A stretch of 64,000 nucleotides of DNA from Mesorhizobium sp. WSM4311 (GTDB lineage: Bacteria > Pseudomonadota > Alphaproteobacteria > Rhizobiales > Rhizobiaceae). Of this stretch, positions 1-64,000 are shown in pieces. Numbering within the stretch: position 1 is the first letter of the stretch; each line of letters starts with the position of its first letter. Both the position numbers and the translations under genes were made by a program. The notes under the pieces were generated by a model. That model was not told the origin of the DNA. It saw only the letters and a list, made by a program, of their open reading frames with translations, and made no database searches. The stretch spans positions 620,001-684,000 of the forward strand of contig NZ_NSFV01000002.1 of the NCBI RefSeq assembly GCF_002295115.1. Reading direction: 5' to 3'.

Positions 1-1
1 C

Positions 2-361
2 TGGTCAACCCGCGCGTCGCTGATCGAGCAGGATTCCGGCGGCAAGATCAAGTTCATCTGGGACCAGGGCCTGATCTCGCCCGGTGCGCTGGCCGTGCTC
101 AAGAACAATCCCGGCGGCAAGGACGCGGCGATGAAGTTCATCGCCAGCGCGCAGGATCCGCAAAAGCAGCTCGTCATGTTCGACAAGCTCGGCCAGGGTC
201 CGGCCAACCCGGCGGCCGACGCGCTGATCCCGGCCGACAAGAAGCGCATCAACCCCGTCGATCCCGAAAACATGAAGAAGCAGATCGCGCTCGACATGGA
301 CTGGTACGCCAAGAACTACGGCGCGGCGCTCGACGAATACACCAAGATCATCTCCGCCTGA
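2..361 (+). CDS. ABC transporter substrate-binding protein, C-terminal part (polyamine-type)
   Basis: The open frame runs in from the left edge, so only the last 119 residues are visible. The piece is soluble and ends with a segment typical of the closing helices of PotD/PotF-like periplasmic binding proteins (KNNPGGKDAAMKFIASAQDP, then DWYAKNYGAALDEY). It is followed after 19 bases by two PotB/PotC-type permeases, so it is most likely the binding protein of that importer. The substrate (spermidine, putrescine or another small organic molecule) cannot be read from this fragment. The ATPase gene is not in the window and may lie upstream. Confidence 0.8.
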   Translation, partial: WSTRASLIEQDSGGKIKFIWDQGLISPGALAVLKNNPGGKDAAMKFIASAQDPQKQLVMFDKLGQGPANPAADALIPADKKRINPVDPENMKKQIALDMDWYAKNYGAALDEYTKIISA

Positions 362-380
362 TCGGCAGCGATGATCTGAG

Positions 381-1214
381 ATGAGAGGCGTTCTCTCAGA
401 CAGGATGGGCGCGGCGCTGTTGATGGCGCCGCTGCTCCTGTTCCTCGTCCTGGCCTATGCCTGGCCGTTTCTCGGCGTGGTGAAGTGGAGCTTTACTCTG
501 CCGACGCCGGGGCTTGGCCAGTATGATGCCTTGCTTACCGACGATCTGGTGCAGTCGGTGTTCATCCGCACGCTGCGCATCGCGGCGATCGTCACGGTTG
601 TGTCGGTCGCCGCCGCCTACGCCATCACGGTCGTCTGGGTGCGCGGCAGCCCGGCGCAGCGTCTCATCGCCGAATTCTGCATCCTGGTCCCGTTCTGGAT
701 CTCTGTGCTGACGCGCGCCTTCGGCTGGGTGGCGCTTTTGTCCAATCGCGGCCTGATCAACACCTGGCTGCAGTCGATCGGTTTCATTTCCGAACCGCTG
801 ACCCTGGTGCGCAATGAGTTCGGCGTCGTCGTCGGCATGACGCATTTCCTCATTCCTTTCGCTGTCTTTCCGCTGGCGTCCGCCATGCGCAGTCTCGACG
901 ACCGCGTGCTGCTTGCGGCGCGTGGGCTTGGCTCCAGCCGCACGCGCACATTCTGGACGGTGTTCGTGCCGATGACACGCTCCGGCATCATCGGTTCGGC
1001 GCTGATCGTGTTCGTCTTCTCGCTCGGCTTCTTCGTCACGCCGGCGATCCTTGGCGGCGGCCGCAGCGTGATGATCGCCGAACTGATCTATCTCAGGATC
1101 TTCCAGAGCCCGGACTGGGGGCTGGGAGCTGCGATCAGCGTCGTGCTGGTGGTGTTCGTCGGGGCGCTGATGGGGCTGCTGTTCCGCTATGTCAGACCCA
1201 AGCAGTTGATCTGA
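381..1214 (+). CDS. ABC transporter permease, PotB-like
   Basis: This 277-residue integral membrane protein has about six hydrophobic segments and the permease EAA-type loop (AARGLGSSRTRTFWTVFVPM, near residues 174-193) that contacts the ATPase. It matches the first permease of spermidine/putrescine-type importers in length and layout. Its stop overlaps the next permease start by one base (1214), which indicates translational coupling. An alternative start at 405 (MGAALLMAP) is possible because no strong Shine-Dalgarno site precedes 381. Substrate is inferred only at family level. Confidence 0.88.
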   Translation: MRGVLSDRMGAALLMAPLLLFLVLAYAWPFLGVVKWSFTLPTPGLGQYDALLTDDLVQSVFIRTLRIAAIVTVVSVAAAYAITVVWVRGSPAQRLIAEFCILVPFWISVLTRAFGWVALLSNRGLINTWLQSIGFISEPLTLVRNEFGVVVGMTHFLIPFAVFPLASAMRSLDDRVLLAARGLGSSRTRTFWTVFVPMTRSGIIGSALIVFVFSLGFFVTPAILGGGRSVMIAELIYLRIFQSPDWGLGAAISVVLVVFVGALMGLLFRYVRPKQLI

Positions 1215-2020
1215 TGCCGACCTATCGCCCCGGACCCGTCTCGCTGATCCTCGCCGCCCTTGTGGCGCTTTTCCTGCTGATGCCGCTGCTTGCGGTCATC
1301 CCGGTGTCGCTGACGCCGAGCCGCATGCTGGCGATGCCGACAGGCGAACTGTCGCTGCGCCACTATCGCTCGCTGATCGAGGATCCTCGCTGGCTCCAGT
1401 CGATCCTGTTGTCGATCCGCATCGGTATCGTCAGCAGTGCGATTTCCACGGTGCTGGCGCTTTGCTTCAGCCTCGGTGTCTGGATGTTCCAACCGCGCTT
1501 TACCGCAGCACTGGTCGGTTTCGTGCTGTTGCCGATGGTTGTGCCGCCGGTGGTCTCGGCGATCACGCTTTACTTCCTGCTGACCTCGATCTCCGGCTTC
1601 AGCTCGTTCTTCGGCTACGACACCTGGCTCGGCGTCGCCATGGCCCATTCGGTCATGACGGTGCCTTTCGCCACGGTGCTGATCCTGGTCTCGCTCAGCC
1701 AGCTCGACCGCCGCATCGACCTTGCCGCGCGCGGCCTTGGCGCAACTGTCTGGGAGCGCGCCACCCGCATCATCATGCCCAACATCAAGTTCGGCATCAT
1801 CACAGCAGCGCTTTTGTCCTTCGTGCTGTCATGGGAAGAAATCGGCGTCACCCTGTTCATCACCTCGGTCAACGCCATCACGCTGCCCCGCCTGATGTGG
1901 ATGGGCCTGCGCGACAATATCGACCCGGCGATCGCCGCCCTCTCGGTGATCCTGATCATCATCACGGTGCTGGTGCTGGCGGTGCGCAGTGTGATGACCA
2001 GGCAGAGTGCAGGGCACTAG
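1214..2020 (+). CDS. ABC transporter permease, PotC-like
   Basis: The second inner-membrane permease of the importer has 268 residues, about six membrane segments, and the loop motif AARGLGATVWERATRIIMPN in its second half. It starts on the last base of the upstream permease stop. PotB/PotC-type permeases work as a heterodimer with one ATPase and one periplasmic binding protein, and the gene order here (binding protein, permease, permease) fits. The operon appears to end at 2020, because the next gene has its own strong ribosome binding site about 100 bases on. Confidence 0.88.
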   Translation: MPTYRPGPVSLILAALVALFLLMPLLAVIPVSLTPSRMLAMPTGELSLRHYRSLIEDPRWLQSILLSIRIGIVSSAISTVLALCFSLGVWMFQPRFTAALVGFVLLPMVVPPVVSAITLYFLLTSISGFSSFFGYDTWLGVAMAHSVMTVPFATVLILVSLSQLDRRIDLAARGLGATVWERATRIIMPNIKFGIITAALLSFVLSWEEIGVTLFITSVNAITLPRLMWMGLRDNIDPAIAALSVILIIITVLVLAVRSVMTRQSAGH

Positions 2021-2123
2021 ACAAACCGCACTGAGGCGCAGCCGAGCCTGGCTCGTCTCCTCGACTTCATTCACGATGCGGCGCTAAATATACAAAGCAC
2101 TGGCGTTTTCGTGGGAGGTGATG

Positions 2124-2843
2124 ATGTCGGTGACGTATGATTTTGCGGGCCGAACAGCAATCGTCACAGGCGGCGCCCGTGGTATCGGCCGAGCGATAGC
2201 CCACAAGCTCACTTTGAGTGGAGCGGACGTCTGGATCTGGGATATTGAGCCCGTCGAGCTTAAAGGCACACGCTCTCTTTCAGTGGACGTGACGAAACGC
2301 GAGAGCATCATCCAAGCGCTGACCATCATGGGTGAAGTCGGGGTCGACATTCTCGTCAACAATGCGGGGTGGCTGGGTGGCTATAAGCCGTTCGAGGAAT
2401 TCGAACCGGCGGAATGGCAGAGAATCCTGCAGGTCAACCTTCTTGGTACGTTCGAGGTAACGCATTGCGTGCTCCCGCTTATGCGACAAGCGGGCAAGGG
2501 TCGTATCGTCAACATGGGATCCCTTGCCGGGAAAGAGGGACTGCCGAGCCTTGCGGCCTATTCCGCGGCCAGTGCCGGTGTCATCGCTTTTACCAAAGCA
2601 CTGTCGCGTGAGGTCAGCGATACCGATATTCGCGTGAACTGCATCGCCCCGGGTCCGATCGATACGCGCCTTATCCGGGACCTCGGAAATGAGACCGTCG
2701 ACGCGATAATATCGGCAAGTCCGCTGAAGCGGCTCGGCGATCCGAACGAGGTAGCGGCGCTCGTGGTGTGGCTTTGCTCGGATGCCTGTGTGTTCAACAC
2801 CGGCGCTGTTTTCGATATGTCGGGCGGCCGAGCTCGATACTGA
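2124..2843 (+). CDS. Short-chain dehydrogenase/reductase with altered active site
   Basis: This 239-residue Rossmann-fold protein has the NAD(P)-binding TGGARGIG motif near residue 16, the NNAG motif, the structural Asn (VNLLGTF), Ser133 and Tyr146. The Lys expected four residues after the Tyr is Ser150 (YSAAS instead of YxxxK; AGT at 2571-2573), so the classical Ser-Tyr-Lys-Asn tetrad is incomplete. Start 2124 was chosen because GGGAGG ends five bases upstream; 2118 and 2121 are alternatives. Codon use looks less GC-rich than in the neighbours, which could mean recent acquisition. Substrate is unknown, and it could be a non-catalytic or atypical reductase. Confidence 0.85.
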   Translation: MSVTYDFAGRTAIVTGGARGIGRAIAHKLTLSGADVWIWDIEPVELKGTRSLSVDVTKRESIIQALTIMGEVGVDILVNNAGWLGGYKPFEEFEPAEWQRILQVNLLGTFEVTHCVLPLMRQAGKGRIVNMGSLAGKEGLPSLAAYSAASAGVIAFTKALSREVSDTDIRVNCIAPGPIDTRLIRDLGNETVDAIISASPLKRLGDPNEVAALVVWLCSDACVFNTGAVFDMSGGRARY

Positions 2844-3012
2844 CAGAGATTGCGGAAATCAAAGTCTTATTTTCGAGATCATCGGCGTTCATCATCGCGC
2901 CGGGGCGAATCATGCGATATGGCGCAGGCTTGACGAGCGGGTACGCCTCGCGTGAATTTGCCAGTATGACGAAACGCTTGCACAAGGCATAACAGGCGAG
3001 GGGGGACGATAA

Positions 3013-3420
3013 ATGACCGCGCCCGGCGATTTGCTGCAGGCACTTTTTCTAAGGCTCAAAAGCGATAAGGCGCTGTCTGCCCTGCTTGGTGGCGCCGGGC
3101 TGCTCGAACGGGCGACGGAAAATGCCGCTTTTCCCTACGTGACCTTTGGTCAGACCACCGCCTTCGACTGGGACACCGGCGCCGAGAACGACGACGATCA
3201 GTTGATTACGCTGCATGTCTGGTCGAAAGCCCATGGTGACGACGAAACCCTTGCCATCATGGCCGCCATCAAGGCCCGCCTTGCGAACGCCGCACTGGTG
3301 GTCGGCCGGCGCGGCAAGACGCGGCTGTCGCTTGAATTCACCGAGGCCCGTTACGACGAGGATCTCCTCGTGCATCACGGGCTGCTGCGGTTTCGCGCGC
3401 TGACGCAGGAAAATGCCTGA
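3013..3420 (+). CDS. DUF3168 family protein (phage/GTA tail-terminator type), orphan
   Basis: The 135-residue protein has the features of DUF3168: an N-terminal helix ending LKSDKALSALLG, then FPYVTFGQTTAFDWDTGAE, the strand region LITLHVWSK, and a C-terminal LLVHHGLLRFRAL. DUF3168 proteins are tail-terminator or completion proteins of siphophages and of the Rhodobacter-type gene transfer agent. GAGGGGG seven bases before the ATG gives a good start. No capsid, portal, terminase or tail gene lies beside it: the neighbours are a dehydrogenase and a two-component system. It may be a leftover or a domesticated single gene. Confidence 0.75.
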   Translation: MTAPGDLLQALFLRLKSDKALSALLGGAGLLERATENAAFPYVTFGQTTAFDWDTGAENDDDQLITLHVWSKAHGDDETLAIMAAIKARLANAALVVGRRGKTRLSLEFTEARYDEDLLVHHGLLRFRALTQENA

Positions 3421-3592
3421 CACGCTTTCAATCCGGCCGAAACGGAGTCTAGACTGGCGTCTGCGGGATTTCGTCGCGTCGGGGCGTCGAAATCACGGTC
3501 GGTCGTTTCGCGTTCATGGGGTGTAGCGGCATGGTTTTCGCATCGATCACCGTTCATTTCACGTTCAGCACCGATGCGTTACAACGCGGACC

Positions 3593-3892
3593 ATGAAAAC
3601 GCTTCGCTCCCACTTTCGAACCGCGACCCTGGCGCTCTGTGCTGCCGGGCTGTTTGCGTCGCAGGCGACGGCGATGTCGGTGATCGCGCCCGAACAGTCC
3701 AGCCCGATCGTCCTGGCCGCATCCGACTGCTACGCGATCGGCCAGCAGGTGGCCGAGCAGAATGGCGGGACGTTGGCCAAGGCCTCGCAGTCGACACGCG
3801 GTGGCCAGCCGGTCTGTGTCATCGTCGTGCTGGTGCCTGGCAAGGACGGGCAGCGTCCGCGCCGTTCCGAAATCGTCGTTCCGCAGAACTGA
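3593..3892 (+). CDS. feuN: Small exported protein, FeuN-like candidate
   Basis: This 99-residue protein has a signal peptide (charged start, hydrophobic LALCAAGLFASQATA) and a mature part of about 70 residues with one Cys pair region (SDCYAIG, QPVCVIVVLVPG). It sits 70 bases upstream of a FeuP-like regulator on the same strand. In Sinorhizobium meliloti a small periplasmic protein, FeuN, is encoded directly before feuPQ and restrains the FeuQ kinase. Position, size and export signal fit that role here. The symbol rests on synteny, since I cannot align the sequences. Confidence 0.6.
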   Translation: MKTLRSHFRTATLALCAAGLFASQATAMSVIAPEQSSPIVLAASDCYAIGQQVAEQNGGTLAKASQSTRGGQPVCVIVVLVPGKDGQRPRRSEIVVPQN

Positions 3893-3962
3893 CCCACCGT
3901 TTCCCAGGCTGCCGGAATCGGCCTATATCTGAACCAGTCCTTCAAAAGGTATCGATCTCCGC

Positions 3963-4628
3963 ATGCGCGTACTCGTCGTCGAGGATGACAAGGATCTCAA
4001 CCGGCAGATAGCGGACGCGCTGGTCGACGCCGGTTATGTCGTCGACCGTGCCTTCGACGGCGAGGAAGGCCATTTCCTCGGCGACACCGAACCCTACGAC
4101 GCCGTCGTGCTCGATATCGGCCTGCCGCAGATGGACGGCATCAGCGTGGTCGAGCGCTGGCGCCGCGGTGGCCGCAAGATGCCGGTGCTGATCCTGACGG
4201 CGCGCGACCGCTGGAGCGACAAGGTCTCCGGCATCGATGCCGGCGCCGACGACTATGTCACCAAGCCGTTCCACATCGAGGAAGTGCTGGCGCGGCTCAG
4301 GGCGCTGATCCGCCGCGCCGCCGGCCATGCCTCGTCGGAACTCACCTGCGGGCCGCTGCGCCTCGACACCAAGGCCTCGAAGGCCGATGTCGACGGCGTG
4401 CCGCTGAAGCTGACGTCACACGAATTCCGCCTGCTTGCCTATCTGATGCACCATATGGGCGAGGTGGTCTCGCGCACCGAACTGGTCGAGCATCTCTACG
4501 ATCAGGATTTCGACCGCGATTCCAACACCATCGAGGTCTTTGTCGGGCGGCTGCGCAAGAAGATGGGCATCGACATGATCGAAACCGTACGTGGCATGGG
4601 CTACCGCATGCGCGAGCCGGAGGCGTAA
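3963..4628 (+). CDS. feuP: OmpR-type response regulator FeuP
   Basis: This 221-residue regulator has an N-terminal receiver (VVEDD acidic pocket; phospho-acceptor Asp51 in VVLDIGLPQMDG; Lys in DYVTKPF) and a C-terminal winged-helix DNA-binding domain (LTSHEFRLLAYL to RGMGYRMREPEA). The gene overlaps the following kinase gene. The sequence segment DGEEGHFLGDTEPYDAV and the location before cytochrome c maturation genes match the rhizobial FeuP locus. In rhizobia FeuPQ controls cyclic glucan export (ndvA) and tolerance of low osmolarity; that role is inferred here from family and position. Confidence 0.85.
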   Translation: MRVLVVEDDKDLNRQIADALVDAGYVVDRAFDGEEGHFLGDTEPYDAVVLDIGLPQMDGISVVERWRRGGRKMPVLILTARDRWSDKVSGIDAGADDYVTKPFHIEEVLARLRALIRRAAGHASSELTCGPLRLDTKASKADVDGVPLKLTSHEFRLLAYLMHHMGEVVSRTELVEHLYDQDFDRDSNTIEVFVGRLRKKMGIDMIETVRGMGYRMREPEA

Positions 4629-6039
4629 CTCGGAACCGCTCAAACCAACCGCAAGGGCGCCGCTTTCGCTGCGTTTGTGGCCGCGTTCGCTGACGTTCCG
4701 CGTGATCGCTTTTTCCACTGTGTGGGCGATCCTGACCCTTGTCGTCATTTTCACCCTGATCACCACGCTCTACCGCCAGGCCAGCGAGCGCGGCTTCGAC
4801 AGCCTGCTTTCAGCGCATCTGTTCAACCTGATCGGGTCCGTTGGCATTTCCGACACGGGTGCGCTTACCGGCGCCCCGGACCTTGGCGACCTCCGCTTCT
4901 CCGAGCCGAATTCCGGTTGGTACTGGTCGGTCGAGCCTGCCTCGGAGGGCGTGCATGGTGACCTTCATTCGTCGTCGATGACGAGCAAAATTCCGTCGCC
5001 AAGCGTCGCCGAGGTGCCCTTCAATGCCAGCTTCCAGCGCAGCTATTCGGCCGAAGGCATAGACGGCGAGCAGCTCGAAGTGTTCGAGAGCGAATTCGTG
5101 CTCGATGCCAAGAACCGCGCCGCGCGTTTTCGGGTGATGGGCAACCAGAGCGAACTCGAACAGGAAATCGCCACCTTCCAGCGCCGCCTGCTGACTTATC
5201 TCAGCCTGTTCGGCGTCGGCATGATCGCCATCAACGCCATTGCCATCCTGCTCGGCCTGCAGCCGCTGCGCCGGGTGCGCAACGCCCTTGCCATGGTGCG
5301 CGAAGGCACCGCGCAGCGGCTCGACGGCCGCTTTCCTGCCGAGATCGAGCCGTTAGCCAACGAAACCAACGCCTTGATCGAAAACAACAAACGCATCGTC
5401 GAGCGCTCGCGGACCCAGGTCGGCAATCTCGCCCATTCGCTGAAGACGCCGCTTGCGGTGCTGCTCAACGAAGGCAGGGCGCTTGGCGGCGCCAAGGGAC
5501 AATTGATCGCCGAGCAGGCCGCCTCGATGCAGAAGCAGGTCGACCATTATTTGCAGCGCGCCCGCGTCGCGGCGCAGCGCGACAGCGTCGTCTACCGTAC
5601 GCCGGTGGCGCCGCTGGTGCAGCGCATGGTGCGGGTCCTGCAGAAGCTCAATCCGCAGACCAGCCTGTCGCTGTCCCTGCCGGCCACCGAGATCGTCTTT
5701 GCCGGAGAGCGCGAGGACCTCGAGGAACTGCTCGGCAATCTTCTCGAAAATGCGATGAAATGGGCAAAAAGCGCGGTCTCGGTCACGGTGGCCCCCCTGG
5801 CCGGCAAGGACGACAATCTTTTCGAGATCAGCATCGACGACGACGGTCCCGGCATTCCCGAGGACAAGGCGCGCGACGCGCTGAAGCGTGGAAGGCGCCT
5901 GGACGAGACAAAACCGGGAACAGGTCTGGGACTTGCCATTGTCGCCGACCTCGTCAACGAGTATGGAGGCGTTCTCGCGCTCGAACGGTCCGGCCTGGGT
6001 GGATTGAAGGCAGTGGTGCGCTTGCGGAGCCTTCAGTGA
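4591..6039 (+). CDS. feuQ: Sensor histidine kinase FeuQ
   Basis: This inner-membrane kinase (482 residues from this start) has a membrane segment near residues 40-60, a periplasmic domain of roughly 140 residues, a second membrane segment near 205-225, a HAMP-like linker, the phosphorylation site His282 (LAHSLKTPL), and ATPase motifs NLLENAMKWA, DDDGPGIP and GTGLGLAI. The first ATG overlaps feuP by 38 bases. A TTG at 4675 is an alternative start that removes an unusual polar leader. The periplasmic domain would be the place where the FeuN-like protein could act. Confidence 0.85.
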   Translation: MAWATACASRRRNSEPLKPTARAPLSLRLWPRSLTFRVIAFSTVWAILTLVVIFTLITTLYRQASERGFDSLLSAHLFNLIGSVGISDTGALTGAPDLGDLRFSEPNSGWYWSVEPASEGVHGDLHSSSMTSKIPSPSVAEVPFNASFQRSYSAEGIDGEQLEVFESEFVLDAKNRAARFRVMGNQSELEQEIATFQRRLLTYLSLFGVGMIAINAIAILLGLQPLRRVRNALAMVREGTAQRLDGRFPAEIEPLANETNALIENNKRIVERSRTQVGNLAHSLKTPLAVLLNEGRALGGAKGQLIAEQAASMQKQVDHYLQRARVAAQRDSVVYRTPVAPLVQRMVRVLQKLNPQTSLSLSLPATEIVFAGEREDLEELLGNLLENAMKWAKSAVSVTVAPLAGKDDNLFEISIDDDGPGIPEDKARDALKRGRRLDETKPGTGLGLAIVADLVNEYGGVLALERSGLGGLKAVVRLRSLQ

Positions 6040-6247
6040 CGCTTCCCCGGACCAACCGACAGCGATGGAAGGCGTTTGTTATGGCGGCATATGGATTGAT
6101 CCCGGAGCAACGCCGATTGCTCTCGAACTTGCCGGCAGCGGCCAAATTTCCGACAAATATCAATACTATGGCCACGCCTACTTCTCCGATGACGCGGCCC
6201 CCGGCGCATCCATGGCAGGCTCCAACTCAAGAAAACCGGTTGTTGGC

Positions 6248-6685
6248 ATGAAGATTCGCGTCGCGCTCGTTTCCGCATTGCTGGCCGTCTCCGGCTGCAC
6301 CACCTTGAGCGGCAAAGGTCCCACCGTGACGCCGACACCGGCCTCGACGCCTCCGACAAGCGGTAAGGTCACTAAGTCGATCATTTCGGCAATGGACGGC
6401 GGCCTCATCGGCGGCTCGATCGGCAATGGCCTCAGCGACGCCGAGAAGCACAGCGCGCTCGAGGCTGAATACAAGGCGCTCGAATATACGACGAGCGGTC
6501 AGAAGGTGGCGTGGAAGGGCGATCAGGCTTCGCACTATGGCGAGGTGGTTCCGGCCCAGCCTTATCGCGTCGGTTCGCAGGACTGCCGCCAGTACACGCA
6601 GACGGTGTTCACCGGCGGCGCCGGGGTGACGGCGCGCGGAACCGCTTGCCGCAATGCCGATGGCAGCTGGACGCCGCTGACCTGA
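6248..6685 (+). CDS. Outer-membrane-type surface lipoprotein (RT0821/Lpp0805 or 17-kDa antigen type)
   Basis: The 145-residue precursor has a lipobox (LLAVSGC at residues 13-19), a Pro/Thr-rich linker, a glycine-zipper-like stretch (GGLIGGSIGNGL) and a C-terminal domain with two conserved-looking Cys (SQDCRQYTQTV, GTACRNADGSW). This is the layout of small rickettsial/rhizobial surface lipoproteins that sit in the outer membrane. The start at 6248 puts the lipobox at the right distance; the frame stays open to 6065, but that extension has no signal sequence. A dispersed palindromic repeat begins seven bases after the stop. Confidence 0.72.
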   Translation: MKIRVALVSALLAVSGCTTLSGKGPTVTPTPASTPPTSGKVTKSIISAMDGGLIGGSIGNGLSDAEKHSALEAEYKALEYTTSGQKVAWKGDQASHYGEVVPAQPYRVGSQDCRQYTQTVFTGGAGVTARGTACRNADGSWTPLT

Positions 6686-6691
6686 CAGCTC

Positions 6692-6735
6692 GCATGTCGC
6701 CCAAACTGCGCAGCGGTTTTGGGACAACGACATGC
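6692..6735. repeat. Dispersed palindromic intergenic repeat, copy 1
   Basis: The ends are the inverted pair GCATGTCG / CGACATGC, with inner CCCAAA / TTTGGG. The same pattern recurs at 52188-52236 and 59399-59446. It lies between a lipoprotein stop and ccmI and could fold as a hairpin. No T-tract follows, so it is not a standard terminator. Confidence 0.75.
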
Positions 6736-6871
6736 ACAAACAAAGACCGAACCGGCTTCGATTGGAATCCGGCCGGTTGATGTCGATCAAGGACGTCAGG
6801 CGCGCTGACCGTCAAAGCGTCGCAGGATGCCTGTGTTGGCAGGGCAGGGCTCTGTCGTTATTGGAAGAACC

Positions 6872-8011
6872 ATGCTGTTCTGGGTCATAGCCGCGATACT
6901 GACGCTCGGCGCGAGCCTGGCGGTGCTGCTGCCGCTGGCCGCGGGAGCCAAGGGCGCGTCATCGAGTGGCGATCACGATCTGGAAGTCTATCGCGACCAG
7001 TTGTCCGAGCTTGACCGCGACGCCGGGCGCGGCTTGATCCAGCCGGCCGAAGCAGCCGAGGCGCGCGCTGAAATCGCGCGCCGCATCCTGCGCCTCGACA
7101 ATGCCGATACGGCCGGCAAGGCATCGGCGCGGCAGGCGTCGGTCACAGCGCGGCTTGTCGCGACCGTGGCCGTGCTGGCGGTGCCGTTGGTCAGCTGGGG
7201 TGTTTACAGCCAGATTGGCTCGCCTGACTTGCCGGCGCAGCCGCTCAGCCAACGGCTGGCCAAGAACCCGGCCGACAGTTCGGTCGACGAATTGGTTGCA
7301 CGGGCCGAGGCTCATCTTGCCGCCAACCCGTCCGACGGCAGGGGATGGGACGTGCTGGCCCCGGTCTATCTGCGCATGCAGCGCTTCTCCGACGCGGTCG
7401 CCGCGTACCGCAATGCCATCCGCCTCGACGGCGACAGCGCTGTTCGCCAGGCCGGCCTCGGCGAGGCGATTGCCGGTGCGGCGGGCGGCATTGTCTCCGC
7501 CGATGCGCAGGATGCCTTCGAGGCGGCGCTGAAGCTCGATCCCGCCAACGCAAAAGCCAGCTTCTACCTGGCCATGGCCTTGGCGCAGGAGGGACGCAAC
7601 AAGGACGCGACCACGGCCTGGCAGGCGATGCTGGGCACTTTGCCGCCGGATTCGCCATGGCGCAGCGCCGTCGAGCAGGCACTGGCCAAATCCGCCAATC
7701 CCGAAGTCGCTTCCGGTGCGGCCGCGAAGGGCCCCGATGCCGCGGATATCGACGCCGCATCCTCCATGTCGCCGCAGGATCGCGAAGCCATGATCAACAC
7801 CATGGTCGCGGCTCTCGACGAAAAACTGCGGCAAAATCCGCGCGACGCGGAAGGATGGATGCGGCTCGTTCGTTCCTATGTCGTGCTGGGCAAGGCCGAT
7901 CAGGCGCGCGAGGCGCTCGGTCGCGCCATTGCCGTCTTTGGCCCGGGCAGCGACGAAGCCAAGAAATTCACCGCCCTCGCCGCCTCGCTCGGCCTGACGG
8001 CGACGGAGTAA
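6872..8011 (+). CDS. ccmI: Cytochrome c maturation protein CcmI (CycH)
   Basis: This 379-residue protein has an N-terminal membrane segment ([20 protein letters not shown]), a cytoplasmic leucine-zipper-like helix ([19 protein letters not shown]), a second membrane segment near 95-115, and a periplasmic TPR-rich domain ([32 protein letters not shown]). CcmI delivers apocytochrome c to the CcmF/CcmH haem ligation complex. Start 6872 was chosen because it begins at the membrane helix; the frame is open to 6827. It heads the tightly packed set ccmI, ccmE, ccmF, ccmH. Confidence 0.93.
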
Positions 8012-8018
8012 ACGTGTC

Positions 8019-8462
8019 ATGACACGCAAGCAGAAGCGATTGTCGGTCATCGTGGGCGGATTGGCCTTCCTGGGTGCCGCCACCGGGCTGACCTTCTACG
8101 CGCTTGGCCAGAAGGCTTCCTATTTCTACATGCCGGCCGACCTCACCACGGCGAGTGTCCAGCCCGGCCAGCGCATCAGGCTCGGCGGTTTGGTCGAGAA
8201 AGGCACCATCCAGCGCGGGCAGGGCGCGACGGTCGCCTTTTCGGTCACCGACACGCACAAATCGGTCAAGGTCACCTATACCGGCATCCTGCCCGACCTC
8301 TTTCGCGAGGAGCAGGGCGTCATCACCGAAGGCAGTTTCGGTCCGGGCGGCGTCTTTGTTGCCGACAGCGTGCTTGCCAAGCATGATGAGCGCTACATGC
8401 CCAAGGAAGTGGCCGACGGGCTGAAGGCCAAAGGTGTCTGGCAGGAGAGCAAAAGTGAGTGA
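8019..8462 (+). CDS. ccmE: Haem chaperone CcmE (CycJ)
   Basis: The 147-residue periplasmic haem carrier is held by an N-terminal membrane anchor (residues 8-29). It has an OB-fold core and the covalent haem-binding His in [10 protein letters not shown] near residue 121-122, followed by the Tyr that coordinates haem iron. It accepts haem at the CcmABCD complex, which is not in this window, and passes it to CcmF. It lies seven bases after ccmI, and its stop is directly before ccmF. Confidence 0.95.
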
Positions 8463-8467
8463 GGGGC

Positions 8468-10459
8468 ATGGTTGAAACTGGACATTTCGCCCTAGTCCTG
8501 GCGTTCGCGCTTTCGCTGGTGCAGACGATCGTGCCGCTGTTCGGCGCGCGCCTCGACAACCAGCGCCTGATGGCTGTCGGCGGTCCTGTCGCCGTGACTG
8601 GTTTCGCCTTGACGGCGCTGTCCTTTGTCGCTTTGGCGAGCGCCTATGCGAACTCCGATTTCTCCGTGGCGAGCGTCTGGGAAAACTCGCATTCGCTGCA
8701 GCCGATGATCTACAAGATCACCGGAACCTGGGGCAACCACGAAGGCTCGATGCTGCTCTGGGTGCTGATCCTGACCTTCTTTGGCGCGCTTGTCGCCGCT
8801 TTCGGCTCCAATCTGCCGGCGACCCTGCGCGCCAATGTGCTGGCCGTGCAGGGCGCCATCGGCGCTGCCTTCTTTCTGTTCATCCTGGCGACGTCCAATC
8901 CTTTCATCCGGCTCAACCCGGCGCCGATCGAGGGCCGCGACCTCAATCCGGTCCTGCAGGATCTCGGCCTCGCCATTCATCCGCCGCTGCTCTATCTCGG
9001 CTATGTCGGCTTCTCGATCTGTTTTTCCTTCTCGGTCGCCGCCCTTATCGAGGGGCGCATCGACGCCTCCTGGGCGCGCTGGGTGCGGCCATGGACGCTG
9101 GTCGCCTGGATGTTTCTGACTGGCGGCATCGCCATGGGGTCGTACTGGGCCTATTACGAACTCGGCTGGGGTGGCTTCTGGTTCTGGGATCCGGTCGAGA
9201 ACGCCTCCTTCATGCCGTGGCTGGCGGGCACCGCGCTGCTGCATTCGGCGATCGTCATGGAAAAGCGCTCGGCGCTGAAGATCTGGACGCTGCTGCTCGC
9301 CATCCTCACCTTTTCGCTGTCGCTGCTCGGCACCTTCCTGGTCCGCTCGGGCGTGCTCACCTCGGTGCATGCCTTCGCCACCGACCCGGCGCGGGGCGTC
9401 TTCATCCTGTGCATCCTGACGCTGTTCATCGGCGGCTCGCTGGCGCTGTTTGCGCTGCGCGCCTCGCGACTGACGGCCGGCGGCCTGTTCCATCCAATCT
9501 CGCGCGAAGGTGCGCTCGTTCTCAACAATCTGTTCCTGACCACGGCGACCGCCACGGTGCTCGTCGGCACGCTCTATCCGCTGGCGCTGGAGGCGCTCAC
9601 CGGCGACAAGATCTCGGTCGGGGCGCCGTTCTTCGACCTGACCTTCGGCCCGTTGATGCTGCCGCTTCTGGTCCTCGTGCCGTTCGGCCCGCTGCTGGCC
9701 TGGAAGCGCGGCGACGTCATCGCCGCGTCGCAGCGCCTGATGGCGGCCTTTGCCACGGCGCTGGCGGCAATGCTTGTCACCGGCCTGTTTATCGACGGCG
9801 CGTCGGTGTTCGCGGCCCTCGGTATCGGCCTGGCTGTCTGGCTGGTCGCCGGTGCGCTGACCGACCTTGCCGTCAAGTCCGGCGTCGGATCGGTCGCGCC
9901 TTCCGTCATGCTCAGGCGCTTCGCCGGACTGCCGCGCTCGGTCTTCGGCACGGCCCTGGCCCATCTCGGCCTTGGCCTGACCTTGCTCGGCATCGTCGCC
10001 ACGCTCTCTTTCGGTACCGAGAAGATCCTCACCATGCGCGCCGGCGAGACGGTGGAATTGTCTGGCCATACGCTGCGTTTCGTCGGGCTCTATCCGGCGC
10101 AGGGGCCAAACTACAGCGAGGACCGTGGCCGCTTCGAGCTGATCGGTGTCAGCGGCAGTCCTGTCGGCGAAATCAGTTCCGCCAAGCGTTTCTATCCAGT
10201 GCGGCAGACGACGACGACGGAGTCCGGCATCAAGACCCTTGGTCTTTCCCAACTCTACATCTCGCTTGGCGACGAAGCCAAGGACGGCTCGGTCGTGGTG
10301 CGCTTGTGGTGGAAACCGCTGGTGACACTGATCTGGGGCGGCGGTCTGGTGATGATGGCGGGTGCGGCCATGTCGCTGATGGACAGGCGTCTGCGTGTCG
10401 GCGCGCCGTCGCGTCGGCGCAAGCAGGCGAGCGCAGAGGCGCCCGCGGTCCTGCCATGA
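8468..10459 (+). CDS. ccmF: Haem lyase subunit CcmF (CycK)
   Basis: This large inner-membrane protein (663 residues, many membrane helices) is the haem handling and ligation subunit of cytochrome c maturation. The family WWD signature is present (WGGFWFWDPVEN near residues 230-245), as is the early WGNHEGSMLLW motif. ATG 8468 starts at the usual N-terminus (MVETGHFALVL). An upstream in-frame GTG at 8459 would overlap ccmE by four bases and is better spaced from AGGAG at 8443, so the true start is uncertain by three codons. Confidence 0.95.
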   Translation: MVETGHFALVLAFALSLVQTIVPLFGARLDNQRLMAVGGPVAVTGFALTALSFVALASAYANSDFSVASVWENSHSLQPMIYKITGTWGNHEGSMLLWVLILTFFGALVAAFGSNLPATLRANVLAVQGAIGAAFFLFILATSNPFIRLNPAPIEGRDLNPVLQDLGLAIHPPLLYLGYVGFSICFSFSVAALIEGRIDASWARWVRPWTLVAWMFLTGGIAMGSYWAYYELGWGGFWFWDPVENASFMPWLAGTALLHSAIVMEKRSALKIWTLLLAILTFSLSLLGTFLVRSGVLTSVHAFATDPARGVFILCILTLFIGGSLALFALRASRLTAGGLFHPISREGALVLNNLFLTTATATVLVGTLYPLALEALTGDKISVGAPFFDLTFGPLMLPLLVLVPFGPLLAWKRGDVIAASQRLMAAFATALAAMLVTGLFIDGASVFAALGIGLAVWLVAGALTDLAVKSGVGSVAPSVMLRRFAGLPRSVFGTALAHLGLGLTLLGIVATLSFGTEKILTMRAGETVELSGHTLRFVGLYPAQGPNYSEDRGRFELIGVSGSPVGEISSAKRFYPVRQTTTTESGIKTLGLSQLYISLGDEAKDGSVVVRLWWKPLVTLIWGGGLVMMAGAAMSLMDRRLRVGAPSRRRKQASAEAPAVLP

Positions 10460-10923
10460 AGGCCAGGTTCTACGCCGCGTTGCTCGTCCTGATGCTGGCG
10501 CTCGGCTTTGCCGGCACGGCACTGGCGGTGAAGCCTGACGAGATGCTGGCCGATCCGGCGCTCGAGGCGCGGGCGCGGGCGCTGTCGGAAGGCCTGCGCT
10601 GCATGGTCTGCCAGAACCAGTCGATCGACGAATCCGACGCCGACCTTGCCCGCGACCTGCGCATCCTGGTGCGCCAGCGCCTCGTCGCCGGCGATACCGA
10701 CCAGCAGGTCATGGACTATGTGGTTTCGCGCTACGGCGAATTCGTGCTGCTGAGGCCGCGCTTCGACCTGCGCAACGCGCTGCTTTGGGGCACGCCTGTG
10801 CTGTTGCTGCTGGTCGGAGGCGTGTTCATCGTGCTGACCGCGCGCTCGCGCCGGACCCTGGCGACAAAGACCCTGTCGGCCGACGAGCAGGCGGCATTGG
10901 ACGCTATCCTGCACCGCGACTGA
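10456..10923 (+). CDS. ccmH: Cytochrome c maturation thioredoxin-like protein CcmH (CycL)
   Basis: The 155-residue protein has a signal peptide (LLVLMLALGFAGTALA), the redox motif RCMVCQNQSI near residues 49-58, and a C-terminal membrane anchor (LLLLVGGVFIVLTA). It keeps the CxxCH cysteines of apocytochromes reduced for haem attachment. The start overlaps the ccmF stop by four bases (ATGA). It is the last gene of the maturation set; about 130 bases separate it from the protease gene. Confidence 0.95.
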   Translation: MKARFYAALLVLMLALGFAGTALAVKPDEMLADPALEARARALSEGLRCMVCQNQSIDESDADLARDLRILVRQRLVAGDTDQQVMDYVVSRYGEFVLLRPRFDLRNALLWGTPVLLLLVGGVFIVLTARSRRTLATKTLSADEQAALDAILHRD

Positions 10924-11055
10924 CGGCTGCCGTCGCCGCCAACATTACCAAAGTTTCATGTGTCGGAAATGGCGCGGTAATGTGCGTCGCTCTAATTCTC
11001 CTTGCCTGAGGATGCCGATCAAGGCGCGTCCCTTTGAAAGAGGATACGAGACCCC

Positions 11056-12606
11056 ATGAATATTGCCCCCAATTCATATTCCCGCACCCGCAAGCGTCTC
11101 CTGGCTGCCGCCGCTTCCGTCGCCGTTGCCGGCGTGATCGGCGTTGGCGCGCTGACCAGCGGAACCAGCCCCGTTCTGGCCGATGCCGTACGCGTCGAGG
11201 CGCCGCAGGTGCAGGGTTTCGCCGATGTCGTCGAGCGCGTTTCGCCCGCCGTGGTCAGCGTCAAGGTGAAGGCCAAGATCCAGCCGACCGCCGATGATGG
11301 CTCCGATGGCCAGGACGGCTTCGACAATCTGCCCAACAATCCGCAACTGCGCCGCTTCTTCAAGGAATTCCGCGGCTTTGGCGACCAGGGCGGCCAGGAT
11401 GACGAAGGCCATCGCCGCTTCGGTCACCGCGACCGCGGCAATGACCAGCCGCGCCCGGTGGCGCAGGGCTCCGGCTTCTTCATTTCCGAGGACGGCTACC
11501 TCGTCACCAACAACCACGTCGTCGAAGAAGGCACCGCCTTCACCGTGGTGACCAATGACGGCAAGGAACTCGACGCCAAGCTGGTCGGCACCGACCCGCG
11601 CACCGATCTCGCCGTCCTCAAGGTCGAAGGCGGTGGCAAGTTCACCTATGTCGACTTCGCCGATGATTCCAAGGTCCGCGTCGGCGACTGGGTCGTTGCC
11701 GTCGGCAATCCGTTCGGCCTCGGCGGCACCGTCACCGCCGGCATCGTGTCGGCGCGCGGCCGTGATATCGGCGCCGGCCCCTACGACGATTTCCTGCAGA
11801 TCGACGCCTCGGTCAACCGCGGCAATTCGGGTGGCCCGACCTTCAACCTCAATGGCCAGGTCGTAGGCATCAACACGGCGATCTTCTCGCCCTCGGGCGG
11901 CAGTGTCGGCATCGCCTTCGACATCCCTGCCTCGACCGCCAAGCAGGTTGTCGAGGACCTGATGAAGAGCGGCGCGGTGCAGCGCGGCTGGCTCGGCGTC
12001 GAAATCCAGCCGGTCACCTCCGACATCGCCGAATCGCTCGGGCTGAAGTCCAACAATGGTGCGTTGGTGTCGAGCGCCCAGGACGATGGCCCCGGCAAGA
12101 GAGCCGGCATCACGGCTGGCGACGTCATCACCCAGGTCGACGGCAAGGATGTTGCCTCGCCGAAGGAACTCGCCCGCCTGATCGGCGCCTATTCGCCCGG
12201 CAAGTCGGTTGATGTCACCGTCTGGCGCGACGGCAAGAGCCAGGCGATCAAGGTCGATCTCGGCAAGCTGCCGGCCAGCGACAAGCAGGCCTCGAACGAC
12301 CAGCAGCAGCAGCCCGCGGCTCCGGCAAAGCCTGATACGCTGGCCGATCTCGGCCTCACCGTCACCAAGTCCGAAAACGGCAAGGGCCTTGTGGTGACCG
12401 ATGTCGATCCCGACAGCGCCGCGGCCGACCGCGGCATCCAGCCGGGAGACATCATCACCGCGGTCAATTCGAACGAAGTGAATGGCACCGAGGATGTCAC
12501 CAAGGCGATGACCGACGCGGTGAAGTCCGGCCGCAAGGCGGTGCTGATGCAGGTCACCCGCGACAACAACAACCGTTTCGTCGCGCTGCCCGTCGCCAAG
12601 GGCTGA
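11056..12606 (+). CDS. degP: Periplasmic serine protease DegP/HtrA
   Basis: This 516-residue protein has a signal peptide (residues 12-43), a trypsin-like domain with the triad His (TNNHVV), Asp (TDLAVLKV) and Ser (RGNSGGP), and two PDZ domains separated by a Gln/Ala/Pro-rich linker (around residues 405-430). A charged His/Arg/Asp-rich insert (FGHRDRGNDQPRP) replaces the LA loop region. It degrades or refolds damaged envelope proteins. Rhizobial genomes often place degP between the ccm genes and a two-component pair, as here. A strong intrinsic terminator follows at 12705. Confidence 0.95.
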   Translation: MNIAPNSYSRTRKRLLAAAASVAVAGVIGVGALTSGTSPVLADAVRVEAPQVQGFADVVERVSPAVVSVKVKAKIQPTADDGSDGQDGFDNLPNNPQLRRFFKEFRGFGDQGGQDDEGHRRFGHRDRGNDQPRPVAQGSGFFISEDGYLVTNNHVVEEGTAFTVVTNDGKELDAKLVGTDPRTDLAVLKVEGGGKFTYVDFADDSKVRVGDWVVAVGNPFGLGGTVTAGIVSARGRDIGAGPYDDFLQIDASVNRGNSGGPTFNLNGQVVGINTAIFSPSGGSVGIAFDIPASTAKQVVEDLMKSGAVQRGWLGVEIQPVTSDIAESLGLKSNNGALVSSAQDDGPGKRAGITAGDVITQVDGKDVASPKELARLIGAYSPGKSVDVTVWRDGKSQAIKVDLGKLPASDKQASNDQQQQPAAPAKPDTLADLGLTVTKSENGKGLVVTDVDPDSAAADRGIQPGDIITAVNSNEVNGTEDVTKAMTDAVKSGRKAVLMQVTRDNNNRFVALPVAKG

Positions 12607-12704
12607 CAACGACTTTTCCGGTGCGGCGGTGTCAAACACCCCCGAGCCGCCGCATGGGAAAGCATGGAGCCGGGTACGTTAGTCAGTCATCGTGCTCTCC
12701 TCCA

Positions 12705-12743
12705 GCGGCAGCGGGCCTCCCATCGCCCGCTGCCGCACATTTT
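12705..12743 (+). terminator. Intrinsic terminator after degP
   Basis: A perfect 12-bp GC-rich inverted repeat (arms 12705-12716 and 12725-12736, loop of eight) is followed by ACATTTT. It lies about 100 bases after the degP stop. The rest of the 355-base gap to the next gene (12744-12961) holds no recognisable gene and would carry the promoter of the response regulator at 12962. Confidence 0.75.
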
Positions 12744-12961
12744 GAAAGCCGCCCGAAAACGCTGCCTCGGGCATGGGCCGTGAGAATGTGATGATTTGCC
12801 CGATCATGCCCCGAAGCAGGCATGTTCGGGATGAAGACAACCAGAGAACAAGATTTTATCGCGCGAGACCTCGATCATCTTGATCGCGGCGCGCTTTGGC
12901 AAAGGCTAAAATGCAGATGCCGGCTACTCAACCTTCCAGCGAAATCGCGTATAACGGCCCC

Positions 12962-13636
12962 ATGAAGATTCTCGTCATAGAAGACGATCGCGAGGCTGCC
13001 GATTATCTGCAGAAAGCCTTCACCGAGGCTGGTCATACCGCTCATGTCGCTGGTGACGGCGAGACCGGTTTCGCGCTTGCGGATGCCGGCGACTATGATG
13101 TGATGGTCATCGACCGGATGATGCCGCGCCGCGACGGTTTGTCTGTGATTGCCGGTCTTCGCTCAAGGGGCAACACCACGCCCGTGCTGATCCTGTCGGC
13201 GCTGGGCGAGGTGGATGACCGGGTCACCGGCCTGCGCGCCGGCGGCGACGATTATCTGACCAAGCCCTATGCGTTTTCCGAACTTCTGGCTCGCGTCGAG
13301 GTGTTGAACCGCCGTGCTAGTGCCAAGGAAGCCGAAACCGTCTACCGGGTTGGCGACCTTGAACTCGACAGGCTGTCGCATTCGGTGCGCCGGGCGGCGC
13401 GCGAGATCACCCTGCAGCCGCGCGAGTTCCGCTTGCTCGAATATCTGATGCGCCATGCCGGCCAGGTGGTGACGCGCACCATGCTGCTTGAAAATGTCTG
13501 GGATTATCATTTCGACCCGCAGACCAATGTCATCGACGTCCACGTCTCGCGGTTGCGCGGCAAGATCGAAAAGGGCTTCGACAAGCCGATCCTGCATACG
13601 GTTCGCGGCGCGGGCTACATGTTGAAGGGCGGCTAG
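12962..13636 (+). CDS. OmpR-family response regulator
   Basis: This 224-residue regulator has a receiver with the acidic pair IEDD, Asp51 in MVIDRMMPRRDG and Lys in DYLTKPY, then a winged helix (LQPREFRLLEYL to TVRGAGYMLKGG). ATG 12962 starts directly at the receiver strand; an in-frame ATG at 12896 would add 22 residues of non-family sequence. The partner kinase follows, but a composite repeat of about 120 bases separates them. Signal unknown; the position after degP suggests an envelope-related input, which is inference. Confidence 0.92.
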   Translation: MKILVIEDDREAADYLQKAFTEAGHTAHVAGDGETGFALADAGDYDVMVIDRMMPRRDGLSVIAGLRSRGNTTPVLILSALGEVDDRVTGLRAGGDDYLTKPYAFSELLARVEVLNRRASAKEAETVYRVGDLELDRLSHSVRRAAREITLQPREFRLLEYLMRHAGQVVTRTMLLENVWDYHFDPQTNVIDVHVSRLRGKIEKGFDKPILHTVRGAGYMLKGG

Positions 13637-13756
13637 AGCATGATCCCGAAAAGTGGGAACCGGTGTTCTCGGACAAACGGTTTCCGTTTGTCCAGAGATC
13701 ATGCTCCAACAAAGAGCTGGATCAGCGTGACGATTCGACTAATCGTCACGCTGATC
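13637..13756. repeat. Composite palindromic repeat inside a two-component operon, copy 2
   Basis: Outer arms AGCATGATC / GATCATGCT (13637-13705) enclose a perfect 10-bp stem with a 3-base loop (13671-13693). A spacer containing AACAAAGAG follows, then a perfect 16-bp stem with a 5-base loop (arms 13720-13735 and 13741-13756). The AACAAAGAG joint is shared with the copy at 18223-18314. Neither stem has a T-tract. The unit separates the regulator stop from the kinase start. Confidence 0.8.
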
Positions 13757-13767
13757 TAGGCGACAGC

Positions 13768-15249
13768 ATGGCTCTTTCCGTGCCGGCCATCATGAAGACG
13801 ACGGCAGCGCGACTTTCGGCGCTCTACCTTCTGCTCTTCGCGCTTTGCGCCGTGCTGCTTGTCTTCTATATGACCTCGCTGTCGGCGCGCATGCTGACGG
13901 CGCAGACGCAGGAGACCATCAACGACGAAGTGCTGGGCCTCGCCCGCGCCTATCAGCGCGGCGGCCTGCCCGTGCTGGTGCGCGTGGTCGAAAACCGCTC
14001 CCGCCAGCCCGGTGCCAACCTCTATCTTATCGCCGATGCCAACGGCCAGATCCTGACCGGCAACGTGCAGAGCCTCGAACCGGGGGTGATCGACACGGAG
14101 GGCTGGACGACAGAGCCGTTCTCCTACAAGCGCTTCGGAGAAGGCGAGCTTGACCGCCTGCGCAGCGGAACGTCCGACCAGACGACAGCTCCTGCAACTG
14201 GCGACAACGCGGCACGGCAATCCGAAGGCGAGCAGGGCCACAACGCCATTGCGCTGGTGCTGCGGCTGCCCAACCAGATGATCATGCTGGTCGGCCGCGA
14301 TCTTGGCGAACCGGAGCGCTTTCGTGCCGTCATCCGCCGTGCGTTGACGCTGGCGCTCGGCATGATGGGGCTCGGCGGACTGCTAATCTGGTTCTTTGTT
14401 GGCCGCGCCGCGCTGAAGCGCATCGACAGCGTGTCGGAGGCCAGCCGCCGCATCATGGGCGGCGATCTCTCGGGCCGGCTGCCGGTGACCGGAGCCGGCG
14501 ACGAATTCGACCGGCTTTCGGAAAATCTCAACTCCATGCTGGCCAGGATCGCCACGCTCAACGAAGGCCTGAAGCAGGTTTCCGACAACATCGCGCATGA
14601 TCTGAAGACGCCGCTGACCCGGCTGCGCAACCGCGCCGAAGCGACACTTTCGGGCAAGCACAAGCCCGCCGATTACCGCCAGGCACTGGAAGGCACCATC
14701 GCCGAGTCCGACCAGCTCATAAAGACCTTCAACGCCATCCTGATGATCTCCAGGCTCGAGGCTGGATATTCGTCAGAGCACACCAACCGCGTCGATCTGG
14801 CGGCGGCCGTGCGTGATGTCGCCGAGCTCTACGAGCCGGTGGCGGAAGAGGCCGGCGTTTCGCTCCAAGCCGAAGTGAATGGTGCTTTTCTCGTCGACGG
14901 CAACCGCGAGCTGATCGGCCAGGCGCTGTCCAACATCGTCGACAACGCGATCAAATATTCGACGGACTCCACGTCCAAGCCGGCCGTTCGCGTGACGCTC
15001 GAGCGGACCCATGGCGAGATCAGGCTTTGTGTCGCCGACAACGGCCAGGGCATTCCGGACGATGCCGACCGGGCCCGGGCGACCGAACGTTTCGTTCGAC
15101 TGGAGAAAAGCCGTTCTCAGCCGGGCTCCGGCCTTGGCCTCAGCCTCGCCAAGGCAGTCATGACTTTCCACTATGGGCAGCTTGATCTCCTGCCTGGCAA
15201 TCCGGGACTATCCGTGGTCATGAGTTTCCCCGCACGGGAGGATCACTGA
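13768..15249 (+). CDS. Sensor histidine kinase (HAMP-HisKA-HATPase)
   Basis: The 493-residue inner-membrane kinase has a first membrane helix near residues 18-38, a periplasmic domain of about 150 residues, a second helix near 195-215, HAMP (RRIMGGDLSGRLPV), phospho-acceptor His277 (IAHDLKTPLTRLR) and ATPase motifs NIVDNAIKYS, DNGQGIP and GSGLGLSLAK. ATG 13768 avoids reading the upstream repeat as protein; 13792 (MKTTAARL) is an alternative. It pairs with the regulator at 12962, and its stop overlaps the glnE start by one base. Confidence 0.9.
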   Translation: MALSVPAIMKTTAARLSALYLLLFALCAVLLVFYMTSLSARMLTAQTQETINDEVLGLARAYQRGGLPVLVRVVENRSRQPGANLYLIADANGQILTGNVQSLEPGVIDTEGWTTEPFSYKRFGEGELDRLRSGTSDQTTAPATGDNAARQSEGEQGHNAIALVLRLPNQMIMLVGRDLGEPERFRAVIRRALTLALGMMGLGGLLIWFFVGRAALKRIDSVSEASRRIMGGDLSGRLPVTGAGDEFDRLSENLNSMLARIATLNEGLKQVSDNIAHDLKTPLTRLRNRAEATLSGKHKPADYRQALEGTIAESDQLIKTFNAILMISRLEAGYSSEHTNRVDLAAAVRDVAELYEPVAEEAGVSLQAEVNGAFLVDGNRELIGQALSNIVDNAIKYSTDSTSKPAVRVTLERTHGEIRLCVADNGQGIPDDADRARATERFVRLEKSRSQPGSGLGLSLAKAVMTFHYGQLDLLPGNPGLSVVMSFPAREDH

Positions 15250-18209
15250 TGGCTGCGGTTGCGAAACGGACGGCCACGGACTGGTTATTGAAGCCGGTGG
15301 TTGGGCTCGCCCCTCTCGACGAAGGCCGGTCGCGGCGGGAACTGGCCGAAATCGCCGCGGCGGCACGCGAAGAAGGGTTGACGCGGCTGGCCAAATTCCT
15401 GGCCGGCAAGGGGGAGGGGCAGGATTTCCTGGCCGCCGTCTTCGACCTCTCGCCGTTTTTGCGCGACACGGCGCGTCGCAGGCCTCGTATCCTGGATGCT
15501 CTTTTCGAACAACCGGTCGAGGCGCGCCTGGAGGCGATCACCGCCGCGATCGAACAGGCGCCGTTGGCCGACACGGTCTCCGAATCCAGCGTGATGATGG
15601 AGCTGCGCCAGTGCAAGGCCGAGGCACATTTCCTGATCGCGCTGGCCGATCTCGCCGGTGAAGCGGAAACGTCGCTGAGCGTGCGGCGGCTGAGCGATCT
15701 TGCCGATGCCTGCACGCGTGCGGCCGTCGACTTCCTGCTGCGCGACGCGCATGGCCAGGGCAAGCTCAAACTGCGGGATCTCGACAACCCGTCGCTGCAA
15801 TCGGGCTGGATCCTGCTCGGCATGGGCAAGCTTGGCGCGCATGAGCTGAATTTCTCCTCCGACATCGATCTTGTCGTCTTCTTCGATCCGGATGCGCCCG
15901 CCGTGGTCGACCCCCTCGACGCCACGGAGCTGTTCTCGCGGCTGACGCGCCGCTTGGTGCGCATCCTGCAGGACCGCACCGAGCACGGCTATGTCTTCCG
16001 CACCGATCTCCGGCTGCGTCCCGATCCCGGTTCGACGCCGCTGGCGATCCCGGTTGAAGCGGCTCTGCGCTATTACGAAGCGCGCGGCCAGAACTGGGAA
16101 CGCGCGGCGATGATCAAGGCGCGTCCGGTGGCCGGCGATCTCGCCGCGGGCGCCGCCTTTCTCAAGGAATTGCAGCCCTATATCTGGCGAAAATACATGG
16201 ACTACGCGGCGATTGCCGACGTCCATTCGATCAAGCGCCAGATCCACGCCCACAAGGGCCATGGCGAGATCGCCGTGAAGGGCCACAACGTCAAGCTCGG
16301 CCGTGGCGGCATCCGCGAAATCGAGTTCTTCGTCCAGACCCAGCAGCTCATCGCCGGCGGCCGCTTCCCCGAACTGCGCGGCCGCGAGACCGTGCCGATG
16401 CTCGGCCAGCTCGCCGCGCGCGGCTGGATCACCGCCGATGCGCGTGACGCACTCGCCCGCCAATATTGGTTCCTGCGCCGCGTCGAGCATGCCGTTCAGA
16501 TGGTGGCGGACGAGCAGACGCACACGCTGCCGGAAGACGATGAAGGGCTGGAGCGGATCGCCCGCATGCTTGGCTTTGCCGATGCGGCGGCGTTTTCCCT
16601 GGCATTCCGCGCCTCGCTGCAGCAGGTCGAGCGCCATTATGCAGCGCTGTTCGAAACGGCCCCGGAGCTTTCGGCGGGCATCGGCAATCTGGTCTTCACC
16701 GGCGATGTCGATGACCCCAACACGCTGCAGACCTTGCACGGCCTCGGCTTCCAGCGGCCGAGCGACATCTGCCGCGTCATCCGCGGCTGGCATTTCGGCC
16801 GCTATCGCGTCACCCAGTCGGCGGAGGCGCGTGAGCGGCTGACGGAGTTGACGCCGGCGCTGCTCAAGGCCTTCGGCCAGACGCGCCGGGCGGACGAAGC
16901 CTTGATCCGTTTCGACGAATTCCTTGCTGGCCTGCCTGCCGGCATCCAGCTGTTCTCGCTGCTGCAGTCCAACCCGGCGCTGCTCAAGCTGATGGCGACG
17001 ATCATGGGCGCCGCGCCCCGGCTGGCGGCGATCATCACGCGCCGGCCGCATGTTTTCGACGGCCTGCTCGACCCGGCCCTGCTGACTGAACTCCCCGACC
17101 GCGCCTATCTCTCGGCACGGCTTTCCGCCTTCCTGGAAGGCGACAGGGCCTATGAGGAGGTGCTCGACCGGCTGCGCATCTTTGCCTCTGAGCAAAAGTT
17201 TCTGATCGGCGTGCGGCTGCTTGCCGGTTCGATCGATCCGGCCCGCGCCGGCCGCGCCTTTTCCGATCTCGCCGATCTCACCATCGAGGCGGCGCTGCAA
17301 GCCGTGACCGCCGAATTCGCGGCGCGCCACGGCATGATCGCCGGCGGCGTGGTTTCGCTGCTCGGCATGGGCAAGCTCGGCAGCCGCGAATTGACCGCGG
17401 GGTCGGACGTCGATCTCATCCTGCTTTACGACCATGACGCGGACGCCGAAGACTCCGACGGCGACAAGCCGCTGGCGCCGTCCCACTACTACACCCGCAT
17501 GACGCAGCGGCTGATCTCGGCCGTATCGGCGCCGACGGCGGAGGGAGTGCTCTACGAACTCGACCTGCGGCTTAGGCCGTCCGGCAACAAGGGGCCGGTG
17601 GCCACCCACATCGATGCCTTCAAGAAATACCAGCGCCAGGAGGCCTGGACGTGGGAACACATGGCGCTGTCGCGGGCACGCGCCATTGGCGGCGATGCCG
17701 GCCTGTGCGCCGAGGTCGAAGCGGAAGTCGCAGCCGTGCTTGGCCAGCCGCGCGACGCGGCAAAGGTCAAGACCGAGGCTTCGGACATGCGCGCCATGAT
17801 CGAGAAGGAAAAGCCGCCGCGCGATCTCTGGGACATCAAGCTGATCCCCGGCGGGCTGATCGACCTTGAGTTCATCGCCCAGGTGGCTGTCATCACCGGG
17901 CAGGCCGAGGCCGGGCCGCGTGTCACCGGTACGGCCGAGATTTTGTCCCGCCTCGCGCCTGGCTTCGCTGGTGCCGGCGTCAGGCAGGAGCTTGGTGCCG
18001 CCTTCGCACTCTATCTGGCGCTGACCCAGATGACCCGGCTGTGCCTCACCGGCCCGTTCGAGCGCGACGACGTTCCGCCTGGGCTTTCGGATCTGCTTCT
18101 GGCGGTCACCGACCTGCCGGATTTCGGTGTACTGGAAGCACATCTCAAGGAGACGTCGCAAAAGGTCAGGAAGGACTTTGATCTTTTGCTTCGTGCCGGA
18201 CGACCATGA
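15249..18209 (+). CDS. glnE: Bifunctional glutamine synthetase adenylyltransferase/removase
   Basis: At 986 residues it is close to the length of the enterobacterial enzyme. Two nucleotidyltransferase domains are visible: an N-terminal adenylyl-removing half with NFSSDIDLVVFFD near residue 200 and a C-terminal adenylylating half with TAGSDVDLILLYDHD near residue 720; each is followed by a GlnD-type linker. It adjusts glutamine synthetase activity to nitrogen supply through PII. The start overlaps the upstream kinase stop by one base, so the two are translationally coupled, which is an unusual partner for glnE but one I believe is shared among rhizobia. Confidence 0.96.
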   Translation: MAAVAKRTATDWLLKPVVGLAPLDEGRSRRELAEIAAAAREEGLTRLAKFLAGKGEGQDFLAAVFDLSPFLRDTARRRPRILDALFEQPVEARLEAITAAIEQAPLADTVSESSVMMELRQCKAEAHFLIALADLAGEAETSLSVRRLSDLADACTRAAVDFLLRDAHGQGKLKLRDLDNPSLQSGWILLGMGKLGAHELNFSSDIDLVVFFDPDAPAVVDPLDATELFSRLTRRLVRILQDRTEHGYVFRTDLRLRPDPGSTPLAIPVEAALRYYEARGQNWERAAMIKARPVAGDLAAGAAFLKELQPYIWRKYMDYAAIADVHSIKRQIHAHKGHGEIAVKGHNVKLGRGGIREIEFFVQTQQLIAGGRFPELRGRETVPMLGQLAARGWITADARDALARQYWFLRRVEHAVQMVADEQTHTLPEDDEGLERIARMLGFADAAAFSLAFRASLQQVERHYAALFETAPELSAGIGNLVFTGDVDDPNTLQTLHGLGFQRPSDICRVIRGWHFGRYRVTQSAEARERLTELTPALLKAFGQTRRADEALIRFDEFLAGLPAGIQLFSLLQSNPALLKLMATIMGAAPRLAAIITRRPHVFDGLLDPALLTELPDRAYLSARLSAFLEGDRAYEEVLDRLRIFASEQKFLIGVRLLAGSIDPARAGRAFSDLADLTIEAALQAVTAEFAARHGMIAGGVVSLLGMGKLGSRELTAGSDVDLILLYDHDADAEDSDGDKPLAPSHYYTRMTQRLISAVSAPTAEGVLYELDLRLRPSGNKGPVATHIDAFKKYQRQEAWTWEHMALSRARAIGGDAGLCAEVEAEVAAVLGQPRDAAKVKTEASDMRAMIEKEKPPRDLWDIKLIPGGLIDLEFIAQVAVITGQAEAGPRVTGTAEILSRLAPGFAGAGVRQELGAAFALYLALTQMTRLCLTGPFERDDVPPGLSDLLLAVTDLPDFGVLEAHLKETSQKVRKDFDLLLRAGRP

Positions 18210-18222
18210 AACAGCTGTCGAA

Positions 18223-18314
18223 GCATCGGACCCAAAAGTGGAAGCCGGTTTTGGGAAAATCCGATCCTCGAACAAAGAGATAGAGCGGCAACAGGATCGA
18301 AGATCCGCCGCTCT
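18223..18314. repeat. Composite palindromic repeat, copy 3
   Basis: The first part resembles copies 1 and 7 (CCCAAAAGTGG with CGGTTTTGGG; outer GCATCGGA / TCCGATC). A spacer with AACAAAGAG follows, then a second hairpin with arms AGAGCGGC (18282-18289) and GCCGCTCT (18307-18314) and an inner stem GGATC/GATCC. It fills the gap between glnE and the EF-hand gene. Confidence 0.75.
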
Positions 18315-18348
18315 CGCATCGGGGGTGACGATGCAACAGGAGAAGACC

Positions 18349-18819
18349 ATGAGAAAGTCAACCAAGCTTGCCCTTGCCTTCGCAGCACTTGCCGGCGCCG
18401 TCGGCACCACCGCCTATGCCGAAAACAATGCCAGCGCGAAAATGCGCGACGGCATGATGGCCCGCCTCGACAAGGCAATGACCGCGTCAGACGGCGCCAT
18501 CACCTTCGACCAGTTTTCCGACGCCATGAACGCGCGGCTGAAGAAGCTCGTTGCCGACAATGGCGGCAAGCTGACCGTCGCCCAACTCGCCGACGCACTG
18601 GAGAAGGCGCGCTTCGAGCGGATGGCCAGGCGCATCATCGCCCGCTATGACACCAAGGGCGACGGCACGCTGACCACGGATGACATCACCGGTCGCGAGA
18701 AGAAGGTGTTCGCCATGCTCGACAAGAACAATGACGGCAAGATCGAGAAGAGCGAACTGCCGAAGGGCCATCGCTTTGGCCATCACGGCCAACCGGATGA
18801 TGACGACAGCGTCCAATGA
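18349..18819 (+). CDS. Exported EF-hand protein
   Basis: This 156-residue protein has a signal peptide (LALAFAALAGAVGTTAYA) and two EF-hand-like calcium loops in its C-terminal half, YDTKGDGTLTTDD and LDKNNDGKIEKSE, plus a weaker helix pair before them. The tail is His- and Asp-rich (HRFGHHGQPDDDD). CAGGAG lies about eight bases before ATG 18349. The longer open frame from 18127 reads through glnE and the repeat and is rejected. It is probably a periplasmic calcium-binding protein; its partner is unknown. It converges with the pleC-like gene. Confidence 0.82.
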   Translation: MRKSTKLALAFAALAGAVGTTAYAENNASAKMRDGMMARLDKAMTASDGAITFDQFSDAMNARLKKLVADNGGKLTVAQLADALEKARFERMARRIIARYDTKGDGTLTTDDITGREKKVFAMLDKNNDGKIEKSELPKGHRFGHHGQPDDDDSVQ

Positions 18820-18831
18820 GATTGTTTGATC

Positions 18832-18860
18832 CAGGCTCCGGCGATATCGCTCGGAGCCTG
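18832..18860. terminator. Hairpin between convergent genes
   Basis: A perfect 9-bp pair CAGGCTCCG / CGGAGCCTG (18832-18840, 18852-18860) surrounds the self-complementary core GCGATATCGC. It sits between the EF-hand stop and the kinase stop on the other strand, so it may end both transcripts. A T-run is lacking on either side, so the terminator role is only likely. Confidence 0.45.
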
Positions 18861-18864
18861 CCGC

Positions 18865-21195
18865 TCAAGCGGCCGCCTTGACCGCCGGCGGCGCCTTCTT
18901 CACCGGAATGCGCACCGACACGATCGTGCCGACACCTTCGGTCGAACGGATCTTCAGCGCGCCGCCCTGGAGCTCGGCCAGCGAGCGTGAGATGGCAAGG
19001 CCGAGGCCTGATCCGGCATGGTTCTTGGAGAACTGGTTCTGAACCTGTTCGAAGGGTCGGCCGAGCTTGCCCAGCGCCTCTTTCGGGATGCCGCAGCCAT
19101 TGTCCTCAATGGTCAGCACCAGCGCGCCGGACGTGTTGCGGGCCCTGACCGATATATGGCCGCCCTGGCCGGTGAACTTCACCGCATTGGACAGGAGGTT
19201 GATGACGATCTGCTTGATCGCCCGGCGATCGGCGAACAGACTCAGCGCGTCGGCGATGCGCGTTTCCACGGTGATCGCCTTTTGCGCGGCCTGCAGCGAG
19301 ACGACGCGCACCGTCTCGCTGATCAGCGGACCGAGGTCGATCTGCTCCTGGTCCAGCGAGAATTGGCCGGCCTCGATCTTGGACATGTCGAGAATATCGT
19401 TGATGACGCCGAGCAGGTATTTGCCGCTGCTGTTGATATCCGTGGCGTACTCCTCGTAGCGCGACGAGCCCAGCGGGCCGAACAACCCCTGTTCCATCAG
19501 CTCGGAAAAGCCGATGATGGCGTTCAATGGCGTGCGTAGTTCATGCGACATGTTGGCCAGGAATTCGGATTTGGCCCGGTTCGCCGCCTCGGCGCGCTCG
19601 GTTTCCTTCATGTATTTGCGATTGAGATCGACCAGTTCGCGCGACCGTTCCTCTTCGGCGCGCCGCGCGAGGCTGAGATCATGGATCGTCGCCATCAGCC
19701 GGCGCTCGCTGTCGACCAGCTTCTCCTGGTGCAGCTTGATCTGGGTGATGTCGGAGCCGACCGAGACGATGCCACCATCCCTTGTCTTGAGTTCATTGAC
19801 CTGCAGCCAGCGGCCGTCGGACAGCTGCCGCTCGAAAGTGGCGCCGCCTTGCGGACCATTGGTGTTGGCAAGCCGGCGTTCGGACGCAAAGGCCAGCATC
19901 CGCCCTTCCAGCGAAGCGCGTGTCATACCCGGCATCACGTCGCGATCCGACAGCCCGTTGTCCTGCTGGTATTTGGAGTTGCACATGATCAGCCGCTGCG
20001 CCGAATCCCACAGCACGAAGGATTCGTTGATGTTCTCGATCGCCGTCCTGAGGCGAAGGTCGGCAGCCTCGGACCGCAGCGCCAGATGGCGCTGCTCGGT
20101 GACGTCGACGGCGATGCCGATCAGCTGGATTTCCGGCGCCTCCGGATCCATGACCTGCGCGCGAGCACGCATCCACACCCATTGGCCATCGGCATGCCGC
20201 ATCCGGAACACCTGGTCGATGTGGTCGATTTCGCGGGCGACAATTCTGTTGGCGAGCTCGAACAGGTCGCCGTCTTCGGGATGGATGATCTCGTCGACCT
20301 CGCCGAAGGACAGCATCGTATCGCAGGGCTCGTAGCCCAGCATATCGTACATGGAACGCGACCAGTACATCTTGCCGCGCACCATATCCCAGTCCCACAG
20401 GCCGCAGCGGCCGCGCACCAGCGCCATATCGATGCGCTGATGCGCCTCGAGGTAGATGCGGTCGGCGGCCTGGGCGCGCGCCGCCTGTCCGAAATAGGCG
20501 TAGAGGATGATGATCAGCACGCCCGCCGTCAGCACGAACAGGGTGACGTTGAGCGAGACAGTCTTGCGCCACGTGTCGAACACTGCCTCCTGCGGCACCA
20601 GCGCCGCTGCGGCTCCCTTCCGATCCTTGGCCACGCTGACCGCGGCGTACCAGTCCCGGCCGCCGATGTTGACCTCCATGACGCCGGCGCGGTCGCCGAA
20701 CATGAACAGCGGCTGGCCGCCCTGGACGAGGCCGTCGAGCGAATGGCCTTGCCAGGGCATCGAGCGCGGCGTCACCGCGGTGATCCTGAAAGCGCTGTCG
20801 GTGATGACGAGCACATGGCTGCGGCCCATCGCGCCCTGGCGGCTGGTGGTCTCCAGCAGGTCCTGGACGGCGCCGGGCACGGTGTCCGAGGTGGTGGCCA
20901 ACGAACTGGCCAGTTGACCCGCCGCCAGCGTCAGGATTGCCTTGGCGTCGCGTTCGACATCGTCACGCTCATTCATGAGCGACAGCACGCGCAGCGCCGC
21001 GATGACGAGCAGGAAGATGATGATCAGGGCCGGTATCGACCGGCGCAGCAGCGGTTCGGCGGCCAGAAGCCGCTTGTAGGCCGGTTCGGCAATGAGCCGC
21101 GTATTCCCGGCAAGGCCGTCGCTGCGCGCCTCGCGACGCGCAAAAACCATCCCACCGGGCGCGCCCCACGCGTCCGCCTTTGCCATAAATGGCAC
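18865..21195 (-). CDS. pleC: PAS-containing sensor histidine kinase, PleC-like
   Basis: This 776-residue membrane kinase has membrane helices near residues 55-75 and 210-235 enclosing an extracytoplasmic sensor domain. Two PAS/PAC regions follow (about 250-370, with VWMRARAQVMDPEAPE, and 385-500), then HisKA with His551 (MSHELRTPLNAIIGFSE) and an ATPase domain (NLLSNAVKFT, DNGCGIP, GSGLGLAIS). The HisKA sequence is of the PleC/DivJ/PdhS class that acts on DivK in alphaproteobacterial cell-cycle control, and in S. meliloti the gene called pleC lies by the glnE region. ATG 21186 is an alternative start. Identity is by domain class and position. Confidence 0.7.
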   Translation of the reverse strand: MPFMAKADAWGAPGGMVFARREARSDGLAGNTRLIAEPAYKRLLAAEPLLRRSIPALIIIFLLVIAALRVLSLMNERDDVERDAKAILTLAAGQLASSLATTSDTVPGAVQDLLETTSRQGAMGRSHVLVITDSAFRITAVTPRSMPWQGHSLDGLVQGGQPLFMFGDRAGVMEVNIGGRDWYAAVSVAKDRKGAAAALVPQEAVFDTWRKTVSLNVTLFVLTAGVLIIILYAYFGQAARAQAADRIYLEAHQRIDMALVRGRCGLWDWDMVRGKMYWSRSMYDMLGYEPCDTMLSFGEVDEIIHPEDGDLFELANRIVAREIDHIDQVFRMRHADGQWVWMRARAQVMDPEAPEIQLIGIAVDVTEQRHLALRSEAADLRLRTAIENINESFVLWDSAQRLIMCNSKYQQDNGLSDRDVMPGMTRASLEGRMLAFASERRLANTNGPQGGATFERQLSDGRWLQVNELKTRDGGIVSVGSDITQIKLHQEKLVDSERRLMATIHDLSLARRAEEERSRELVDLNRKYMKETERAEAANRAKSEFLANMSHELRTPLNAIIGFSELMEQGLFGPLGSSRYEEYATDINSSGKYLLGVINDILDMSKIEAGQFSLDQEQIDLGPLISETVRVVSLQAAQKAITVETRIADALSLFADRRAIKQIVINLLSNAVKFTGQGGHISVRARNTSGALVLTIEDNGCGIPKEALGKLGRPFEQVQNQFSKNHAGSGLGLAISRSLAELQGGALKIRSTEGVGTIVSVRIPVKKAPPAVKAAA

Positions 21196-21299
21196 TCCCG
21201 AATTTGCCTATGCTGCTTTGTGATCCGGCAAACGCCGCACTTCCGAATCGTCAGTAAAGAATCAAACGTGATTCGCCTTGTCCAGTGGCCCGGCGAAAA

Positions 21300-21316
21300 A
21301 AGATTAAAAATCGACT
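21300..21316 (-). promoter_or_regulatory. Possible CtrA-like box upstream of the pleC-like gene
   Basis: On the minus strand the sequence TTAG-N7-TTAA matches seven of eight positions of the CtrA consensus TTAA-N7-TTAA. It lies about 100 bases upstream of the kinase start in an AT-rich stretch. Short sites like this occur by chance, so this is suggestive only. Confidence 0.25.
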
Positions 21317-21348
21317 AAAATAATGCGCGTCTGGAGGTGCGGCGGCTG

Positions 21349-21374
21349 TACCTTCTCCCACACGGGAGAAGGTA
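21349..21374. repeat. Perfect hairpin of the CCTTCTCCC type
   Basis: Arms of 11 bp (TACCTTCTCCC / GGGAGAAGGTA) enclose a 4-base ACAC loop, nine bases past the pepN stop. A related but shorter pair lies at 31893-31916. It could act as a terminator hairpin for pepN or as a repeat of its own family. Confidence 0.65.
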
Positions 21375-21382
21375 AGGCGCGT

Positions 21383-24025
21383 TTAGGCCAGCGTACGCTC
21401 GACAATATCGCGCAGGTCCGCCGACAGGTTTTCGGCATTGGCGATCGAAAGCAGCGCTTCCCTGGCCTTGGCCTGCCGGCCCGGTTCGAGCGAACGCCAC
21501 GACCGCAATGCCGTCGCCAGCCTTGCCGCCACTTGCGGATTGCGCTTCTCGACCTCGAGCACCGTCTGCGCGAAGAACCTATAACCCTCGCCGTCGGCGC
21601 GGTGGAAGCCGGTCTGGTTGGCGCTGGAGAATGTGCCGATCAGCGAACGCACCCGGTTCGGATTGGCCATCGAGAAGGCAGGATGGGCGGTTAGCGCGCG
21701 GACCGTGTCCACAGCCTGCGGCCCTGGCACGCTGGCCTGGATCTGGAACCATTTGTCCATGACCAGCGGGTCGGACGCATAGGTCTTTTCAAAAGCCGCC
21801 AGCGCCTTGTTTGCCTCCGGCGAAGCATGGTGGCGATGCGCGAGCACGGCAAGGGCGGCCGCGCGGTCGGTCATGTTGGTCGCGGACTGGAAATGCCTGG
21901 CCGCCAACGCCGCTCCGCCTTGCAGCAGCGAGAGATAGTCCAGCAAAATGTTGCGCAGGGCGCGTCGTCCTGCGCTCGCCGCGTCGGGACTGAAGGCCGC
22001 CTTGTCGGCGAGCCTGTGGTAGAGGCTGGAAAACGCCTCGGCATTGGTCGTGGCGATCGCCAGCGCAAAGCCCTGCCGGGCTGCATGAATGGCATCGGGG
22101 TCGATGTTCTTGCCGATGTCGCGGGCGATGTCGGCATCGCCCGGCAGTGCCAGCGCAAGCGCCCGGTAGGCAGGCTCCAGCGTCTCGTCGCCGGCGATGC
22201 TGCCGGCGAGTTCGGTCAGCCGTGTGGCGAAGACCGGCTGCCTGCCGCCAAGGAACTCGCGGAAGGCAGCGATCAGCGCATCGGTGAGCAGCGTGTTGAA
22301 GGCTTGCCAGCGCGAGAAGGCATCGCTGTCATGGCGGGCAAGGAAGAACTGGTCGTCGGCCTTCTGCTCGACCGACAGCGTCACCGGCGCCGAAAAGCCG
22401 CGGTTGAGCGACACCGCCGGACGCTCAATCACACCCGAAAAGCGCACCATATGGCGGCGCTTGCGCAGATGGATGACGCCGTCCTCGACGCTGGCGCCCT
22501 CGACGCCGCTATAAGCGACAGGCTTGCCGCCGGCGCCGATCAGCCCGAAGGCGAGCGGAATATGCATCAGCCGCTTGCGGCTTTCGGAGGGTGTCGGCGG
22601 CACCGACTGCTCGATTTCGAGCGTGAATTCCCGCGCGGACTGATTGTGCGTCGAACTGACCGTCAGATTGGGCGTGCCAGCCTGATGATACCAGAGCGCG
22701 AACTGCGACAGGTCGCGGCCCGAGGCATCCTCGAACACTTTGATGAAATCCTCGATGGTCGCCGCTTCGCCGTCATGCCGTTCGAAATAGAGGTCCATGC
22801 CGGCGCGGAAGGCATCTGCCCCCAGGATGGTGCGGATCATGCGCACCACTTCGGAGCCCTTTTCGTAGACCGTCGCCGTGTAGAAATTGTTGATCTCGCG
22901 GTAGCGGCGCGGCCGCACCGGATGCGCCAGCGGACCCTGGTCCTCGGGAAACTGGTGGGCGCGCAGCGTGCGCACCTCGGCAATGCGCTTGACCGCGCGC
23001 GAGCGTTGGTCGGCGGAGAATTCATGGTCGCGGAACACAGTCAGGCCTTCCTTCAGGCAAAGCTGGAACCAGTCGCGGCAAGTGATTCTGTTGCCTGTCC
23101 AATTGTGGAAATACTCATGTGCGATGATCGCCTCGATATTGGCGAAATCGGCGTCCGTCGCCGTCTCCTCGTCGGCCAGCACATATTTGTCGTTGAAGAT
23201 GTTGAGGCCCTTGTTCTCCATCGCGCCCATGTTGAAGTCGGACACGGCGACGATGTTGAAGACGTCGAGGTCGTATTCGCGGCCAAACGCCTCCTCGTCC
23301 CATCGCATCGACCGCTTCAGCGCGTCCATGGCGTAGCCGGCCAGCTTCTCCTTGCCGCGCTCGACATAGATGCCGAGTTCGACCTTGCGGCCGGACATTG
23401 TGACGAAACTGTCGGCGACCCGACCGAGATTGCCGGCCACCAGCGCGAACAGGTAGGATGGCTTGGGGAAGGGGTCATGCCAGACGGCATAGTGCCAGCC
23501 GTCCCTGATATTACCTTTGTCCCCCGGATTGCCATTGGACAGGAGCAGCGGCGCCTCGTCGCGCAGCGCCTCGATCCGCACGGTGTAGACGGACAGGATG
23601 TCCGGGCGATCGAGGAAATAGGTGATGCGGCGGAAGCCCTCGGCCTCGCATTGCGTGCAATAGACATCGTTCGAGCGATAGAGACCCATCAGGGCCTCGT
23701 TGCCCGCCGGGGCCAGTTCGGTCTCGATCAGCAGTTGGAAGCGGCGCGCGGGCGGCTTGAGAATGGTGAGCTGGTCAGGTGTCACCAGCAGGTCCGCCGG
23801 TTTTGCCTTCTTGCCGTCGATCTCGACGCGCTTGAGCGTCAGCCCGTCGCCGTCGAGCACCAATGGCGCCGCCGCGGCTACGCCGTCGCGACGTTCGACA
23901 GTCAGTATCGCGGTGACGATCGTGGCCTCGGGCGAAAGGCGGAAGGTGAGGTTGGTCCGCGGAATGAGATAATCGTTGGGGCGATAGTCTTCGAGCTTGA
24001 AGACCTGGCCGGTGTCCGTGCGCAT
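21383..24025 (-). CDS. pepN: Aminopeptidase N (M1 family)
   Basis: This 880-residue enzyme has the length of E. coli PepN. The exopeptidase motif GAMENKGLN precedes the zinc site HEYFH (residues 303-307), with the third zinc ligand Glu326 exactly 18 residues later (LKEGLTVFRD). The C-terminal ERAP1-like helical domain follows. It releases N-terminal residues from peptides in the cytoplasm. It is encoded just upstream of the CCTTCTCCC hairpin and diverges from the molybdoprotein gene at 24177 across about 150 bases of shared promoter region. Confidence 0.96.
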   Translation of the reverse strand: MRTDTGQVFKLEDYRPNDYLIPRTNLTFRLSPEATIVTAILTVERRDGVAAAAPLVLDGDGLTLKRVEIDGKKAKPADLLVTPDQLTILKPPARRFQLLIETELAPAGNEALMGLYRSNDVYCTQCEAEGFRRITYFLDRPDILSVYTVRIEALRDEAPLLLSNGNPGDKGNIRDGWHYAVWHDPFPKPSYLFALVAGNLGRVADSFVTMSGRKVELGIYVERGKEKLAGYAMDALKRSMRWDEEAFGREYDLDVFNIVAVSDFNMGAMENKGLNIFNDKYVLADEETATDADFANIEAIIAHEYFHNWTGNRITCRDWFQLCLKEGLTVFRDHEFSADQRSRAVKRIAEVRTLRAHQFPEDQGPLAHPVRPRRYREINNFYTATVYEKGSEVVRMIRTILGADAFRAGMDLYFERHDGEAATIEDFIKVFEDASGRDLSQFALWYHQAGTPNLTVSSTHNQSAREFTLEIEQSVPPTPSESRKRLMHIPLAFGLIGAGGKPVAYSGVEGASVEDGVIHLRKRRHMVRFSGVIERPAVSLNRGFSAPVTLSVEQKADDQFFLARHDSDAFSRWQAFNTLLTDALIAAFREFLGGRQPVFATRLTELAGSIAGDETLEPAYRALALALPGDADIARDIGKNIDPDAIHAARQGFALAIATTNAEAFSSLYHRLADKAAFSPDAASAGRRALRNILLDYLSLLQGGAALAARHFQSATNMTDRAAALAVLAHRHHASPEANKALAAFEKTYASDPLVMDKWFQIQASVPGPQAVDTVRALTAHPAFSMANPNRVRSLIGTFSSANQTGFHRADGEGYRFFAQTVLEVEKRNPQVAARLATALRSWRSLEPGRQAKAREALLSIANAENLSADLRDIVERTLA

Positions 24026-24176
24026 TCCGTTGTTTTTCCTGTCGATCGCGTTGGACGCGGAGTTCCCGCTGGTCCAAGAAATTTGAAGTCCGCGCTCTTT
24101 ACACGAAATGGTCCCTCGACAAAACTCGGACGATGCCTATTTCAGGCATTCGTTCTCCACATCCCGCGAGGCAGCC

Positions 24177-26483
24177 ATGACCGTCGTCACACCGAAATTC
24201 GGCATGGGCGCTTCCGTGCTGCGGGGCGAGGATACCGCCTTCATCCAGGGGCAGGGCCGCTACACCGACGATATCCAGCCAGACGGCGTCCTGCACGGCT
24301 ATGTCCTGCGCTCGCCGATCGCCAAGGCGAGCTTCACCATCGGCTCGACCGAGGCGGCGAAGGCGGCACCTGGCGTCCATCTGGTGCTGACCGGCAAGGA
24401 TCTCACCCATCTGCGCGATCTCAAGTCCGGCGTCATGCAGGCACAGCCGGACGGCACCAAAGCGCCGACGCGCGACATTCCGATCCTGTGCCGGGATCGA
24501 GTCAACCATGTCGGCGATGCGGTTGCCTTTGTCGTCGCCGACAGCCGCGCCTTGGCGCAGGATGCCGCCGAACTGATCGAGGTCGATTATGACGGCGAGG
24601 ACGCTGCCTCCGGCACCGCGACGGCGCTTGCCGAGGGCACGCCGCTGGTCTGGCCGGAACTCGGCTCCAACCGTGCCTTCACCTATCATATCGGCGACAA
24701 GAAGAAGACGGACGCGGCTTTCGCGGGGGCCGCTCACGTCACGCGCATCGAATTCGTCAACAATCGGCTGGTCTGCAACTACATGGAGCCGCGCTCGGCG
24801 ATCGGCGAATGGAATGTCGGGGAAAACCGCTTCGTGCTGACCACAGGGTCGCAGGGCGTGCATTCCATGCAGTACATCCTGGCCAGCGTGTTCAAGATCA
24901 AAAAGGACCAGCTGCGCGTCATCACGCCCGATGTTGGCGGCGGGTTCGGGCCGAAGAGCTTCGTCTACCGCGAATATCCGCTGGTGCTCGAGGCGGCGAA
25001 GCGGCTCGGCCGTCCGGTGAAATGGGCCGGCGACCGCACGGAACATTTCCTCACCGACGCCCAAGGCCGCGACAATGCGGTGACGGCCGAGATGGCGCTC
25101 GACAAGGATGGCCGATTCCTCGGCATGCGGGTCGACCTGCTTGCCAATATCGGCGCCTATGTCTCGCAATATGGCCCTTTCATCCCCTATATCGGCGTCA
25201 CCATGTCGACCGGCGTCTATGATATCAGGGCGCTCGATGTCTCGGTGACCGGCCTCTACACCAACACCTGCCCGGTCGACGCCTATCGCGGCGCCGGGCG
25301 ACCCGAGGCTGCGTTCCTGTTGGAAAAGCTGGTCGATGCCTGCGCGCATGATCTTGGCCGGCCCGTCGAAGAGATCCGCCGCCGCAATTTCATCCGGCCC
25401 GAGCAGTTTCCTTATCGCACGCAGACAGGCCGGCTCTACGACAATGGCGAATTCGAAGGGCATATGGACCGCGCCATCGAACGGTCGCAGTGGAAGGCGT
25501 TTCCGCAGCGGCTGGAACAGTCCAAAGCCGGTGGCAAGATCCGCGGCATCGGCATGGCGACCTATATCGAGGCCTGCGCCTTTCCGGGCTCCGAACCGGC
25601 CTTTGTCGAGCTCAATGGCGACGGCACGGTGACGCTGAAGATCGGCACCCAGACCAACGGCCAGGGGCATGCTACCGCCTATGCGCAGTTCCTGTCGGAA
25701 AAACTCAATCTCGACATCGACAAGATCCATGTCCGCCAGGGCGACACCGACGAATTGAAGGCGGGCGGCGGCACCGGCGGCTCGCGGTCCATTCCGCTGG
25801 GAGGTGTGTCAGCTTCCCGCGCGGGCGAGGATCTGGCCAACAAGATCAAGCGCATCGCCGCCGACGAGCTTGAGGCCTCGGCCGGCGATATCGAATTGTC
25901 CGATGGCGTTGCGCGCATCGTCGGCACAGACCGGAGCATCGATTTCTCGAGCATCGCCAAGGCCGCGAGGACGCCGGATGACCTTAAGGGGTTCGGCGAG
26001 TTCGTGCAGGACGAGTGCACCTATCCGAACGGCACCCACATCTGCGAGGTCGAGATCGATCCCGACACCGGCGCGACCGAGATCGTCCGCTACACCATCG
26101 TCGACGATTTCGGCGTCACCGTTAATCCGATCCTGCTCGCCGGCCAGGTCCATGGCGGCGTCGTGCAAGGCATCGGCCAGGCGCTGACCGAGAACACCAT
26201 CCATGGCGAAGATGGGCAGCTCTTGACGGCGAGCTTCATGGACTACGCCATGCCGCGCGCCGACAATTTTCCGTTCTTCCATTTCGAGACCCGCAACGTG
26301 CCTTCGACCACCAATGCGCTGGGCATCAAGGGCGCGGGCGAGGCCGGCACGATCGGCTCGACACCGGCGGCGCTCAATGCCGTCACCGATGCGCTGTGGC
26401 GCGCCTATGGCATCAGGCATATCGAGATGCCGGCGACGCCGGCGCGGATCTGGGCCGCGATCAGGGGCGCATCGCCGACGTGA
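24177..26483 (+). CDS. CoxL-like molybdopterin-binding subunit of xanthine-dehydrogenase family, form II
   Basis: The 768-residue large subunit has the form II active-site loop AYRGAGR rather than the CSFR-type loop of true CO dehydrogenase, the pterin-binding GGGFGPKS, and the catalytic Glu in KGAGEAGTIG. The usual partners, a 2Fe-2S subunit and an FAD subunit, are not adjacent: the flanks are pepN and a DMT transporter. It must borrow partners encoded elsewhere or belong to a dispersed set. Substrate is unknown (aldehyde or N-heterocycle hydroxylation is typical). The ATG at 24177 starts the conserved N-terminus; the frame is open to 24108. Confidence 0.85.
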   Translation: MTVVTPKFGMGASVLRGEDTAFIQGQGRYTDDIQPDGVLHGYVLRSPIAKASFTIGSTEAAKAAPGVHLVLTGKDLTHLRDLKSGVMQAQPDGTKAPTRDIPILCRDRVNHVGDAVAFVVADSRALAQDAAELIEVDYDGEDAASGTATALAEGTPLVWPELGSNRAFTYHIGDKKKTDAAFAGAAHVTRIEFVNNRLVCNYMEPRSAIGEWNVGENRFVLTTGSQGVHSMQYILASVFKIKKDQLRVITPDVGGGFGPKSFVYREYPLVLEAAKRLGRPVKWAGDRTEHFLTDAQGRDNAVTAEMALDKDGRFLGMRVDLLANIGAYVSQYGPFIPYIGVTMSTGVYDIRALDVSVTGLYTNTCPVDAYRGAGRPEAAFLLEKLVDACAHDLGRPVEEIRRRNFIRPEQFPYRTQTGRLYDNGEFEGHMDRAIERSQWKAFPQRLEQSKAGGKIRGIGMATYIEACAFPGSEPAFVELNGDGTVTLKIGTQTNGQGHATAYAQFLSEKLNLDIDKIHVRQGDTDELKAGGGTGGSRSIPLGGVSASRAGEDLANKIKRIAADELEASAGDIELSDGVARIVGTDRSIDFSSIAKAARTPDDLKGFGEFVQDECTYPNGTHICEVEIDPDTGATEIVRYTIVDDFGVTVNPILLAGQVHGGVVQGIGQALTENTIHGEDGQLLTASFMDYAMPRADNFPFFHFETRNVPSTTNALGIKGAGEAGTIGSTPAALNAVTDALWRAYGIRHIEMPATPARIWAAIRGASPT

Positions 26484-27439
26484 CATCAGGGGCGGAACCA
26501 GGAACGACGGCAGGCCACGGCACGCTGAGGGGCATCGCGCTGAAGATCGTGTCCGTCGCGGTCTTTGTCGGCATGCAAACCTGCATCAAGGCGGCCGGCG
26601 ACGTGCCGGCAGGGCAGATCGTCTTCTTCCGCTCCTTCTTCGCCATCTTCCCGATCATCGCCTTCCTGGCGGTGAAGGGACAGCTGCCGACGGCATTCGT
26701 CACCAAACGCCCCTTCAACCACGTCGCGCGCGGCGTCGTCGGCGTTGGCGCCATGGGGCTGGGCTTCTTCGCGCTCACCAGGCTGCCGTTGCCGGAGGCG
26801 ATCACCCTGAACTATGCGCAGCCGCTGCTGGTCGTGGTGTTCTCCTCGGTCTTCCTTGGCGAGTCGATCCGCGTCTATCGCTGGAGCGCGGTCGCCGTTG
26901 GTCTTGTCGGCGTGCTCATCATTTCCTGGCCGGAGCTGACGCTGCTCAACTCGGATGAAGGGCTCGACGACCAGGAGGTCCTGGGCGTCATGGCCGCGCT
27001 GGTGGCCGCGGCGATCTCGGCGGTCGCCATGCTGCTCGTGCGCAATCTCGTGCAGACGGAGAAGACGGCGACCATCGTCCTGTGGTTCTCGTCGACCGCC
27101 AGCGTGCTCTCGCTGCTGACACTGCCTTTCGGCTGGCAAGCTCTGACGCCGACGCAAGCCGCGCTGCTCGTCATGGCCGGCTTCTGCGGCGGCCTCGGCC
27201 AGATCCTGATGACCTCCGCCTATCGCCATGCCGAGGCCTCGGTGGTTGCGCCCTTCGAATACACCTCGATGATCCTCGGCGTCGTCGTCGGCTATTTCAT
27301 TTTCGGCGACGTGACCTCGCTCAACACGCTGGTCGGCGGCGTGATCGTGGTCGCCGCCGGCATCTTCATCATCTGGCGCGAGCGGCAGCTCGGCCTGGAG
27401 CGCACGCGCACCAGAACGGCCGCGCCGCCGCAGGGGTGA
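26480..27439 (+). CDS. DMT-family transporter (two EamA domains)
   Basis: The 319-residue protein has about ten membrane helices in two EamA repeats, as in drug/metabolite exporters such as RhaT/RarD relatives. GTG 26480 overlaps the upstream stop (GTGA), which suggests coupling to the CoxL-like gene; the frame also stays open upstream to 26396. Substrate cannot be told. The coupling raises the possibility that it moves a substrate or product of the molybdoenzyme, which is inference only. Confidence 0.82.
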   Translation: MTSGAEPGTTAGHGTLRGIALKIVSVAVFVGMQTCIKAAGDVPAGQIVFFRSFFAIFPIIAFLAVKGQLPTAFVTKRPFNHVARGVVGVGAMGLGFFALTRLPLPEAITLNYAQPLLVVVFSSVFLGESIRVYRWSAVAVGLVGVLIISWPELTLLNSDEGLDDQEVLGVMAALVAAAISAVAMLLVRNLVQTEKTATIVLWFSSTASVLSLLTLPFGWQALTPTQAALLVMAGFCGGLGQILMTSAYRHAEASVVAPFEYTSMILGVVVGYFIFGDVTSLNTLVGGVIVVAAGIFIIWRERQLGLERTRTRTAAPPQG

Positions 27440-28252
27440 TCAGGACCGTTCCAACCGCTCCCTCGCCAGCCGCACCAGTACCGCACGAGTCTGCTCGTCG
27501 GCGGGGAAGAAGGACTCGATCGCCAGTTCCGACAAGGTCACGTCGAGCGGCGTGCCGAAAACGGTGATTGTGCTGATGAACGACAGCACCTGATCGCCAT
27601 GCGCGAGGCGCAGCGGATGCACGATGGCATTCGGCTCGACGGGCGTTGGCCTGCTGCCCTTCAGCCCGGACGGATAGGCGCGCAGCTCGCCCTCCAGTTC
27701 GACCAGCACCGGATCGCCGCTGGCATCGTTCTGGTGCTTGAGACGCTCAAGCAGGTGCGTGCGCCATTCCGCGAGATTGACGATGCGCGGTGCGATGCCG
27801 CCGGGATGCAGGGAAAGGCGAAGCACGTTGACCGGTGGCGCCAGCAGCGAAGCCTCGGTGACATCGGCGAGGAAGGGAGCAATCGCGGCATTCGCCGAAA
27901 CCAGGTTCCAGTGCCGGTCCACGGCCAGCGCCGGGAAGGGCTCATGTCCCTTGAGCACGATCTCCACCGCCGCCATCGCTGGCGCCAGCGTCGTGTCGCT
28001 GAGCGGCCGTTCGCTGAAGCTCGGTGCAAAGCCAGCAGCGAGCAGCAGCTGGTTGCGCTGCCTTAGCGGGATCGAAAGCTGCTCTGCAAGATGCAGCACC
28101 ATGTCGCGCGAGGGCGCGGCGCGCCCGCTCTCGACAAAACTCAGATGCCGCTGGGAGATTTCGGCCTCCATGGCGAGGTCGAGCTGGCTCATGCGGCGGC
28201 GCGTGCGCCATTCGCGGATCAGACTGCCGGCGGAGGTTTGGGCGGATGTCAT
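27440..28252 (-). CDS. XRE-family regulator with MmyB-like ligand domain
   Basis: This 270-residue protein has an N-terminal helix-turn-helix of the XRE type (LIREWRTRRRMSQLDLAMEA, then ISQRHLSFVESGRAAPSRDM) and a C-terminal PAS-like MmyB domain (ALAVDRHWNLVSANAAIAPF, LSLHPGGIAPRIVNLAEW). Proteins of this pattern are thought to bind small acyl ligands and to repress neighbouring dehydrogenase genes. Its stop abuts the DMT gene stop (convergent, 27439/27440). ATG 28252 begins the conserved region. Target genes are unknown. Confidence 0.87.
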   Translation of the reverse strand: MTSAQTSAGSLIREWRTRRRMSQLDLAMEAEISQRHLSFVESGRAAPSRDMVLHLAEQLSIPLRQRNQLLLAAGFAPSFSERPLSDTTLAPAMAAVEIVLKGHEPFPALAVDRHWNLVSANAAIAPFLADVTEASLLAPPVNVLRLSLHPGGIAPRIVNLAEWRTHLLERLKHQNDASGDPVLVELEGELRAYPSGLKGSRPTPVEPNAIVHPLRLAHGDQVLSFISTITVFGTPLDVTLSELAIESFFPADEQTRAVLVRLARERLERS

Positions 28253-28310
28253 GGCAGGATGGTTAGGCTGACAGGGGCGGCATTTCAATTACCTGCGGGG
28301 TTATGGCGAT

Positions 28311-29186
28311 CTACGAGAGTGCCCGCAGCTTCGCCTTCACCTCGAGAAAATCCCGCCATGCCAGCTTCTTGTGCGCCGGCGTGCGCAGGAGATAGGCCGG
28401 ATGCAGCGTCGGCATGGCCGGGATGGCGATGCCGGAGGCCGTGGTGTGGACGCGCCAGTTGCCGCGCAGCCGCAAAATGCCTTCCGAGGTGTTGAGCAAG
28501 GTCTTGGCCGACGGGCCGCCGAGGTTGACCAGCACCTTGGGATTGACCAGTTCGATCTGCCGCTCGATGAACGGCCGGCAGATCTCGGTCTCGTGCGGCG
28601 TCGGCGTGCGGTTGCCCGGCGGCCGCCACGGGATGACATTGGCAATGTAGACCGAAGTGCGGTCGAGCCCGATTGCGGCCAGCATGCGGTCGAGCAGCCG
28701 GCCCGAGCGGCCGACGAAGGGCAGCCCCTCAATGTCCTCGTCGCGGCCCGGTGCTTCGCCCACCAGCATCACCTCGGCGTCCGGGTTTCCGTCGGCGAAG
28801 ACCAGGTTCTTGGCGGTGGCCTTGAGATTGCAGCCGTCGAAGGCAGCCATGTGCTGGCGCAACTCCTCCAGGGTCGTTGCCGTTGTCGCCAACTGGCGCG
28901 CAAGCGCCGCCTGGGCTTCGTCTGGCACCGCGGCGACCGATGAACGCGCCGGGGGCGCATCAGGCACCTTGCTTGCATCCAGTCCGGGCGGTGCCGCTGG
29001 CCGCTCCGGCGCCTTCTCTTCGGGAGGTGGCGCCACCAGCGCCGGCGCGCGCTCGACAGGTCTCGGCGCCGCCTCGGCGAAGCGATTTACCGGGGCGTCT
29101 TCCAGCGCCTCGTCGACGCCGGCGCTGGCATAGAAGGCCAGGATGTCGGCAATATCGGTCGGGCTGTTGGGGGACGCGGCAGTCAT
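28311..29186 (-). CDS. Uracil-DNA glycosylase, family 4 type, with only two cysteines
   Basis: The 291-residue enzyme has about 115 residues of Pro/Ala-rich leader followed by a glycosylase domain with VGEAPGRDEDIEGLPF and the C-terminal motif LHPAYLLR. Family-4 enzymes normally hold a 4Fe-4S cluster with four Cys. Here only two Cys exist in the whole protein (FDGCNLK and EICRPF), so the cluster cannot be ligated in the standard way. It removes uracil from DNA in base excision repair. Start 29186 (MTAASPNSP) was preferred over 29222. Confidence 0.85.
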   Translation of the reverse strand: MTAASPNSPTDIADILAFYASAGVDEALEDAPVNRFAEAAPRPVERAPALVAPPPEEKAPERPAAPPGLDASKVPDAPPARSSVAAVPDEAQAALARQLATTATTLEELRQHMAAFDGCNLKATAKNLVFADGNPDAEVMLVGEAPGRDEDIEGLPFVGRSGRLLDRMLAAIGLDRTSVYIANVIPWRPPGNRTPTPHETEICRPFIERQIELVNPKVLVNLGGPSAKTLLNTSEGILRLRGNWRVHTTASGIAIPAMPTLHPAYLLRTPAHKKLAWRDFLEVKAKLRALS

Positions 29187-29237
29187 GGCGCGCACATTCG
29201 TCCGCATGACTGCATTTTGCAAGACCGGCCGCTTGCC

Positions 29238-29882
29238 CTATCCGGTCGGGATGCGCGGATCCTGCACCAGATAGAAGGTCCATCGCGGCGTGTAATCGGT
29301 CATCAGGAACTCGAAGCTGACGGTCTTCAGCGGGTCGACCTTGCCGTCCTTGAACAGCAGCCGGTCGTAAGGCTCGAACTCCCGGTCGAAATCGGCGAAA
29401 TTGCTCGACCAGATATTGTCCGGCGTCTTGTTGCGTTGGTCGAAGGAAAGCCCGTCTCCAAACACGCTCGGCTGATCCAATACCTCCTGGAGCTCGAACT
29501 GGAATTCGATCCAGGCCTGGCCGCTGTTGTTGAGCACGTTGATGCGCATATACATGATGCCATTGGCGAATTCGCCCGCCTTGCCGAATGTCTGGATCGG
29601 CTTTGTCGTGCGGATGGTCAGCGTCACCGGTGTTGCCGAATTCAGCTCTTCGGTGATGACCAGCGGATCGTCCTTGGTTCCGATGCCGGAAGCTCCGGTG
29701 ATGCGGAAGCCGCCGAGCTCGTCGGAGAAGGAATAGGCACCTGTCGCCCAGACCTTCACCTCGTTCGCGGCGGCGTGACCCGGTGCCGCCACCAGAAGGG
29801 CCAGAAGAATCGCCCGGCGGACCCGGCCGGGCGGGAAAAGAAAGCGCGTCGAAGAAAAGCCCGCTGGCCCAGGAATGCGCAT
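29238..29882 (-). CDS. Exported protein of unknown function
   Basis: I do not recognise this 214-residue protein. It starts with a basic stretch and a hydrophobic signal segment (AILLALLVAAPGHAAA), then a mature domain rich in beta-type sequence (VKVWATGAYSFSDELGGF, PVTLTIRTTKPIQTFG, TVSFEFLMTDYTPRWTFYLV). No Cys or membrane anchor follows the signal. It is codirectional with the family-4 glycosylase gene, 51 bases before it, and divergent from ETF-QO. The long frame up to 30287 is the shadow of the ETF-QO gene. No Shine-Dalgarno site is evident. Confidence 0.65.
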   Translation of the reverse strand: MRIPGPAGFSSTRFLFPPGRVRRAILLALLVAAPGHAAANEVKVWATGAYSFSDELGGFRITGASGIGTKDDPLVITEELNSATPVTLTIRTTKPIQTFGKAGEFANGIMYMRINVLNNSGQAWIEFQFELQEVLDQPSVFGDGLSFDQRNKTPDNIWSSNFADFDREFEPYDRLLFKDGKVDPLKTVSFEFLMTDYTPRWTFYLVQDPRIPTG

Positions 29883-30102
29883 GGCCGGAAGTATGGCCGA
29901 TAAGCAAGCCGCCGAACAATCAAAAAACGCAGGCGTGGCCGGTCTTGCCGGGCGCAAATGGTTGCCCTGCCGCAAGATGCGCGACTTTTTGGCCAAATCC
30001 GCATTGTCACGTCTGCGCCGGTTTCCTGTCGCCAATTGATGCGCTATGCAGCGCAAGAGCCAGCAAGATACGCGACAGCGGCAAGCCAGTGCGGAGGGGT
30101 TG

Positions 30103-31782
30103 ATGAGCGATATCGAACGCGAAAGCATGGAATTCGACGTGGTCATCGTCGGTGCCGGTCCGGCCGGCCTTGCCGCGGCCATCCGCCTCAAGCAGGTCAA
30201 TCCCGAGCTTTCCGTCGTCGTGCTGGAAAAGGGCGGCGAGGTCGGCGCCCATATCCTCTCCGGCGCCGTCGTCGATCCGATCGGCATCGACCGGCTGCTG
30301 CCCGGTTGGCGCGAGGAAGAAGGTCACCCGTTCAAGACGCCGGTCACTGCGGATCATTTCCTGGTGCTCGGCCCTGCCGGCTCGTTCCGCCTGCCCAACA
30401 TATTGATGCCGCCGCTGATGAACAATCACGGCAACTACATCGTCTCGCTCGGCAATGTCTGCCGCTGGCTGGCTGGCAAGGCCGAGGCGCTCGGCGTCGA
30501 GATCTATCCGGGCTTTGCCGCTGCCGGCCTGCTCTACAATGAGGAGGGCGCCGTCACCGGCGTCGTCACCGGCGACATGGGCGTCGAGAAGGACGGCACG
30601 CATGGCCCGGGCTTCGCGCCGGGCATGGCGCTGATGGGCAAGTACGTGCTGATCGGCGAAGGCGCGCGCGGCTCGCTCGCCAAGCAGTTGATCGCCAAGT
30701 ACAAGCTTTCCGACGGCCGCGAGCCAGGCAAATACGGCATCGGTCTCAAGGAACTCTGGCAGGTCAAGCCGGAGAACCATCGGCCGGGCCTGGTCCAGCA
30801 TTCCTTCGGCTGGCCGCTCGACATGAAGACCGGCGGTGGCTCCTTCCTCTACCATCTCGAGGACAACCAGGTGGCGGTCGGCTTCGTCCTCCACCTCAAC
30901 TACAAGAACCCGTATCTGTCGCCCTTCGAGGAATTCCAGCGTTTCAAGACCCATCCGGCGATCGCGGGCACGTTCGAGGGCGCCAAGCGGATCGGCTATG
31001 GCGCGCGCGCCATCACCGAGGGCGGCTGGCAATCGGTGCCGAAACTGTCCTTCCCGGGCGGCGCGCTGATGGGTTGCGCTGCCGGTTTCGTCAACGTGCC
31101 GCGCATCAAGGGCTCCCACAATGCCGTCCTGTCGGGCATGCTGGCGGCCGATCATGTCGCCGAGGCAATCGGCGCCGGCCGTGCCAATGACGAACTCACT
31201 TCCTACGAGCAAGCCTGGCGCGCGACCGATATCGGCAAGGATTTGAAGAAGGTTCGCAACGTCAAGCCGCTGTGGTCGCGCTTCGGCACCATCGTCGGCG
31301 TCGGTCTTGGCGGCCTCGACATGTGGCTGAACACGCTGTTCGGCATCTCGCCCTTCGGCACGCTGAAGCACGGCAAGGCCGACTATGCCACGCTCGAGCC
31401 CGCCGCCCAGCACAAGAAGATCGCCTATCCGAAGCCCGACGGCGTGCTGACCTTCGACCGCTTGTCCTCGGTGTTCCTGTCCAACACCAATCACGAAGAG
31501 AACGAGCCGGTCCATCTGCTGGTCGGCGATATGGAACTGCAGAAGCGGTCCGAGCACGATGTCTTCGCCGGGCCTTCGACACGCTATTGCCCGGCCGGCG
31601 TCTATGAATGGGTCGACAAGGACGGCAACGCCGTCGCCGATCCGGCGGCGAAAGACGTCCGCTTCGTCATCAACGCGCAGAACTGCGTCCACTGCAAGAC
31701 TTGCGATATCAAGGATCCGAACCAGAACATCAACTGGGTGCCGCCGCAAGGCGGCGAGGGTCCGGTCTACCAGGGCATGTGA
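30103..31782 (+). CDS. etfD: Electron transfer flavoprotein-ubiquinone oxidoreductase
   Basis: This 559-residue protein has an N-terminal FAD-binding motif (VVIVGAGPAGLAAAI near residue 9), a membrane-surface quinone region and a C-terminal 4Fe-4S ferredoxin-like domain with CVHCKTCD and an upstream Cys (TRYCPAGVYEW). It collects electrons from ETF, reduced by acyl-CoA dehydrogenases such as the isovaleryl-CoA dehydrogenase at 43455-44618, and reduces ubiquinone. GGAGGG lies about six bases before the ATG. The symbol follows common usage; some annotators use no symbol. Confidence 0.93.
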   Translation: MSDIERESMEFDVVIVGAGPAGLAAAIRLKQVNPELSVVVLEKGGEVGAHILSGAVVDPIGIDRLLPGWREEEGHPFKTPVTADHFLVLGPAGSFRLPNILMPPLMNNHGNYIVSLGNVCRWLAGKAEALGVEIYPGFAAAGLLYNEEGAVTGVVTGDMGVEKDGTHGPGFAPGMALMGKYVLIGEGARGSLAKQLIAKYKLSDGREPGKYGIGLKELWQVKPENHRPGLVQHSFGWPLDMKTGGGSFLYHLEDNQVAVGFVLHLNYKNPYLSPFEEFQRFKTHPAIAGTFEGAKRIGYGARAITEGGWQSVPKLSFPGGALMGCAAGFVNVPRIKGSHNAVLSGMLAADHVAEAIGAGRANDELTSYEQAWRATDIGKDLKKVRNVKPLWSRFGTIVGVGLGGLDMWLNTLFGISPFGTLKHGKADYATLEPAAQHKKIAYPKPDGVLTFDRLSSVFLSNTNHEENEPVHLLVGDMELQKRSEHDVFAGPSTRYCPAGVYEWVDKDGNAVADPAAKDVRFVINAQNCVHCKTCDIKDPNQNINWVPPQGGEGPVYQGM

Positions 31783-31892
31783 CGTCGCGCGGCCGGCGGT
31801 TTCGGCCTCGGCGGCAGAAAATGTGGGTGGGGGGCCGGCTGCGAGGGCATGCAGGTCAGCAGACCGTTGAAACGGCCGCCGGTCTATGGTTC

Positions 31893-31916
31893 CCTTCTCC
31901 GGGGATAGGGAGAAGG
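31893..31916. repeat. CCTTCTCC hairpin overlapping a ribosome binding site
   Basis: Arms CCTTCTCC (31893-31900) and GGAGAAGG (31909-31916) enclose an 8-base loop. The right arm lies four bases before ATG 31920 and is the only Shine-Dalgarno-like sequence there, so folding would hide it. Confidence 0.6.
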
Positions 31917-31919
31917 CCG

Positions 31920-32516
31920 ATGCGCCGCATAGTTCTGACATGCCTCGTCGCCATTGGGACGCTGTGTGCGCCTCAGGCCTCGGCCGGCACCAGGGCAGTC
32001 ATCCAGACGCGGACCTACGACGTCACGGGAGGCTCGGGCGCCGCCCTCATCGACGCGATGGACAGACAAGGCCCCCGGCACGGCTTCATGACGCACGCCA
32101 TCGCCACAACCTCCTATACCGTCGACTGGGATCTCGACGCCGGCCAGGGCAACGGCTTCTGTCGGATGCGAGGGGGCAATGGCACGCTGAATCTTTCCTA
32201 CACCTTCCCGCGCCTTGCCTCACCCGCGACGCCGGCCCTGAGGAGGCGCTGGAACAGGTTTTTCGCAGGTGTTCGCGCCCATGAGGAAACACATGGGCGC
32301 ATCGCCAGGGAGATGATGCGCGCTACGGAAAGGTCGATAACCGGCCTGCGGGTCGCCAACGACCCGTCCTGCCACAAGACGCGCCGCGAGGCGCGGCTGC
32401 GCATCCAGGCGATCTATGCCGAATATGAGGCCAAACAAAACGCCTTCGATCGGCGTGAACACCGCAATGGCGGCCATGTCGAGCATCTGATCGCTGCCTT
32501 GACCGGAAAACCTTGA
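31920..32516 (+). CDS. Predicted secreted zinc-dependent protease, DUF922 type
   Basis: This 198-residue protein has a signal peptide (IVLTCLVAIGTLCAPQASA) and the zinc-protease motif HEETHGRIARE (HExxH, near residues 125-135). Two Cys (GFCRMRG and PSCHKTR) may pair. DUF922 proteins are predicted secreted peptidases of unknown target. ATG 31920 directly follows a hairpin whose right arm serves as the ribosome binding site; the frame upstream (from 31608) is a shadow of the ETF-QO gene. Confidence 0.82.
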   Translation: MRRIVLTCLVAIGTLCAPQASAGTRAVIQTRTYDVTGGSGAALIDAMDRQGPRHGFMTHAIATTSYTVDWDLDAGQGNGFCRMRGGNGTLNLSYTFPRLASPATPALRRRWNRFFAGVRAHEETHGRIAREMMRATERSITGLRVANDPSCHKTRREARLRIQAIYAEYEAKQNAFDRREHRNGGHVEHLIAALTGKP

Positions 32517-32522
32517 ACCAGG

Positions 32523-32590
32523 GCAATTCCAGGAAAAGTGTAAAGCGGTTTTCCCGGGAAAGCGCCGCAGCGGTTTCCCTTCGGAATTGC
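32523..32590. repeat. Palindromic intergenic repeat, copy 4 (GCAATTCC ends)
   Basis: Ends GCAATTCC (32523-32530) and GGAATTGC (32583-32590) frame an interior GGAAAAGTG ... GCGGTTTTCC ... GCGGTTTCCC. The AAAAGTG/CGGTTTT core is like the other copies, while the ends differ. It lies between convergent genes (DUF922 and the EEP nuclease). Confidence 0.7.
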
Positions 32591-32657
32591 GTTGGAACAA
32601 GGGACCAGAGCCCTCGCCATCGCGGGACCTTGCCGCCAGCCCCGCTCGATTGGCGTG

Positions 32658-33734
32658 TCAGCTTTGCGGCTTCACCGACAAGTCGCTCGCCGCGAGCGCG
32701 GTGGCGTGGTCATTCTCAGGCTGCTTGTCGTCTGGCCTTAGCGTGAACTCGACAAGCACCGGCAGATGATCGGAGCCGGTGTCCTCCAGCCGCTTCGAAG
32801 ATAGGATCGTCAAGCCGCCCTTGCTGAACACCTGGTCGATCGGCAGGCCCGCATAGCGGCGCAGGACGTCGGGCAGTGTCCGGTGGATCCAGGTCGGCCC
32901 GGCCGAAGGCATAAGAGTCAGCCCGCCGAAAGCCGCGACCCGCCGCACCGCCGCACTCCACGGCACGGCGTTGCAATCGCCGGCCATGATCGCGGTCTCG
33001 CCCAACCCGGCCAATGTCTGCGCCAGTTCGCCGATCTGCCAGTATTGCTCCTTCGGCCACGGCCAGCTCAAATGGATCGCGGCGACATCGACGTCGATCC
33101 CGCCGAAGTCGATGGTGGCGGTTGCCATCGCGCCGCGCGGCTCGCAGCGCGGTGTGGTGCCGGCCACGAACGGCCGGCGCGACAGCAACGCCACCCCGAA
33201 CATGCCGTTCGGGTAGGGGCACAGGATACGGTAGGGATAGGCGCTGGCGATGTAGCCAAGCTCGGTCGTCCACATCTGCGACACCTCATCGAGGGTGATC
33301 ACGTCCGGGTTGGCGCGGCCGATCAGGGAGAGCACTTTCTTCGGCGTCGGGTTGTTGAAGCGCAAATTCATCTGCAGCAGGCTGTAGACAGCCTGATCGG
33401 CGGGCTTGGCAACCGCCGGCTGCGGCCAGAGCCTCGGCAGGGCGCTTGCCGTCGTGGCCAGGCAGGCGATGGCAAACAGCAGCCCCGCTGCCGCTTGCAG
33501 CCGAAACGAGCTGGCAAGCAGCGGCAGTGCCAGAAGCGCCATGAGCACGCTGAAGTGAATGCGGAAATGCGAGAAGGAATCGAAGGCCGGATGCAGCGTG
33601 CCGAAGAATCCGGCCAACAGCGCGGCCGATAGCGCGGTCATCGCCAGGAATGCCAACCCAGCCATCATTTTCAAGCGCGCGCCTGTCATCATCGAGGTCG
33701 TGTCTGCCGAATGCCGCCTGACGATCCGTTCCAT
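32658..33734 (-). CDS. Membrane-anchored endonuclease/exonuclease/phosphatase-family protein
   Basis: The 358-residue protein has three N-terminal hydrophobic segments (about residues 23-105) and a C-terminal EEP catalytic domain: LLQMNLRFNN, the acidic LDEVSQMW, HLSWPW, GDCNAVPWS, PIDQVFS and GSDHLPVLVEF. The catalytic domain should face the periplasm. Related enzymes cleave phosphodiester bonds in nucleic acids, inositol phosphates or sphingolipids, and the substrate is not known here. The stop lies about 70 bases from the repeat at 32523-32590. Confidence 0.87.
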   Translation of the reverse strand: MERIVRRHSADTTSMMTGARLKMMAGLAFLAMTALSAALLAGFFGTLHPAFDSFSHFRIHFSVLMALLALPLLASSFRLQAAAGLLFAIACLATTASALPRLWPQPAVAKPADQAVYSLLQMNLRFNNPTPKKVLSLIGRANPDVITLDEVSQMWTTELGYIASAYPYRILCPYPNGMFGVALLSRRPFVAGTTPRCEPRGAMATATIDFGGIDVDVAAIHLSWPWPKEQYWQIGELAQTLAGLGETAIMAGDCNAVPWSAAVRRVAAFGGLTLMPSAGPTWIHRTLPDVLRRYAGLPIDQVFSKGGLTILSSKRLEDTGSDHLPVLVEFTLRPDDKQPENDHATALAASDLSVKPQS

Positions 33735-33800
33735 CTGCTTATCGGCCCAATTGTCGCCCGGGCAAGACGACGAAATGCATCGCCCAGGCGCTGCGGCGGC

Positions 33801-35306
33801 CTATTGGAACGCTGTCTCCGAAAAGCTCCGGAGCTTGCGCGAATGCAGCCGCTCCATCGGCATCTCGGCCAGCTTCTCCATCGCCCTGATGCCGATGGTA
33901 AGGTGCTGCGCCACCTGGCGCTTGTAGAACTCGGTCGCCATGCCAGGCAGCTTCAACTCGCCATGCAGCGGTTTGTCGGAAACGCACAGCAGCGTGCCAT
34001 AGGGGACGCGGAAGCGGAAGCCATTGGCGGCGATCGTCGCCGATTCCATGTCGAGCGCGATGGCGCGCGACTGCGACAGGCGCTGCACCGGTCCACGCTG
34101 GTCACGCAGTTCCCAGTTGCGGTTGTCGATGGTGGCGACCGTGCCGGTGCGCATGATGCGCTTCAGATCGTAGCCGGACAGGCCGGTGACTTCGGCGACC
34201 GCTTCCTGCAGGGCAACCTGGATTTCCGCCAACGGCGGAATCGGCACCCAGACCGGAAGGTCGTCGTCCAGCACGTGATCTTCGCGCACATAGGCATGCG
34301 CCAGCACATAGTCGCCGAGCGCCTGGGTGTTGCGCAGCCCGGCGCAATGGCCAAGCATCACCCAGGCATGCGGCCGCAGCACGGCGATATGGTCGGTGAT
34401 CGTCTTGGCATTGGAAGGGCCGACGCCGATGTTGACCATTGTGATGCCGCCATGGTTCGGCTTTTTCAGGTGATAGGCCGGCATTTGCGGCAGGCGCTGC
34501 GGCCCAACGCCTTCGCTGGGCGCGTTCTGCCCGGCTTTGGTCACGACATTGCCCGGCTCGACGAATTCCGCGTAACCGCCGCCGCCCTTCTCCATCAGGT
34601 CGCGGGCGCGGGCGACGAACTCGTCGATGTAGAACTGGTAGTTGGTGAACAGCACGAAGTTCTGGAAATGCTGCGGGCTGGTGGCCGTATAGTGGGTCAT
34701 GCGGTGCAGCGAATAGTCGATGCGCTGCGCCGTGAACGGCGCCAGCGGCCTTGGTTCGCCGAAGGCCACTTCGAACGTGCCGTTGGCGATCTGGTCGTCG
34801 GTGCCGTCGAGATCCGGCACGTCGAACAGGTCGCGGATCGGCCGCTCGATGCGCTCCGCGGCGGCTCCGTCGACGTAAGTTCCCTCCAGGAAGGCGAAAT
34901 GCAGCGGAATGGGCGTGGTCGATTCCGAGACCGTGACCGAGACACCGTGGTTGCGCATGATCAGGCGCAGCTGTTCGACCAGATAGCTCTCGAACAGGTG
35001 CGGCTGCGTGATCGTGGTGGCGAAATGGCCGGGTGTCGGCATATGGCCGTAGGCTTGGCGCGAGTCGACCTGGGTAAAGGAACTCGTGGTGACGCCGATC
35101 TCGGGATAGAAGGCGCGGTAGCGCTTGCTGCTGTCGCCGCCGGCGGCCGCCAGGGCCGCGAAGGCGTCGCGCAGGAACTTGGTGTTGCGGTCGTAAAGCA
35201 GCTGCAGTGCGGCAACTGCTTTTTCGGCGCTGTCGAAGCTTTGCCGGCCAAAAGGCTCCGGCATGACGACAGATTCGATGGCTTGGGGGTAGATTCGCTT
35301 TTCCAT
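33801..35306 (-). CDS. amn: AMP nucleosidase
   Basis: This 501-residue enzyme matches the length of AMP nucleosidase. It has an N-terminal substrate-sensing domain (PTPGHFATTITQPHLFESYL) and a C-terminal phosphorylase fold (TMVNIGVGPSNAKTITDH, HAWVMLGHCAGLRN, RAIALDMESATIAANGFR). It hydrolyses AMP to adenine and ribose 5-phosphate, limiting AMP when energy charge is low. It lies 66 bases upstream of the EEP nuclease on the same strand, so a shared transcript is possible. Confidence 0.95.
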   Translation of the reverse strand: MEKRIYPQAIESVVMPEPFGRQSFDSAEKAVAALQLLYDRNTKFLRDAFAALAAAGGDSSKRYRAFYPEIGVTTSSFTQVDSRQAYGHMPTPGHFATTITQPHLFESYLVEQLRLIMRNHGVSVTVSESTTPIPLHFAFLEGTYVDGAAAERIERPIRDLFDVPDLDGTDDQIANGTFEVAFGEPRPLAPFTAQRIDYSLHRMTHYTATSPQHFQNFVLFTNYQFYIDEFVARARDLMEKGGGGYAEFVEPGNVVTKAGQNAPSEGVGPQRLPQMPAYHLKKPNHGGITMVNIGVGPSNAKTITDHIAVLRPHAWVMLGHCAGLRNTQALGDYVLAHAYVREDHVLDDDLPVWVPIPPLAEIQVALQEAVAEVTGLSGYDLKRIMRTGTVATIDNRNWELRDQRGPVQRLSQSRAIALDMESATIAANGFRFRVPYGTLLCVSDKPLHGELKLPGMATEFYKRQVAQHLTIGIRAMEKLAEMPMERLHSRKLRSFSETAFQ

Positions 35307-35380
35307 GGCTCAATATAGAGACTTGGACGAGCGGTTGGGAGGGGTGTCGCTGCCGAAGGCGCTCAAAGCGGAATTTTTCT

Positions 35381-35575
35381 TTATCCCCGCTGCAGGCTGA
35401 CCAGCAGAACGAAACCCACGCCGGACTTCCTCAGGGCCGGCGCCTCGATCGTCGAGCCGGTGCCGCTACGCATCATCGGCACCGCCAGGACCGGCGCGGC
35501 CAGGAGCACCAGGATAAGCGCCGCCCGCGGCAGGAGCCGAAGGGTCTTGAGAGTGTTGGCGGCGATGCGGGTCAT
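35381..35575 (-). CDS. Small membrane or exported protein
   Basis: This 64-residue protein of unknown function has one long hydrophobic segment (LLPRAALILVLLAAPVLAV, about residues 14-32) after a basic start and a short tail. It could be a single-pass inner-membrane protein or an exported peptide. The start at 35575 (MTRIAANTLK) places the basic residues before the hydrophobic core; the frame is open to 35647. It lies 35 bases after another tiny membrane ORF on the same strand. Confidence 0.45.
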   Translation of the reverse strand: MTRIAANTLKTLRLLPRAALILVLLAAPVLAVPMMRSGTGSTIEAPALRKSGVGFVLLVSLQRG

Positions 35576-35610
35576 GATGTCTGAGCTTTCGAGGTCCGGG
35601 TTTCTTTGTT

Positions 35611-35766
35611 TCAGTGGCGAAGGTTGGTCGGGCAGGCGAGGCGGCATAGTCTGGTGGCTTCATCCCAGGAGCGGGGCGAACGGCCCGCTTCGGCGACGAG
35701 GATGGCGAAGAACATTCCAAACAGGCTCATCAGCAGGCAGACGATGGCGAAGCGGCGAGCAAGCAT
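35611..35766 (-). CDS. Tiny membrane protein candidate (51 residues)
   Basis: This short frame is easily missed. On the minus strand an ATG at 35766 is preceded by AAGGAG eleven bases away. The product begins MLARRFAIVCLLMSLFGMFF, one membrane helix after a double Arg, then a polar tail with two Cys (TRLCRLACPTNLRH). It lies just upstream of the 64-residue membrane ORF at 35381-35575, and the two could form a small operon. Function unknown; existence rests on the ribosome site and the helix alone. Confidence 0.4.
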   Translation of the reverse strand: MLARRFAIVCLLMSLFGMFFAILVAEAGRSPRSWDEATRLCRLACPTNLRH

Positions 35767-35942
35767 TGGGTCGTGTCTCCTTCAACGCGCTGGAGAATGC
35801 CCCAATGCCTCTGAACCGGCTCTGATGCCGGTGTTCATCTGCGGTTCAAATTGATTGACGGGATCTGGGCGGGTCGCCGGCGTGCGCGGCTACCGGCAGC
35901 GGGGGGCAAGAGCCCAGGGCTTGACGTGCCGGTGAAACGAAA

Positions 35943-35963
35943 ACGGGGCCCGTCGGGCCCCGT
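35943..35963 (-). terminator. Intrinsic terminator after the DUF2147-like gene
   Basis: A 10-bp GC-rich inverted repeat (ACGGGGCCCG / CGGGCCCCGT; about 8 bp after allowing a loop) lies 25 bases past the gene stop. On the minus strand it is followed by TTTCGTTTC. This ends transcription of 35988-36329. Confidence 0.72.
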
Positions 35964-35987
35964 CAGGATGTCACAAGGATAGGCTGA

Positions 35988-36329
35988 TCAGAGCCTGTGC
36001 CAGGTCTGGCTCTTGCAGATCAGTCCGCCAAGCACGCAGCCGCTCATCTTGAGCGCGGTGCCCGACAATGTCGCCTTGCCCGAATAGGTCTTGTCGTTTG
36101 CAGGATCGGTGATGCTGCCGGCATATTTGTTGTCGCCCGCCGCCTTGAGCGAGCCGATCGTCTTGCCGGCATATTTGCCCGATTTGAGCGTGATGGAAAA
36201 CGAGTCGCTGCCTGAAATGGCAGCGGTATCCCCGGCTTGCGTTTTCCAATTGCCCTCGATCGGATCGGCCGACGCCGCACCCGCCATGATCAATGTGGCT
36301 GCAAGAGCCAGGCTCACTTTTCGAAACAT
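35988..36329 (-). CDS. Exported DUF2147-like small protein
   Basis: This 113-residue protein has a clear signal peptide (VSLALAATLIMAGAASA) followed by DPIEGNWKTQAGDTAAISG, the typical opening of DUF2147 proteins, and a Lys/Gly-rich beta domain (SGKYAGKTIGSLKAAG). It ends with a Cys pair (SGCVLGGLICKSQTW). GGGAG lies about eight bases before ATG 36329. It stands alone, with its own terminator at 35943. Function is unknown; related proteins are small periplasmic lipocalin-like domains. Confidence 0.72.
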   Translation of the reverse strand: MFRKVSLALAATLIMAGAASADPIEGNWKTQAGDTAAISGSDSFSITLKSGKYAGKTIGSLKAAGDNKYAGSITDPANDKTYSGKATLSGTALKMSGCVLGGLICKSQTWHRL

Positions 36330-36767
36330 ATCTTGCTCCCTTTGGATAGCCGGCCGAATTCTCCGCCTCGCCGGTCTGCCGCTTACGCAAACGTAAGCTA
36401 ATCCAGCTCCTGGCAAAACAAAAGCGGTGCCGCTGCGGAAGATCTTGGCATTTCAAAGCCCCCTGAATTGACGCCGTCGGCGAGGAAATGAAAACGACCG
36501 GCGCGTCCTGTTTGTTTCCCGTGGTTAGCGGAGTGTTGATCGAGGCTCGGAAAATTTTCGTCGAATTTGACGAAAATCGGCTGAATTGCTGGCTTCGTAT
36601 CCTTAACGAATTTCCACGTTTACCTATTGTTTTAGCTTTGTTTTCCTCAAATTAAGCACGCCATTTAACGGCGGATTCAAGCCTGATCGGCATTCTCGAA
36701 AGCATCGAAAGAGCGGCCCGGACAAGACGAACGGAGGCAGCTCTCGGGAGCCAAACAGGGGACTAAA
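36330..36767. other. 438-base AT-rich intergenic region
   Basis: No gene is seen. The stretch 36470-36660 is clearly more AT-rich than the genes and should hold divergent promoters for the DUF2147-like gene (minus) and the Sel1-type gene (plus). It contains a perfect inverted repeat at 36554-36577, listed separately. Confidence 0.6.
36554..36577. promoter_or_regulatory. Perfect inverted repeat, possible operator
   Basis: ATTTTCGTC (36554-36562) and GACGAAAAT (36569-36577) are separated by GAATTT. This 9-6-9 form is typical of a dimeric regulator site. It lies about 190 bases before the Sel1-type gene. No regulator can be assigned. Confidence 0.4.
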
Positions 36768-37034
36768 ATGGCACGTTTTGAAATGCTTGAAGCAGGTTTC
36801 GGCGCCATGGGAGCAACTGCCCAGGCCGACATTCTTTTCGAACTGGGCATGATGTATGCGACCGGTCGCGATTGCGAAACCGACGTCGTTGCCGCCCACA
36901 AATGGTTCAACATCGCCGCCATCAAGGGCTCGGCCCGTGCCGCGGAACTGCGCTCGGAACTGTCGGCCGCCATGTCGAAGGTCGAGATCGCCAAGGCGCT
37001 GCGCGAAGCCCGCGAATGGATGACCATGCACTAG
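36768..37034 (+). CDS. Single Sel1-repeat protein
   Basis: This 88-residue cytoplasmic protein contains one Sel1/TPR-like unit (LGMMYATGRDCETDVVAAHK, then WFNIAAIKGSARAAELRSEL) followed by a basic-acidic helix (VEIAKALREAREWM). Small one-repeat Sel1 proteins are conserved in rhizobia, but their partner is not known. GGGGAC just before the ATG is a modest ribosome site. The long AT-rich upstream region suggests independent regulation. Confidence 0.72.
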   Translation: MARFEMLEAGFGAMGATAQADILFELGMMYATGRDCETDVVAAHKWFNIAAIKGSARAAELRSELSAAMSKVEIAKALREAREWMTMH

Positions 37035-37177
37035 ATTTCCGGCAGGCGGGGACGCTCCGGCCAAGACCGCTCCAAGACGGTCGGGCCAAAACAGGGACAA
37101 GGCTGCGCAGACAGCCAGGCCACAGGCCATGAACGACAAGAATGCGGCAGCCGGACAGGCCCAAGCCGTGCGACGGA

Positions 37178-37215
37178 CCATGATCCCGAAAAGAATCCGT
37201 TTCTTCGGATCATGG
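37178..37215. repeat. Palindromic intergenic repeat, copy 5 (short form)
   Basis: Arms CCATGATCC (37178-37186) and GGATCATGG (37207-37215) enclose CGAAAAGAATCCGTTTCTTC, which has a 5-bp AAGAA/TTCTT core. It is a shortened relative of copy 2 and lies in the long leader between the Sel1-type gene and livK. Confidence 0.7.
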
Positions 37216-37325
37216 CAGGGACGACAGGGAAGGCCACGTTGGGGTTCGCGGCGCGGGGGCGCTGGGGAAACAGCCCGATAGGCAAACAGCCACGACCAGC
37301 CGGAACAAGGCTGGCGTGGCTTTTT
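37216..37325 (+). ncRNA. Possible small RNA or leader RNA ending in an orphan terminator
   Basis: No coding gene on this strand ends here, yet a strong intrinsic terminator closes the stretch. It could be a free small RNA, the 3' end of a long untranslated region of the Sel1-type gene, or a regulated leader of the livK-type gene. The 5' limit given is arbitrary: it is the end of repeat copy 5. Confidence 0.3.
37289..37325 (+). terminator. Intrinsic terminator 136 bases upstream of livK
   Basis: GCCACG-A-CCAGCC (37289-37301) pairs with GGCTGGCGTGGC (37309-37320), giving 12 bp with one bulge and a 7-base loop, followed by TTTTTG. This is as good as any terminator in the window, but the nearest upstream stop codon of a gene is 255 bases away. 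Confidence 0.75.
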
Positions 37326-37416
37326 GCGTCGATGAGGGTCCGCAGGCCCAATCGAGTGGCGCCAATGCGCCTAGACAGGCCCAATGAAGGATGAAATTGT
37401 CCCGCCTCTGGAAGAA

Positions 37417-37437
37417 GCGCGGCCGGGGCGGCCGCGC
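37417..37437 (+). promoter_or_regulatory. GC hairpin before the livK ribosome site
   Basis: GCGCGGCC and GGCCGCGC form a perfect 8-bp stem with a GGGGC loop, six bases before GGAGGAG. It could affect translation of the binding-protein gene. Confidence 0.45.
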
Positions 37438-37460
37438 GTGAGTGGAGGAGTTCTATTGCC

Positions 37461-38582
37461 ATGAAAAAAATGAGTATTTTGAGCGCGGCCATTTTCGGCC
37501 TGATGATGAGTGCGCCGGTGGCATTCGCCGACGACATCACCGTTTCGGTGGTCGGCCCGATGACCGGACAGCTCGCCACCATCGGCGACCAGTTCAAGCA
37601 GGGCGCACAGGCCGCCGCCGACGCCATCAACGCCGCCGGCGGCGTCAACGGCTCGATGATCAAGCTCGACATCGAGGACGACCAGTGCGATCCCAAGCAG
37701 GCCGTGTCGGTCGCCAACCGCATCGTCGCCAACGGCGTCAAGTTCATCGACGGCCATGCCTGCTCGGGCTCGAGCATTCCCGCTTCGGCCGTCTATGCCG
37801 AGGCCGGTGCGCTGATGATGAGCCCGGCTTCCTCGAACCCGGTGCTGACCGACGCGGCCGCCAAGGCCGGCTGGCCGACCATCATGCGCCTCTATACGCG
37901 TGACGATGCACAGGGCGCCTTCATCGGCCCGTGGATCGCCAAGAAATATGCCGGCAAGAATGTCGTCATCCTGCACGACAAGAGCGCTTACGGTCAGGGC
38001 GTGGCCGATGCCGTCAGGGCGACCATGAACACTGGCGGCCTCAAGGAAGTCTATTATGACGCCATCAATCCCGGCGAGAAGGACTATTCGGCGCTCGTCA
38101 CCAAGCTGAAGGATCTCAAGGCCGACGTCGTCTATTTCGGCGGCTACCATCCTGAAGCCGGCCTGATCCTGCGTCAGTCGGCCGAACAAAACCTGAAGTT
38201 CCAGCTGATCATGCCGGACTCCATCGCCTCGCCGGAATTCTGGCAGGTTGCCGGCCCGGCTGGCGAAGGCACCATGTTCGTCTTCCCGTCGGACCCGCAG
38301 GCAAAGCCGGAAGCCAAGGCCGCTGTCGAGAAGATCAAGGCCGGCGGCTTCGTGCCGGAAGGCTTCACGCTGTTCTCCTACGCCGTGGTCCAGGCTTTCG
38401 CCGAAGGCATCAAGCGTGCCGGCAGCGACGATCCGGCCAAGGTTGCCGAGGCGTTGAAGAACGGCACGCCGATCAGCACCGTTGTCGGCGACGTCACCTT
38501 CGACGAGAAGGGCGACCTCAAGAACGCCAGCTACGACATCAACCAGTGGCATGACGGCAAGTACGCGCCGATCGCGCAGTAA
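37461..38582 (+). CDS. Branched-chain amino acid-type ABC substrate-binding protein
   Basis: This 373-residue periplasmic protein (type I fold, Leu/Ile/Val family) has a signal peptide (ILSAAIFGLMMSAPVAFA) and starts its mature part ITVSVVGPMTGQLATIG, with GQQ/GAQAAADAINAAGGVNG-type sequence after it. Cys pair QCDP and HACSG near residues 74 and 98 fits the LivK/LivJ disulfide. No permease or ATPase genes are adjacent, so it must work with a transporter encoded elsewhere. The convergent leucine-degradation genes suggest a leucine-type ligand, which is inference. Confidence 0.88.
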   Translation: MKKMSILSAAIFGLMMSAPVAFADDITVSVVGPMTGQLATIGDQFKQGAQAAADAINAAGGVNGSMIKLDIEDDQCDPKQAVSVANRIVANGVKFIDGHACSGSSIPASAVYAEAGALMMSPASSNPVLTDAAAKAGWPTIMRLYTRDDAQGAFIGPWIAKKYAGKNVVILHDKSAYGQGVADAVRATMNTGGLKEVYYDAINPGEKDYSALVTKLKDLKADVVYFGGYHPEAGLILRQSAEQNLKFQLIMPDSIASPEFWQVAGPAGEGTMFVFPSDPQAKPEAKAAVEKIKAGGFVPEGFTLFSYAVVQAFAEGIKRAGSDDPAKVAEALKNGTPISTVVGDVTFDEKGDLKNASYDINQWHDGKYAPIAQ

Positions 38583-38607
38583 TCTCGGGTAATGATGTAA
38601 TCCAAGG

Positions 38608-38640
38608 AAATGGCCGGGGTTTCCACCCCGGCCATTTTGT
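38608..38640 (+). terminator. Intrinsic terminator between livK and mccA
   Basis: AAATGGCCGGGGT and ACCCCGGCCATTT form a perfect 13-bp stem with a TTCC loop (38608-38637), followed by TGTTG. It lies 25 bases after the binding-protein stop and can also serve the convergent mccA transcript. Confidence 0.85.
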
Positions 38641-38662
38641 TGCCATTCGCGAAGCGTTCCGC

Positions 38663-40648
38663 TTATCGGCCCGCGGCAGCGGTCTGGGCGCTCTGTTCCT
38701 CTACGAACCGCACCAGCACAGTCCCGTCGGTGACCTGCGCCCCTTCCGCGGCGATCTCGGCAACCACCGCGTCATGCGGGGCGGCAATGGTGTGCTCCAT
38801 CTTCATCGCCTCGAGGATCAGCAACGGTTGCCCCTTGATCACCGCGTCGCCCTTAGCCACGCGCACCAGCTTGACCAGCCCGGGCATCGGCGCGCGCAGG
38901 CTGCCGGAAGCGGCGGCCGCGTCGTCGCTCCGTGCCAACGGGTCCGTCACCGCGAATGTGTAGCCGACGGCGCCTTCGAACACCGTGATGTGGCCAGGCC
39001 AGCGGGCAAGGCGCGGAGCGGCGCGAAAATCATGCGAATTGGTGCTGTCATAGGGCGCATCGAGCGCCACCTGGAAGCGCCCGTCCGGCCGCACTGAAAC
39101 CTTTGCCAGTATATCGGCCTCGCCGAACTTCAGCCGCGTGCGCCGCGCCACGCCGTGGAAATGCGCGTAGCCGGAAAGCGACGACCATGGGTCGTTCGAT
39201 GGCGGCAAGGCTGCTGCGCCGGAGGCGGCAAGGGCTGCTGCCGAGACAATTTCGCCGGTCGGCAGCGCGACGCCGGTCAGTGCCGCCTGATGTCTGCCGA
39301 TCAGGCCGGTGTCGACATCACCAGCACAAAAGTCGGGATCGGCGGCAAGGGCGGCAAGGAAACCGGTGTTGACGGTGGAACCGGCGATTTCGGTCCGCGA
39401 CAGCGCCGCGCCGAGCGCTTCCAGCGCTGCTTGCCTGTCCTTTGCATGAACCACCAGCTTGGCGATCATCGGATCGTAATAGGGCGAGATGGCATCGCCG
39501 GCCCGCACGCCGGTCTCGACGCGCATCGTGGCGCCCTCGCAGGCCGCCTCAGGGAACTTCAGATGATGCAGCGTGCCCGTTGCGGGCAGGAACCCCTTTG
39601 CCGCATCCTCGGCATAGATGCGCGCCTCCAGGGCATGACCGCTCAGCGCGATCTCGCTCTGCGTCTTCGGCAGCTTTTCGCCGCTGGCAACCCGCAGCTG
39701 CCACTCGACCAGATCGGTGCCGGTGACCATTTCGGTGACGGGATGCTCGACCTGCAGGCGGGTGTTCATCTCCATGAACCAGAAGCGGTCGGGCTTGAGG
39801 CCTTGCGAGGCATCGACGATGAATTCGATGGTGCCGGCGCCTGAGTAGCCGATCGCCTTGGCGGCCTTCACTGCCGCTTCCGTCATCGCCTTGCGCAGCG
39901 CCGGCGTCATGCCGGGGGCAGGGGCTTCCTCGATCACCTTCTGGTGGCGGCGCTGCGCCGAGCAGTCGCGTTCGTAGAGATGCACCGCGTTGCCGAAATT
40001 GTCGCCGAACACCTGCACTTCTATGTGCCGTGGCTTGTCGACATATTTTTCGACAAGCACGCGGTCGTCGCCGAAAGCAGCCTTTGCCTCGCGCCGGGCG
40101 CTGGACAGCGCCTCGGAGAAATCATCGGGATGCTCGACGCGCCGCATGCCCTTGCCGCCGCCGCCGGCGCGCGCCTTGATCAGCACGGGATAGCCGATCT
40201 CGCGTGCCTTGGAGGCGAGCAGCACGATCTCCTGCGCTTCGCCATGATAGCCTGGAACGACGGGAACGCCGGCTTTCTCCATCAGCCGCTTGGCGGCGTC
40301 CTTCAGCCCCATGGCGCGGATCGAGGCCGCCGATGGGCCGATGAAGGTGAGCCCCGCCGCCACCACCTGGTCGACGAAATCAGGATTTTCCGACAGGAAG
40401 CCGTAACCGGGATGGATGGCCTGCGTCCCCGTCGAAAGCGCCGCCGCAACAATCCGGTCCCCCCGCAAGTAACTCTCACCGACCGGCGAGGGGCCGATGT
40501 GAACGGCCTCGTCGGCCATCTCGACATGCAGGGATTTCGCGTCGGCGTCAGAATAGACGGCGACGGTGTGCACGCCCATCTTGCGGGCCGTGCGGATGAC
40601 ACGGCAGGCGATCTCGCCCCGATTGGCGATCAGGATCTTGCTGAACAT
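38663..40648 (-). CDS. mccA: Methylcrotonyl-CoA carboxylase, biotin-containing alpha subunit
   Basis: This 661-residue subunit has an N-terminal biotin carboxylase (MFSKILIANRGEIACRVIRT, GYGFLSEN, glycine-rich KARAGGGGKGMR, FMEMNTRLQVEHPVTE), a linker domain, and a C-terminal biotinyl domain with the biotin Lys in LEAMKMEHTI. With the beta subunit at 41845-43452 it carboxylates 3-methylcrotonyl-CoA in leucine breakdown. The same fold serves propionyl- and acetyl-CoA carboxylases, but the mccB and ivd neighbours favour methylcrotonyl-CoA. It is the last gene of the minus-strand run. Confidence 0.92.
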   Translation of the reverse strand: MFSKILIANRGEIACRVIRTARKMGVHTVAVYSDADAKSLHVEMADEAVHIGPSPVGESYLRGDRIVAAALSTGTQAIHPGYGFLSENPDFVDQVVAAGLTFIGPSAASIRAMGLKDAAKRLMEKAGVPVVPGYHGEAQEIVLLASKAREIGYPVLIKARAGGGGKGMRRVEHPDDFSEALSSARREAKAAFGDDRVLVEKYVDKPRHIEVQVFGDNFGNAVHLYERDCSAQRRHQKVIEEAPAPGMTPALRKAMTEAAVKAAKAIGYSGAGTIEFIVDASQGLKPDRFWFMEMNTRLQVEHPVTEMVTGTDLVEWQLRVASGEKLPKTQSEIALSGHALEARIYAEDAAKGFLPATGTLHHLKFPEAACEGATMRVETGVRAGDAISPYYDPMIAKLVVHAKDRQAALEALGAALSRTEIAGSTVNTGFLAALAADPDFCAGDVDTGLIGRHQAALTGVALPTGEIVSAAALAASGAAALPPSNDPWSSLSGYAHFHGVARRTRLKFGEADILAKVSVRPDGRFQVALDAPYDSTNSHDFRAAPRLARWPGHITVFEGAVGYTFAVTDPLARSDDAAAASGSLRAPMPGLVKLVRVAKGDAVIKGQPLLILEAMKMEHTIAAPHDAVVAEIAAEGAQVTDGTVLVRFVEEQSAQTAAAGR

Positions 40649-40774
40649 GGAGCCTCCGTAGCCAGGCCTTGCTGAAAGCGACGCAGGCGTTCCTTCGCGC
40701 CCCCTCTGGGTCGCAAACCTATATGGATAGGCTTTCCGTTTGCCGGATGCTGCCTTGCAGTTCGGCACTTGATA

Positions 40775-40805
40775 TAGAGCGCCCCCTTACCAAGGGAGCG
40801 CTCTA
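40775..40805. repeat. Hairpin between small exported gene and mccA
   Basis: TAGAGCGC (40775-40782) and GCGCTCTA (40798-40805) with inner CCCTT/AAGGG give a nearly perfect 13-bp stem with one mismatch and a 3-base loop. No T-run follows on the minus strand. It may modulate read-through from the upstream operon genes into mccA. Confidence 0.55.
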
Positions 40806-40823
40806 CGAGCGAAGCGCATGTGC

Positions 40824-41192
40824 CTATTTCGATGCCGAGATCGCGCAGCCGCCACTTGCGGTCTTTAGCTTCCAACGCGTCAATCCAGCCTGGCAGTTGC
40901 GCAGCGCCATCTCCTCCGCGGCCTTCTGGGAAGGTGCGTTGAGCTTCGTCCCGCAGATGATGTAGAGGTCGACGACTCGCGAATAAAAGGTCGCGGCGTA
41001 GGCCGAATGACCGCTCGCCGCAACGTAGCCCTTGTAGGCAACGTTGCATTCGCCCGAGCCCACGGTCGGCGGAAAACGCACGTCTCCCTTGCTTCCTGCG
41101 AGTGATCCGGCCTGGCCGGCGCCAGCTGTGGTGAATATTAGTATGGATGCAAGTATCGAGGCAGCCATCCCCCGGCAATATTTCAGTTCCAT
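40824..41192 (-). CDS. Small exported protein of unknown function
   Basis: The 122-residue protein has a signal peptide (AASILASILIFTTAGAGQAGS) and a mature domain with conserved-looking Cys (SGECNVAYKGYVAAS, IICGTK, NCQAG, GGCAI). The pattern AAEEMALRNCQAG near the end recalls the repeat of DUF4189-type exported domains, but I cannot confirm it. It lies between the macrodomain gene and mccA, all on the minus strand. Start 41192 was chosen to begin at the signal; 41219 is possible. Its presence in a cytoplasmic catabolic operon is unexplained. Confidence 0.6.
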   Translation of the reverse strand: MELKYCRGMAASILASILIFTTAGAGQAGSLAGSKGDVRFPPTVGSGECNVAYKGYVAASGHSAYAATFYSRVVDLYIICGTKLNAPSQKAAEEMALRNCQAGLTRWKLKTASGGCAISASK

Positions 41193-41312
41193 TCCCACCC
41201 TGTCCCCATTGCATTGCACGGGACAAGCAGTAGCGAATATTTTGTCTCGACGCCAGTTCGCCAGCGGAGATTCGACGCTGCCTATGCTGATGAATCGATT
41301 GGTCCATACAGT

Positions 41313-41843
41313 TCAACCCTTCCGGAGCGCAGCAACGGTTCGCCGGTATAGTTCCGCCGTATGCTCGTCGAAGCAGCAGAAGATGACGGTTTCGGGCATG
41401 GGTTTCTCTTCAATGATCATGCTGACAGTACCGACGGCGATTTCGGTCGCCTCAGCCCTGGGGTAGCGGTAAACACCGGTCGAGATCGCGGGAAACGCCA
41501 CCGAATGGCAATCATTGGCGGTCGCGAGTTCCAGCGACCTGCGATAGCAAGAGGCCAGCAGTTCGGCTTCGCCCTTGCCGCCGCCCTGCCAGACCGGCCC
41601 GACCGTGTGGATGACATGTCGAGCCGGCAGCTTGTAACCCTTGGTGATCTTGGCGTCGCCGACCCTGCATCCGTTCAACATCCGGCATTCGACCTCGAGC
41701 TCACGACCCGCCGCGCGGTGGATGGCGCCATCGACTCCACCGCCGCCGAGAAGCGAGGTGTTGGCGGCATTGACGATGGCGTCGACATCCAGCTTCGTGA
41801 TGTCCCCGGTGTGAATGCGGATCCTGTCCAACGCCTTGCTCAT
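41313..41843 (-). CDS. Macrodomain protein, O-acetyl-ADP-ribose deacetylase type
   Basis: This 176-residue protein is a single macrodomain of the MacroD/YmdB class: [20 protein letters not shown] with the conserved Asn and Gly-rich loop, [20 protein letters not shown], and [12 protein letters not shown] near the C-terminal third. Such enzymes hydrolyse O-acetyl-ADP-ribose and sometimes ADP-ribose on proteins. Its ATG comes one base after the mccB stop, with AGGA seven bases upstream, so translation must be coupled to mccB. A role tied to acyl-CoA metabolism is suggested by this coupling alone. Confidence 0.92.
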
Positions 41844-41844
41844 C

Positions 41845-43452
41845 TCACATCCTGAACACGCCGAAGCGCGTGTCCTCGATCTCGGCGTTGAGCGACGCGG
41901 AAAGGCTGAGCGCCAGCACCTCGCGCGTCTTCGCCGGATCGATGATGCCGTCGTCCCAGAGGCGGGCCGACGAGTAGAGCGGATGGCCCTCATGCTCGTA
42001 TTTCATCAGGATCGGCTTCTTGAATTTCGCTTCCTCCTCGGCGCTCCACTCGCCGCCCTTGCGCTCGATGCCTTCGCGCTTGACCATGGCGAGCACGGTT
42101 GCCGCCTGTTCGCCGCCCATCACCGAGATGCGCGCATTCGGCCACATCCACAGGAAGCGCGGCGAGTAAGCGCGGCCGCACATGCCGTAATTGCCGGCGC
42201 CGAACGAGCCGCCGATGATCACGGTCACCTTCGGCACCCTGGCGGTGGCAACCGCCATCACCAGCTTGGCGCCATCCTTGGCAATGCCGCCGGCCTCGTA
42301 TTTCCGGCCGACCATGAAGCCGGTGATGTTCTGCAGAAAGACCAGCGGGATCCCGCGCTGGCAGCACAGCTCGATGAAATGCGCGCCCTTCAGCGCGCTT
42401 TCGGAAAACAGCACGCCATTGTTGGCGATGATGCCGACCGGCATGCCGTGGAGATGGGCAAAACCGGTGATCAGCGTCGTGCCGTAATTCTGCTTGAACT
42501 CGTCGAACTCGGAACCGTCGACGAGGCGCGCGATCACCTCGCGCACGTCATAGGGCTGGCGCAAATCGGTCGGCACGACGCCGTAGAGTTCATCCGCCGG
42601 ATGAAGCGGCGGAATCGATCTCTGTAAGTTCAGGCTTACGGTCTTGTTCCGATTCAGGTTTTTGACTATGCGCCGGCAGATGGCGAGCGCATGTTCGTCG
42701 TCCATCGCATAGTGGTCGGCAACGCCGGAGAGCCGCGTATGCACATCCGCGCCCCCCAGATCCTCGGCGCTGACGTCCTCGCCGGTGGCCGCCTTCACCA
42801 GCGGTGGGCCGCCGAGAAAAATGGTTGCCTGGTTGCGCACCATGATCGTCTCGTCCGACATCGCCGGCACATAGGCGCCTCCGGCCGTGCAGGACCCCAT
42901 GACACAGGCGATCTGCGGGATGCCGGCAGCCGACATGTTGGCCTGGTTGTAGAAGATGCGGCCGAAATGCTCGCGGTCGGGAAACACCTCGTCCTGGTTG
43001 GGCAGATTGGCGCCGCCGCTGTCGACCAGATAGATGCAGGGCAGATTGTTCTGCAGCGCGATTTCCTGCGCGCGCAGATGCTTTTTCACCGTCAATGGAT
43101 AGTAGGTGCCGCCCTTCACCGTGGCATCGTTGACGACGACCATCACCTCGGTGCCCTCGACCCGGCCGACGCCGGCGATCATGCCGGCCGAGGAAATCTC
43201 CTCGCCATACATCGACCACGCCGCGAACTGGCCGATCTCGAGGAAGGGCGAACCAGTGTCGAGCAATTGTGCCAGGCGTTCGCGCGGCAGCAGCTTGCCA
43301 CGCGAAATATGGCGCTCGCGCGCCTCCTCCGAGCCGCCGCGCTCGACGGTCACGGCCTTTTCGGCGATGTCGGCGACCAGCGCGCGCATGCGATCGGCAT
43401 TGGCGCGGAAGATGTCGGAGGAGGGGGAGATCTGAGTCTGCAGGACGGCCAT
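41845..43452 (-). CDS. mccB: Methylcrotonyl-CoA carboxylase beta subunit
   Basis: The 535-residue carboxyltransferase subunit has the crotonase-type N- and C-domains ([78 protein letters not shown]). The sequence NITGFMVG and length match methylcrotonyl-CoA rather than propionyl-CoA carboxylases. The gene overlaps or abuts ivd: a GTG at 43458 would overlap the ivd stop by four bases (GTGA), and ATG 43452 starts two codons later. It transfers carboxyl from biotin on MccA. Confidence 0.94.
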
Positions 43453-43454
43453 GC

Positions 43455-44618
43455 TCACACCCCCTCCGCCATGATCTCGCGGCCGATGAGCCAGCGCCGG
43501 ATTTCGCTGGTGCCGGCGCCGATCTCGTAAAGCTTGGCGTCGCGCAGCAGCCGGCCGGTCGGATAATCGTTGATGTAGCCGTTGCCGCCCAGCAGCTGGA
43601 TGGCGTCCAACGCCATCTGCGTCGCCTTTTCGGCGGCGAACAAAACACAGCCGGCGGCGTCCTTGCGGGTGGTCTGGCCGCGGTCGCAGGCGGCCGCGAC
43701 GGCGTAGACGTAGGCGCGCGCGGCGTTCATCACCGTGTACATGTCGGCAAGCTTGCCTTGCACCAGCTGAAACTCGCCGATCGGCTGGCCGAACTGCTTG
43801 CGTTCGTGCACATAGGGAATCACCACGTCGAGGCAGGCTGCCATCAGGCCGATCGGGCCGCCGGCGAGCACCGTGCGCTCATAGTCTAGGCCCGACATCA
43901 GCACCTCGACGCCGCGTCCTTCCTCATGCAGCAAATTGTCGAACGGCACCTCGACATTTTCAAACACCAGTTCGCCGGTGCTGGAACCGCGCATGCCGAG
44001 CTTGTCGAGTTTCTGCGCCACGGAAAACCCTGCAAAAGCCTTTTCGACGATGAAGGCGGTGATGCCGCGCGATTTCCGCTCCGGATCGGTCTTGGCATAG
44101 ACAACCAGCGTATCCGCGTCCGGGCCGTTGGTGATCCACATCTTGGTGCCGTTGAGCACATAGCGGTCATTGCGCTTTTCGGCGCGCAGTTTGAGCGAGA
44201 CGACGTCCGAGCCGGCGCCGGATTCAGACATCGCCAACGCGCCGACACGCTCGCCCGAACACAGCGGCGGCAGGAACTTTTCCTTCTGCGCCGGCGTCGC
44301 CCAGCGGTTGATCTGGTTGACGCAGAGGTTGGAGTGGGCGCCGTAGGAAAGACCGACCGAAGCCGACGCGCGGGAGATTTCCTCCACCGCAATCACATGG
44401 GCGAGATAACCCATGCCGCTGCCGCCGAAATCGGGATCGGCGGTGATGCCGAGCAGGCCGAGTTCGCCGAGCTCGCGCCACAGATGCACCGGAAATTCGT
44501 TCTGGCGGTCGATATCGCCGGCGATCGGGGCGATCCTGTCCTGGGCGAAGCGCCGCACCATATCGCGCAGCGCCTCGATGTCCTCGTCATGCCCGAAGCT
44601 GAGCGTGTTGGTGTACAT
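43455..44618 (-). CDS. ivd: Isovaleryl-CoA dehydrogenase
   Basis: This 387-residue acyl-CoA dehydrogenase has the family signatures [17 protein letters not shown] and [20 protein letters not shown]. The catalytic Glu of isovaleryl-CoA dehydrogenases sits earlier than in other members ([11 protein letters not shown]), and that segment is present. It oxidises isovaleryl-CoA to 3-methylcrotonyl-CoA and passes electrons to ETF and then ETF-QO. ATG 44618 follows a 74-base gap after the TetR gene that contains repeat copy 6. It is the first catabolic gene of the leucine run. Confidence 0.94.
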
Positions 44619-44633
44619 GGCGTTCCTCCCGCC

Positions 44634-44677
44634 GCATGACCTCGAAAATCGACTTCGATTTTCGGAAAGGATCATGC
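44634..44677. repeat. Palindromic intergenic repeat, copy 6
   Basis: Outer GCATGA (44634-44639) / TCATGC (44672-44677) and a perfect 9-bp inner stem CGAAAATCG / CGATTTTCG with a 4-base loop (44643-44664). It lies between tetR and ivd, within the presumed operon. Confidence 0.72.
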
Positions 44678-44691
44678 GCAAAATTCAAGTG

Positions 44692-45333
44692 CTACAGCGT
44701 CCTTTGCACGTCCGAGGGACGTGCGGCGCTGTCGGTATCCATCCTCGCGCCAACCAGGCGCATTGTCATCGAAAGATATGTCGCCGTCACTTCAGTGACC
44801 GACAGCCGCTCGCCCGGGCGAAACCAGACGATGACGCCGGTCATCATCTGGATCAGCGCCATGGCCGTCAGACCGGTGTCCTCGATGCTGAAGTCGCCGG
44901 CCTCGGCGCCTTCGCGCAGGATGCTGCGCAGTTCCTTTTCGTAGGCTGTGCGCATGCGCAGGATCTGTGTCAGCCTGTCGGGCGACAGGCTGCGCAGTTC
45001 CATGTTCGACACATGCGTGGCATGCCGGCGCTCGATGTGGAAGGCGATGTGGTTGCGCACATAGGCCGCAAGCTGCTCCGCCGGATCTGCATCGGTTGGC
45101 CTCGCGTGTTCCCAGGCCTGGCGAAGCCCCTCCATGTGCTCGCGCATCAGCGTGAACAGCAGGTCTTCCTTGGTCGGGAAATAGCGGTAGAGCGCGGCCG
45201 CCTGCACGCCGACCTCGGCCGCCAGCCGCCGCATCGACATCGCCTCGTAGCCATGGCGTGCGATCAGGTTGACCGCCGCTTCGCGGACTGCCGCCTCGGT
45301 TCGCTCGCCGTCGGATCCCGTGGTGCGCGCCAT
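44692..45333 (-). CDS. TetR-family regulator, probable regulator of leucine catabolism
   Basis: The 213-residue protein has an N-terminal TetR helix-turn-helix (AAVNLIARHGYEAMSMRRLA, AAALYRYFPTKEDLLFTLMR) and a helical ligand-binding domain that includes HATHVSNMELRSLSPD. It is the first gene of the minus-strand run tetR, ivd, mccB, macrodomain, exported protein, mccA. A perfect GAACGTTC palindrome lies about 30 bases upstream, so it probably represses its own transcript and with it the catabolic genes. An acyl-CoA intermediate is the likely inducer by analogy with related regulators. Confidence 0.88.
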   Translation of the reverse strand: MARTTGSDGERTEAAVREAAVNLIARHGYEAMSMRRLAAEVGVQAAALYRYFPTKEDLLFTLMREHMEGLRQAWEHARPTDADPAEQLAAYVRNHIAFHIERRHATHVSNMELRSLSPDRLTQILRMRTAYEKELRSILREGAEAGDFSIEDTGLTAMALIQMMTGVIVWFRPGERLSVTEVTATYLSMTMRLVGARMDTDSAARPSDVQRTL

Positions 45334-45361
45334 GTTCGCCTCGTCAAGCCGACAATAATAA

Positions 45362-45375
45362 AACGAACGTTCAAT
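45362..45375. promoter_or_regulatory. Probable TetR operator
   Basis: GAACGTTC (45365-45372) is an exact palindrome in an AT-rich stretch (AAACGAACGTTCAATTAATT) 32 bases upstream of the TetR start. Related TetR regulators of fatty and branched acyl catabolism bind sites with an ACG/CGT core of this kind. The copy is absent from the tetR-ivd gap. Confidence 0.55.
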
Positions 45376-45416
45376 TAATTCAAGAGTGTCGGGCTAGTCA
45401 AGTAATGCGCATGCGC

Positions 45417-45701
45417 CTATGCGACGATTTTGAAATCTCCAGGCGCGGTCCAGGTCTCGATCTCCTCGACATCGACCCGCGAGACTGAAGCGCCCACCGG
45501 GCCCTGCCAAAGCCGTTCGATCATGGACGAAACCGCCGTTTCGGCGCCGGCGAGCCATGCCGTTACCGTGCCGTCTCTTTCGTTGCGCACCCAGCCCACC
45601 AGCCCAAGCCCTGCCGCTTCGCCTCTCGCCCAGATCCTGTAGCCGACGCCTTGCACCCTGCCGTGTACGCGGGCCTGCACGGCCCTTTTCCGATCGTTCA
45701 T
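45417..45701 (-). CDS. acyP: Acylphosphatase
   Basis: This 94-residue enzyme has the acylphosphatase signature: catalytic Arg in VHGRVQGVGYR and Asn in GWVRNERDGTV. It hydrolyses carboxyl-phosphate bonds such as acetyl phosphate or carbamoyl phosphate. ATG 45701 gives the usual length; the frame continues upstream to 45833 through non-family sequence. It is divergent from the MarR gene; a dyad lies between them. Confidence 0.92.
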   Translation of the reverse strand: MNDRKRAVQARVHGRVQGVGYRIWARGEAAGLGLVGWVRNERDGTVTAWLAGAETAVSSMIERLWQGPVGASVSRVDVEEIETWTAPGDFKIVA

Positions 45702-45815
45702 CGTGCGCTCCCTTGCATAGAGTCTGGCGCAGGATCGAGCGAAGGCAACTGGCTTGAGGGGGACTATCGAACAGAAGCCGAGGCTTGCTCGCAAGATGGA
45801 TGACTTGATCCAATA

Positions 45816-45838
45816 AAAAGTTGACTTGATCAACTTTT
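45816..45838. promoter_or_regulatory. Probable MarR operator
   Basis: AAAAGTTGA (45816-45824) and TCAACTTTT (45830-45838) are a perfect 9-bp pair around CTTGA, in the divergent region of acyP and the MarR gene. The size and AT-rich arms fit a MarR dimer site. A partial second half-site, ACTTGATCC, lies just to the left. Confidence 0.55.
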
Positions 45839-45882
45839 ACGCAATGATCCATCGATGTGGAATCTCAGGGAGGGCGCATGAC

Positions 45883-46404
45883 ATGCCAGCCGATCGGAGT
45901 GCCTTGGTCCGCGATCTCAGATGCTTCAACCGGTTCTATACCGGCCTGGTCGGGCTGCTCGACGAAACCTTGACGCACAGCGCCTTTACGCTGACCGAGG
46001 CGCGGGTGCTGTTCGAACTGGGCCGTCGACCTGGCCGTATTGCTGCCGCCCCTGGCGGCAAGGCAGGCTTTCTGGCACGGGCGTTTCAAACCGATTTCGG
46101 GCCAGCAGCGTCCGGCATTGCCAGGGAACTCCAACTGGATCCGGCCTATGTCACGAGAATCCTTAGAAAACTCTTTGCCGCGGGCTTCACCGAAATGCGC
46201 ACCGGCCCTGGGGCTCTGCGCGGTCGCGTCCTCTCGCTCACCGTTCGCGGCCAGGCCGCGCTTGCCACACTCCAGGCAGCCGCGGATCGCGATCTCACCC
46301 GCCTGACCGTGGACCTGGGCGACGAGGAAGCGGCCGAGTTGTCGGATATATTGGCACGCGTCAGGCATCTGCTAAGCGCAGCGCCAGCATCCGAACGCAG
46401 CTGA
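45883..46404 (+). CDS. MarR-family winged-helix regulator with an insertion
   Basis: The 173-residue protein has the MarR layout: an N-terminal helix pair (RDLRCFNRFYTGLVGLLDET), then FTLTEARVLFELGRRPG, recognition helix region SGIARELQLDPAYVTRILRK and wing (GALRGRVLSLTVRGQ). Between FELGRRPG and ASGIAREL lie about 22 extra residues (RIAAAPGGKAGFLARAFQTD and onward) not found in ordinary MarR proteins. Start 45883 (MPADRSALVRD) fits the family; 45826 is open. It is probably self-regulated through the dyad at 45816-45838. Confidence 0.82.
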   Translation: MPADRSALVRDLRCFNRFYTGLVGLLDETLTHSAFTLTEARVLFELGRRPGRIAAAPGGKAGFLARAFQTDFGPAASGIARELQLDPAYVTRILRKLFAAGFTEMRTGPGALRGRVLSLTVRGQAALATLQAAADRDLTRLTVDLGDEEAAELSDILARVRHLLSAAPASERS

Positions 46405-46409
46405 ATTGC

Positions 46410-47522
46410 CTAGTTCCCCCGCGCCGCCGCCAGCGCGCCCGGCAATTCCTCGGCAAAGATATCCAGTTCGTGGTCGAGGCCGACGCTGACGCGAATGCAG
46501 CGGTCGAGTCCTGGCGCCATCGGCTTGCGGATGAACACATCACGTGACAGCAGACCTTGCAGCACTTTCAGCGCGAAGGGGCCGTCATGGCCGCAGTCGA
46601 TGGTGACGAAATTGGTCGCCGAGGCCAGCGGCTTCAACCCGTTCTGCTCGGCGATATCAGCGATGCGCCGGCGCCCGGCAGACACCCGCGCCACCACCGT
46701 CTCGAGATAGGGCTGGTCGGCGAGTGCCTCGACGCCGGCGATCTGCGCCATGCGGCTGACGCCGTAATGGTTGCGGATCTTCTCGAAGTCGCGGATCACC
46801 TGCGCCTCCGCAATCGCATAGCCGCAGCGTATCCCGGCAAGCCCATAAGCCTTTGAAAAGGTTCGCATGCGGATGACATTTGGTCGCGAGATATCGATCG
46901 GCGGCAGGGCCGAGGCCGGCCCCAATTCGCCATAGGCCTCGTCGAGCACCAGCATGGTGGTCTCAGGCAATGCCTCGATGAAGCGGATCACCTCGTCCGC
47001 TTCCCACCAACTGCCCATCGGATTGTCCGGGTTGGACAGATAGACCAGCGGGGCCTTCTCCTTGACGACCGCCTTAAGCAAACCATCCAGGCTTTCGCGG
47101 TCGTTCTCGTAAGGGACTGTCACCAGCCGCCCGCCGACGCCGGCAATATGGAAGTTGAAGGTTGGATAAGCGCCGAGCGAGGTGACCACGGCATCGCCAG
47201 CCGCCACATACATGCGCGCCACCAGGCTGAGCAGCCCGTCGATGCCTTCGCCGACAACGACGTTCTCGATCGCCACGTCATGATGCGCGGCAGCCGCGAC
47301 CTTCAGCTCGTAATTGTCGGGATCGCAATACATCCACTGATCGCGCGCCACGCGCTCCATGCGGGCGATGACGCGTGGCGATGGGCCAAAACTGCTCTCA
47401 TTGGCGCCGATGCGGGCACGAAAAGCCCGCCCGCGTTCACGCTCCTGCGCTTCCGGGCCGACAAAAGGCACGGTCGAGGGAAGTGCTGCGATAAGCGGCG
47501 AAAGGGCAGGGCGCAGACGCAT
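46410..47522 (-). CDS. HisC-like PLP-dependent aminotransferase
   Basis: The 370-residue class I/II aminotransferase has the PLP Lys in RTFSKAYGLAGIRCGY, the Asp/Tyr pair in LVLDEAYGEL, and the YLSNPDNPMGSWW motif. It resembles histidinol-phosphate aminotransferases (imidazole acetol phosphate or aromatic amino acid substrates). No other histidine genes are near. The start at 47522 begins MRLRPALSPLI; the open frame up to 47873 crosses pseudogene sequence. It is convergent with the MarR gene. Confidence 0.87.
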   Translation of the reverse strand: MRLRPALSPLIAALPSTVPFVGPEAQERERGRAFRARIGANESSFGPSPRVIARMERVARDQWMYCDPDNYELKVAAAAHHDVAIENVVVGEGIDGLLSLVARMYVAAGDAVVTSLGAYPTFNFHIAGVGGRLVTVPYENDRESLDGLLKAVVKEKAPLVYLSNPDNPMGSWWEADEVIRFIEALPETTMLVLDEAYGELGPASALPPIDISRPNVIRMRTFSKAYGLAGIRCGYAIAEAQVIRDFEKIRNHYGVSRMAQIAGVEALADQPYLETVVARVSAGRRRIADIAEQNGLKPLASATNFVTIDCGHDGPFALKVLQGLLSRDVFIRKPMAPGLDRCIRVSVGLDHELDIFAEELPGALAAARGN

Positions 47523-47641
47523 GGGGGAAGCTCGCTTGGAAAGGGCCTCCTTGCTAGCGTGACCAGCCTGGCCGTGCAAGCACCCTGCGATCTGCAGCCG
47601 TAACGCCGGATTCCGTCGCCTCTTTTTGCTAGCGAAGGACC

Positions 47642-48190
47642 ATGAACAATCGTCTGCCGCCCGCCTGGTCGAAGCATCAGAAAATTTCGTCCGGACCGAA
47701 ATCACCCATCCGAAAGCAAGCCCACTACCCGTGCACAGGCTGATGATGCATTGCTCAGGCAGGCTGTCGAATTGCATCGGGCAAATCGGTTGCTGGATGC
47801 GGAGGCACTTTGTCAGCGCGTATTGGCTCATAAACTGGACATCCTTTGCGCTCGGCCTAGACCAAATGGCCATTCGGTTTGTTGAGCGAGTGGTAAAAGA
47901 GGTCCCTCAAAATCTGCACTACCATTTGACACTGGGTGAGACCTATTTGAAGGTCGGCGAGCATGTGCATGCGATGAGGCATTTGAACGTGCTTGCGAGC
48001 TGAATGCCGACTGGGTTGAGGCGCTTTGCGCGCTGGTCGCGCCTACGCCGAATTCGGCAAGGCCGACATCGTGGCGCCGCCTTATGAGAAAGCGCTCAAG
48101 ATCGACGGCGGCCGTCCCGCTATCCGGATGGGGCTGGCCAATGCGCTTGTGAGTCTCGGCCGGATGGTTGAGGCGACATGGCCTGATTGA
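47642..48190 (+). pseudogene. Frameshifted TPR-protein pseudogene
   Basis: TPR-like sequence is recognisable but spread over all three frames. Frame 0 has DDALLRQAVELHRANRLLDA with EALCQRVLAHKLD (from 47742); another frame has RFVERVVKEVPQNLHYHLTL, GETYLKVGEHVHAMRH (to 47990); a third has FERACELNADWVEAL, then AYAEFGKADIVAPPYEKALK and LANALVSLGRMVEA ending at 48190. At least three frame changes are needed to join them. GAAGG precedes ATG 47642, which may be the original start. It lies next to tRNA-Ser. Confidence 0.7.
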
Positions 48191-48218
48191 TGTGATTCGA
48201 AGTCTGCAGGGCATAGGG

Positions 48219-48309
48219 TGGCGGAGAGGATGGGATTCGAACCCACGAGAAGCTTTTGACCTCTACTCCCTTAGCAGGGGAGCGCCTTCGACCACTCGGC
48301 CACCTCTCC
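48219..48309 (-). tRNA. tRNA-Ser(GCT)
   Basis: Reading the minus strand from 48309, an acceptor stem GGAGAGG pairs with CCTCTCC before the 3' end; the anticodon stem-loop is CTCCC-CTGCTAA-GGGAG with anticodon GCT; a long variable arm of serine type follows, then the T loop GGTTCGAATCC. The 3' CCA is encoded (48219-48221). Length is 91 bases. This tRNA reads AGC and AGU. Confidence 0.95.
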
Positions 48310-48640
48310 GTTGCGCCGCTGGATAAAGAAAAGCGCCGGCACAATCAACAAGCCCCGGCCATTATCTCGGAAAAAGAAGTCATTCTGTCGAAAAATAATC
48401 GCATGCCGCGCCGTGGCTTTCCCAGCGGCGGCGGTTCTGCGGCGAATCCCTGGCACGTGATTCGTCGCCTCGCCTTGATTCCGTCAGCCGGTTGCCGGAT
48501 GTGCCCGTGAATATGGGGGTTAGGGCGGCCCTGATGGTTAACGAGTGCTTTCTGAGTTGGGCCAAGTCGCGTCATTTGTGCAACAACGCTGGGGGATAGC
48601 AGCCGAACAGCCCTTTCGTCCGTAGGCCAGGCTGTTCGCC
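48310..48640. other. 331-base region without a recognised gene
   Basis: The stretch between the tRNA and the integrase remnant has several short frames without family features. I see no promoter or terminator I can support. It is part of the decayed patch around the tRNA. Confidence 0.4.
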
Positions 48641-48871
48641 GCCATCAGGAGCCGCAGCGAGGATGCCTACAGGCTTTCAGTCTTCCTGGTCGACAGCGGC
48701 TGCCGTCTCGGCGGGGCGCTCGGACTGATCTTGAACGACATCCAGGAACATCGCGTTTCCTTCTGGATCACCAAATCCGGCCTCAGCCGCGCCATTCCGA
48801 TGACCGAACGGGGTCAGGCCGGCGCGGCGAAGCCAGCGAAAGCGTCAGGGAAAAGCTCAAAGGCCAAATAG
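48641..48871 (+). pseudogene. Tyrosine recombinase (phage integrase) remnant
   Basis: A 76-codon frame reads FLVDSGCRLGGALGLILNDI then RVSFWITKSGLSRAIPMT, which is the segment around the first catalytic Arg (xGCRxGE) and the catalytic Lys strand (TKSGxxR) of tyrosine recombinases. The following HxxR and Tyr nucleophile are missing: the frame turns into a Lys/Ala-rich tail and stops at 48871. The Glu after CRLG is Gly. No start codon belongs to it. It is 330 bases from tRNA-Ser and looks like the debris of an integrated element. Confidence 0.7.
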
Positions 48872-48929
48872 TTCCAAAGGCCTGTATATACTGTCATGGT
48901 GACCTCAGGACCAGATCTGGTCTTAGGGT

Positions 48930-49829
48930 TTACTTTGTTTGGTGTCTGCGCTCAGCCCGATCGAGGAAGGTCGCTATATCGCCGGGCAAGCTGCCAGTTT
49001 CGAGGAAAGGGGCGTGGCCCTGGCCCTCGACCGCGATCGCTTCGATCATCGGATGGCGCTGGCGCATCTGCTCCAGAGTTTCAGGCGACAACAGCCTGGA
49101 ATTGGCGCCACGGATAGCGAGCAGGGGAATGGCTACCAACGCCTCGAACTGCGGCCACAGCGCCGGCAATGGCTGTGACAGGTCAAGATTGGCGACCATA
49201 TCGACCAGTTTCGGATCAAAATCCGGCAACAGCCCTTGATCCGTCTCACGGTAGAGCGCTCCCACCATCCGCGTCCAGTCGGCGTCGGTGAGCTTGGAAA
49301 AATCCTTGCCGTGAACGCTGCGCTGGGCATCCATCGCCTCGGTGAAGGTTTTCGGCTTCGACGTGCGTTCGAGATAGGACTGGATGTGGGCGAGGCCGGC
49401 CGGCTCGATCACCGGCCCGATGTCGTTGAAAACAATGGCTTTCAGCACGGCCGGGCGCAGCGCGCCAAGCACATGGATGATCAGCCCGCCGCGTGAGGTG
49501 CCGATGAAGGCCGCCCCCTCAATGCCAAGCGCGGCCAGCCCGGCAAGGATGTCGCTGGCCTCGACGCCGACATTGTAGTGGCTGACATCGGGATCGTAGG
49601 CCGACTGTCCGCGTCCGCGATAGTCGAAGGCAACCACTTGGCGCGGTACCGGCGATCGCGTCGAAAGATAAAGTGCCAGCTCATGAAAATCCCGCGCGTT
49701 GCGGGTCAGGCCGGGCAGGCAGATGACCGGCCAATGTCCGGGCTTCGCTTCGCCATAGAGGCGGGCATGAAGTCTCAGCCCGTCTGGCGCTACGTAGAAG
49801 AAGTCGGGAAAACCTCCGGTGCTCGACAT
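48930..49829 (-). CDS. Alpha/beta hydrolase
   Basis: The 299-residue enzyme has the oxyanion-region CLPGLTRNARDF, nucleophile Ser in FIGTSRGGLI and catalytic His in EGQGHAPFL, with an Asp in the region between. This is the layout of epoxide hydrolase or lactonase-like proteins; the substrate is unknown. It lies 105 bases downstream of a start-side neighbour, slt, which is also on the minus strand. Confidence 0.88.
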   Translation of the reverse strand: MSSTGGFPDFFYVAPDGLRLHARLYGEAKPGHWPVICLPGLTRNARDFHELALYLSTRSPVPRQVVAFDYRGRGQSAYDPDVSHYNVGVEASDILAGLAALGIEGAAFIGTSRGGLIIHVLGALRPAVLKAIVFNDIGPVIEPAGLAHIQSYLERTSKPKTFTEAMDAQRSVHGKDFSKLTDADWTRMVGALYRETDQGLLPDFDPKLVDMVANLDLSQPLPALWPQFEALVAIPLLAIRGANSRLLSPETLEQMRQRHPMIEAIAVEGQGHAPFLETGSLPGDIATFLDRAERRHQTK

Positions 49830-49934
49830 CTGAAAGGACTCCCTGTCTGGATCGTCTGCGACTGCTACAGACGAGGGCAGGGATGGTCAAATAGAAGGAG
49901 CGACGCTCGGTCGCCTCTCAAGCCGTCAGCGTCC

Positions 49935-51965
49935 TCAGTTGCGCCCGTTCACGAGGTCGCCGACAATGTCGTATTTGCCGGAAATACGCATCTTGTAGAC
50001 CTCGTAATTCTCCATCACGCGCTGCACGTAACTTCTTGTTTCCGTGTAGGGAATCCGCTCGATCCAGTCCACCACCGCATCGATGTCCTTGCCGCGCGGG
50101 TCGCCGTATTTCGCCACCCACTGGCTGGCCCGGTTGGGGCCGGCATTGTAGCCGGCGAAGGTCAGCACGTAGGAGCCGTTGAAGCGATCGAGCTGCTCGC
50201 CGAGGAAGGCCGAGCCGAGTGTGGCGTTGTAGCCGGCGTCGGTGGTCAGCCGTGCCTGCGAAAACTGCAACCCGGCCTTCTTCGCCAGTTGCTTGGCGGT
50301 TCCCGGCATCAGCTGCAGCAGCCCGCGCGCGCCGGCGCTGGATACGGCACCGATGTTGAATTCGCTCTCCTGGCGGGCAATCGCATAGGCAAGCGCCTTG
50401 CCCGAGCCGGAAATATTGGCCGAATCAGGAATGACGCCGAGCGGATGCGACAGCGCGCCGACATCGATGCTGCGCGCGCCGGCGATCTTGCCGACCTTCA
50501 GCGCCATGAAATGGTTGCCCTGCTTCTCGGCAAGGACAGCAAGCAGCGCCAGTTCGCCTGGGCTGGTCAACTGGCCGGCGAGGTCGCGATAGAGCGTTTC
50601 GGCATAGCGATCATAGCCTGCCTCCTGCAGCCGCTTGATCGCGCTGACCGCCTCGCGGCCGGCAAAATTCTGCCGGTCGGCGGCACTGGGCATGGGATAG
50701 ACGATGTTGAGCGCCTGCCGGCCGACACGTTCGGCGGCAAGCTGCCCGTAAAAGGTCGTCCCATAATTGGCGGCGCGCCCAAAATAGTCCTTGGCGCTGC
50801 CGGGACCGCCGACTTCCGCGGCACGGCCGAGCCAGTAATAGGCGCGCGACAGGGTCATCGGCCCTTGGGCAAGGTCGGCGATGCGCGAAAAATGCGTCGC
50901 GGCAAGCTTGGGGTCGTTGAGGCCACGCAGCGCATACCAGCCGGCATGGAACTCGGCCTCGGCCGCATTGGCTGCACTTTCGGCGGCATGCGTGGCGACA
51001 ATCGTGTACGCCGTCTTCATGTCGCCTTGGTCAACCAGTTCGCGCGACAGCACCCGGCGCTCGACCCACCAGGCGTCCGGGTCGACCAGAGCCTCGCGGT
51101 CCGTCGGCGCCTTCATCACCACGGCGGCGGCGCCAGCAAAATCCTCCTGCTTGCGCAGATACTCGGCCTGCGCGAAGAAATAGCCGGCAGAACGCTGGGA
51201 TGCCGGGACCGCCTTCAACAGCTTCAACGCATTCCTGTCGCCTCTGTCGGCCGCGGCCCAGGCCTCGGCAAACTGCTGGGCGCCGGCAAGACCGGCAATG
51301 CGCAGCGCGGAATTCACCCGGTCGGCATAAAACATACGGTCCATGCGAAAACGGTGGTCGGCGGCAGGGATAAGACCGCCGAATTCCTTGATCAGCGACG
51401 TCTCGTCCTTGGCTTCCAGGACCGTGGTGCGCCAAAACGGCGACAGCACCGAGCGTGCCGCCTTGAGATTGCCCGTCGCCACATAGGCGCGGGCGAGAAC
51501 CATGACGCCTTCGAATGTCTGCGGCTGGCTGCCATCGAACGCCGCAATGACGATGTCGGAAGCGGGGTTTTCTCGATAGAGCGCCCGCTCGCTGTTCTTG
51601 CGCAAGGCAATGGTGCCCGGCCAGTTGGGCAGCATCTTCGCGGCGGCGGCGATGTCGCCGCTCGGAACCTTGTCGCCGCCGTATAGTGCGATCGCCCAGG
51701 CCAGTATGTGCTGGTCGAGCGATTGAGCGGGAAGCGCATCGCGAACACCGCGAGCGCCGGGAATATCACCGGCCGCCAGCGCGTCCAGCCCGCTCTTCAG
51801 CAGCAAGACGCTGGGCGAGGGGCCCTGCTGCGCGCTGTCCTGCGGGCTCGGCATCGGGATCGCCGCGGTGGCCCGCGCATCCACGCTGCCGCTGATCGCC
51901 ACACCGGGCATCAGCGCGGCGATGGCGCCAAGCAGCGCGAAGAGGTGAGGCCGACGGGTCGGCAT
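49935..51965 (-). CDS. Soluble lytic murein transglycosylase (Slt70-like)
   Basis: This 676-residue periplasmic enzyme has a signal peptide, a long alpha-helical superhelix (about residues 50-520) and a C-terminal lysozyme-like SLT domain with catalytic Glu in AIARQESEFNIGAVSSAGAR and the GLLQLMPGTA and AGYNAG motifs. It cleaves peptidoglycan between MurNAc and GlcNAc. Start 51965 (MPTRRPHLFALL) begins the signal peptide; the extension to 52094 is unlikely. It diverges from dapA over about 300 bases. Confidence 0.93.
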   Translation of the reverse strand: MPTRRPHLFALLGAIAALMPGVAISGSVDARATAAIPMPSPQDSAQQGPSPSVLLLKSGLDALAAGDIPGARGVRDALPAQSLDQHILAWAIALYGGDKVPSGDIAAAAKMLPNWPGTIALRKNSERALYRENPASDIVIAAFDGSQPQTFEGVMVLARAYVATGNLKAARSVLSPFWRTTVLEAKDETSLIKEFGGLIPAADHRFRMDRMFYADRVNSALRIAGLAGAQQFAEAWAAADRGDRNALKLLKAVPASQRSAGYFFAQAEYLRKQEDFAGAAAVVMKAPTDREALVDPDAWWVERRVLSRELVDQGDMKTAYTIVATHAAESAANAAEAEFHAGWYALRGLNDPKLAATHFSRIADLAQGPMTLSRAYYWLGRAAEVGGPGSAKDYFGRAANYGTTFYGQLAAERVGRQALNIVYPMPSAADRQNFAGREAVSAIKRLQEAGYDRYAETLYRDLAGQLTSPGELALLAVLAEKQGNHFMALKVGKIAGARSIDVGALSHPLGVIPDSANISGSGKALAYAIARQESEFNIGAVSSAGARGLLQLMPGTAKQLAKKAGLQFSQARLTTDAGYNATLGSAFLGEQLDRFNGSYVLTFAGYNAGPNRASQWVAKYGDPRGKDIDAVVDWIERIPYTETRSYVQRVMENYEVYKMRISGKYDIVGDLVNGRN

Positions 51966-52187
51966 GGTCTCGTGTCTTCCTTGGTTCAGCATTCTACCAG
52001 CAGGCGAAGATACCTCGAAGCCTAGACTTAGGTCGTGAAGGGCTCGTAAACAAAGAGTTATCAAGGCTGTTCGAATTGCGCTTGCTGGCACCATGGCAAT
52101 GCTTGCCGCGCAACCATGTCGAGACTATGGTGCGCCGCTTCGCTTTCGGTTAGAAGGCGCGCACGACAAACTGATCGACAAACACCG

Positions 52188-52236
52188 ATGCATGTCGCCC
52201 AAAAGTGGATACCGGTTTTGGGACAGCGACATGCAT
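52188..52236. repeat. Dispersed palindromic intergenic repeat, copy 7
   Basis: Perfect 10-bp ends ATGCATGTCG / CGACATGCAT (52188-52197, 52227-52236) enclose CCCAAAAGTGG and CCGGTTTTGGG. It ends 30 bases before dapA and would be in its 5' leader. It closely matches copies 1 and 8. Confidence 0.8.
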
Positions 52237-52266
52237 AAACAAACAAGTCCCAAGGAGTTGGACGAC

Positions 52267-53148
52267 ATGCTGAGAGGCTCGCTTACTGCGCTCGTGACAC
52301 CGTTCGAAAAGAGCGGACGTTTCGACGAGAAAGCCTTTCGCGCCTTTGTCGAATGGCAGCTCGCGGAAGGCACGACGGGTCTGGTTCCCGTTGGCACCAC
52401 TGGCGAGTCGCCGACACTGTCGCACGATGAGCATCGCAATGTCGTCAAGGTCTGCATCGAGGTGGCCAAGGGCCGTGCTCCGGTCGTCGCCGGCGCCGGT
52501 TCCAACAACACGGCGGAAGCCGTCGGCCTCGTGCAGTATGCCGAAAAGGTTGGCGCCGATGCCGCCCTGGTCGTCACGCCCTATTACAACAAGCCGACGC
52601 AGCGCGGCCTCTACGAGCATTTCGCCGCCGTCGCCAGGGCGACCAAGCTGCCGATCATCATCTACAACATCCCGCCGCGTTCGGTGATTGACATGATGCC
52701 GGAGACGATGGGGCGGCTGGCTCACGACTTCAAGAACATCGTCGGCGTCAAGGACGCGACCGGCAAGGTCGAGCGTGTGTCCGAGCAGCGCATGACCTGC
52801 GGCAAGGATTTCATCCAGCTTTCTGGCGAGGACGCCTCGGCGCTCGGCTTCAACGCCCATGGCGGTGTCGGCTGCATTTCGGTGACTTCGAACGTCGCGC
52901 CGCGGCTGTGCGCCGAATTCCAGGAGGCGACGCTTTCCGGCGACAGCGCCAAGGCGCTGGAATTGCAGGATCGTCTCTTGCCCCTGCACAAGGCGATCTT
53001 CCTGGAGCCCGGCGTGTCCGGCGCCAAATACGCGCTGTCGAAGCTGGGCAAGGTCGAGAATGTGCTGCGGTCGCCGCTGGTCACGGTCGAGGAATCGACC
53101 GCGGCGAAGATCGATGCGGCCATGAAGCACGCCGGCTTGATTAATTGA
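52267..53148 (+). CDS. dapA: 4-hydroxy-tetrahydrodipicolinate synthase
   Basis: This 293-residue enzyme has the family start [13 protein letters not shown], the [14 protein letters not shown] substrate loop, catalytic Tyr in [15 protein letters not shown], Schiff-base Lys in IVGVKDATG, and [11 protein letters not shown]. It condenses pyruvate with aspartate semialdehyde in lysine and peptidoglycan precursor synthesis. AAGGAG lies about ten bases before ATG 52267; the frame stays open to 52093 only by reading the repeat. The smpB gene follows after 25 bases. Confidence 0.96.
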
Positions 53149-53173
53149 GGATGAGGCGCCACCTCTCCACATC

Positions 53174-53653
53174 ATGAATCAAGTCAGAAAAGCCGATCCC
53201 AACAACAAGACCGTTGCGGAAAACCGCAAGGCACGGTTTTCCTATGAGGTGCTCGACACGATCGAGGCCGGCTTGGTCCTGACCGGCACCGAGGTCAAGT
53301 CCCTGCGCCAGGGCCAGGCCAATATCCAGGACAGCTATGCCTCGGTCGAAGGCGGCGAGATCTGGCTGATCAATTCCTATCTGCCCGAATATCTGCAGGC
53401 CAACCGCTTCAACCACGAGCCCAGGCGGCGGCGCAAACTCCTGCTCAACAAGCGCGAGATGGCCAAGCTGTCGCAGAGCGTCGACCGCGAAGGCATGACG
53501 CTGGTGCCGCTGAAAATCTATTTCAACGACCAGGGCCGCGCCAAGCTGCTGCTCGCCGTCGGCCGCGGCAAGAAATTGCACGACAAGCGCGAGACCGAGA
53601 AACAGCGCGACTGGTCGCGTGAGAAGGGCCGGCTCTTGAAGGAGCGTGGGTGA
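53174..53653 (+). CDS. smpB: SsrA-binding protein SmpB
   Basis: The 159-residue RNA-binding protein is recognised by [37 protein letters not shown] and the basic C-terminal tail ([20 protein letters not shown]), which enters the mRNA channel. It delivers tmRNA to stalled ribosomes. It follows dapA closely and is probably co-transcribed with it, an order common in alphaproteobacteria. Confidence 0.97.
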
Positions 53654-53739
53654 GAGACATCAGGCGGTAGCCCTCGAAAAGCCAGTTTGGCTTCCAAATT
53701 TCGGGCAAGCGCAATCGGCAGATACCAGAGGGGATCGCT

Positions 53740-54450
53740 TTGAAGAACCGGATCATCCTCTGGGGATTGATGAGCCTGGCGTTTGCAGCGATGGCGGTGG
53801 CCGGCGGCTTCTTCTACTTCCACACCTATTCTCCCGACCGTAGCAAATATCCGGTCAGAGGCATCGACGTCTCGCATCATCAAGGCCAGATCGACTGGCG
53901 GCGCGTTGCCGCCGACGATGTCGCCTTCGCCGTCATCAAGGCGACCGAGGGCGGCGATCATGTCGATCGTGCTTTTGCCACCAATCTACGTGAGGCCCGC
54001 GCGGCCGGCCTTGCCGTAGGCGCCTATCATTTCTTCACCTTCTGCCGGCCCGGCGCCGACCAGGCGAAGAATTTCATCTCGGTGGTACCGCACGATCAGC
54101 CCTTGCTGCCGCCGGTCGTCGATGTCGAGTTCGGCGGCAACTGTCCGCAGCGCCCATCGCCCGAGCAACTGAATGCTGAACTCCAGGCTTTCCTCGGACC
54201 TGTCGAGCAGGCATTCGGCAAGACGGCGATCGTCTATCTGACCGATGAGGCCGAGGCTGCCTATGCCGGGCAGATCGCCGCTCGCCCGCTCTGGCTTCGC
54301 TCGCTGCTGGTGGAACCTGACCGCCACGACTGGATCTACTGGCAGTACCACAATCGCGGGCGCATAGACGGTATCGAGGGTGACGTCGACCTGAACGTTC
54401 TGCAGGGCGGGCCGGAGAAATTGGCGGCGCTGCTTGCGCCGGCGCATTGA
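53740..54450 (+). CDS. Glycoside hydrolase family 25 lysozyme
   Basis: The 236-residue protein has an N-terminal membrane or signal segment (ILWGLMSLAFAAMAVAGGFF), then a GH25 domain: RGIDVSHHQGQIDW with catalytic Asp, FAVIKATEGGDHVD, and PPVVDVEFGGNC with the Asp/Glu pair, ending with IYWQYHNRGRIDGIEGDVD. It should cut the peptidoglycan glycan chain. The start is TTG 53740, seven bases after GAGGGG. Whether the N-terminal helix is cleaved is unclear. Confidence 0.88.
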   Translation: MKNRIILWGLMSLAFAAMAVAGGFFYFHTYSPDRSKYPVRGIDVSHHQGQIDWRRVAADDVAFAVIKATEGGDHVDRAFATNLREARAAGLAVGAYHFFTFCRPGADQAKNFISVVPHDQPLLPPVVDVEFGGNCPQRPSPEQLNAELQAFLGPVEQAFGKTAIVYLTDEAEAAYAGQIAARPLWLRSLLVEPDRHDWIYWQYHNRGRIDGIEGDVDLNVLQGGPEKLAALLAPAH

Positions 54451-54459
54451 GGAGTGAAT

Positions 54460-55116
54460 CTATATCTTCAGGAACGCCGCGATCTCGCTGAAAACGCTGA
54501 CGAACATCGCCTCGGTCAGCACGCCCGTATTGGTGTTGTAGCGTGAGCAGTGATAGCTGGAAAACAGCGTGATGCCAGCGGCCGGCAACTGCCCGCCATG
54601 CCTGAATGGATAGGCGGCGACGCGCTCGCCGAGCGCCCGCACGGTCGACTGGTGCGCGATCGATCCGAGCGCCAGCACCGCGCGTAGCTTGGGAAAGCGT
54701 GCAATCGTCGGCACCAGGAAGCTGCGGCAGGTCGAGATTTCGGCGCCGACAGGCTTGTTCTCCGGCGGCACGCAGCGCACGGCATTGGTGATCGCCGTGC
54801 CGACAAGCTCCAGCCCGTCATCGGGCCGCGCCTTGAACTCACCGCGTGCAAAGCCGTGCGCGATCAGCGTCGAGTAGAGCAGGTCGCCGGCATAGTCGCC
54901 GGTGAAGGGGCGGCCGGTGCGGTTGGCGCCGCGCAGACCAGGCGCCAGCCCGACGATCAGAAGTTGGACGGTGTCCTCACCCTGCGGCGGCAGGAAGGTC
55001 GGCACCGGCGCGTTGAACCATGACGGCTCGCGTTGCCGCCACTCGGCGATGAAGTCATGCAGCCGCGGGCAGAGCGGGCAGTCGCGGCTGGGTTCGGAAG
55101 CGGCGAGGGCGGTCAA
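54460..55116 (-). CDS. Uracil-DNA glycosylase, family 5 (UdgB) type
   Basis: This 218-residue enzyme has VGLAPGLRGANRTGRPFTGD as motif I and SSYHCSRYNTNTG as the C-terminal motif of family 5. Four cluster-ligand Cys are present: DCPLCPRL (13 and 16), RCVPPENKP and STCRSFLV. Family-5 enzymes remove uracil, hypoxanthine and other deaminated bases. It starts 11 bases after the NYN gene stop. Compare the family-4 gene at 28311-29186, which lacks two of the Cys. Confidence 0.92.
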   Translation of the reverse strand: MTALAASEPSRDCPLCPRLHDFIAEWRQREPSWFNAPVPTFLPPQGEDTVQLLIVGLAPGLRGANRTGRPFTGDYAGDLLYSTLIAHGFARGEFKARPDDGLELVGTAITNAVRCVPPENKPVGAEISTCRSFLVPTIARFPKLRAVLALGSIAHQSTVRALGERVAAYPFRHGGQLPAAGITLFSSYHCSRYNTNTGVLTEAMFVSVFSEIAAFLKI

Positions 55117-55127
55117 GGTGCCCGGCC

Positions 55128-55709
55128 TCAGTAGTCGTCCTCATCGACTTCCGCCGGTTCGGGCCGGCGCACGGGCCGCTCGGAAGGATCGCGGCCGACT
55201 TCGTTCTTCAGCGTCGTCAGGTCGATGAAATGGTCGGCCTGGCGGCGCAGATCATCCGAGATCATCGGCGGTTGCGAGGCCATGGTCGAGACGATCGACA
55301 CCTTGCGGCCGCGCCGCTGCAGCGCCTCGACCAGCGTGCGGAAGTCGCCGTCGCCGGAGAAAATGACATAGTGGTCGACGACATCGGCGAGCTCCAGCGC
55401 ATCGACCGTCAGTTCGATGTCCATATTGCCCTTGATCTTGCGGCGGCCGGTCGAGTCGGTGAACTCCTTGGCCGGCTTGGTCACCACCTTGAAGCCGTTA
55501 TAATCGAGCCAGTCGATCAGCGGGCGGATCGAGGAGTATTCCTGATCCTCGACCAGCGCCGTGTAATAATAGGCGCGCAAGAGATAGCCGCGCTTCTGGA
55601 AACTCGACAACAGCTTGCGATAGTCGATGTCGAAGCCGAGCGCCCGCGACGTAGCGTAGAGATTGGCACCGTCGATGAACAAGGCGATTTTTTCACGTGG
55701 GTCGAACAT
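55128..55709 (-). CDS. NYN-domain (LabA/DUF88-like) protein
   Basis: The 193-residue protein has a PIN-like NYN fold: FIDGANLYATSRALGFDIDY, KIKGNMDIELTVDALEL and FSGDGDFRTLVEALQRRG carry the metal-binding Asp residues. NYN domains are predicted RNases, often in RNA turnover. A polar acidic/basic tail (RPVRRPEPAEVDEDDY) follows. Transcription probably continues into the family-5 glycosylase gene, since only 11 bases separate them. Confidence 0.88.
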   Translation of the reverse strand: MFDPREKIALFIDGANLYATSRALGFDIDYRKLLSSFQKRGYLLRAYYYTALVEDQEYSSIRPLIDWLDYNGFKVVTKPAKEFTDSTGRRKIKGNMDIELTVDALELADVVDHYVIFSGDGDFRTLVEALQRRGRKVSIVSTMASQPPMISDDLRRQADHFIDLTTLKNEVGRDPSERPVRRPEPAEVDEDDY

Positions 55710-56028
55710 GGAAAATATTCCTTTTCGAAAAATGCGGCCGTCTAAACGAAATGCGGTAGCGACTATCGGTCGGGCTCATAATAAACCGGCTGACCTTGTC
55801 CATCCGAGATAACGCCAGTTTGGTGGCAATCCAAGGCGTGATGGGGCAATGCAAGCAATTGTGATCGCGGCGTCGAGCGAACGACGCGGGCGGTTTGCCA
55901 AATCCGGTGTTTAGGCAGGGATTGGGCGCCAACAGTCCCGCCAATGCCATGATGCTTGTATTTTGGCGGCGTTCGGGTTATGGACCGCGCCTGTTTTCCA
56001 TCAAATCCAGGCATGAAAGGGGCAGTCC
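55710..56028. other. 319-base divergent intergenic region
   Basis: No gene is seen between the NYN gene (minus) and rpoZ (plus). It presumably holds both promoters; a segment around 55720-55800 is AT-richer. I cannot place -35/-10 boxes with confidence. Confidence 0.4.
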
Positions 56029-56430
56029 ATGGCCCGCGTAACCGTTGAAGATTGCATCGACAAGGTCGACAACCGCTTCGAGCTGGTGCTTTTGGCCGGC
56101 CATCGTGCTCGCCAGATCAGCCAGGGCGCGCAGATCACCGTTCCTCGCGACAACGACAAGAACCCGGTCATTGCCTTGCGCGAGATCGCCGACGAGACAC
56201 TGTCGCCCGACGACCTCAAGGAAGATCTGATCCATTCGCTGCAGAAGCATGTCGAGGTCGACGAGCCCGAGGCCGATGGCGAGGTGATCGCCGACCAGAC
56301 CGGCGGCGCTGTCGCGGCCACCGAAACCGACGAAGCCGAGGACAACATCACCTTCGATCGCATGACCGAGGAAGACCTGCTGGCCGGCATCGAAGGTCTG
56401 GTACCGCCGGAAAAGAGCGACGACTACTAA
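56029..56430 (+). CDS. rpoZ: RNA polymerase omega subunit
   Basis: The 133-residue subunit starts [20 protein letters not shown], with the conserved [20 protein letters not shown] and [10 protein letters not shown] motifs, followed by an acidic C-terminal tail (about 55 residues) typical of alphaproteobacteria. It helps assemble RNA polymerase and mediates ppGpp binding at one site. It stands directly before rsh, which makes ppGpp, a functional link seen in many proteobacteria. AAAGGGG lies about six bases before the ATG. Confidence 0.96.
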
Positions 56431-56558
56431 GAGAGTTTTCTGGACCTGCCCGGAACACGTTTCCGGCACTTCCGTCCCGGCAGTTTCGTGGCTATCTATG
56501 ACATGCGCCGTACAGCAGTGCGGCGCATGATTCATTTCATCGCTGAGAGATTCCGCCC

Positions 56559-58787
56559 ATGATGCGTCAGTATGAGCTTGTCGAGCGCGTCCAGCGCTAC
56601 AAGCCTGACGTCAACGAGGCGTTGCTCAACAAGGCCTATGTCTATGCCATGCAGAAGCATGGCCACCAGAAGCGCGCTTCCGGCGATCCCTATTTCTCGC
56701 ATCCGCTCGAAGTCGCCGCCATCCTCACCGAAATGCACATGGACGAGGCGACGATCGCCGTCGCTTTGCTGCACGACACGATCGAGGACACCACGGCGAC
56801 GCGGGCCGAGATCGACGATCTGTTCGGCCCCGAAATGGGCAAGCTGGTCGAGGGCCTGACCAAGCTGAAGAAGCTTGATCTCGTTTCCAAGAAGGCAGAG
56901 CAGGCGGAGAACCTGCGCAAGCTGCTGCTGGCGATCTCGGAAGACGTCCGCGTGCTGCTGGTCAAGCTCGCCGACCGGCTGCACAACATGCGCACCCTCG
57001 ACCACGTGCCGGAAGCCAAGCGCCTGCGCATCGCCGAGGAGACGATGGACATCTATGCGCCGCTGGCCGGGCGCATGGGCATGCAAGGCATGCGCGAGGA
57101 ACTGGAGGAGATCGCCTTCCGCTACATCAATCCGGAAGCCTACCGTGCCGTCACCGCGCGGCTCGCCGAGATCTTCGAGCGCAACAAGGGCGTGCTGACC
57201 GATATTGAAAAGGCGCTGTCGGCGCTGTTTGAAAAGCATGCCATCAACGCCGGCGTGAAGAGCCGCCAGAAGAAGCCCTGGTCGGTGTTCCGCAAGATGG
57301 AAGCCAAGGCGCTGTCCTTCGAGCAGCTGTCCGACATTTTCGGCTTCCGCGTCGTCGTCGATACGGTCGAGGACTGCTACCGCGCGCTCGGTGCCATCCA
57401 TACCACATGGTCGATGGTGCCCGGCCGCTTCAAGGACTACATCTCGACGCCGAAGCAGAACGACTACCGCTCGATCCACACCACCATCGTCGGCCCCTCG
57501 CGCCAGCGCGTCGAGCTGCAGATCCGCACCCGCGAAATGAACAAGATCGCCGAATACGGCGTCGCGGCGCACTCGATCTACAAGGACACCGGCGGCAAGA
57601 CGAACGGCGCCGGCCATGCGATCTCGAAGGAGACCAATGCCTATGCCTGGCTGCGGCGCACCATCGAGCAGCTTGCGGAAGGTGACAATCCCGAGGACTT
57701 CCTCGAAAACACCAAGCTGGAACTGTTCCAGGACCAGGTGTTCTGCTTCACGCCCAAAGGCATGCTGATTGCCTTGCCGCGCGGCGCCACGCCCATCGAT
57801 TTCGCCTATGCGGTGCACACCGATGTCGGCGACACCTGCGTCGGCGCCAAGGTCAATGGCCGCATCATGCCGCTGATGACGGAACTGAAGAATGGCGACG
57901 AGGTCGAGATCATCCGCTCCAAGGCGCAGGTGCCGCCGGCGGCGTGGGAATCGGTCGTCGTCACCGGCAAGGCGCGCGCCGCCATCCGCCGGGCCACCAA
58001 GAACGCCATCCGCAAGCAGTATTCCGGTCTCGGCGCGCGCATTCTCGAACGCGCCTTCGAACGGGCCGGCAAGAATTTCACCAAGGAAAGCCTGAAGCCG
58101 GTCCTGCACCGGCTGGCACGCAAGGACATCGAGGACGTGCTGGCGTCCGTCGGCCGTGGCGAACTGGCTTCCACCGACGTCATGAAGGCGGTCTTCCCCG
58201 ACTATAAGGACGAGCGTGTCACGCCGGCAGCGCCCAAGCAGCGCGAGGAGGGCTGGTCGAAGATCCGCAACGCCGCCGGCATGCTGTTCCAGATTCCGGG
58301 CCGGGCCGCGCGCAAGGACAAGGACCAGCCGCGCGACGGCGCCGTGCCGATCCGCGGCGTGCGCGGCGACCTGCCAGTGCGCTTCGCGCCGGAAGGCGCG
58401 GTGCCGGGCGATCGCATCGTTGGCATCGTCCAGCCGGGCACCGGCATCACCATCTATCCGATCCAGTCGCCGGCACTGCAGGCTTTCGATGACCAGCCCG
58501 AGCGCTGGATCGACGTGCGCTGGGACATTGACGAGCGCACCAAGGAGCGCTTCCCCGCGCGTGTCTCGGTCACCGCCATCAATGCGCCGGGCTCGCTCGC
58601 CGATATCGCCCAGGTCGTTGCGTCCAACGACGCCAACATCCATACGCTGTCGATGGTGCGCACCGCGCCCGACTTCACCGAAATGCTGATCGATCTAGAA
58701 GTCTGGGATCTGAAGCATCTCAACCGGCTGCTGTCGCAGCTCAAGGACAATTCGAGCGTCAGCGACGCACGGCGTGTGAATGGCTGA
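56559..58787 (+). CDS. rsh: Bifunctional (p)ppGpp synthetase/hydrolase Rsh
   Basis: The 742-residue protein has an HD hydrolase domain (HKRASGDPYFSHP-type opening, LLHDTIEDT at about residue 70), a synthetase domain (KDYISTPKQNDYRSIHTT near 290-310), a TGS domain (CFTPKGMLIALPRGATPIDF) and a C-terminal ACT domain (VTAINAPGSLADIAQVVASN). This is the long RelA/SpoT form. Intact HD motifs suggest that it both makes and degrades the alarmone. It is the single Rsh expected in rhizobia. Confidence 0.96.
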   Translation: MMRQYELVERVQRYKPDVNEALLNKAYVYAMQKHGHQKRASGDPYFSHPLEVAAILTEMHMDEATIAVALLHDTIEDTTATRAEIDDLFGPEMGKLVEGLTKLKKLDLVSKKAEQAENLRKLLLAISEDVRVLLVKLADRLHNMRTLDHVPEAKRLRIAEETMDIYAPLAGRMGMQGMREELEEIAFRYINPEAYRAVTARLAEIFERNKGVLTDIEKALSALFEKHAINAGVKSRQKKPWSVFRKMEAKALSFEQLSDIFGFRVVVDTVEDCYRALGAIHTTWSMVPGRFKDYISTPKQNDYRSIHTTIVGPSRQRVELQIRTREMNKIAEYGVAAHSIYKDTGGKTNGAGHAISKETNAYAWLRRTIEQLAEGDNPEDFLENTKLELFQDQVFCFTPKGMLIALPRGATPIDFAYAVHTDVGDTCVGAKVNGRIMPLMTELKNGDEVEIIRSKAQVPPAAWESVVVTGKARAAIRRATKNAIRKQYSGLGARILERAFERAGKNFTKESLKPVLHRLARKDIEDVLASVGRGELASTDVMKAVFPDYKDERVTPAAPKQREEGWSKIRNAAGMLFQIPGRAARKDKDQPRDGAVPIRGVRGDLPVRFAPEGAVPGDRIVGIVQPGTGITIYPIQSPALQAFDDQPERWIDVRWDIDERTKERFPARVSVTAINAPGSLADIAQVVASNDANIHTLSMVRTAPDFTEMLIDLEVWDLKHLNRLLSQLKDNSSVSDARRVNG

Positions 58788-58817
58788 CATGGCTGATCTA
58801 TCTGGGGGCAGGCGCAG

Positions 58818-59396
58818 ATGAAGACCGATGAAGTGCTGGGCATTTTCCGCGAGGCGGGTGCTGTTCTGGAGGGGCATTTCATCCTGACGTCGGGCCTGCG
58901 CAGTCCAGTCTTCCTGCAGAAGGCGCGGGTGTTCATGCATGCCGACAAGACCGAGCGGCTTTGCAAGGCGCTGGCCGAAAAGATCCGGACAGCGGTGCCA
59001 GGCAAGATCGACTATGTCGTCGGCCCGGCGATCGGCGGCCTGATCCCGGCCTACGAAACCTCGCGCCATCTCGGCGTGCCGGCGATCTGGGTCGAGCGGG
59101 AAGGGGGCGAGTTCCGCCTGCGCCGCTTCGAGATCGCCAGGGGCGCGCGCGTCGTCATCGTCGAGGACATCGTCACCACCGGCCTGTCGATCCGCGAAAC
59201 CATCGAGTGCCTGCGCGAGCTTGGCGCCGAGGTGGTGGCTGCCGCCTGCATCATCGACCGTTCAGCTGGCAAGACCCATGTCGGCGTGCCGTTGATCGCG
59301 CTCGCCGAATACGAGGTTCCGGCCTATCCGCCCGACCGGCTGCCGCCGGAGCTTGCGGCGATACCGGCGGTCAAGCCCGGCAGCCGCAATATCTGA
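58818..59396 (+). CDS. pyrE: Orotate phosphoribosyltransferase
   Basis: The 192-residue enzyme has the PRPP-binding signature [19 protein letters not shown] and the early [17 protein letters not shown] substrate region. It converts orotate and PRPP to OMP in pyrimidine synthesis. It starts 30 bases after rsh with GGGGGCAGG-type sequence before the ATG. Repeat copy 8 follows two bases after the stop. Confidence 0.95.
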
Positions 59397-59398
59397 CG

Positions 59399-59446
59399 AT
59401 GCCTGTCGCCCAAAAGTGCGCGGCGGTTTTGGGAGTGACGACATGC
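59399..59446. repeat. Dispersed palindromic intergenic repeat, copy 8
   Basis: GCCTGTCG / CGACATGC ends (one mismatch) enclose CGCCCAAAAGTGCG and GCGGTTTTGGGAGTG. Its right end contains the ATG at 59443, a possible start of the next gene. It is the same family as copies 1 and 7. Confidence 0.78.
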
Positions 59447-59463
59447 GTGAAGGCAAATTCGAA

Positions 59464-59844
59464 ATGATCGTCGGGATCGATCATTTCGTGCTGACGGTGG
59501 CGTCGCTCGAAGCGACCTGCGCCTTTTACCAGCGCGTGCTGGGTTTCGAGCGCATCGACACGCCGGGCCGGCCGACGGCGCTGGCTTTTGGCGGCCAGAA
59601 GATCAATGTCCACGAGATCAGCCGCACCTTCGAGCCCAAGGCGAAGGCGCCGACGCCAGGGTCAGGCGATTTCTGCCTGATCACCGAACGACCGCTCGAC
59701 GAAATCCGCGCCCGTCTTGAAGCCAATGGCGTTGTGCTCGAACTGGGGCCGGTCGAACGCATCGGGGCGCGCGGTCCGATGATGTCTGTCTATTTCCGCG
59801 ATCCGGACGGCAATCTTGTCGAAGTCAGCCGGTACTTGCGGTGA
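59464..59844 (+). CDS. VOC-family (glyoxalase/dioxygenase fold) protein
   Basis: The 126-residue protein has paired beta-alpha-beta-beta-beta modules with IDHFVLTVASLEATCAFYQR and MMSVYFRDPDGNLVEVSRYL, carrying the metal-ligand positions His and Glu. The family includes glyoxalases, fosfomycin-resistance enzymes and dioxygenases; the substrate is unknown. ATG 59464 is preferred, with GAAGG upstream; ATG 59443 in the repeat would add seven residues. Confidence 0.85.
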   Translation: MIVGIDHFVLTVASLEATCAFYQRVLGFERIDTPGRPTALAFGGQKINVHEISRTFEPKAKAPTPGSGDFCLITERPLDEIRARLEANGVVLELGPVERIGARGPMMSVYFRDPDGNLVEVSRYLR

Positions 59845-60107
59845 TGTCTCAGGCATCCGGCTGCGACCATAGGCCGAAGCCATTCTCAAATTCGCCGCGA
59901 TTGTCAGGTGTTGAAGACGTGGACCTTACCAAAGATCATGGCGGCGCGGCCGCTGTACAGGTACCGTTCGGTTGTTGTCGGGCTTGCGGATCGCTATATC
60001 AAAGTCGCGATTGCCTTCGGGTGACCGTAAAGCGCAAGATGTGGCGGTTGAAGCCCGGCTGAAGATGGCCGGCACGCAAGCTGTAAAGTATCGGGAATAG
60101 GAAGAGA

Positions 60108-60707
60108 GTGCTTTTTCGTCGCCGCAAGCCTGATGGCCTTTTGGAGCGGGTGCGCACCTATCTGTGGCCGCGCCGGTCGTTCACGCGCTCGCTGCAGTAT
60201 TTCTCCAAGCGCATCCTGCGGCTGAAGGCCACGCCGCACGCGGTGGCAGCCGGTGTGGCGGCTGGTGTCTTCGCTTCGTTCTTTCCCGTGGGCTTCCATT
60301 TCATCATTGCCGCCGTTCTGTGTTGGGTGATCGCCGGCAATCTGGTGGCGGCGGCACTCGGCGCTGTTTTCTTCGGCAATCCGCTGACTTTTCCCATTCT
60401 GTGGGGCGCATCCTGGGAAACCGGCAAGCTCATCCTGCACGATCGCCTGCCGGCGCATGGTCCGCCGGCGCATCTGGGCGAGATGCTGCACACGCTTTCC
60501 TTCGCGAAACTATGGCATCCCGTGCTGGAACCCATGCTGATCGGCGCGGTGCCGCTCGGGCTGGTGTTTGGCCTCCTGTTCTACGGCGTCACGCGCTGGG
60601 GCATGAATGTCTTTCGCGAGCAGAGGCGCAAGCGGCTGGCCGAGCGCGCAAGCCGCCGCGAGCAACCGCCTCATCCCGGAGCAAGCATCGGTTCCGCTAC
60701 GCGATGA
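60108..60707 (+). CDS. DUF2062 membrane protein
   Basis: This 199-residue protein has a basic N-terminus, [20 protein letters not shown], and two or three membrane segments in the DUF2062 region ([38 protein letters not shown]), with a last helix near 155-175 and a basic tail. Its role is unknown. The start is GTG 60108, with GGAAGAG just upstream. The stop overlaps the acpS ATG, so the two are coupled. The 263 bases before it hold no recognised gene. Confidence 0.82.
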
Positions 60708-61117
60708 TCATCGGCATCGGCAGCGATCTGATCGATATCAGGCGCATTGAGAAATCGCTGGAGCGTCACGGTCGGCGTTTCATCGAGAGAATCTACACCG
60801 AGGTCGAACAGGCGCGTTCGGAGAACCGCCGTGCCCGCGCCGCTTCCTACGCCAAGCGCTTCGCCGCCAAGGAGGCCTGCGCCAAGGCCCTCGGCACGGG
60901 TCTGGCGCAAGGTGTGTTCTGGCGCGACATGGGCGTCGTCAACCTGCCCAGCGGCGCGCCGACCATGGCACTGACCGGCGGGGCGCTGGCACGGCTCGAA
61001 AAAATCCTGCCGCCGGCGCACAAGGCGGCGATCCACCTCACCATCACCGATGATTTCCCGCTCGCTCAAGCCTTTGTGATCATCGAGGCGCTGCCCGTCG
61101 AACAAGCGCCACATTGA
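60704..61117 (+). CDS. acpS: Holo-[acyl-carrier-protein] synthase
   Basis: The 137-residue enzyme has the N-terminal [20 protein letters not shown] with the Mg-binding Asp and the second motif [19 protein letters not shown] with the catalytic Glu. It transfers 4'-phosphopantetheine from CoA to acyl carrier protein. The start overlaps the DUF2062 stop (ATGA). It lies before lepB in the order acpS, lepB, rnc, era common in alphaproteobacteria. Confidence 0.95.
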
Positions 61118-61195
61118 TTGCATCTGACGGACCGGCATTGACGTTGCCCAGCGCGCGCCGAGACTCTATACATCCAACGCACAATCGAGGACGAC

Positions 61196-61945
61196 ATGAG
61201 CGTGGCTGAAAAATCCCAGAAGAAATCCGGCGGGCTTGGCGAAACCGTCAGCGTCATCGTCCAGGCGCTTTTGCTCGCGCTGGTCATCCGCACGCTGCTG
61301 TTTCAGCCCTTTTCGATCCCGTCGGGATCGATGCGGCCGACACTCCTGGAAGGCGACTATCTGTTCGTCACCAAATGGTCCTACGGCTATTCGCGCTATT
61401 CGCTGCCGTTCGGGCCCGATCTCTTCTCGGGCCGCATCTGGGGCTCCGAGCCCAAGCGCGGCGACGTTGTGGTGTTCAAGTTCCCGCCGGATCCGTCCGT
61501 CGACTACATCAAGCGCGTGGTCGGCCTGCCCGGCGACAAGATCCAGATGAAGAATGGCCAGCTGTTCATCAACGGCGTCGGCGTGCCGCGCGTGAAGACC
61601 GGCCAGATCGACAATCCCGATATCACTGAAATGCCTCAGCCGATCGACGTCTACCGGGAAACCCTGCCCAACGGCGTCAGCTACGACACGCTCGACCTCA
61701 ATCCGAATTCGATCGGCGACAACACGCGCGAATTCGACGTGCCGCCCGGTCACTATTTCATGATGGGCGACAACAGGGACAATTCCGCCGACAGCCGGTT
61801 CACCGTCGGCTACGTTCCGGCCGAAAACCTGGTTGGCCGCGCCAACCTTGTCTTCTTCTCGATCGCCGGCAAGGCCAGCCCTCTCGAAATCTGGAAATGG
61901 CCGTCGCTGATGCGCGTTTCGCGCCTGTTCCATTTCGTCAACTAG
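61196..61945 (+). CDS. lepB: Signal peptidase I
   Basis: This 249-residue inner-membrane protease has one N-terminal membrane helix (residues 17-36), catalytic Ser45 in IPSGSMRPTL, and the general base Lys in YIKRVVGLPGDK. The box with GHYFMMGDNRDNSADSR follows. It removes signal peptides from exported proteins. It lies 78 bases after acpS and six bases before rnc. Confidence 0.96.
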   Translation: MSVAEKSQKKSGGLGETVSVIVQALLLALVIRTLLFQPFSIPSGSMRPTLLEGDYLFVTKWSYGYSRYSLPFGPDLFSGRIWGSEPKRGDVVVFKFPPDPSVDYIKRVVGLPGDKIQMKNGQLFINGVGVPRVKTGQIDNPDITEMPQPIDVYRETLPNGVSYDTLDLNPNSIGDNTREFDVPPGHYFMMGDNRDNSADSRFTVGYVPAENLVGRANLVFFSIAGKASPLEIWKWPSLMRVSRLFHFVN

Positions 61946-61949
61946 GGTC

Positions 61950-62663
61950 ATGGCGGCAACAAAACGGTTGACCGCCGATGCGCTCGCGCAAGCGCTGGTG
62001 GAACGCACGGGCCATGCTTTTGCCGACCGCCAACGCTTGCAGCGCGCGCTGACCCACGCCAGCGCCCGCGGCGCCAATGCCGGCACCGATTACGAGCGTT
62101 TCGAATTTCTCGGCGACCGGGTTCTCGGCCTGGTCGTTGCCGATATGCTGCTGGCGGCGTTTCCTGACGCGGCGGAAGGCGAATTGTCGCTGCGGCTCAA
62201 TGCGCTGGTCAATGCCGAGGCGCTTTCCGAGATCGCCGAACATATCGGGCTGCCGGATCTGATCCGCGCCGGATCGGATGTGCGCGGGCTCGAGGGGCGC
62301 AAGCGCGTCAATCTGCGCGCCGATGCCTTGGAATCGCTGATCGCCGTGCTCTACCTCGACGGAGGGCTGGAGGCGGCACGCGCCTTCATTCACAAATACT
62401 GGCAGCCGCGTTCGCAGGCTTCCGGTGCGGCGCGCCGCGACGCCAAGACCGAATTGCAGGAATGGGCGCATCAGGCGGCAAGTGCGGTTCCCGCCTACCA
62501 GATCGACAGCCGCGAGGGGCCGGACCACGATCCATTGTTCACCGTCAGCGTCAGGGTCGGTGCATTTCAACCGGCGACCGGCAGTGGCCGTTCCAAACGT
62601 GAAGCGGAGCAGGCAGCCGCGGCTGCCCTTCTGCTGCGCGAAGGTGTATGGAACGCGGCATGA
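61950..62663 (+). CDS. rnc: Ribonuclease III
   Basis: The 237-residue enzyme has the catalytic signature YERFEFLGDRVLGLVVADML near residue 48, a second acidic site (NLRADALESLIAVLYLDGG), and a C-terminal double-stranded RNA-binding domain (TELQEWAHQAA to KREAEQAAAAALL). It processes rRNA precursors and other duplex RNAs. Its stop overlaps the era start at 62660 (ATGA). Confidence 0.96.
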   Translation: MAATKRLTADALAQALVERTGHAFADRQRLQRALTHASARGANAGTDYERFEFLGDRVLGLVVADMLLAAFPDAAEGELSLRLNALVNAEALSEIAEHIGLPDLIRAGSDVRGLEGRKRVNLRADALESLIAVLYLDGGLEAARAFIHKYWQPRSQASGAARRDAKTELQEWAHQAASAVPAYQIDSREGPDHDPLFTVSVRVGAFQPATGSGRSKREAEQAAAAALLLREGVWNAA

Positions 62664-63580
62664 CCGATATTGAAACTGCCGAAACCCCCACCACGCATTC
62701 CGGCTTCGTCGCGCTGATCGGCGCGCCGAATGCCGGCAAGTCGACCCTGGTCAACCAGTTGGTCGGCGCCAAGGTGTCGATCGTCACCCACAAGGTGCAG
62801 ACGACGCGTGCCATCGTGCGTGGCATCGCCACCCATGACAATGCGCAGATCGTCTTCGTCGACACGCCCGGCATCTTCAAACCCAAGCGGCGCCTCGACA
62901 CCGCGATGGTGACCACCGCCTGGGGCGGCGCCAAGGATGCCGATATCGTGCTTTTGCTGATCGATGCCGAGCGCGGCATCCGGGGCGACGCCGATGCCAT
63001 CCTCGAACGGCTGAAGGATGTGCGCCAGCCGATGGCGCTGATCCTCAACAAGGTCGACCGGGTCAAGCATGAGACGCTTCTGGCTCTGTCCGCAGCAGCG
63101 AACGAGAAAGTGCCGTTCAAGCGCACCTTCATGGTCTCGGCGCTGACCGGCTCCGGCTGCAAGGACCTGCTCGATTATCTGGCGCAGGCGCTGCCGGCCG
63201 GCCCCTGGTACTATCCGGAGGACCAGATTTCCGACCTGCCGATGCGGCAACTGGCAGCCGAGATCACCCGCGAAAAACTCTATCTCAGGCTGCATCAGGA
63301 ACTGCCCTATTCCTCGCATATCGAGACCGAGAAATGGGAAGAGAAGCCGGACGGCTCGGTGCGCATCGACCAGACCATCTATGTCGAGCGCGACAGCCAG
63401 AAGAAGATCGTGCTCGGCCATAAGGGCGAGACCATCCGCGCCATCGGCCAGGCGGCGCGCATGGAGATAGCGGGCATCCTCGAGCAGAAGGTGCACCTCT
63501 TCCTTTTCGTCAAGGTGCGCGAGAACTGGGGCGATGACCCCGAACGCTACCGCGAGATGGGGCTCGAATTCCCGCACTAG
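62660..63580 (+). CDS. era: GTPase Era
   Basis: This 306-residue GTPase has G1 GAPNAGKST, G3 DTPGIF, G4 NKVD and a C-terminal KH domain (IVLGHKGETIRAIGQAARME). Era binds the 3' end of 16S rRNA during 30S assembly. ATG 62660 overlaps the rnc stop; an in-frame ATG at 62648 would add four residues. recO, which often follows era in related genomes, is not seen in the 420 bases after it. Confidence 0.96.
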   Translation: MTDIETAETPTTHSGFVALIGAPNAGKSTLVNQLVGAKVSIVTHKVQTTRAIVRGIATHDNAQIVFVDTPGIFKPKRRLDTAMVTTAWGGAKDADIVLLLIDAERGIRGDADAILERLKDVRQPMALILNKVDRVKHETLLALSAAANEKVPFKRTFMVSALTGSGCKDLLDYLAQALPAGPWYYPEDQISDLPMRQLAAEITREKLYLRLHQELPYSSHIETEKWEEKPDGSVRIDQTIYVERDSQKKIVLGHKGETIRAIGQAARMEIAGILEQKVHLFLFVKVRENWGDDPERYREMGLEFPH

Positions 63581-64000
63581 CGGCCTGGCGTGTCATCGAC
63601 GCGGCGCTGGCCGACCGCAGGCGCTGGACATGACGTGATTCCTCGACCGTCTTTGTTCTCGTTCGCGCACCTGTCGCACTGGGCTTCCTAAAGCCTGTCC
63701 GGTGGCACGCACCGGCATGTGATTGTCATGCAGCGAGAGCGCTACCGCCACAAATCGGGAAAGCGACAGCGCGCGCCGGTGCGTTTCGATTGCTTTGGCA
63801 GATATGGCCAACCCAGCGACCAGCATGGCTATCCGTCGCAACCTCGGAGTGGATTGGATCCCAGTCCACGATAGATGGAACGAAAAATAACCACCGAGTG
63901 TTGTCGGAAATAGTCCAAAAATTCCCATTTAACGGGGTCTTTGTGGAATGGTAACCTGCTTAAAACATAGTTAGTCGAGAAATTATCGGGATATATATTG
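63581..64000. other. 420-base region to the window end, no assigned gene
   Basis: No frame here shows family features. The last 110 bases are clearly AT-richer than the rest and look like a promoter region for a gene beyond the window. TTAA-N7-TTAG at 63960-63974 matches seven of eight positions of a CtrA box. A weak inverted pair (GTGGATT/AGTCCAC) lies around 63850-63868. Confidence 0.35.

Follow-up and report, generated by a model that had tools for sequence, protein, structure and literature searches.

A MacroD-type macrodomain gene linked to the methylcrotonyl-CoA carboxylase genes of Mesorhizobium and related genera

Introduction

MacroD enzymes cleave O-acetyl-ADP-ribose, and the physiological roles of the microbial members are called understudied in the excerpts of the source used here (PMC7050489). 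SirTM-linked macrodomains are described in the same excerpts as carrying an extended zinc-binding catalytic loop, which replaces the glycine-rich stretch (PMC7050489). The closest described precedent for a macrodomain that is co-encoded with a carrier protein is the SirTM/macrodomain/GcvH-L/LplA2 operon, in which GcvH-L carries lipoate and the macrodomain removes ADP-ribose from this lipoyl carrier protein encoded beside it. As excerpted, the same study states that YmdB and MacroD1 failed to remove the modification, and it names methylcrotonyl-CoA carboxylase (MCC) as a biotinylated protein (PMC4518038). The failure of YmdB and MacroD1 cautions against assuming that a YmdB-type enzyme has the activity of the SirTM-operon macrodomain. 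MCC is also connected to sirtuins, as SIRT4 acts on the mitochondrial enzyme (MCCC2) according to the excerpt of PMC12080386.

Here, a 64,000-nucleotide stretch of DNA from Mesorhizobium sp. WSM4311 (the window) was analyzed, in which a macrodomain gene lies within a putative leucine-degradation operon. The encoded protein resembles E. coli YmdB and human MacroD1 and MacroD2 in its family, its near full-length alignment, the catalytic Asn, Asp and Tyr residues and the glycine-rich loops; unlike them, it is set inside an mcc operon. With the SirTM operon it shares a co-encoded carrier, as the C-terminal biotinyl domain of MccA matches Pfam Biotin_lipoyl, whereas no sirtuin adjoins, the sequence features of the macrodomain are not those of the zinc type and the gene is paired with a catabolic carboxylase. 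Given this near precedent, the claim of an earlier sequence-only reading that no such bacterial system had been described was too strong. The likeness to SIRT4 lies in MCC, a leucine-pathway enzyme, being tied to NAD-dependent chemistry; in contrast, a sirtuin match is absent from most of the bacteria concerned, and the macrodomain would likely be an eraser of ADP-ribose esters and not a deacylase. No report of an mcc-linked macrodomain was found among the titles listed in searches of the open-licence literature, nor an open-licence paper that combines Mesorhizobium and 'macro domain'. What appears to be new is the mcc setting and not the protein family. Bacterial MacroD physiology is little known, and a macrodomain in a catabolic operon of mostly sirtuin-free genomes helps the search for a role.

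Organization of the mcc locus

The genes of the locus were assigned from open reading frames and Pfam matches and follow each other on the minus strand in the order tetR, ivd, mccB, macrodomain gene, small secreted-protein gene, mccA (Table 1). As expected of an mcc operon, ivd, mccB and mccA share their orientation and a regulator gene lies upstream, from which we infer co-transcription and substrate specificity. Names of pathway enzymes beyond the Pfam families were taken from gene context, and it is the ivd-mccB-mccA context that points to MCC and not to another acyl-CoA carboxylase.

Table 1. Genes of the mcc locus in the window
Gene	Product	Position	Strand	Evidence and remarks
tetR	TetR-family regulator, upstream of ivd	44692..45333	-	PF00440, PF17932; same position in relatives
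ivd	isovaleryl-CoA dehydrogenase-like acyl-CoA dehydrogenase	43455..44681	-	PF00441/PF02770/PF02771; specific name from context
mccB	methylcrotonyl-CoA carboxylase beta (carboxyltransferase) subunit	41845..43458	-	PF01039 8e-157; GTG start, or in-frame ATG 43452
macrodomain gene	MacroD/YmdB-type, 176 aa, predicted ADP-ribose-ester hydrolase	41313..41843	-	PF01661 2.4e-47; NF001664 above cut-off; best PDB matches 5cb3, 1spv
small gene	putative secreted protein, between macrodomain gene and mccA	40824..41219	-	signal-like N-terminus by eye; four conserved cysteines
mccA	biotin carboxylase + biotinyl domain subunit	38663..40648	-	PF00289, PF02786, PF02785, PF00364

If mccB begins at its GTG, its reading frame shares 4 bp with that of ivd. 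The ATG of the macrodomain gene (41843) is situated one base past the mccB stop codon (TGA, 41847-41845), as the sequence-only reading had noted. It had further proposed that mccA comes next, so that the macrodomain gene splits the two subunit genes and is translated with both. The gene does lie between mccB and mccA, and its spacing makes translational coupling with mccB plausible. The mccA start (ATG 40648, picked by eye behind a GGAGG site), however, is 664 bp away from the macrodomain stop with the small secreted-protein gene in between, and given this gap translational coupling with mccA would not be plausible. A promoter and terminator scan returned 3 and 7 sites, respectively, versus 1.3 and 6.3 in shuffled sequences, and no hit above the gathering score was obtained in an Rfam scan of 38500-45500. 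The name LiuQ was not applied to the TetR-family gene, because in the excerpt of PMC5343134 this TetR regulator is stated to be unique to betaproteobacteria.

Family and active site of the macrodomain

The Pfam Macro match of the protein reached 160 bits, and the NCBIfam model NF001664 'O-acetyl-ADP-ribose deacetylase' scored 230.9 bits against a cut-off of 200, while ten other NCBIfam macro models stayed below their own cut-offs. Solved structures align over nearly the full length, with E=1.5e-53 for 5cb3; this entry and 1spv we take to be E. coli YmdB. N28, D38, Y125 and the glycine-rich loop G34-G36, the residues typical of MacroD enzymes, are present. Judged by these features, the protein is an ordinary MacroD/YmdB-type macrodomain of a known family, in agreement with the enzyme class assigned to it in the sequence-only reading. 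The PDB sequences 5cb5 and 5cms, which belong to the same enzyme, show Ala opposite N28/D38 and Y125 and were taken for active-site mutants.

Features of SirTM-linked macrodomains were not seen. The glycine-rich motif GGGGVDGAI is present, and NF003163 'protein-ADP-ribose hydrolase', presumably the model for the zinc-type macrodomain, scored 165.7, below its cut-off of 272. An adjacent sirtuin gene was found neither at the macrodomain gene of the window nor in the relatives searched.

In an alignment, N25, N28, G34-G36, D38 and Y125 were identical in all 32 mcc-linked sequences of the family, and among 62 unlinked sequences N28 was present in 59, D38 in 58 and Y125 in 56. Comparison of linked and unlinked sequences revealed no active-site change specific to the linked clade that would hint at a special substrate. 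Residue frequencies differ at positions 93, 105, 143 and 159, and the Gly usual at position 57 is lost; neither was read as a specificity switch. The median dN/dS within congeners was 0.21 for the macrodomain gene (150 pairs), 0.08 for mccB (150 pairs) and 0.06 for mccA (125 pairs). The macrodomain thus evolves faster than its neighbours, and by this measure the gene is under purifying selection that is weaker than on mccB and mccA. The genome of the window also harbors a second, distant macrodomain gene (L077:5321-5788, G000:C43), which encodes 155 aa with a PF01661 score of 31 bits and appears ALC1/TARG1-like by eye.

Spread of the linkage to mcc genes

The macrodomain gene was present in 26 of 37 same-genus genomes (that of the window and 36 others), each time between mccB and mccA. 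For this count mccB was inside the short locus in 25 genomes; in G001, where an insert of about 5 kb intervenes, it was found only in a longer locus, as was mccA of G018. In the 25 congener loci holding mccB, an in-frame macrodomain start follows the mccB stop by 1, 2 or 3 bases in 10, 14 and 1 cases, respectively. This positional conservation exceeds chance, and recurrence at mcc loci of relatives, on which the sequence-only reading had made its proposal depend, was borne out both in the genus and beyond it.

In a sample of 151 genomes of the family, 28 near full-length macrodomain matches and one fragment were detected, and mccB was present in 110 (E up to 1e-180). Both genes occurred in 20 genomes and were at most 8 kb apart in seven (G000, G012, G081, G093, G109, G124 and G149); in 12 of the rest no mcc gene was near the macrodomain gene. 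G190 is an eighth linked genome, with the macrodomain gene near mccA and mccB on another contig. A macrodomain gene near an mcc gene was absent from 102 of the 110 mccB-bearing genomes. Six genomes of five other genera, and in addition a named Pseudaminobacter, have the macrodomain gene near mccB, mccA or both. The order is mccB-macro-mccA in Pseudaminobacter arsenicus and, tightly packed, in G124 and G109; mccB-LysE-macro-mccA in G081; macro-LysE-mccA in G190 and in G093, there 7 kb from mccB; and mccB-macro, 420 bp apart, in G149, with no mccA within the fetched stretch. The linkage is thus genuine, and several genera have conserved it. In genera g46 and g58 the interval was also seen to contain a LysE-type transporter gene beside the macrodomain gene (L063, L064, L072), joined in g58 by a GST-like gene.

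Among 289 genomes of the class, 65 had a macrodomain match and 150 had mccB. Among the class matches listed, only G442 besides the genome of the window has both within 12 kb; at a distance of 10 kb (L065) it was not counted as linked, whereas G001 was counted despite its insert. At 60 other macrodomain loci (40 from the class and 20 further ones from the family or order), no mccA or mccB was detected at E 1e-3 in flanks of up to about 4.5 kb on each side, less at contig ends; one of these loci (L134) gave weak acyl-CoA dehydrogenase matches. The remaining class loci were compared with mccB by coordinates alone. In a titled collection, 4 of 80 loci were linked (Mesorhizobium sangaii, M. qingshengii, M. 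sp. AR07 and Pseudaminobacter arsenicus), these being the best 80 of 589 matches with flanks of up to 6 kb. In G050, from another family, the macrodomain gene directly follows an mccA-like gene (51% identity) on a 7-kb contig; it was labelled linked in the macrodomain tree and left out of the counts of 32. Clustering of the neighbours of 63 unlinked macrodomain genes yielded in the about 14 largest clusters mainly shadow frames and one transporter, presumably MFS/AmpG-like, in 13 of 63 loci; no leucine-related neighbour was recognised in these clusters.

Evolutionary history of the macrodomain gene

In a tree of 97 macrodomain sequences (midpoint root, many weak inner branches), the mcc-linked copies of the family fell into one clade of 34 rows (SH-aLRT 92), which also holds two unlinked members, G205 and G062, the latter without an mccB match. 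The linked label required 3 changes compared with a mean of 27.6 after shuffling; the G050 sequence lies outside this clade. On an mccB tree of 49 rows, macrodomain presence was patchy, with 12 changes versus a shuffled mean of 13.1; the value was no higher in 148 of 500 shuffles. The core Mesorhizobium clade of this tree (SH-aLRT 98) comprises 35 rows: 28 with the macrodomain gene, 6 scarred and 1 traceless. Losses affected 7 of 18 rows in one subclade (SH-aLRT 92) and 0 of 17 elsewhere in the core clade (Fisher p = 0.008, kinship ignored).

Ten congeners have mcc genes and no macrodomain gene, and six of these show apparent deletion scars. Behind mccB of G030, G014 and G025, the macrodomain gene end and trailing sequence remain (blastn E 4e-36, 2e-34 and 5e-15, respectively), and G025 also keeps a remnant of the start; a short start-like remnant was recognised by eye in G022, G031 and G033. 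The macrodomain-free congeners G005, G006 and G013 are scarless and lie outside the core clade, while G024 has neither macrodomain gene nor mccB. From these patterns we conclude that the gene was ancestral in the core genus and then lost repeatedly; outside the core genus, gain or exchange may have occurred. As mccB and mccA stayed while the macrodomain gene was lost, MCC does not need it: on this record the macrodomain is dispensable and the leucine genes persist after its deletion. In G001, the 5-kb insert (L067:8370-13370), which encodes a class III cyclase/TPR protein and a B12-binding radical SAM protein, parts mccB and a 25-residue remnant of the macrodomain start from an intact macrodomain gene.

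Sirtuin and KptA genes in macrodomain-bearing genomes

Sirtuin genes were sought with PF02146 (SIR2 family), a model that may miss class M sirtuins, in the genome of the window, 61 relatives and 12 chosen genomes. No match was obtained in the genome of the window, while the same search was positive in 10 of 14 control genomes. A match was found in 20 of 61 relatives. Among the 37 congeners just 5 had one, namely 4 of the 26 carriers of the macrodomain gene and 1 of the 11 non-carriers (Fisher p = 1), so that 22 of the 26 carriers, the genome of the window included, had none. Of the remaining six linked genomes in the family, three carry a sirtuin and three lack one; taken over all 32 tested mcc-linked genomes, 25 lack a match to the SIR2 family, which would produce O-acyl-ADP-ribose, and 7 have one. 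G050 also carries a sirtuin. The sequence-only reading had envisaged a sirtuin gene nearby; none was found near the macrodomain gene in the relatives searched, and where a genome has both, the two genes are on different contigs or over 100 kb apart. Among the congeners, 6 of 26 carriers of the macrodomain gene and 0 of 11 non-carriers had KptA (PF01885), a weak and non-significant link (p = 0.15). No ADP-ribosyltransferase partner was thus found in the two families searched, SIR2 and KptA.

Possible role of the macrodomain

The explanation that we favour, and to which we give about an even chance, is an active ADP-ribose-ester hydrolase that is made together with MCC, acts on esters of non-sirtuin origin and is accessory to the leucine operon. 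A catalytically competent MacroD-type macrodomain would hydrolyse ester bonds to ADP-ribose, and one Rhizobiaceae/Phyllobacteriaceae lineage appears to have taken such a gene into its leucine-degradation operon between mccB and mccA. Co-transcription with mccB and translational coupling to it are probable there, and the protein would be made while leucine is burned. As its substrate we consider an ADP-ribosyl ester of non-sirtuin origin the most likely, e.g. mono-ADP-ribose on Asp or Glu of a protein, with MCC or another enzyme of the leucine pathway as a candidate target; its role would be accessory, the leucine genes remaining upon its deletion. In favour of this reading are the family and its conserved catalytic residues, the conserved position, the single clade of linked copies, the purifying selection and the lack of a sirtuin match in 22 of 26 carriers. 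Against it count the lack of an ADP-ribosyltransferase partner in the two families searched, the repeated losses with mccB and mccA retained, the patchy presence on the mccB tree, the faster evolution, the 102 of 110 mccB-bearing family genomes without the linkage and the lack of an active-site change specific to the clade. The analogy to SirTM, together with the Biotin_lipoyl match of MccA, suggests that an ADP-ribosyl mark could be placed on MCC or a neighbour enzyme by a non-sirtuin writer. A more specific version is improbable in our estimate: the macrodomain would erase a reversible mark on MCC, possibly on the lipoyl-like biotinyl domain of MccA, as the carboxylase counterpart of the SirTM/GcvH-L switch with a non-sirtuin writer. 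The macrodomain genes of G190, near mccA with mccB elsewhere, and of G050, directly behind its mccA-like gene, fit such an eraser, whereas that of G149, with mccB but no mccA detected in its vicinity, does not. The mcc-linked macrodomain offers a defined condition (growth on leucine), the candidate targets Ivd, MccB and MccA, and natural deletion variants in sister strains.

Alternatively, the protein may be a housekeeping hydrolase of an ADP-ribose metabolite with no tie to leucine, whose gene came to lie in the operon, benefits from the expression there and has since been carried along. This we regard as a possible but less probable account, and a close rival, not much less likely than the operon-linked reading, because the macrodomain is dispensable and faster-evolving and because in relatives its interval is shared with unrelated genes (LysE, GST, secreted protein). 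The deletion scars and the losses in one subclade, the patchy presence on the mccB tree, the absence of mcc genes from all 60 macrodomain loci elsewhere and the G149 arrangement all agree with such a passenger. Against it stand three observations: all 26 macrodomain-bearing congeners, and other genera too, keep the gene in this place; its start comes 1-3 bases after the mccB stop in each of 25 loci; and in G093 and G190 it still lies close to mccA, separated by a LysE gene alone, though mccB is distant.

The sequence-only reading had proposed that the macrodomain clears branched O-acyl-ADP-ribose arising when a sirtuin strips leucine-derived acyl groups from lysines. In favour of this model are the cleavage of O-acetyl-ADP-ribose by MacroD enzymes (PMC7050489) and the ability of 3-methylglutaconyl-CoA to acylate proteins, reported in the excerpt of PMC11356580, and seven of the 32 linked genomes do carry a sirtuin. 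As the other 25 lack a PF02146 match and no association was seen among the 37 congeners, a sirtuin link was rejected as a general explanation and this model is very unlikely. The second role suggested in that reading, repair of ADP-ribosylated enzymes of the pathway, may still apply. KptA/Tpt1, an RNA 2'-phosphotransferase, yields an ADP-ribose phosphate as its product. That the macrodomain acts on this product gains something from the confinement of KptA to macrodomain-bearing congeners, but with p = 0.15 and 20 of 26 carriers, the genome of the window among them, lacking a KptA match, we attach hardly any weight to it.

Other elements of the mccB-mccA interval

The small secreted-protein gene recurs in congeners as none to three divergent tandem copies with 43-84% identity (L008, L010, L011, L085 and others). 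At E 0.001 the protein matched neither Pfam nor NCBIfam, and a scan with an alignment gave marginal Pfam matches only, e.g. DUF4189. It was considered whether it forms one cassette with the macrodomain, which was rejected as the secreted-protein gene stays in 6 of the 10 macrodomain-free congener mcc loci. Upstream of mccA, at 40784-40806 on the minus strand, lies a 23-base piece that is one base off part of tRNA-Thr(GGT), of which an intact matching gene is located on another contig of the same genome. The piece may be an integration scar or a mobile repeat, and among the fetched loci five other genomes (G002, G011, G028, G031 and M. sp. AR07) likewise have it between mccB and mccA.
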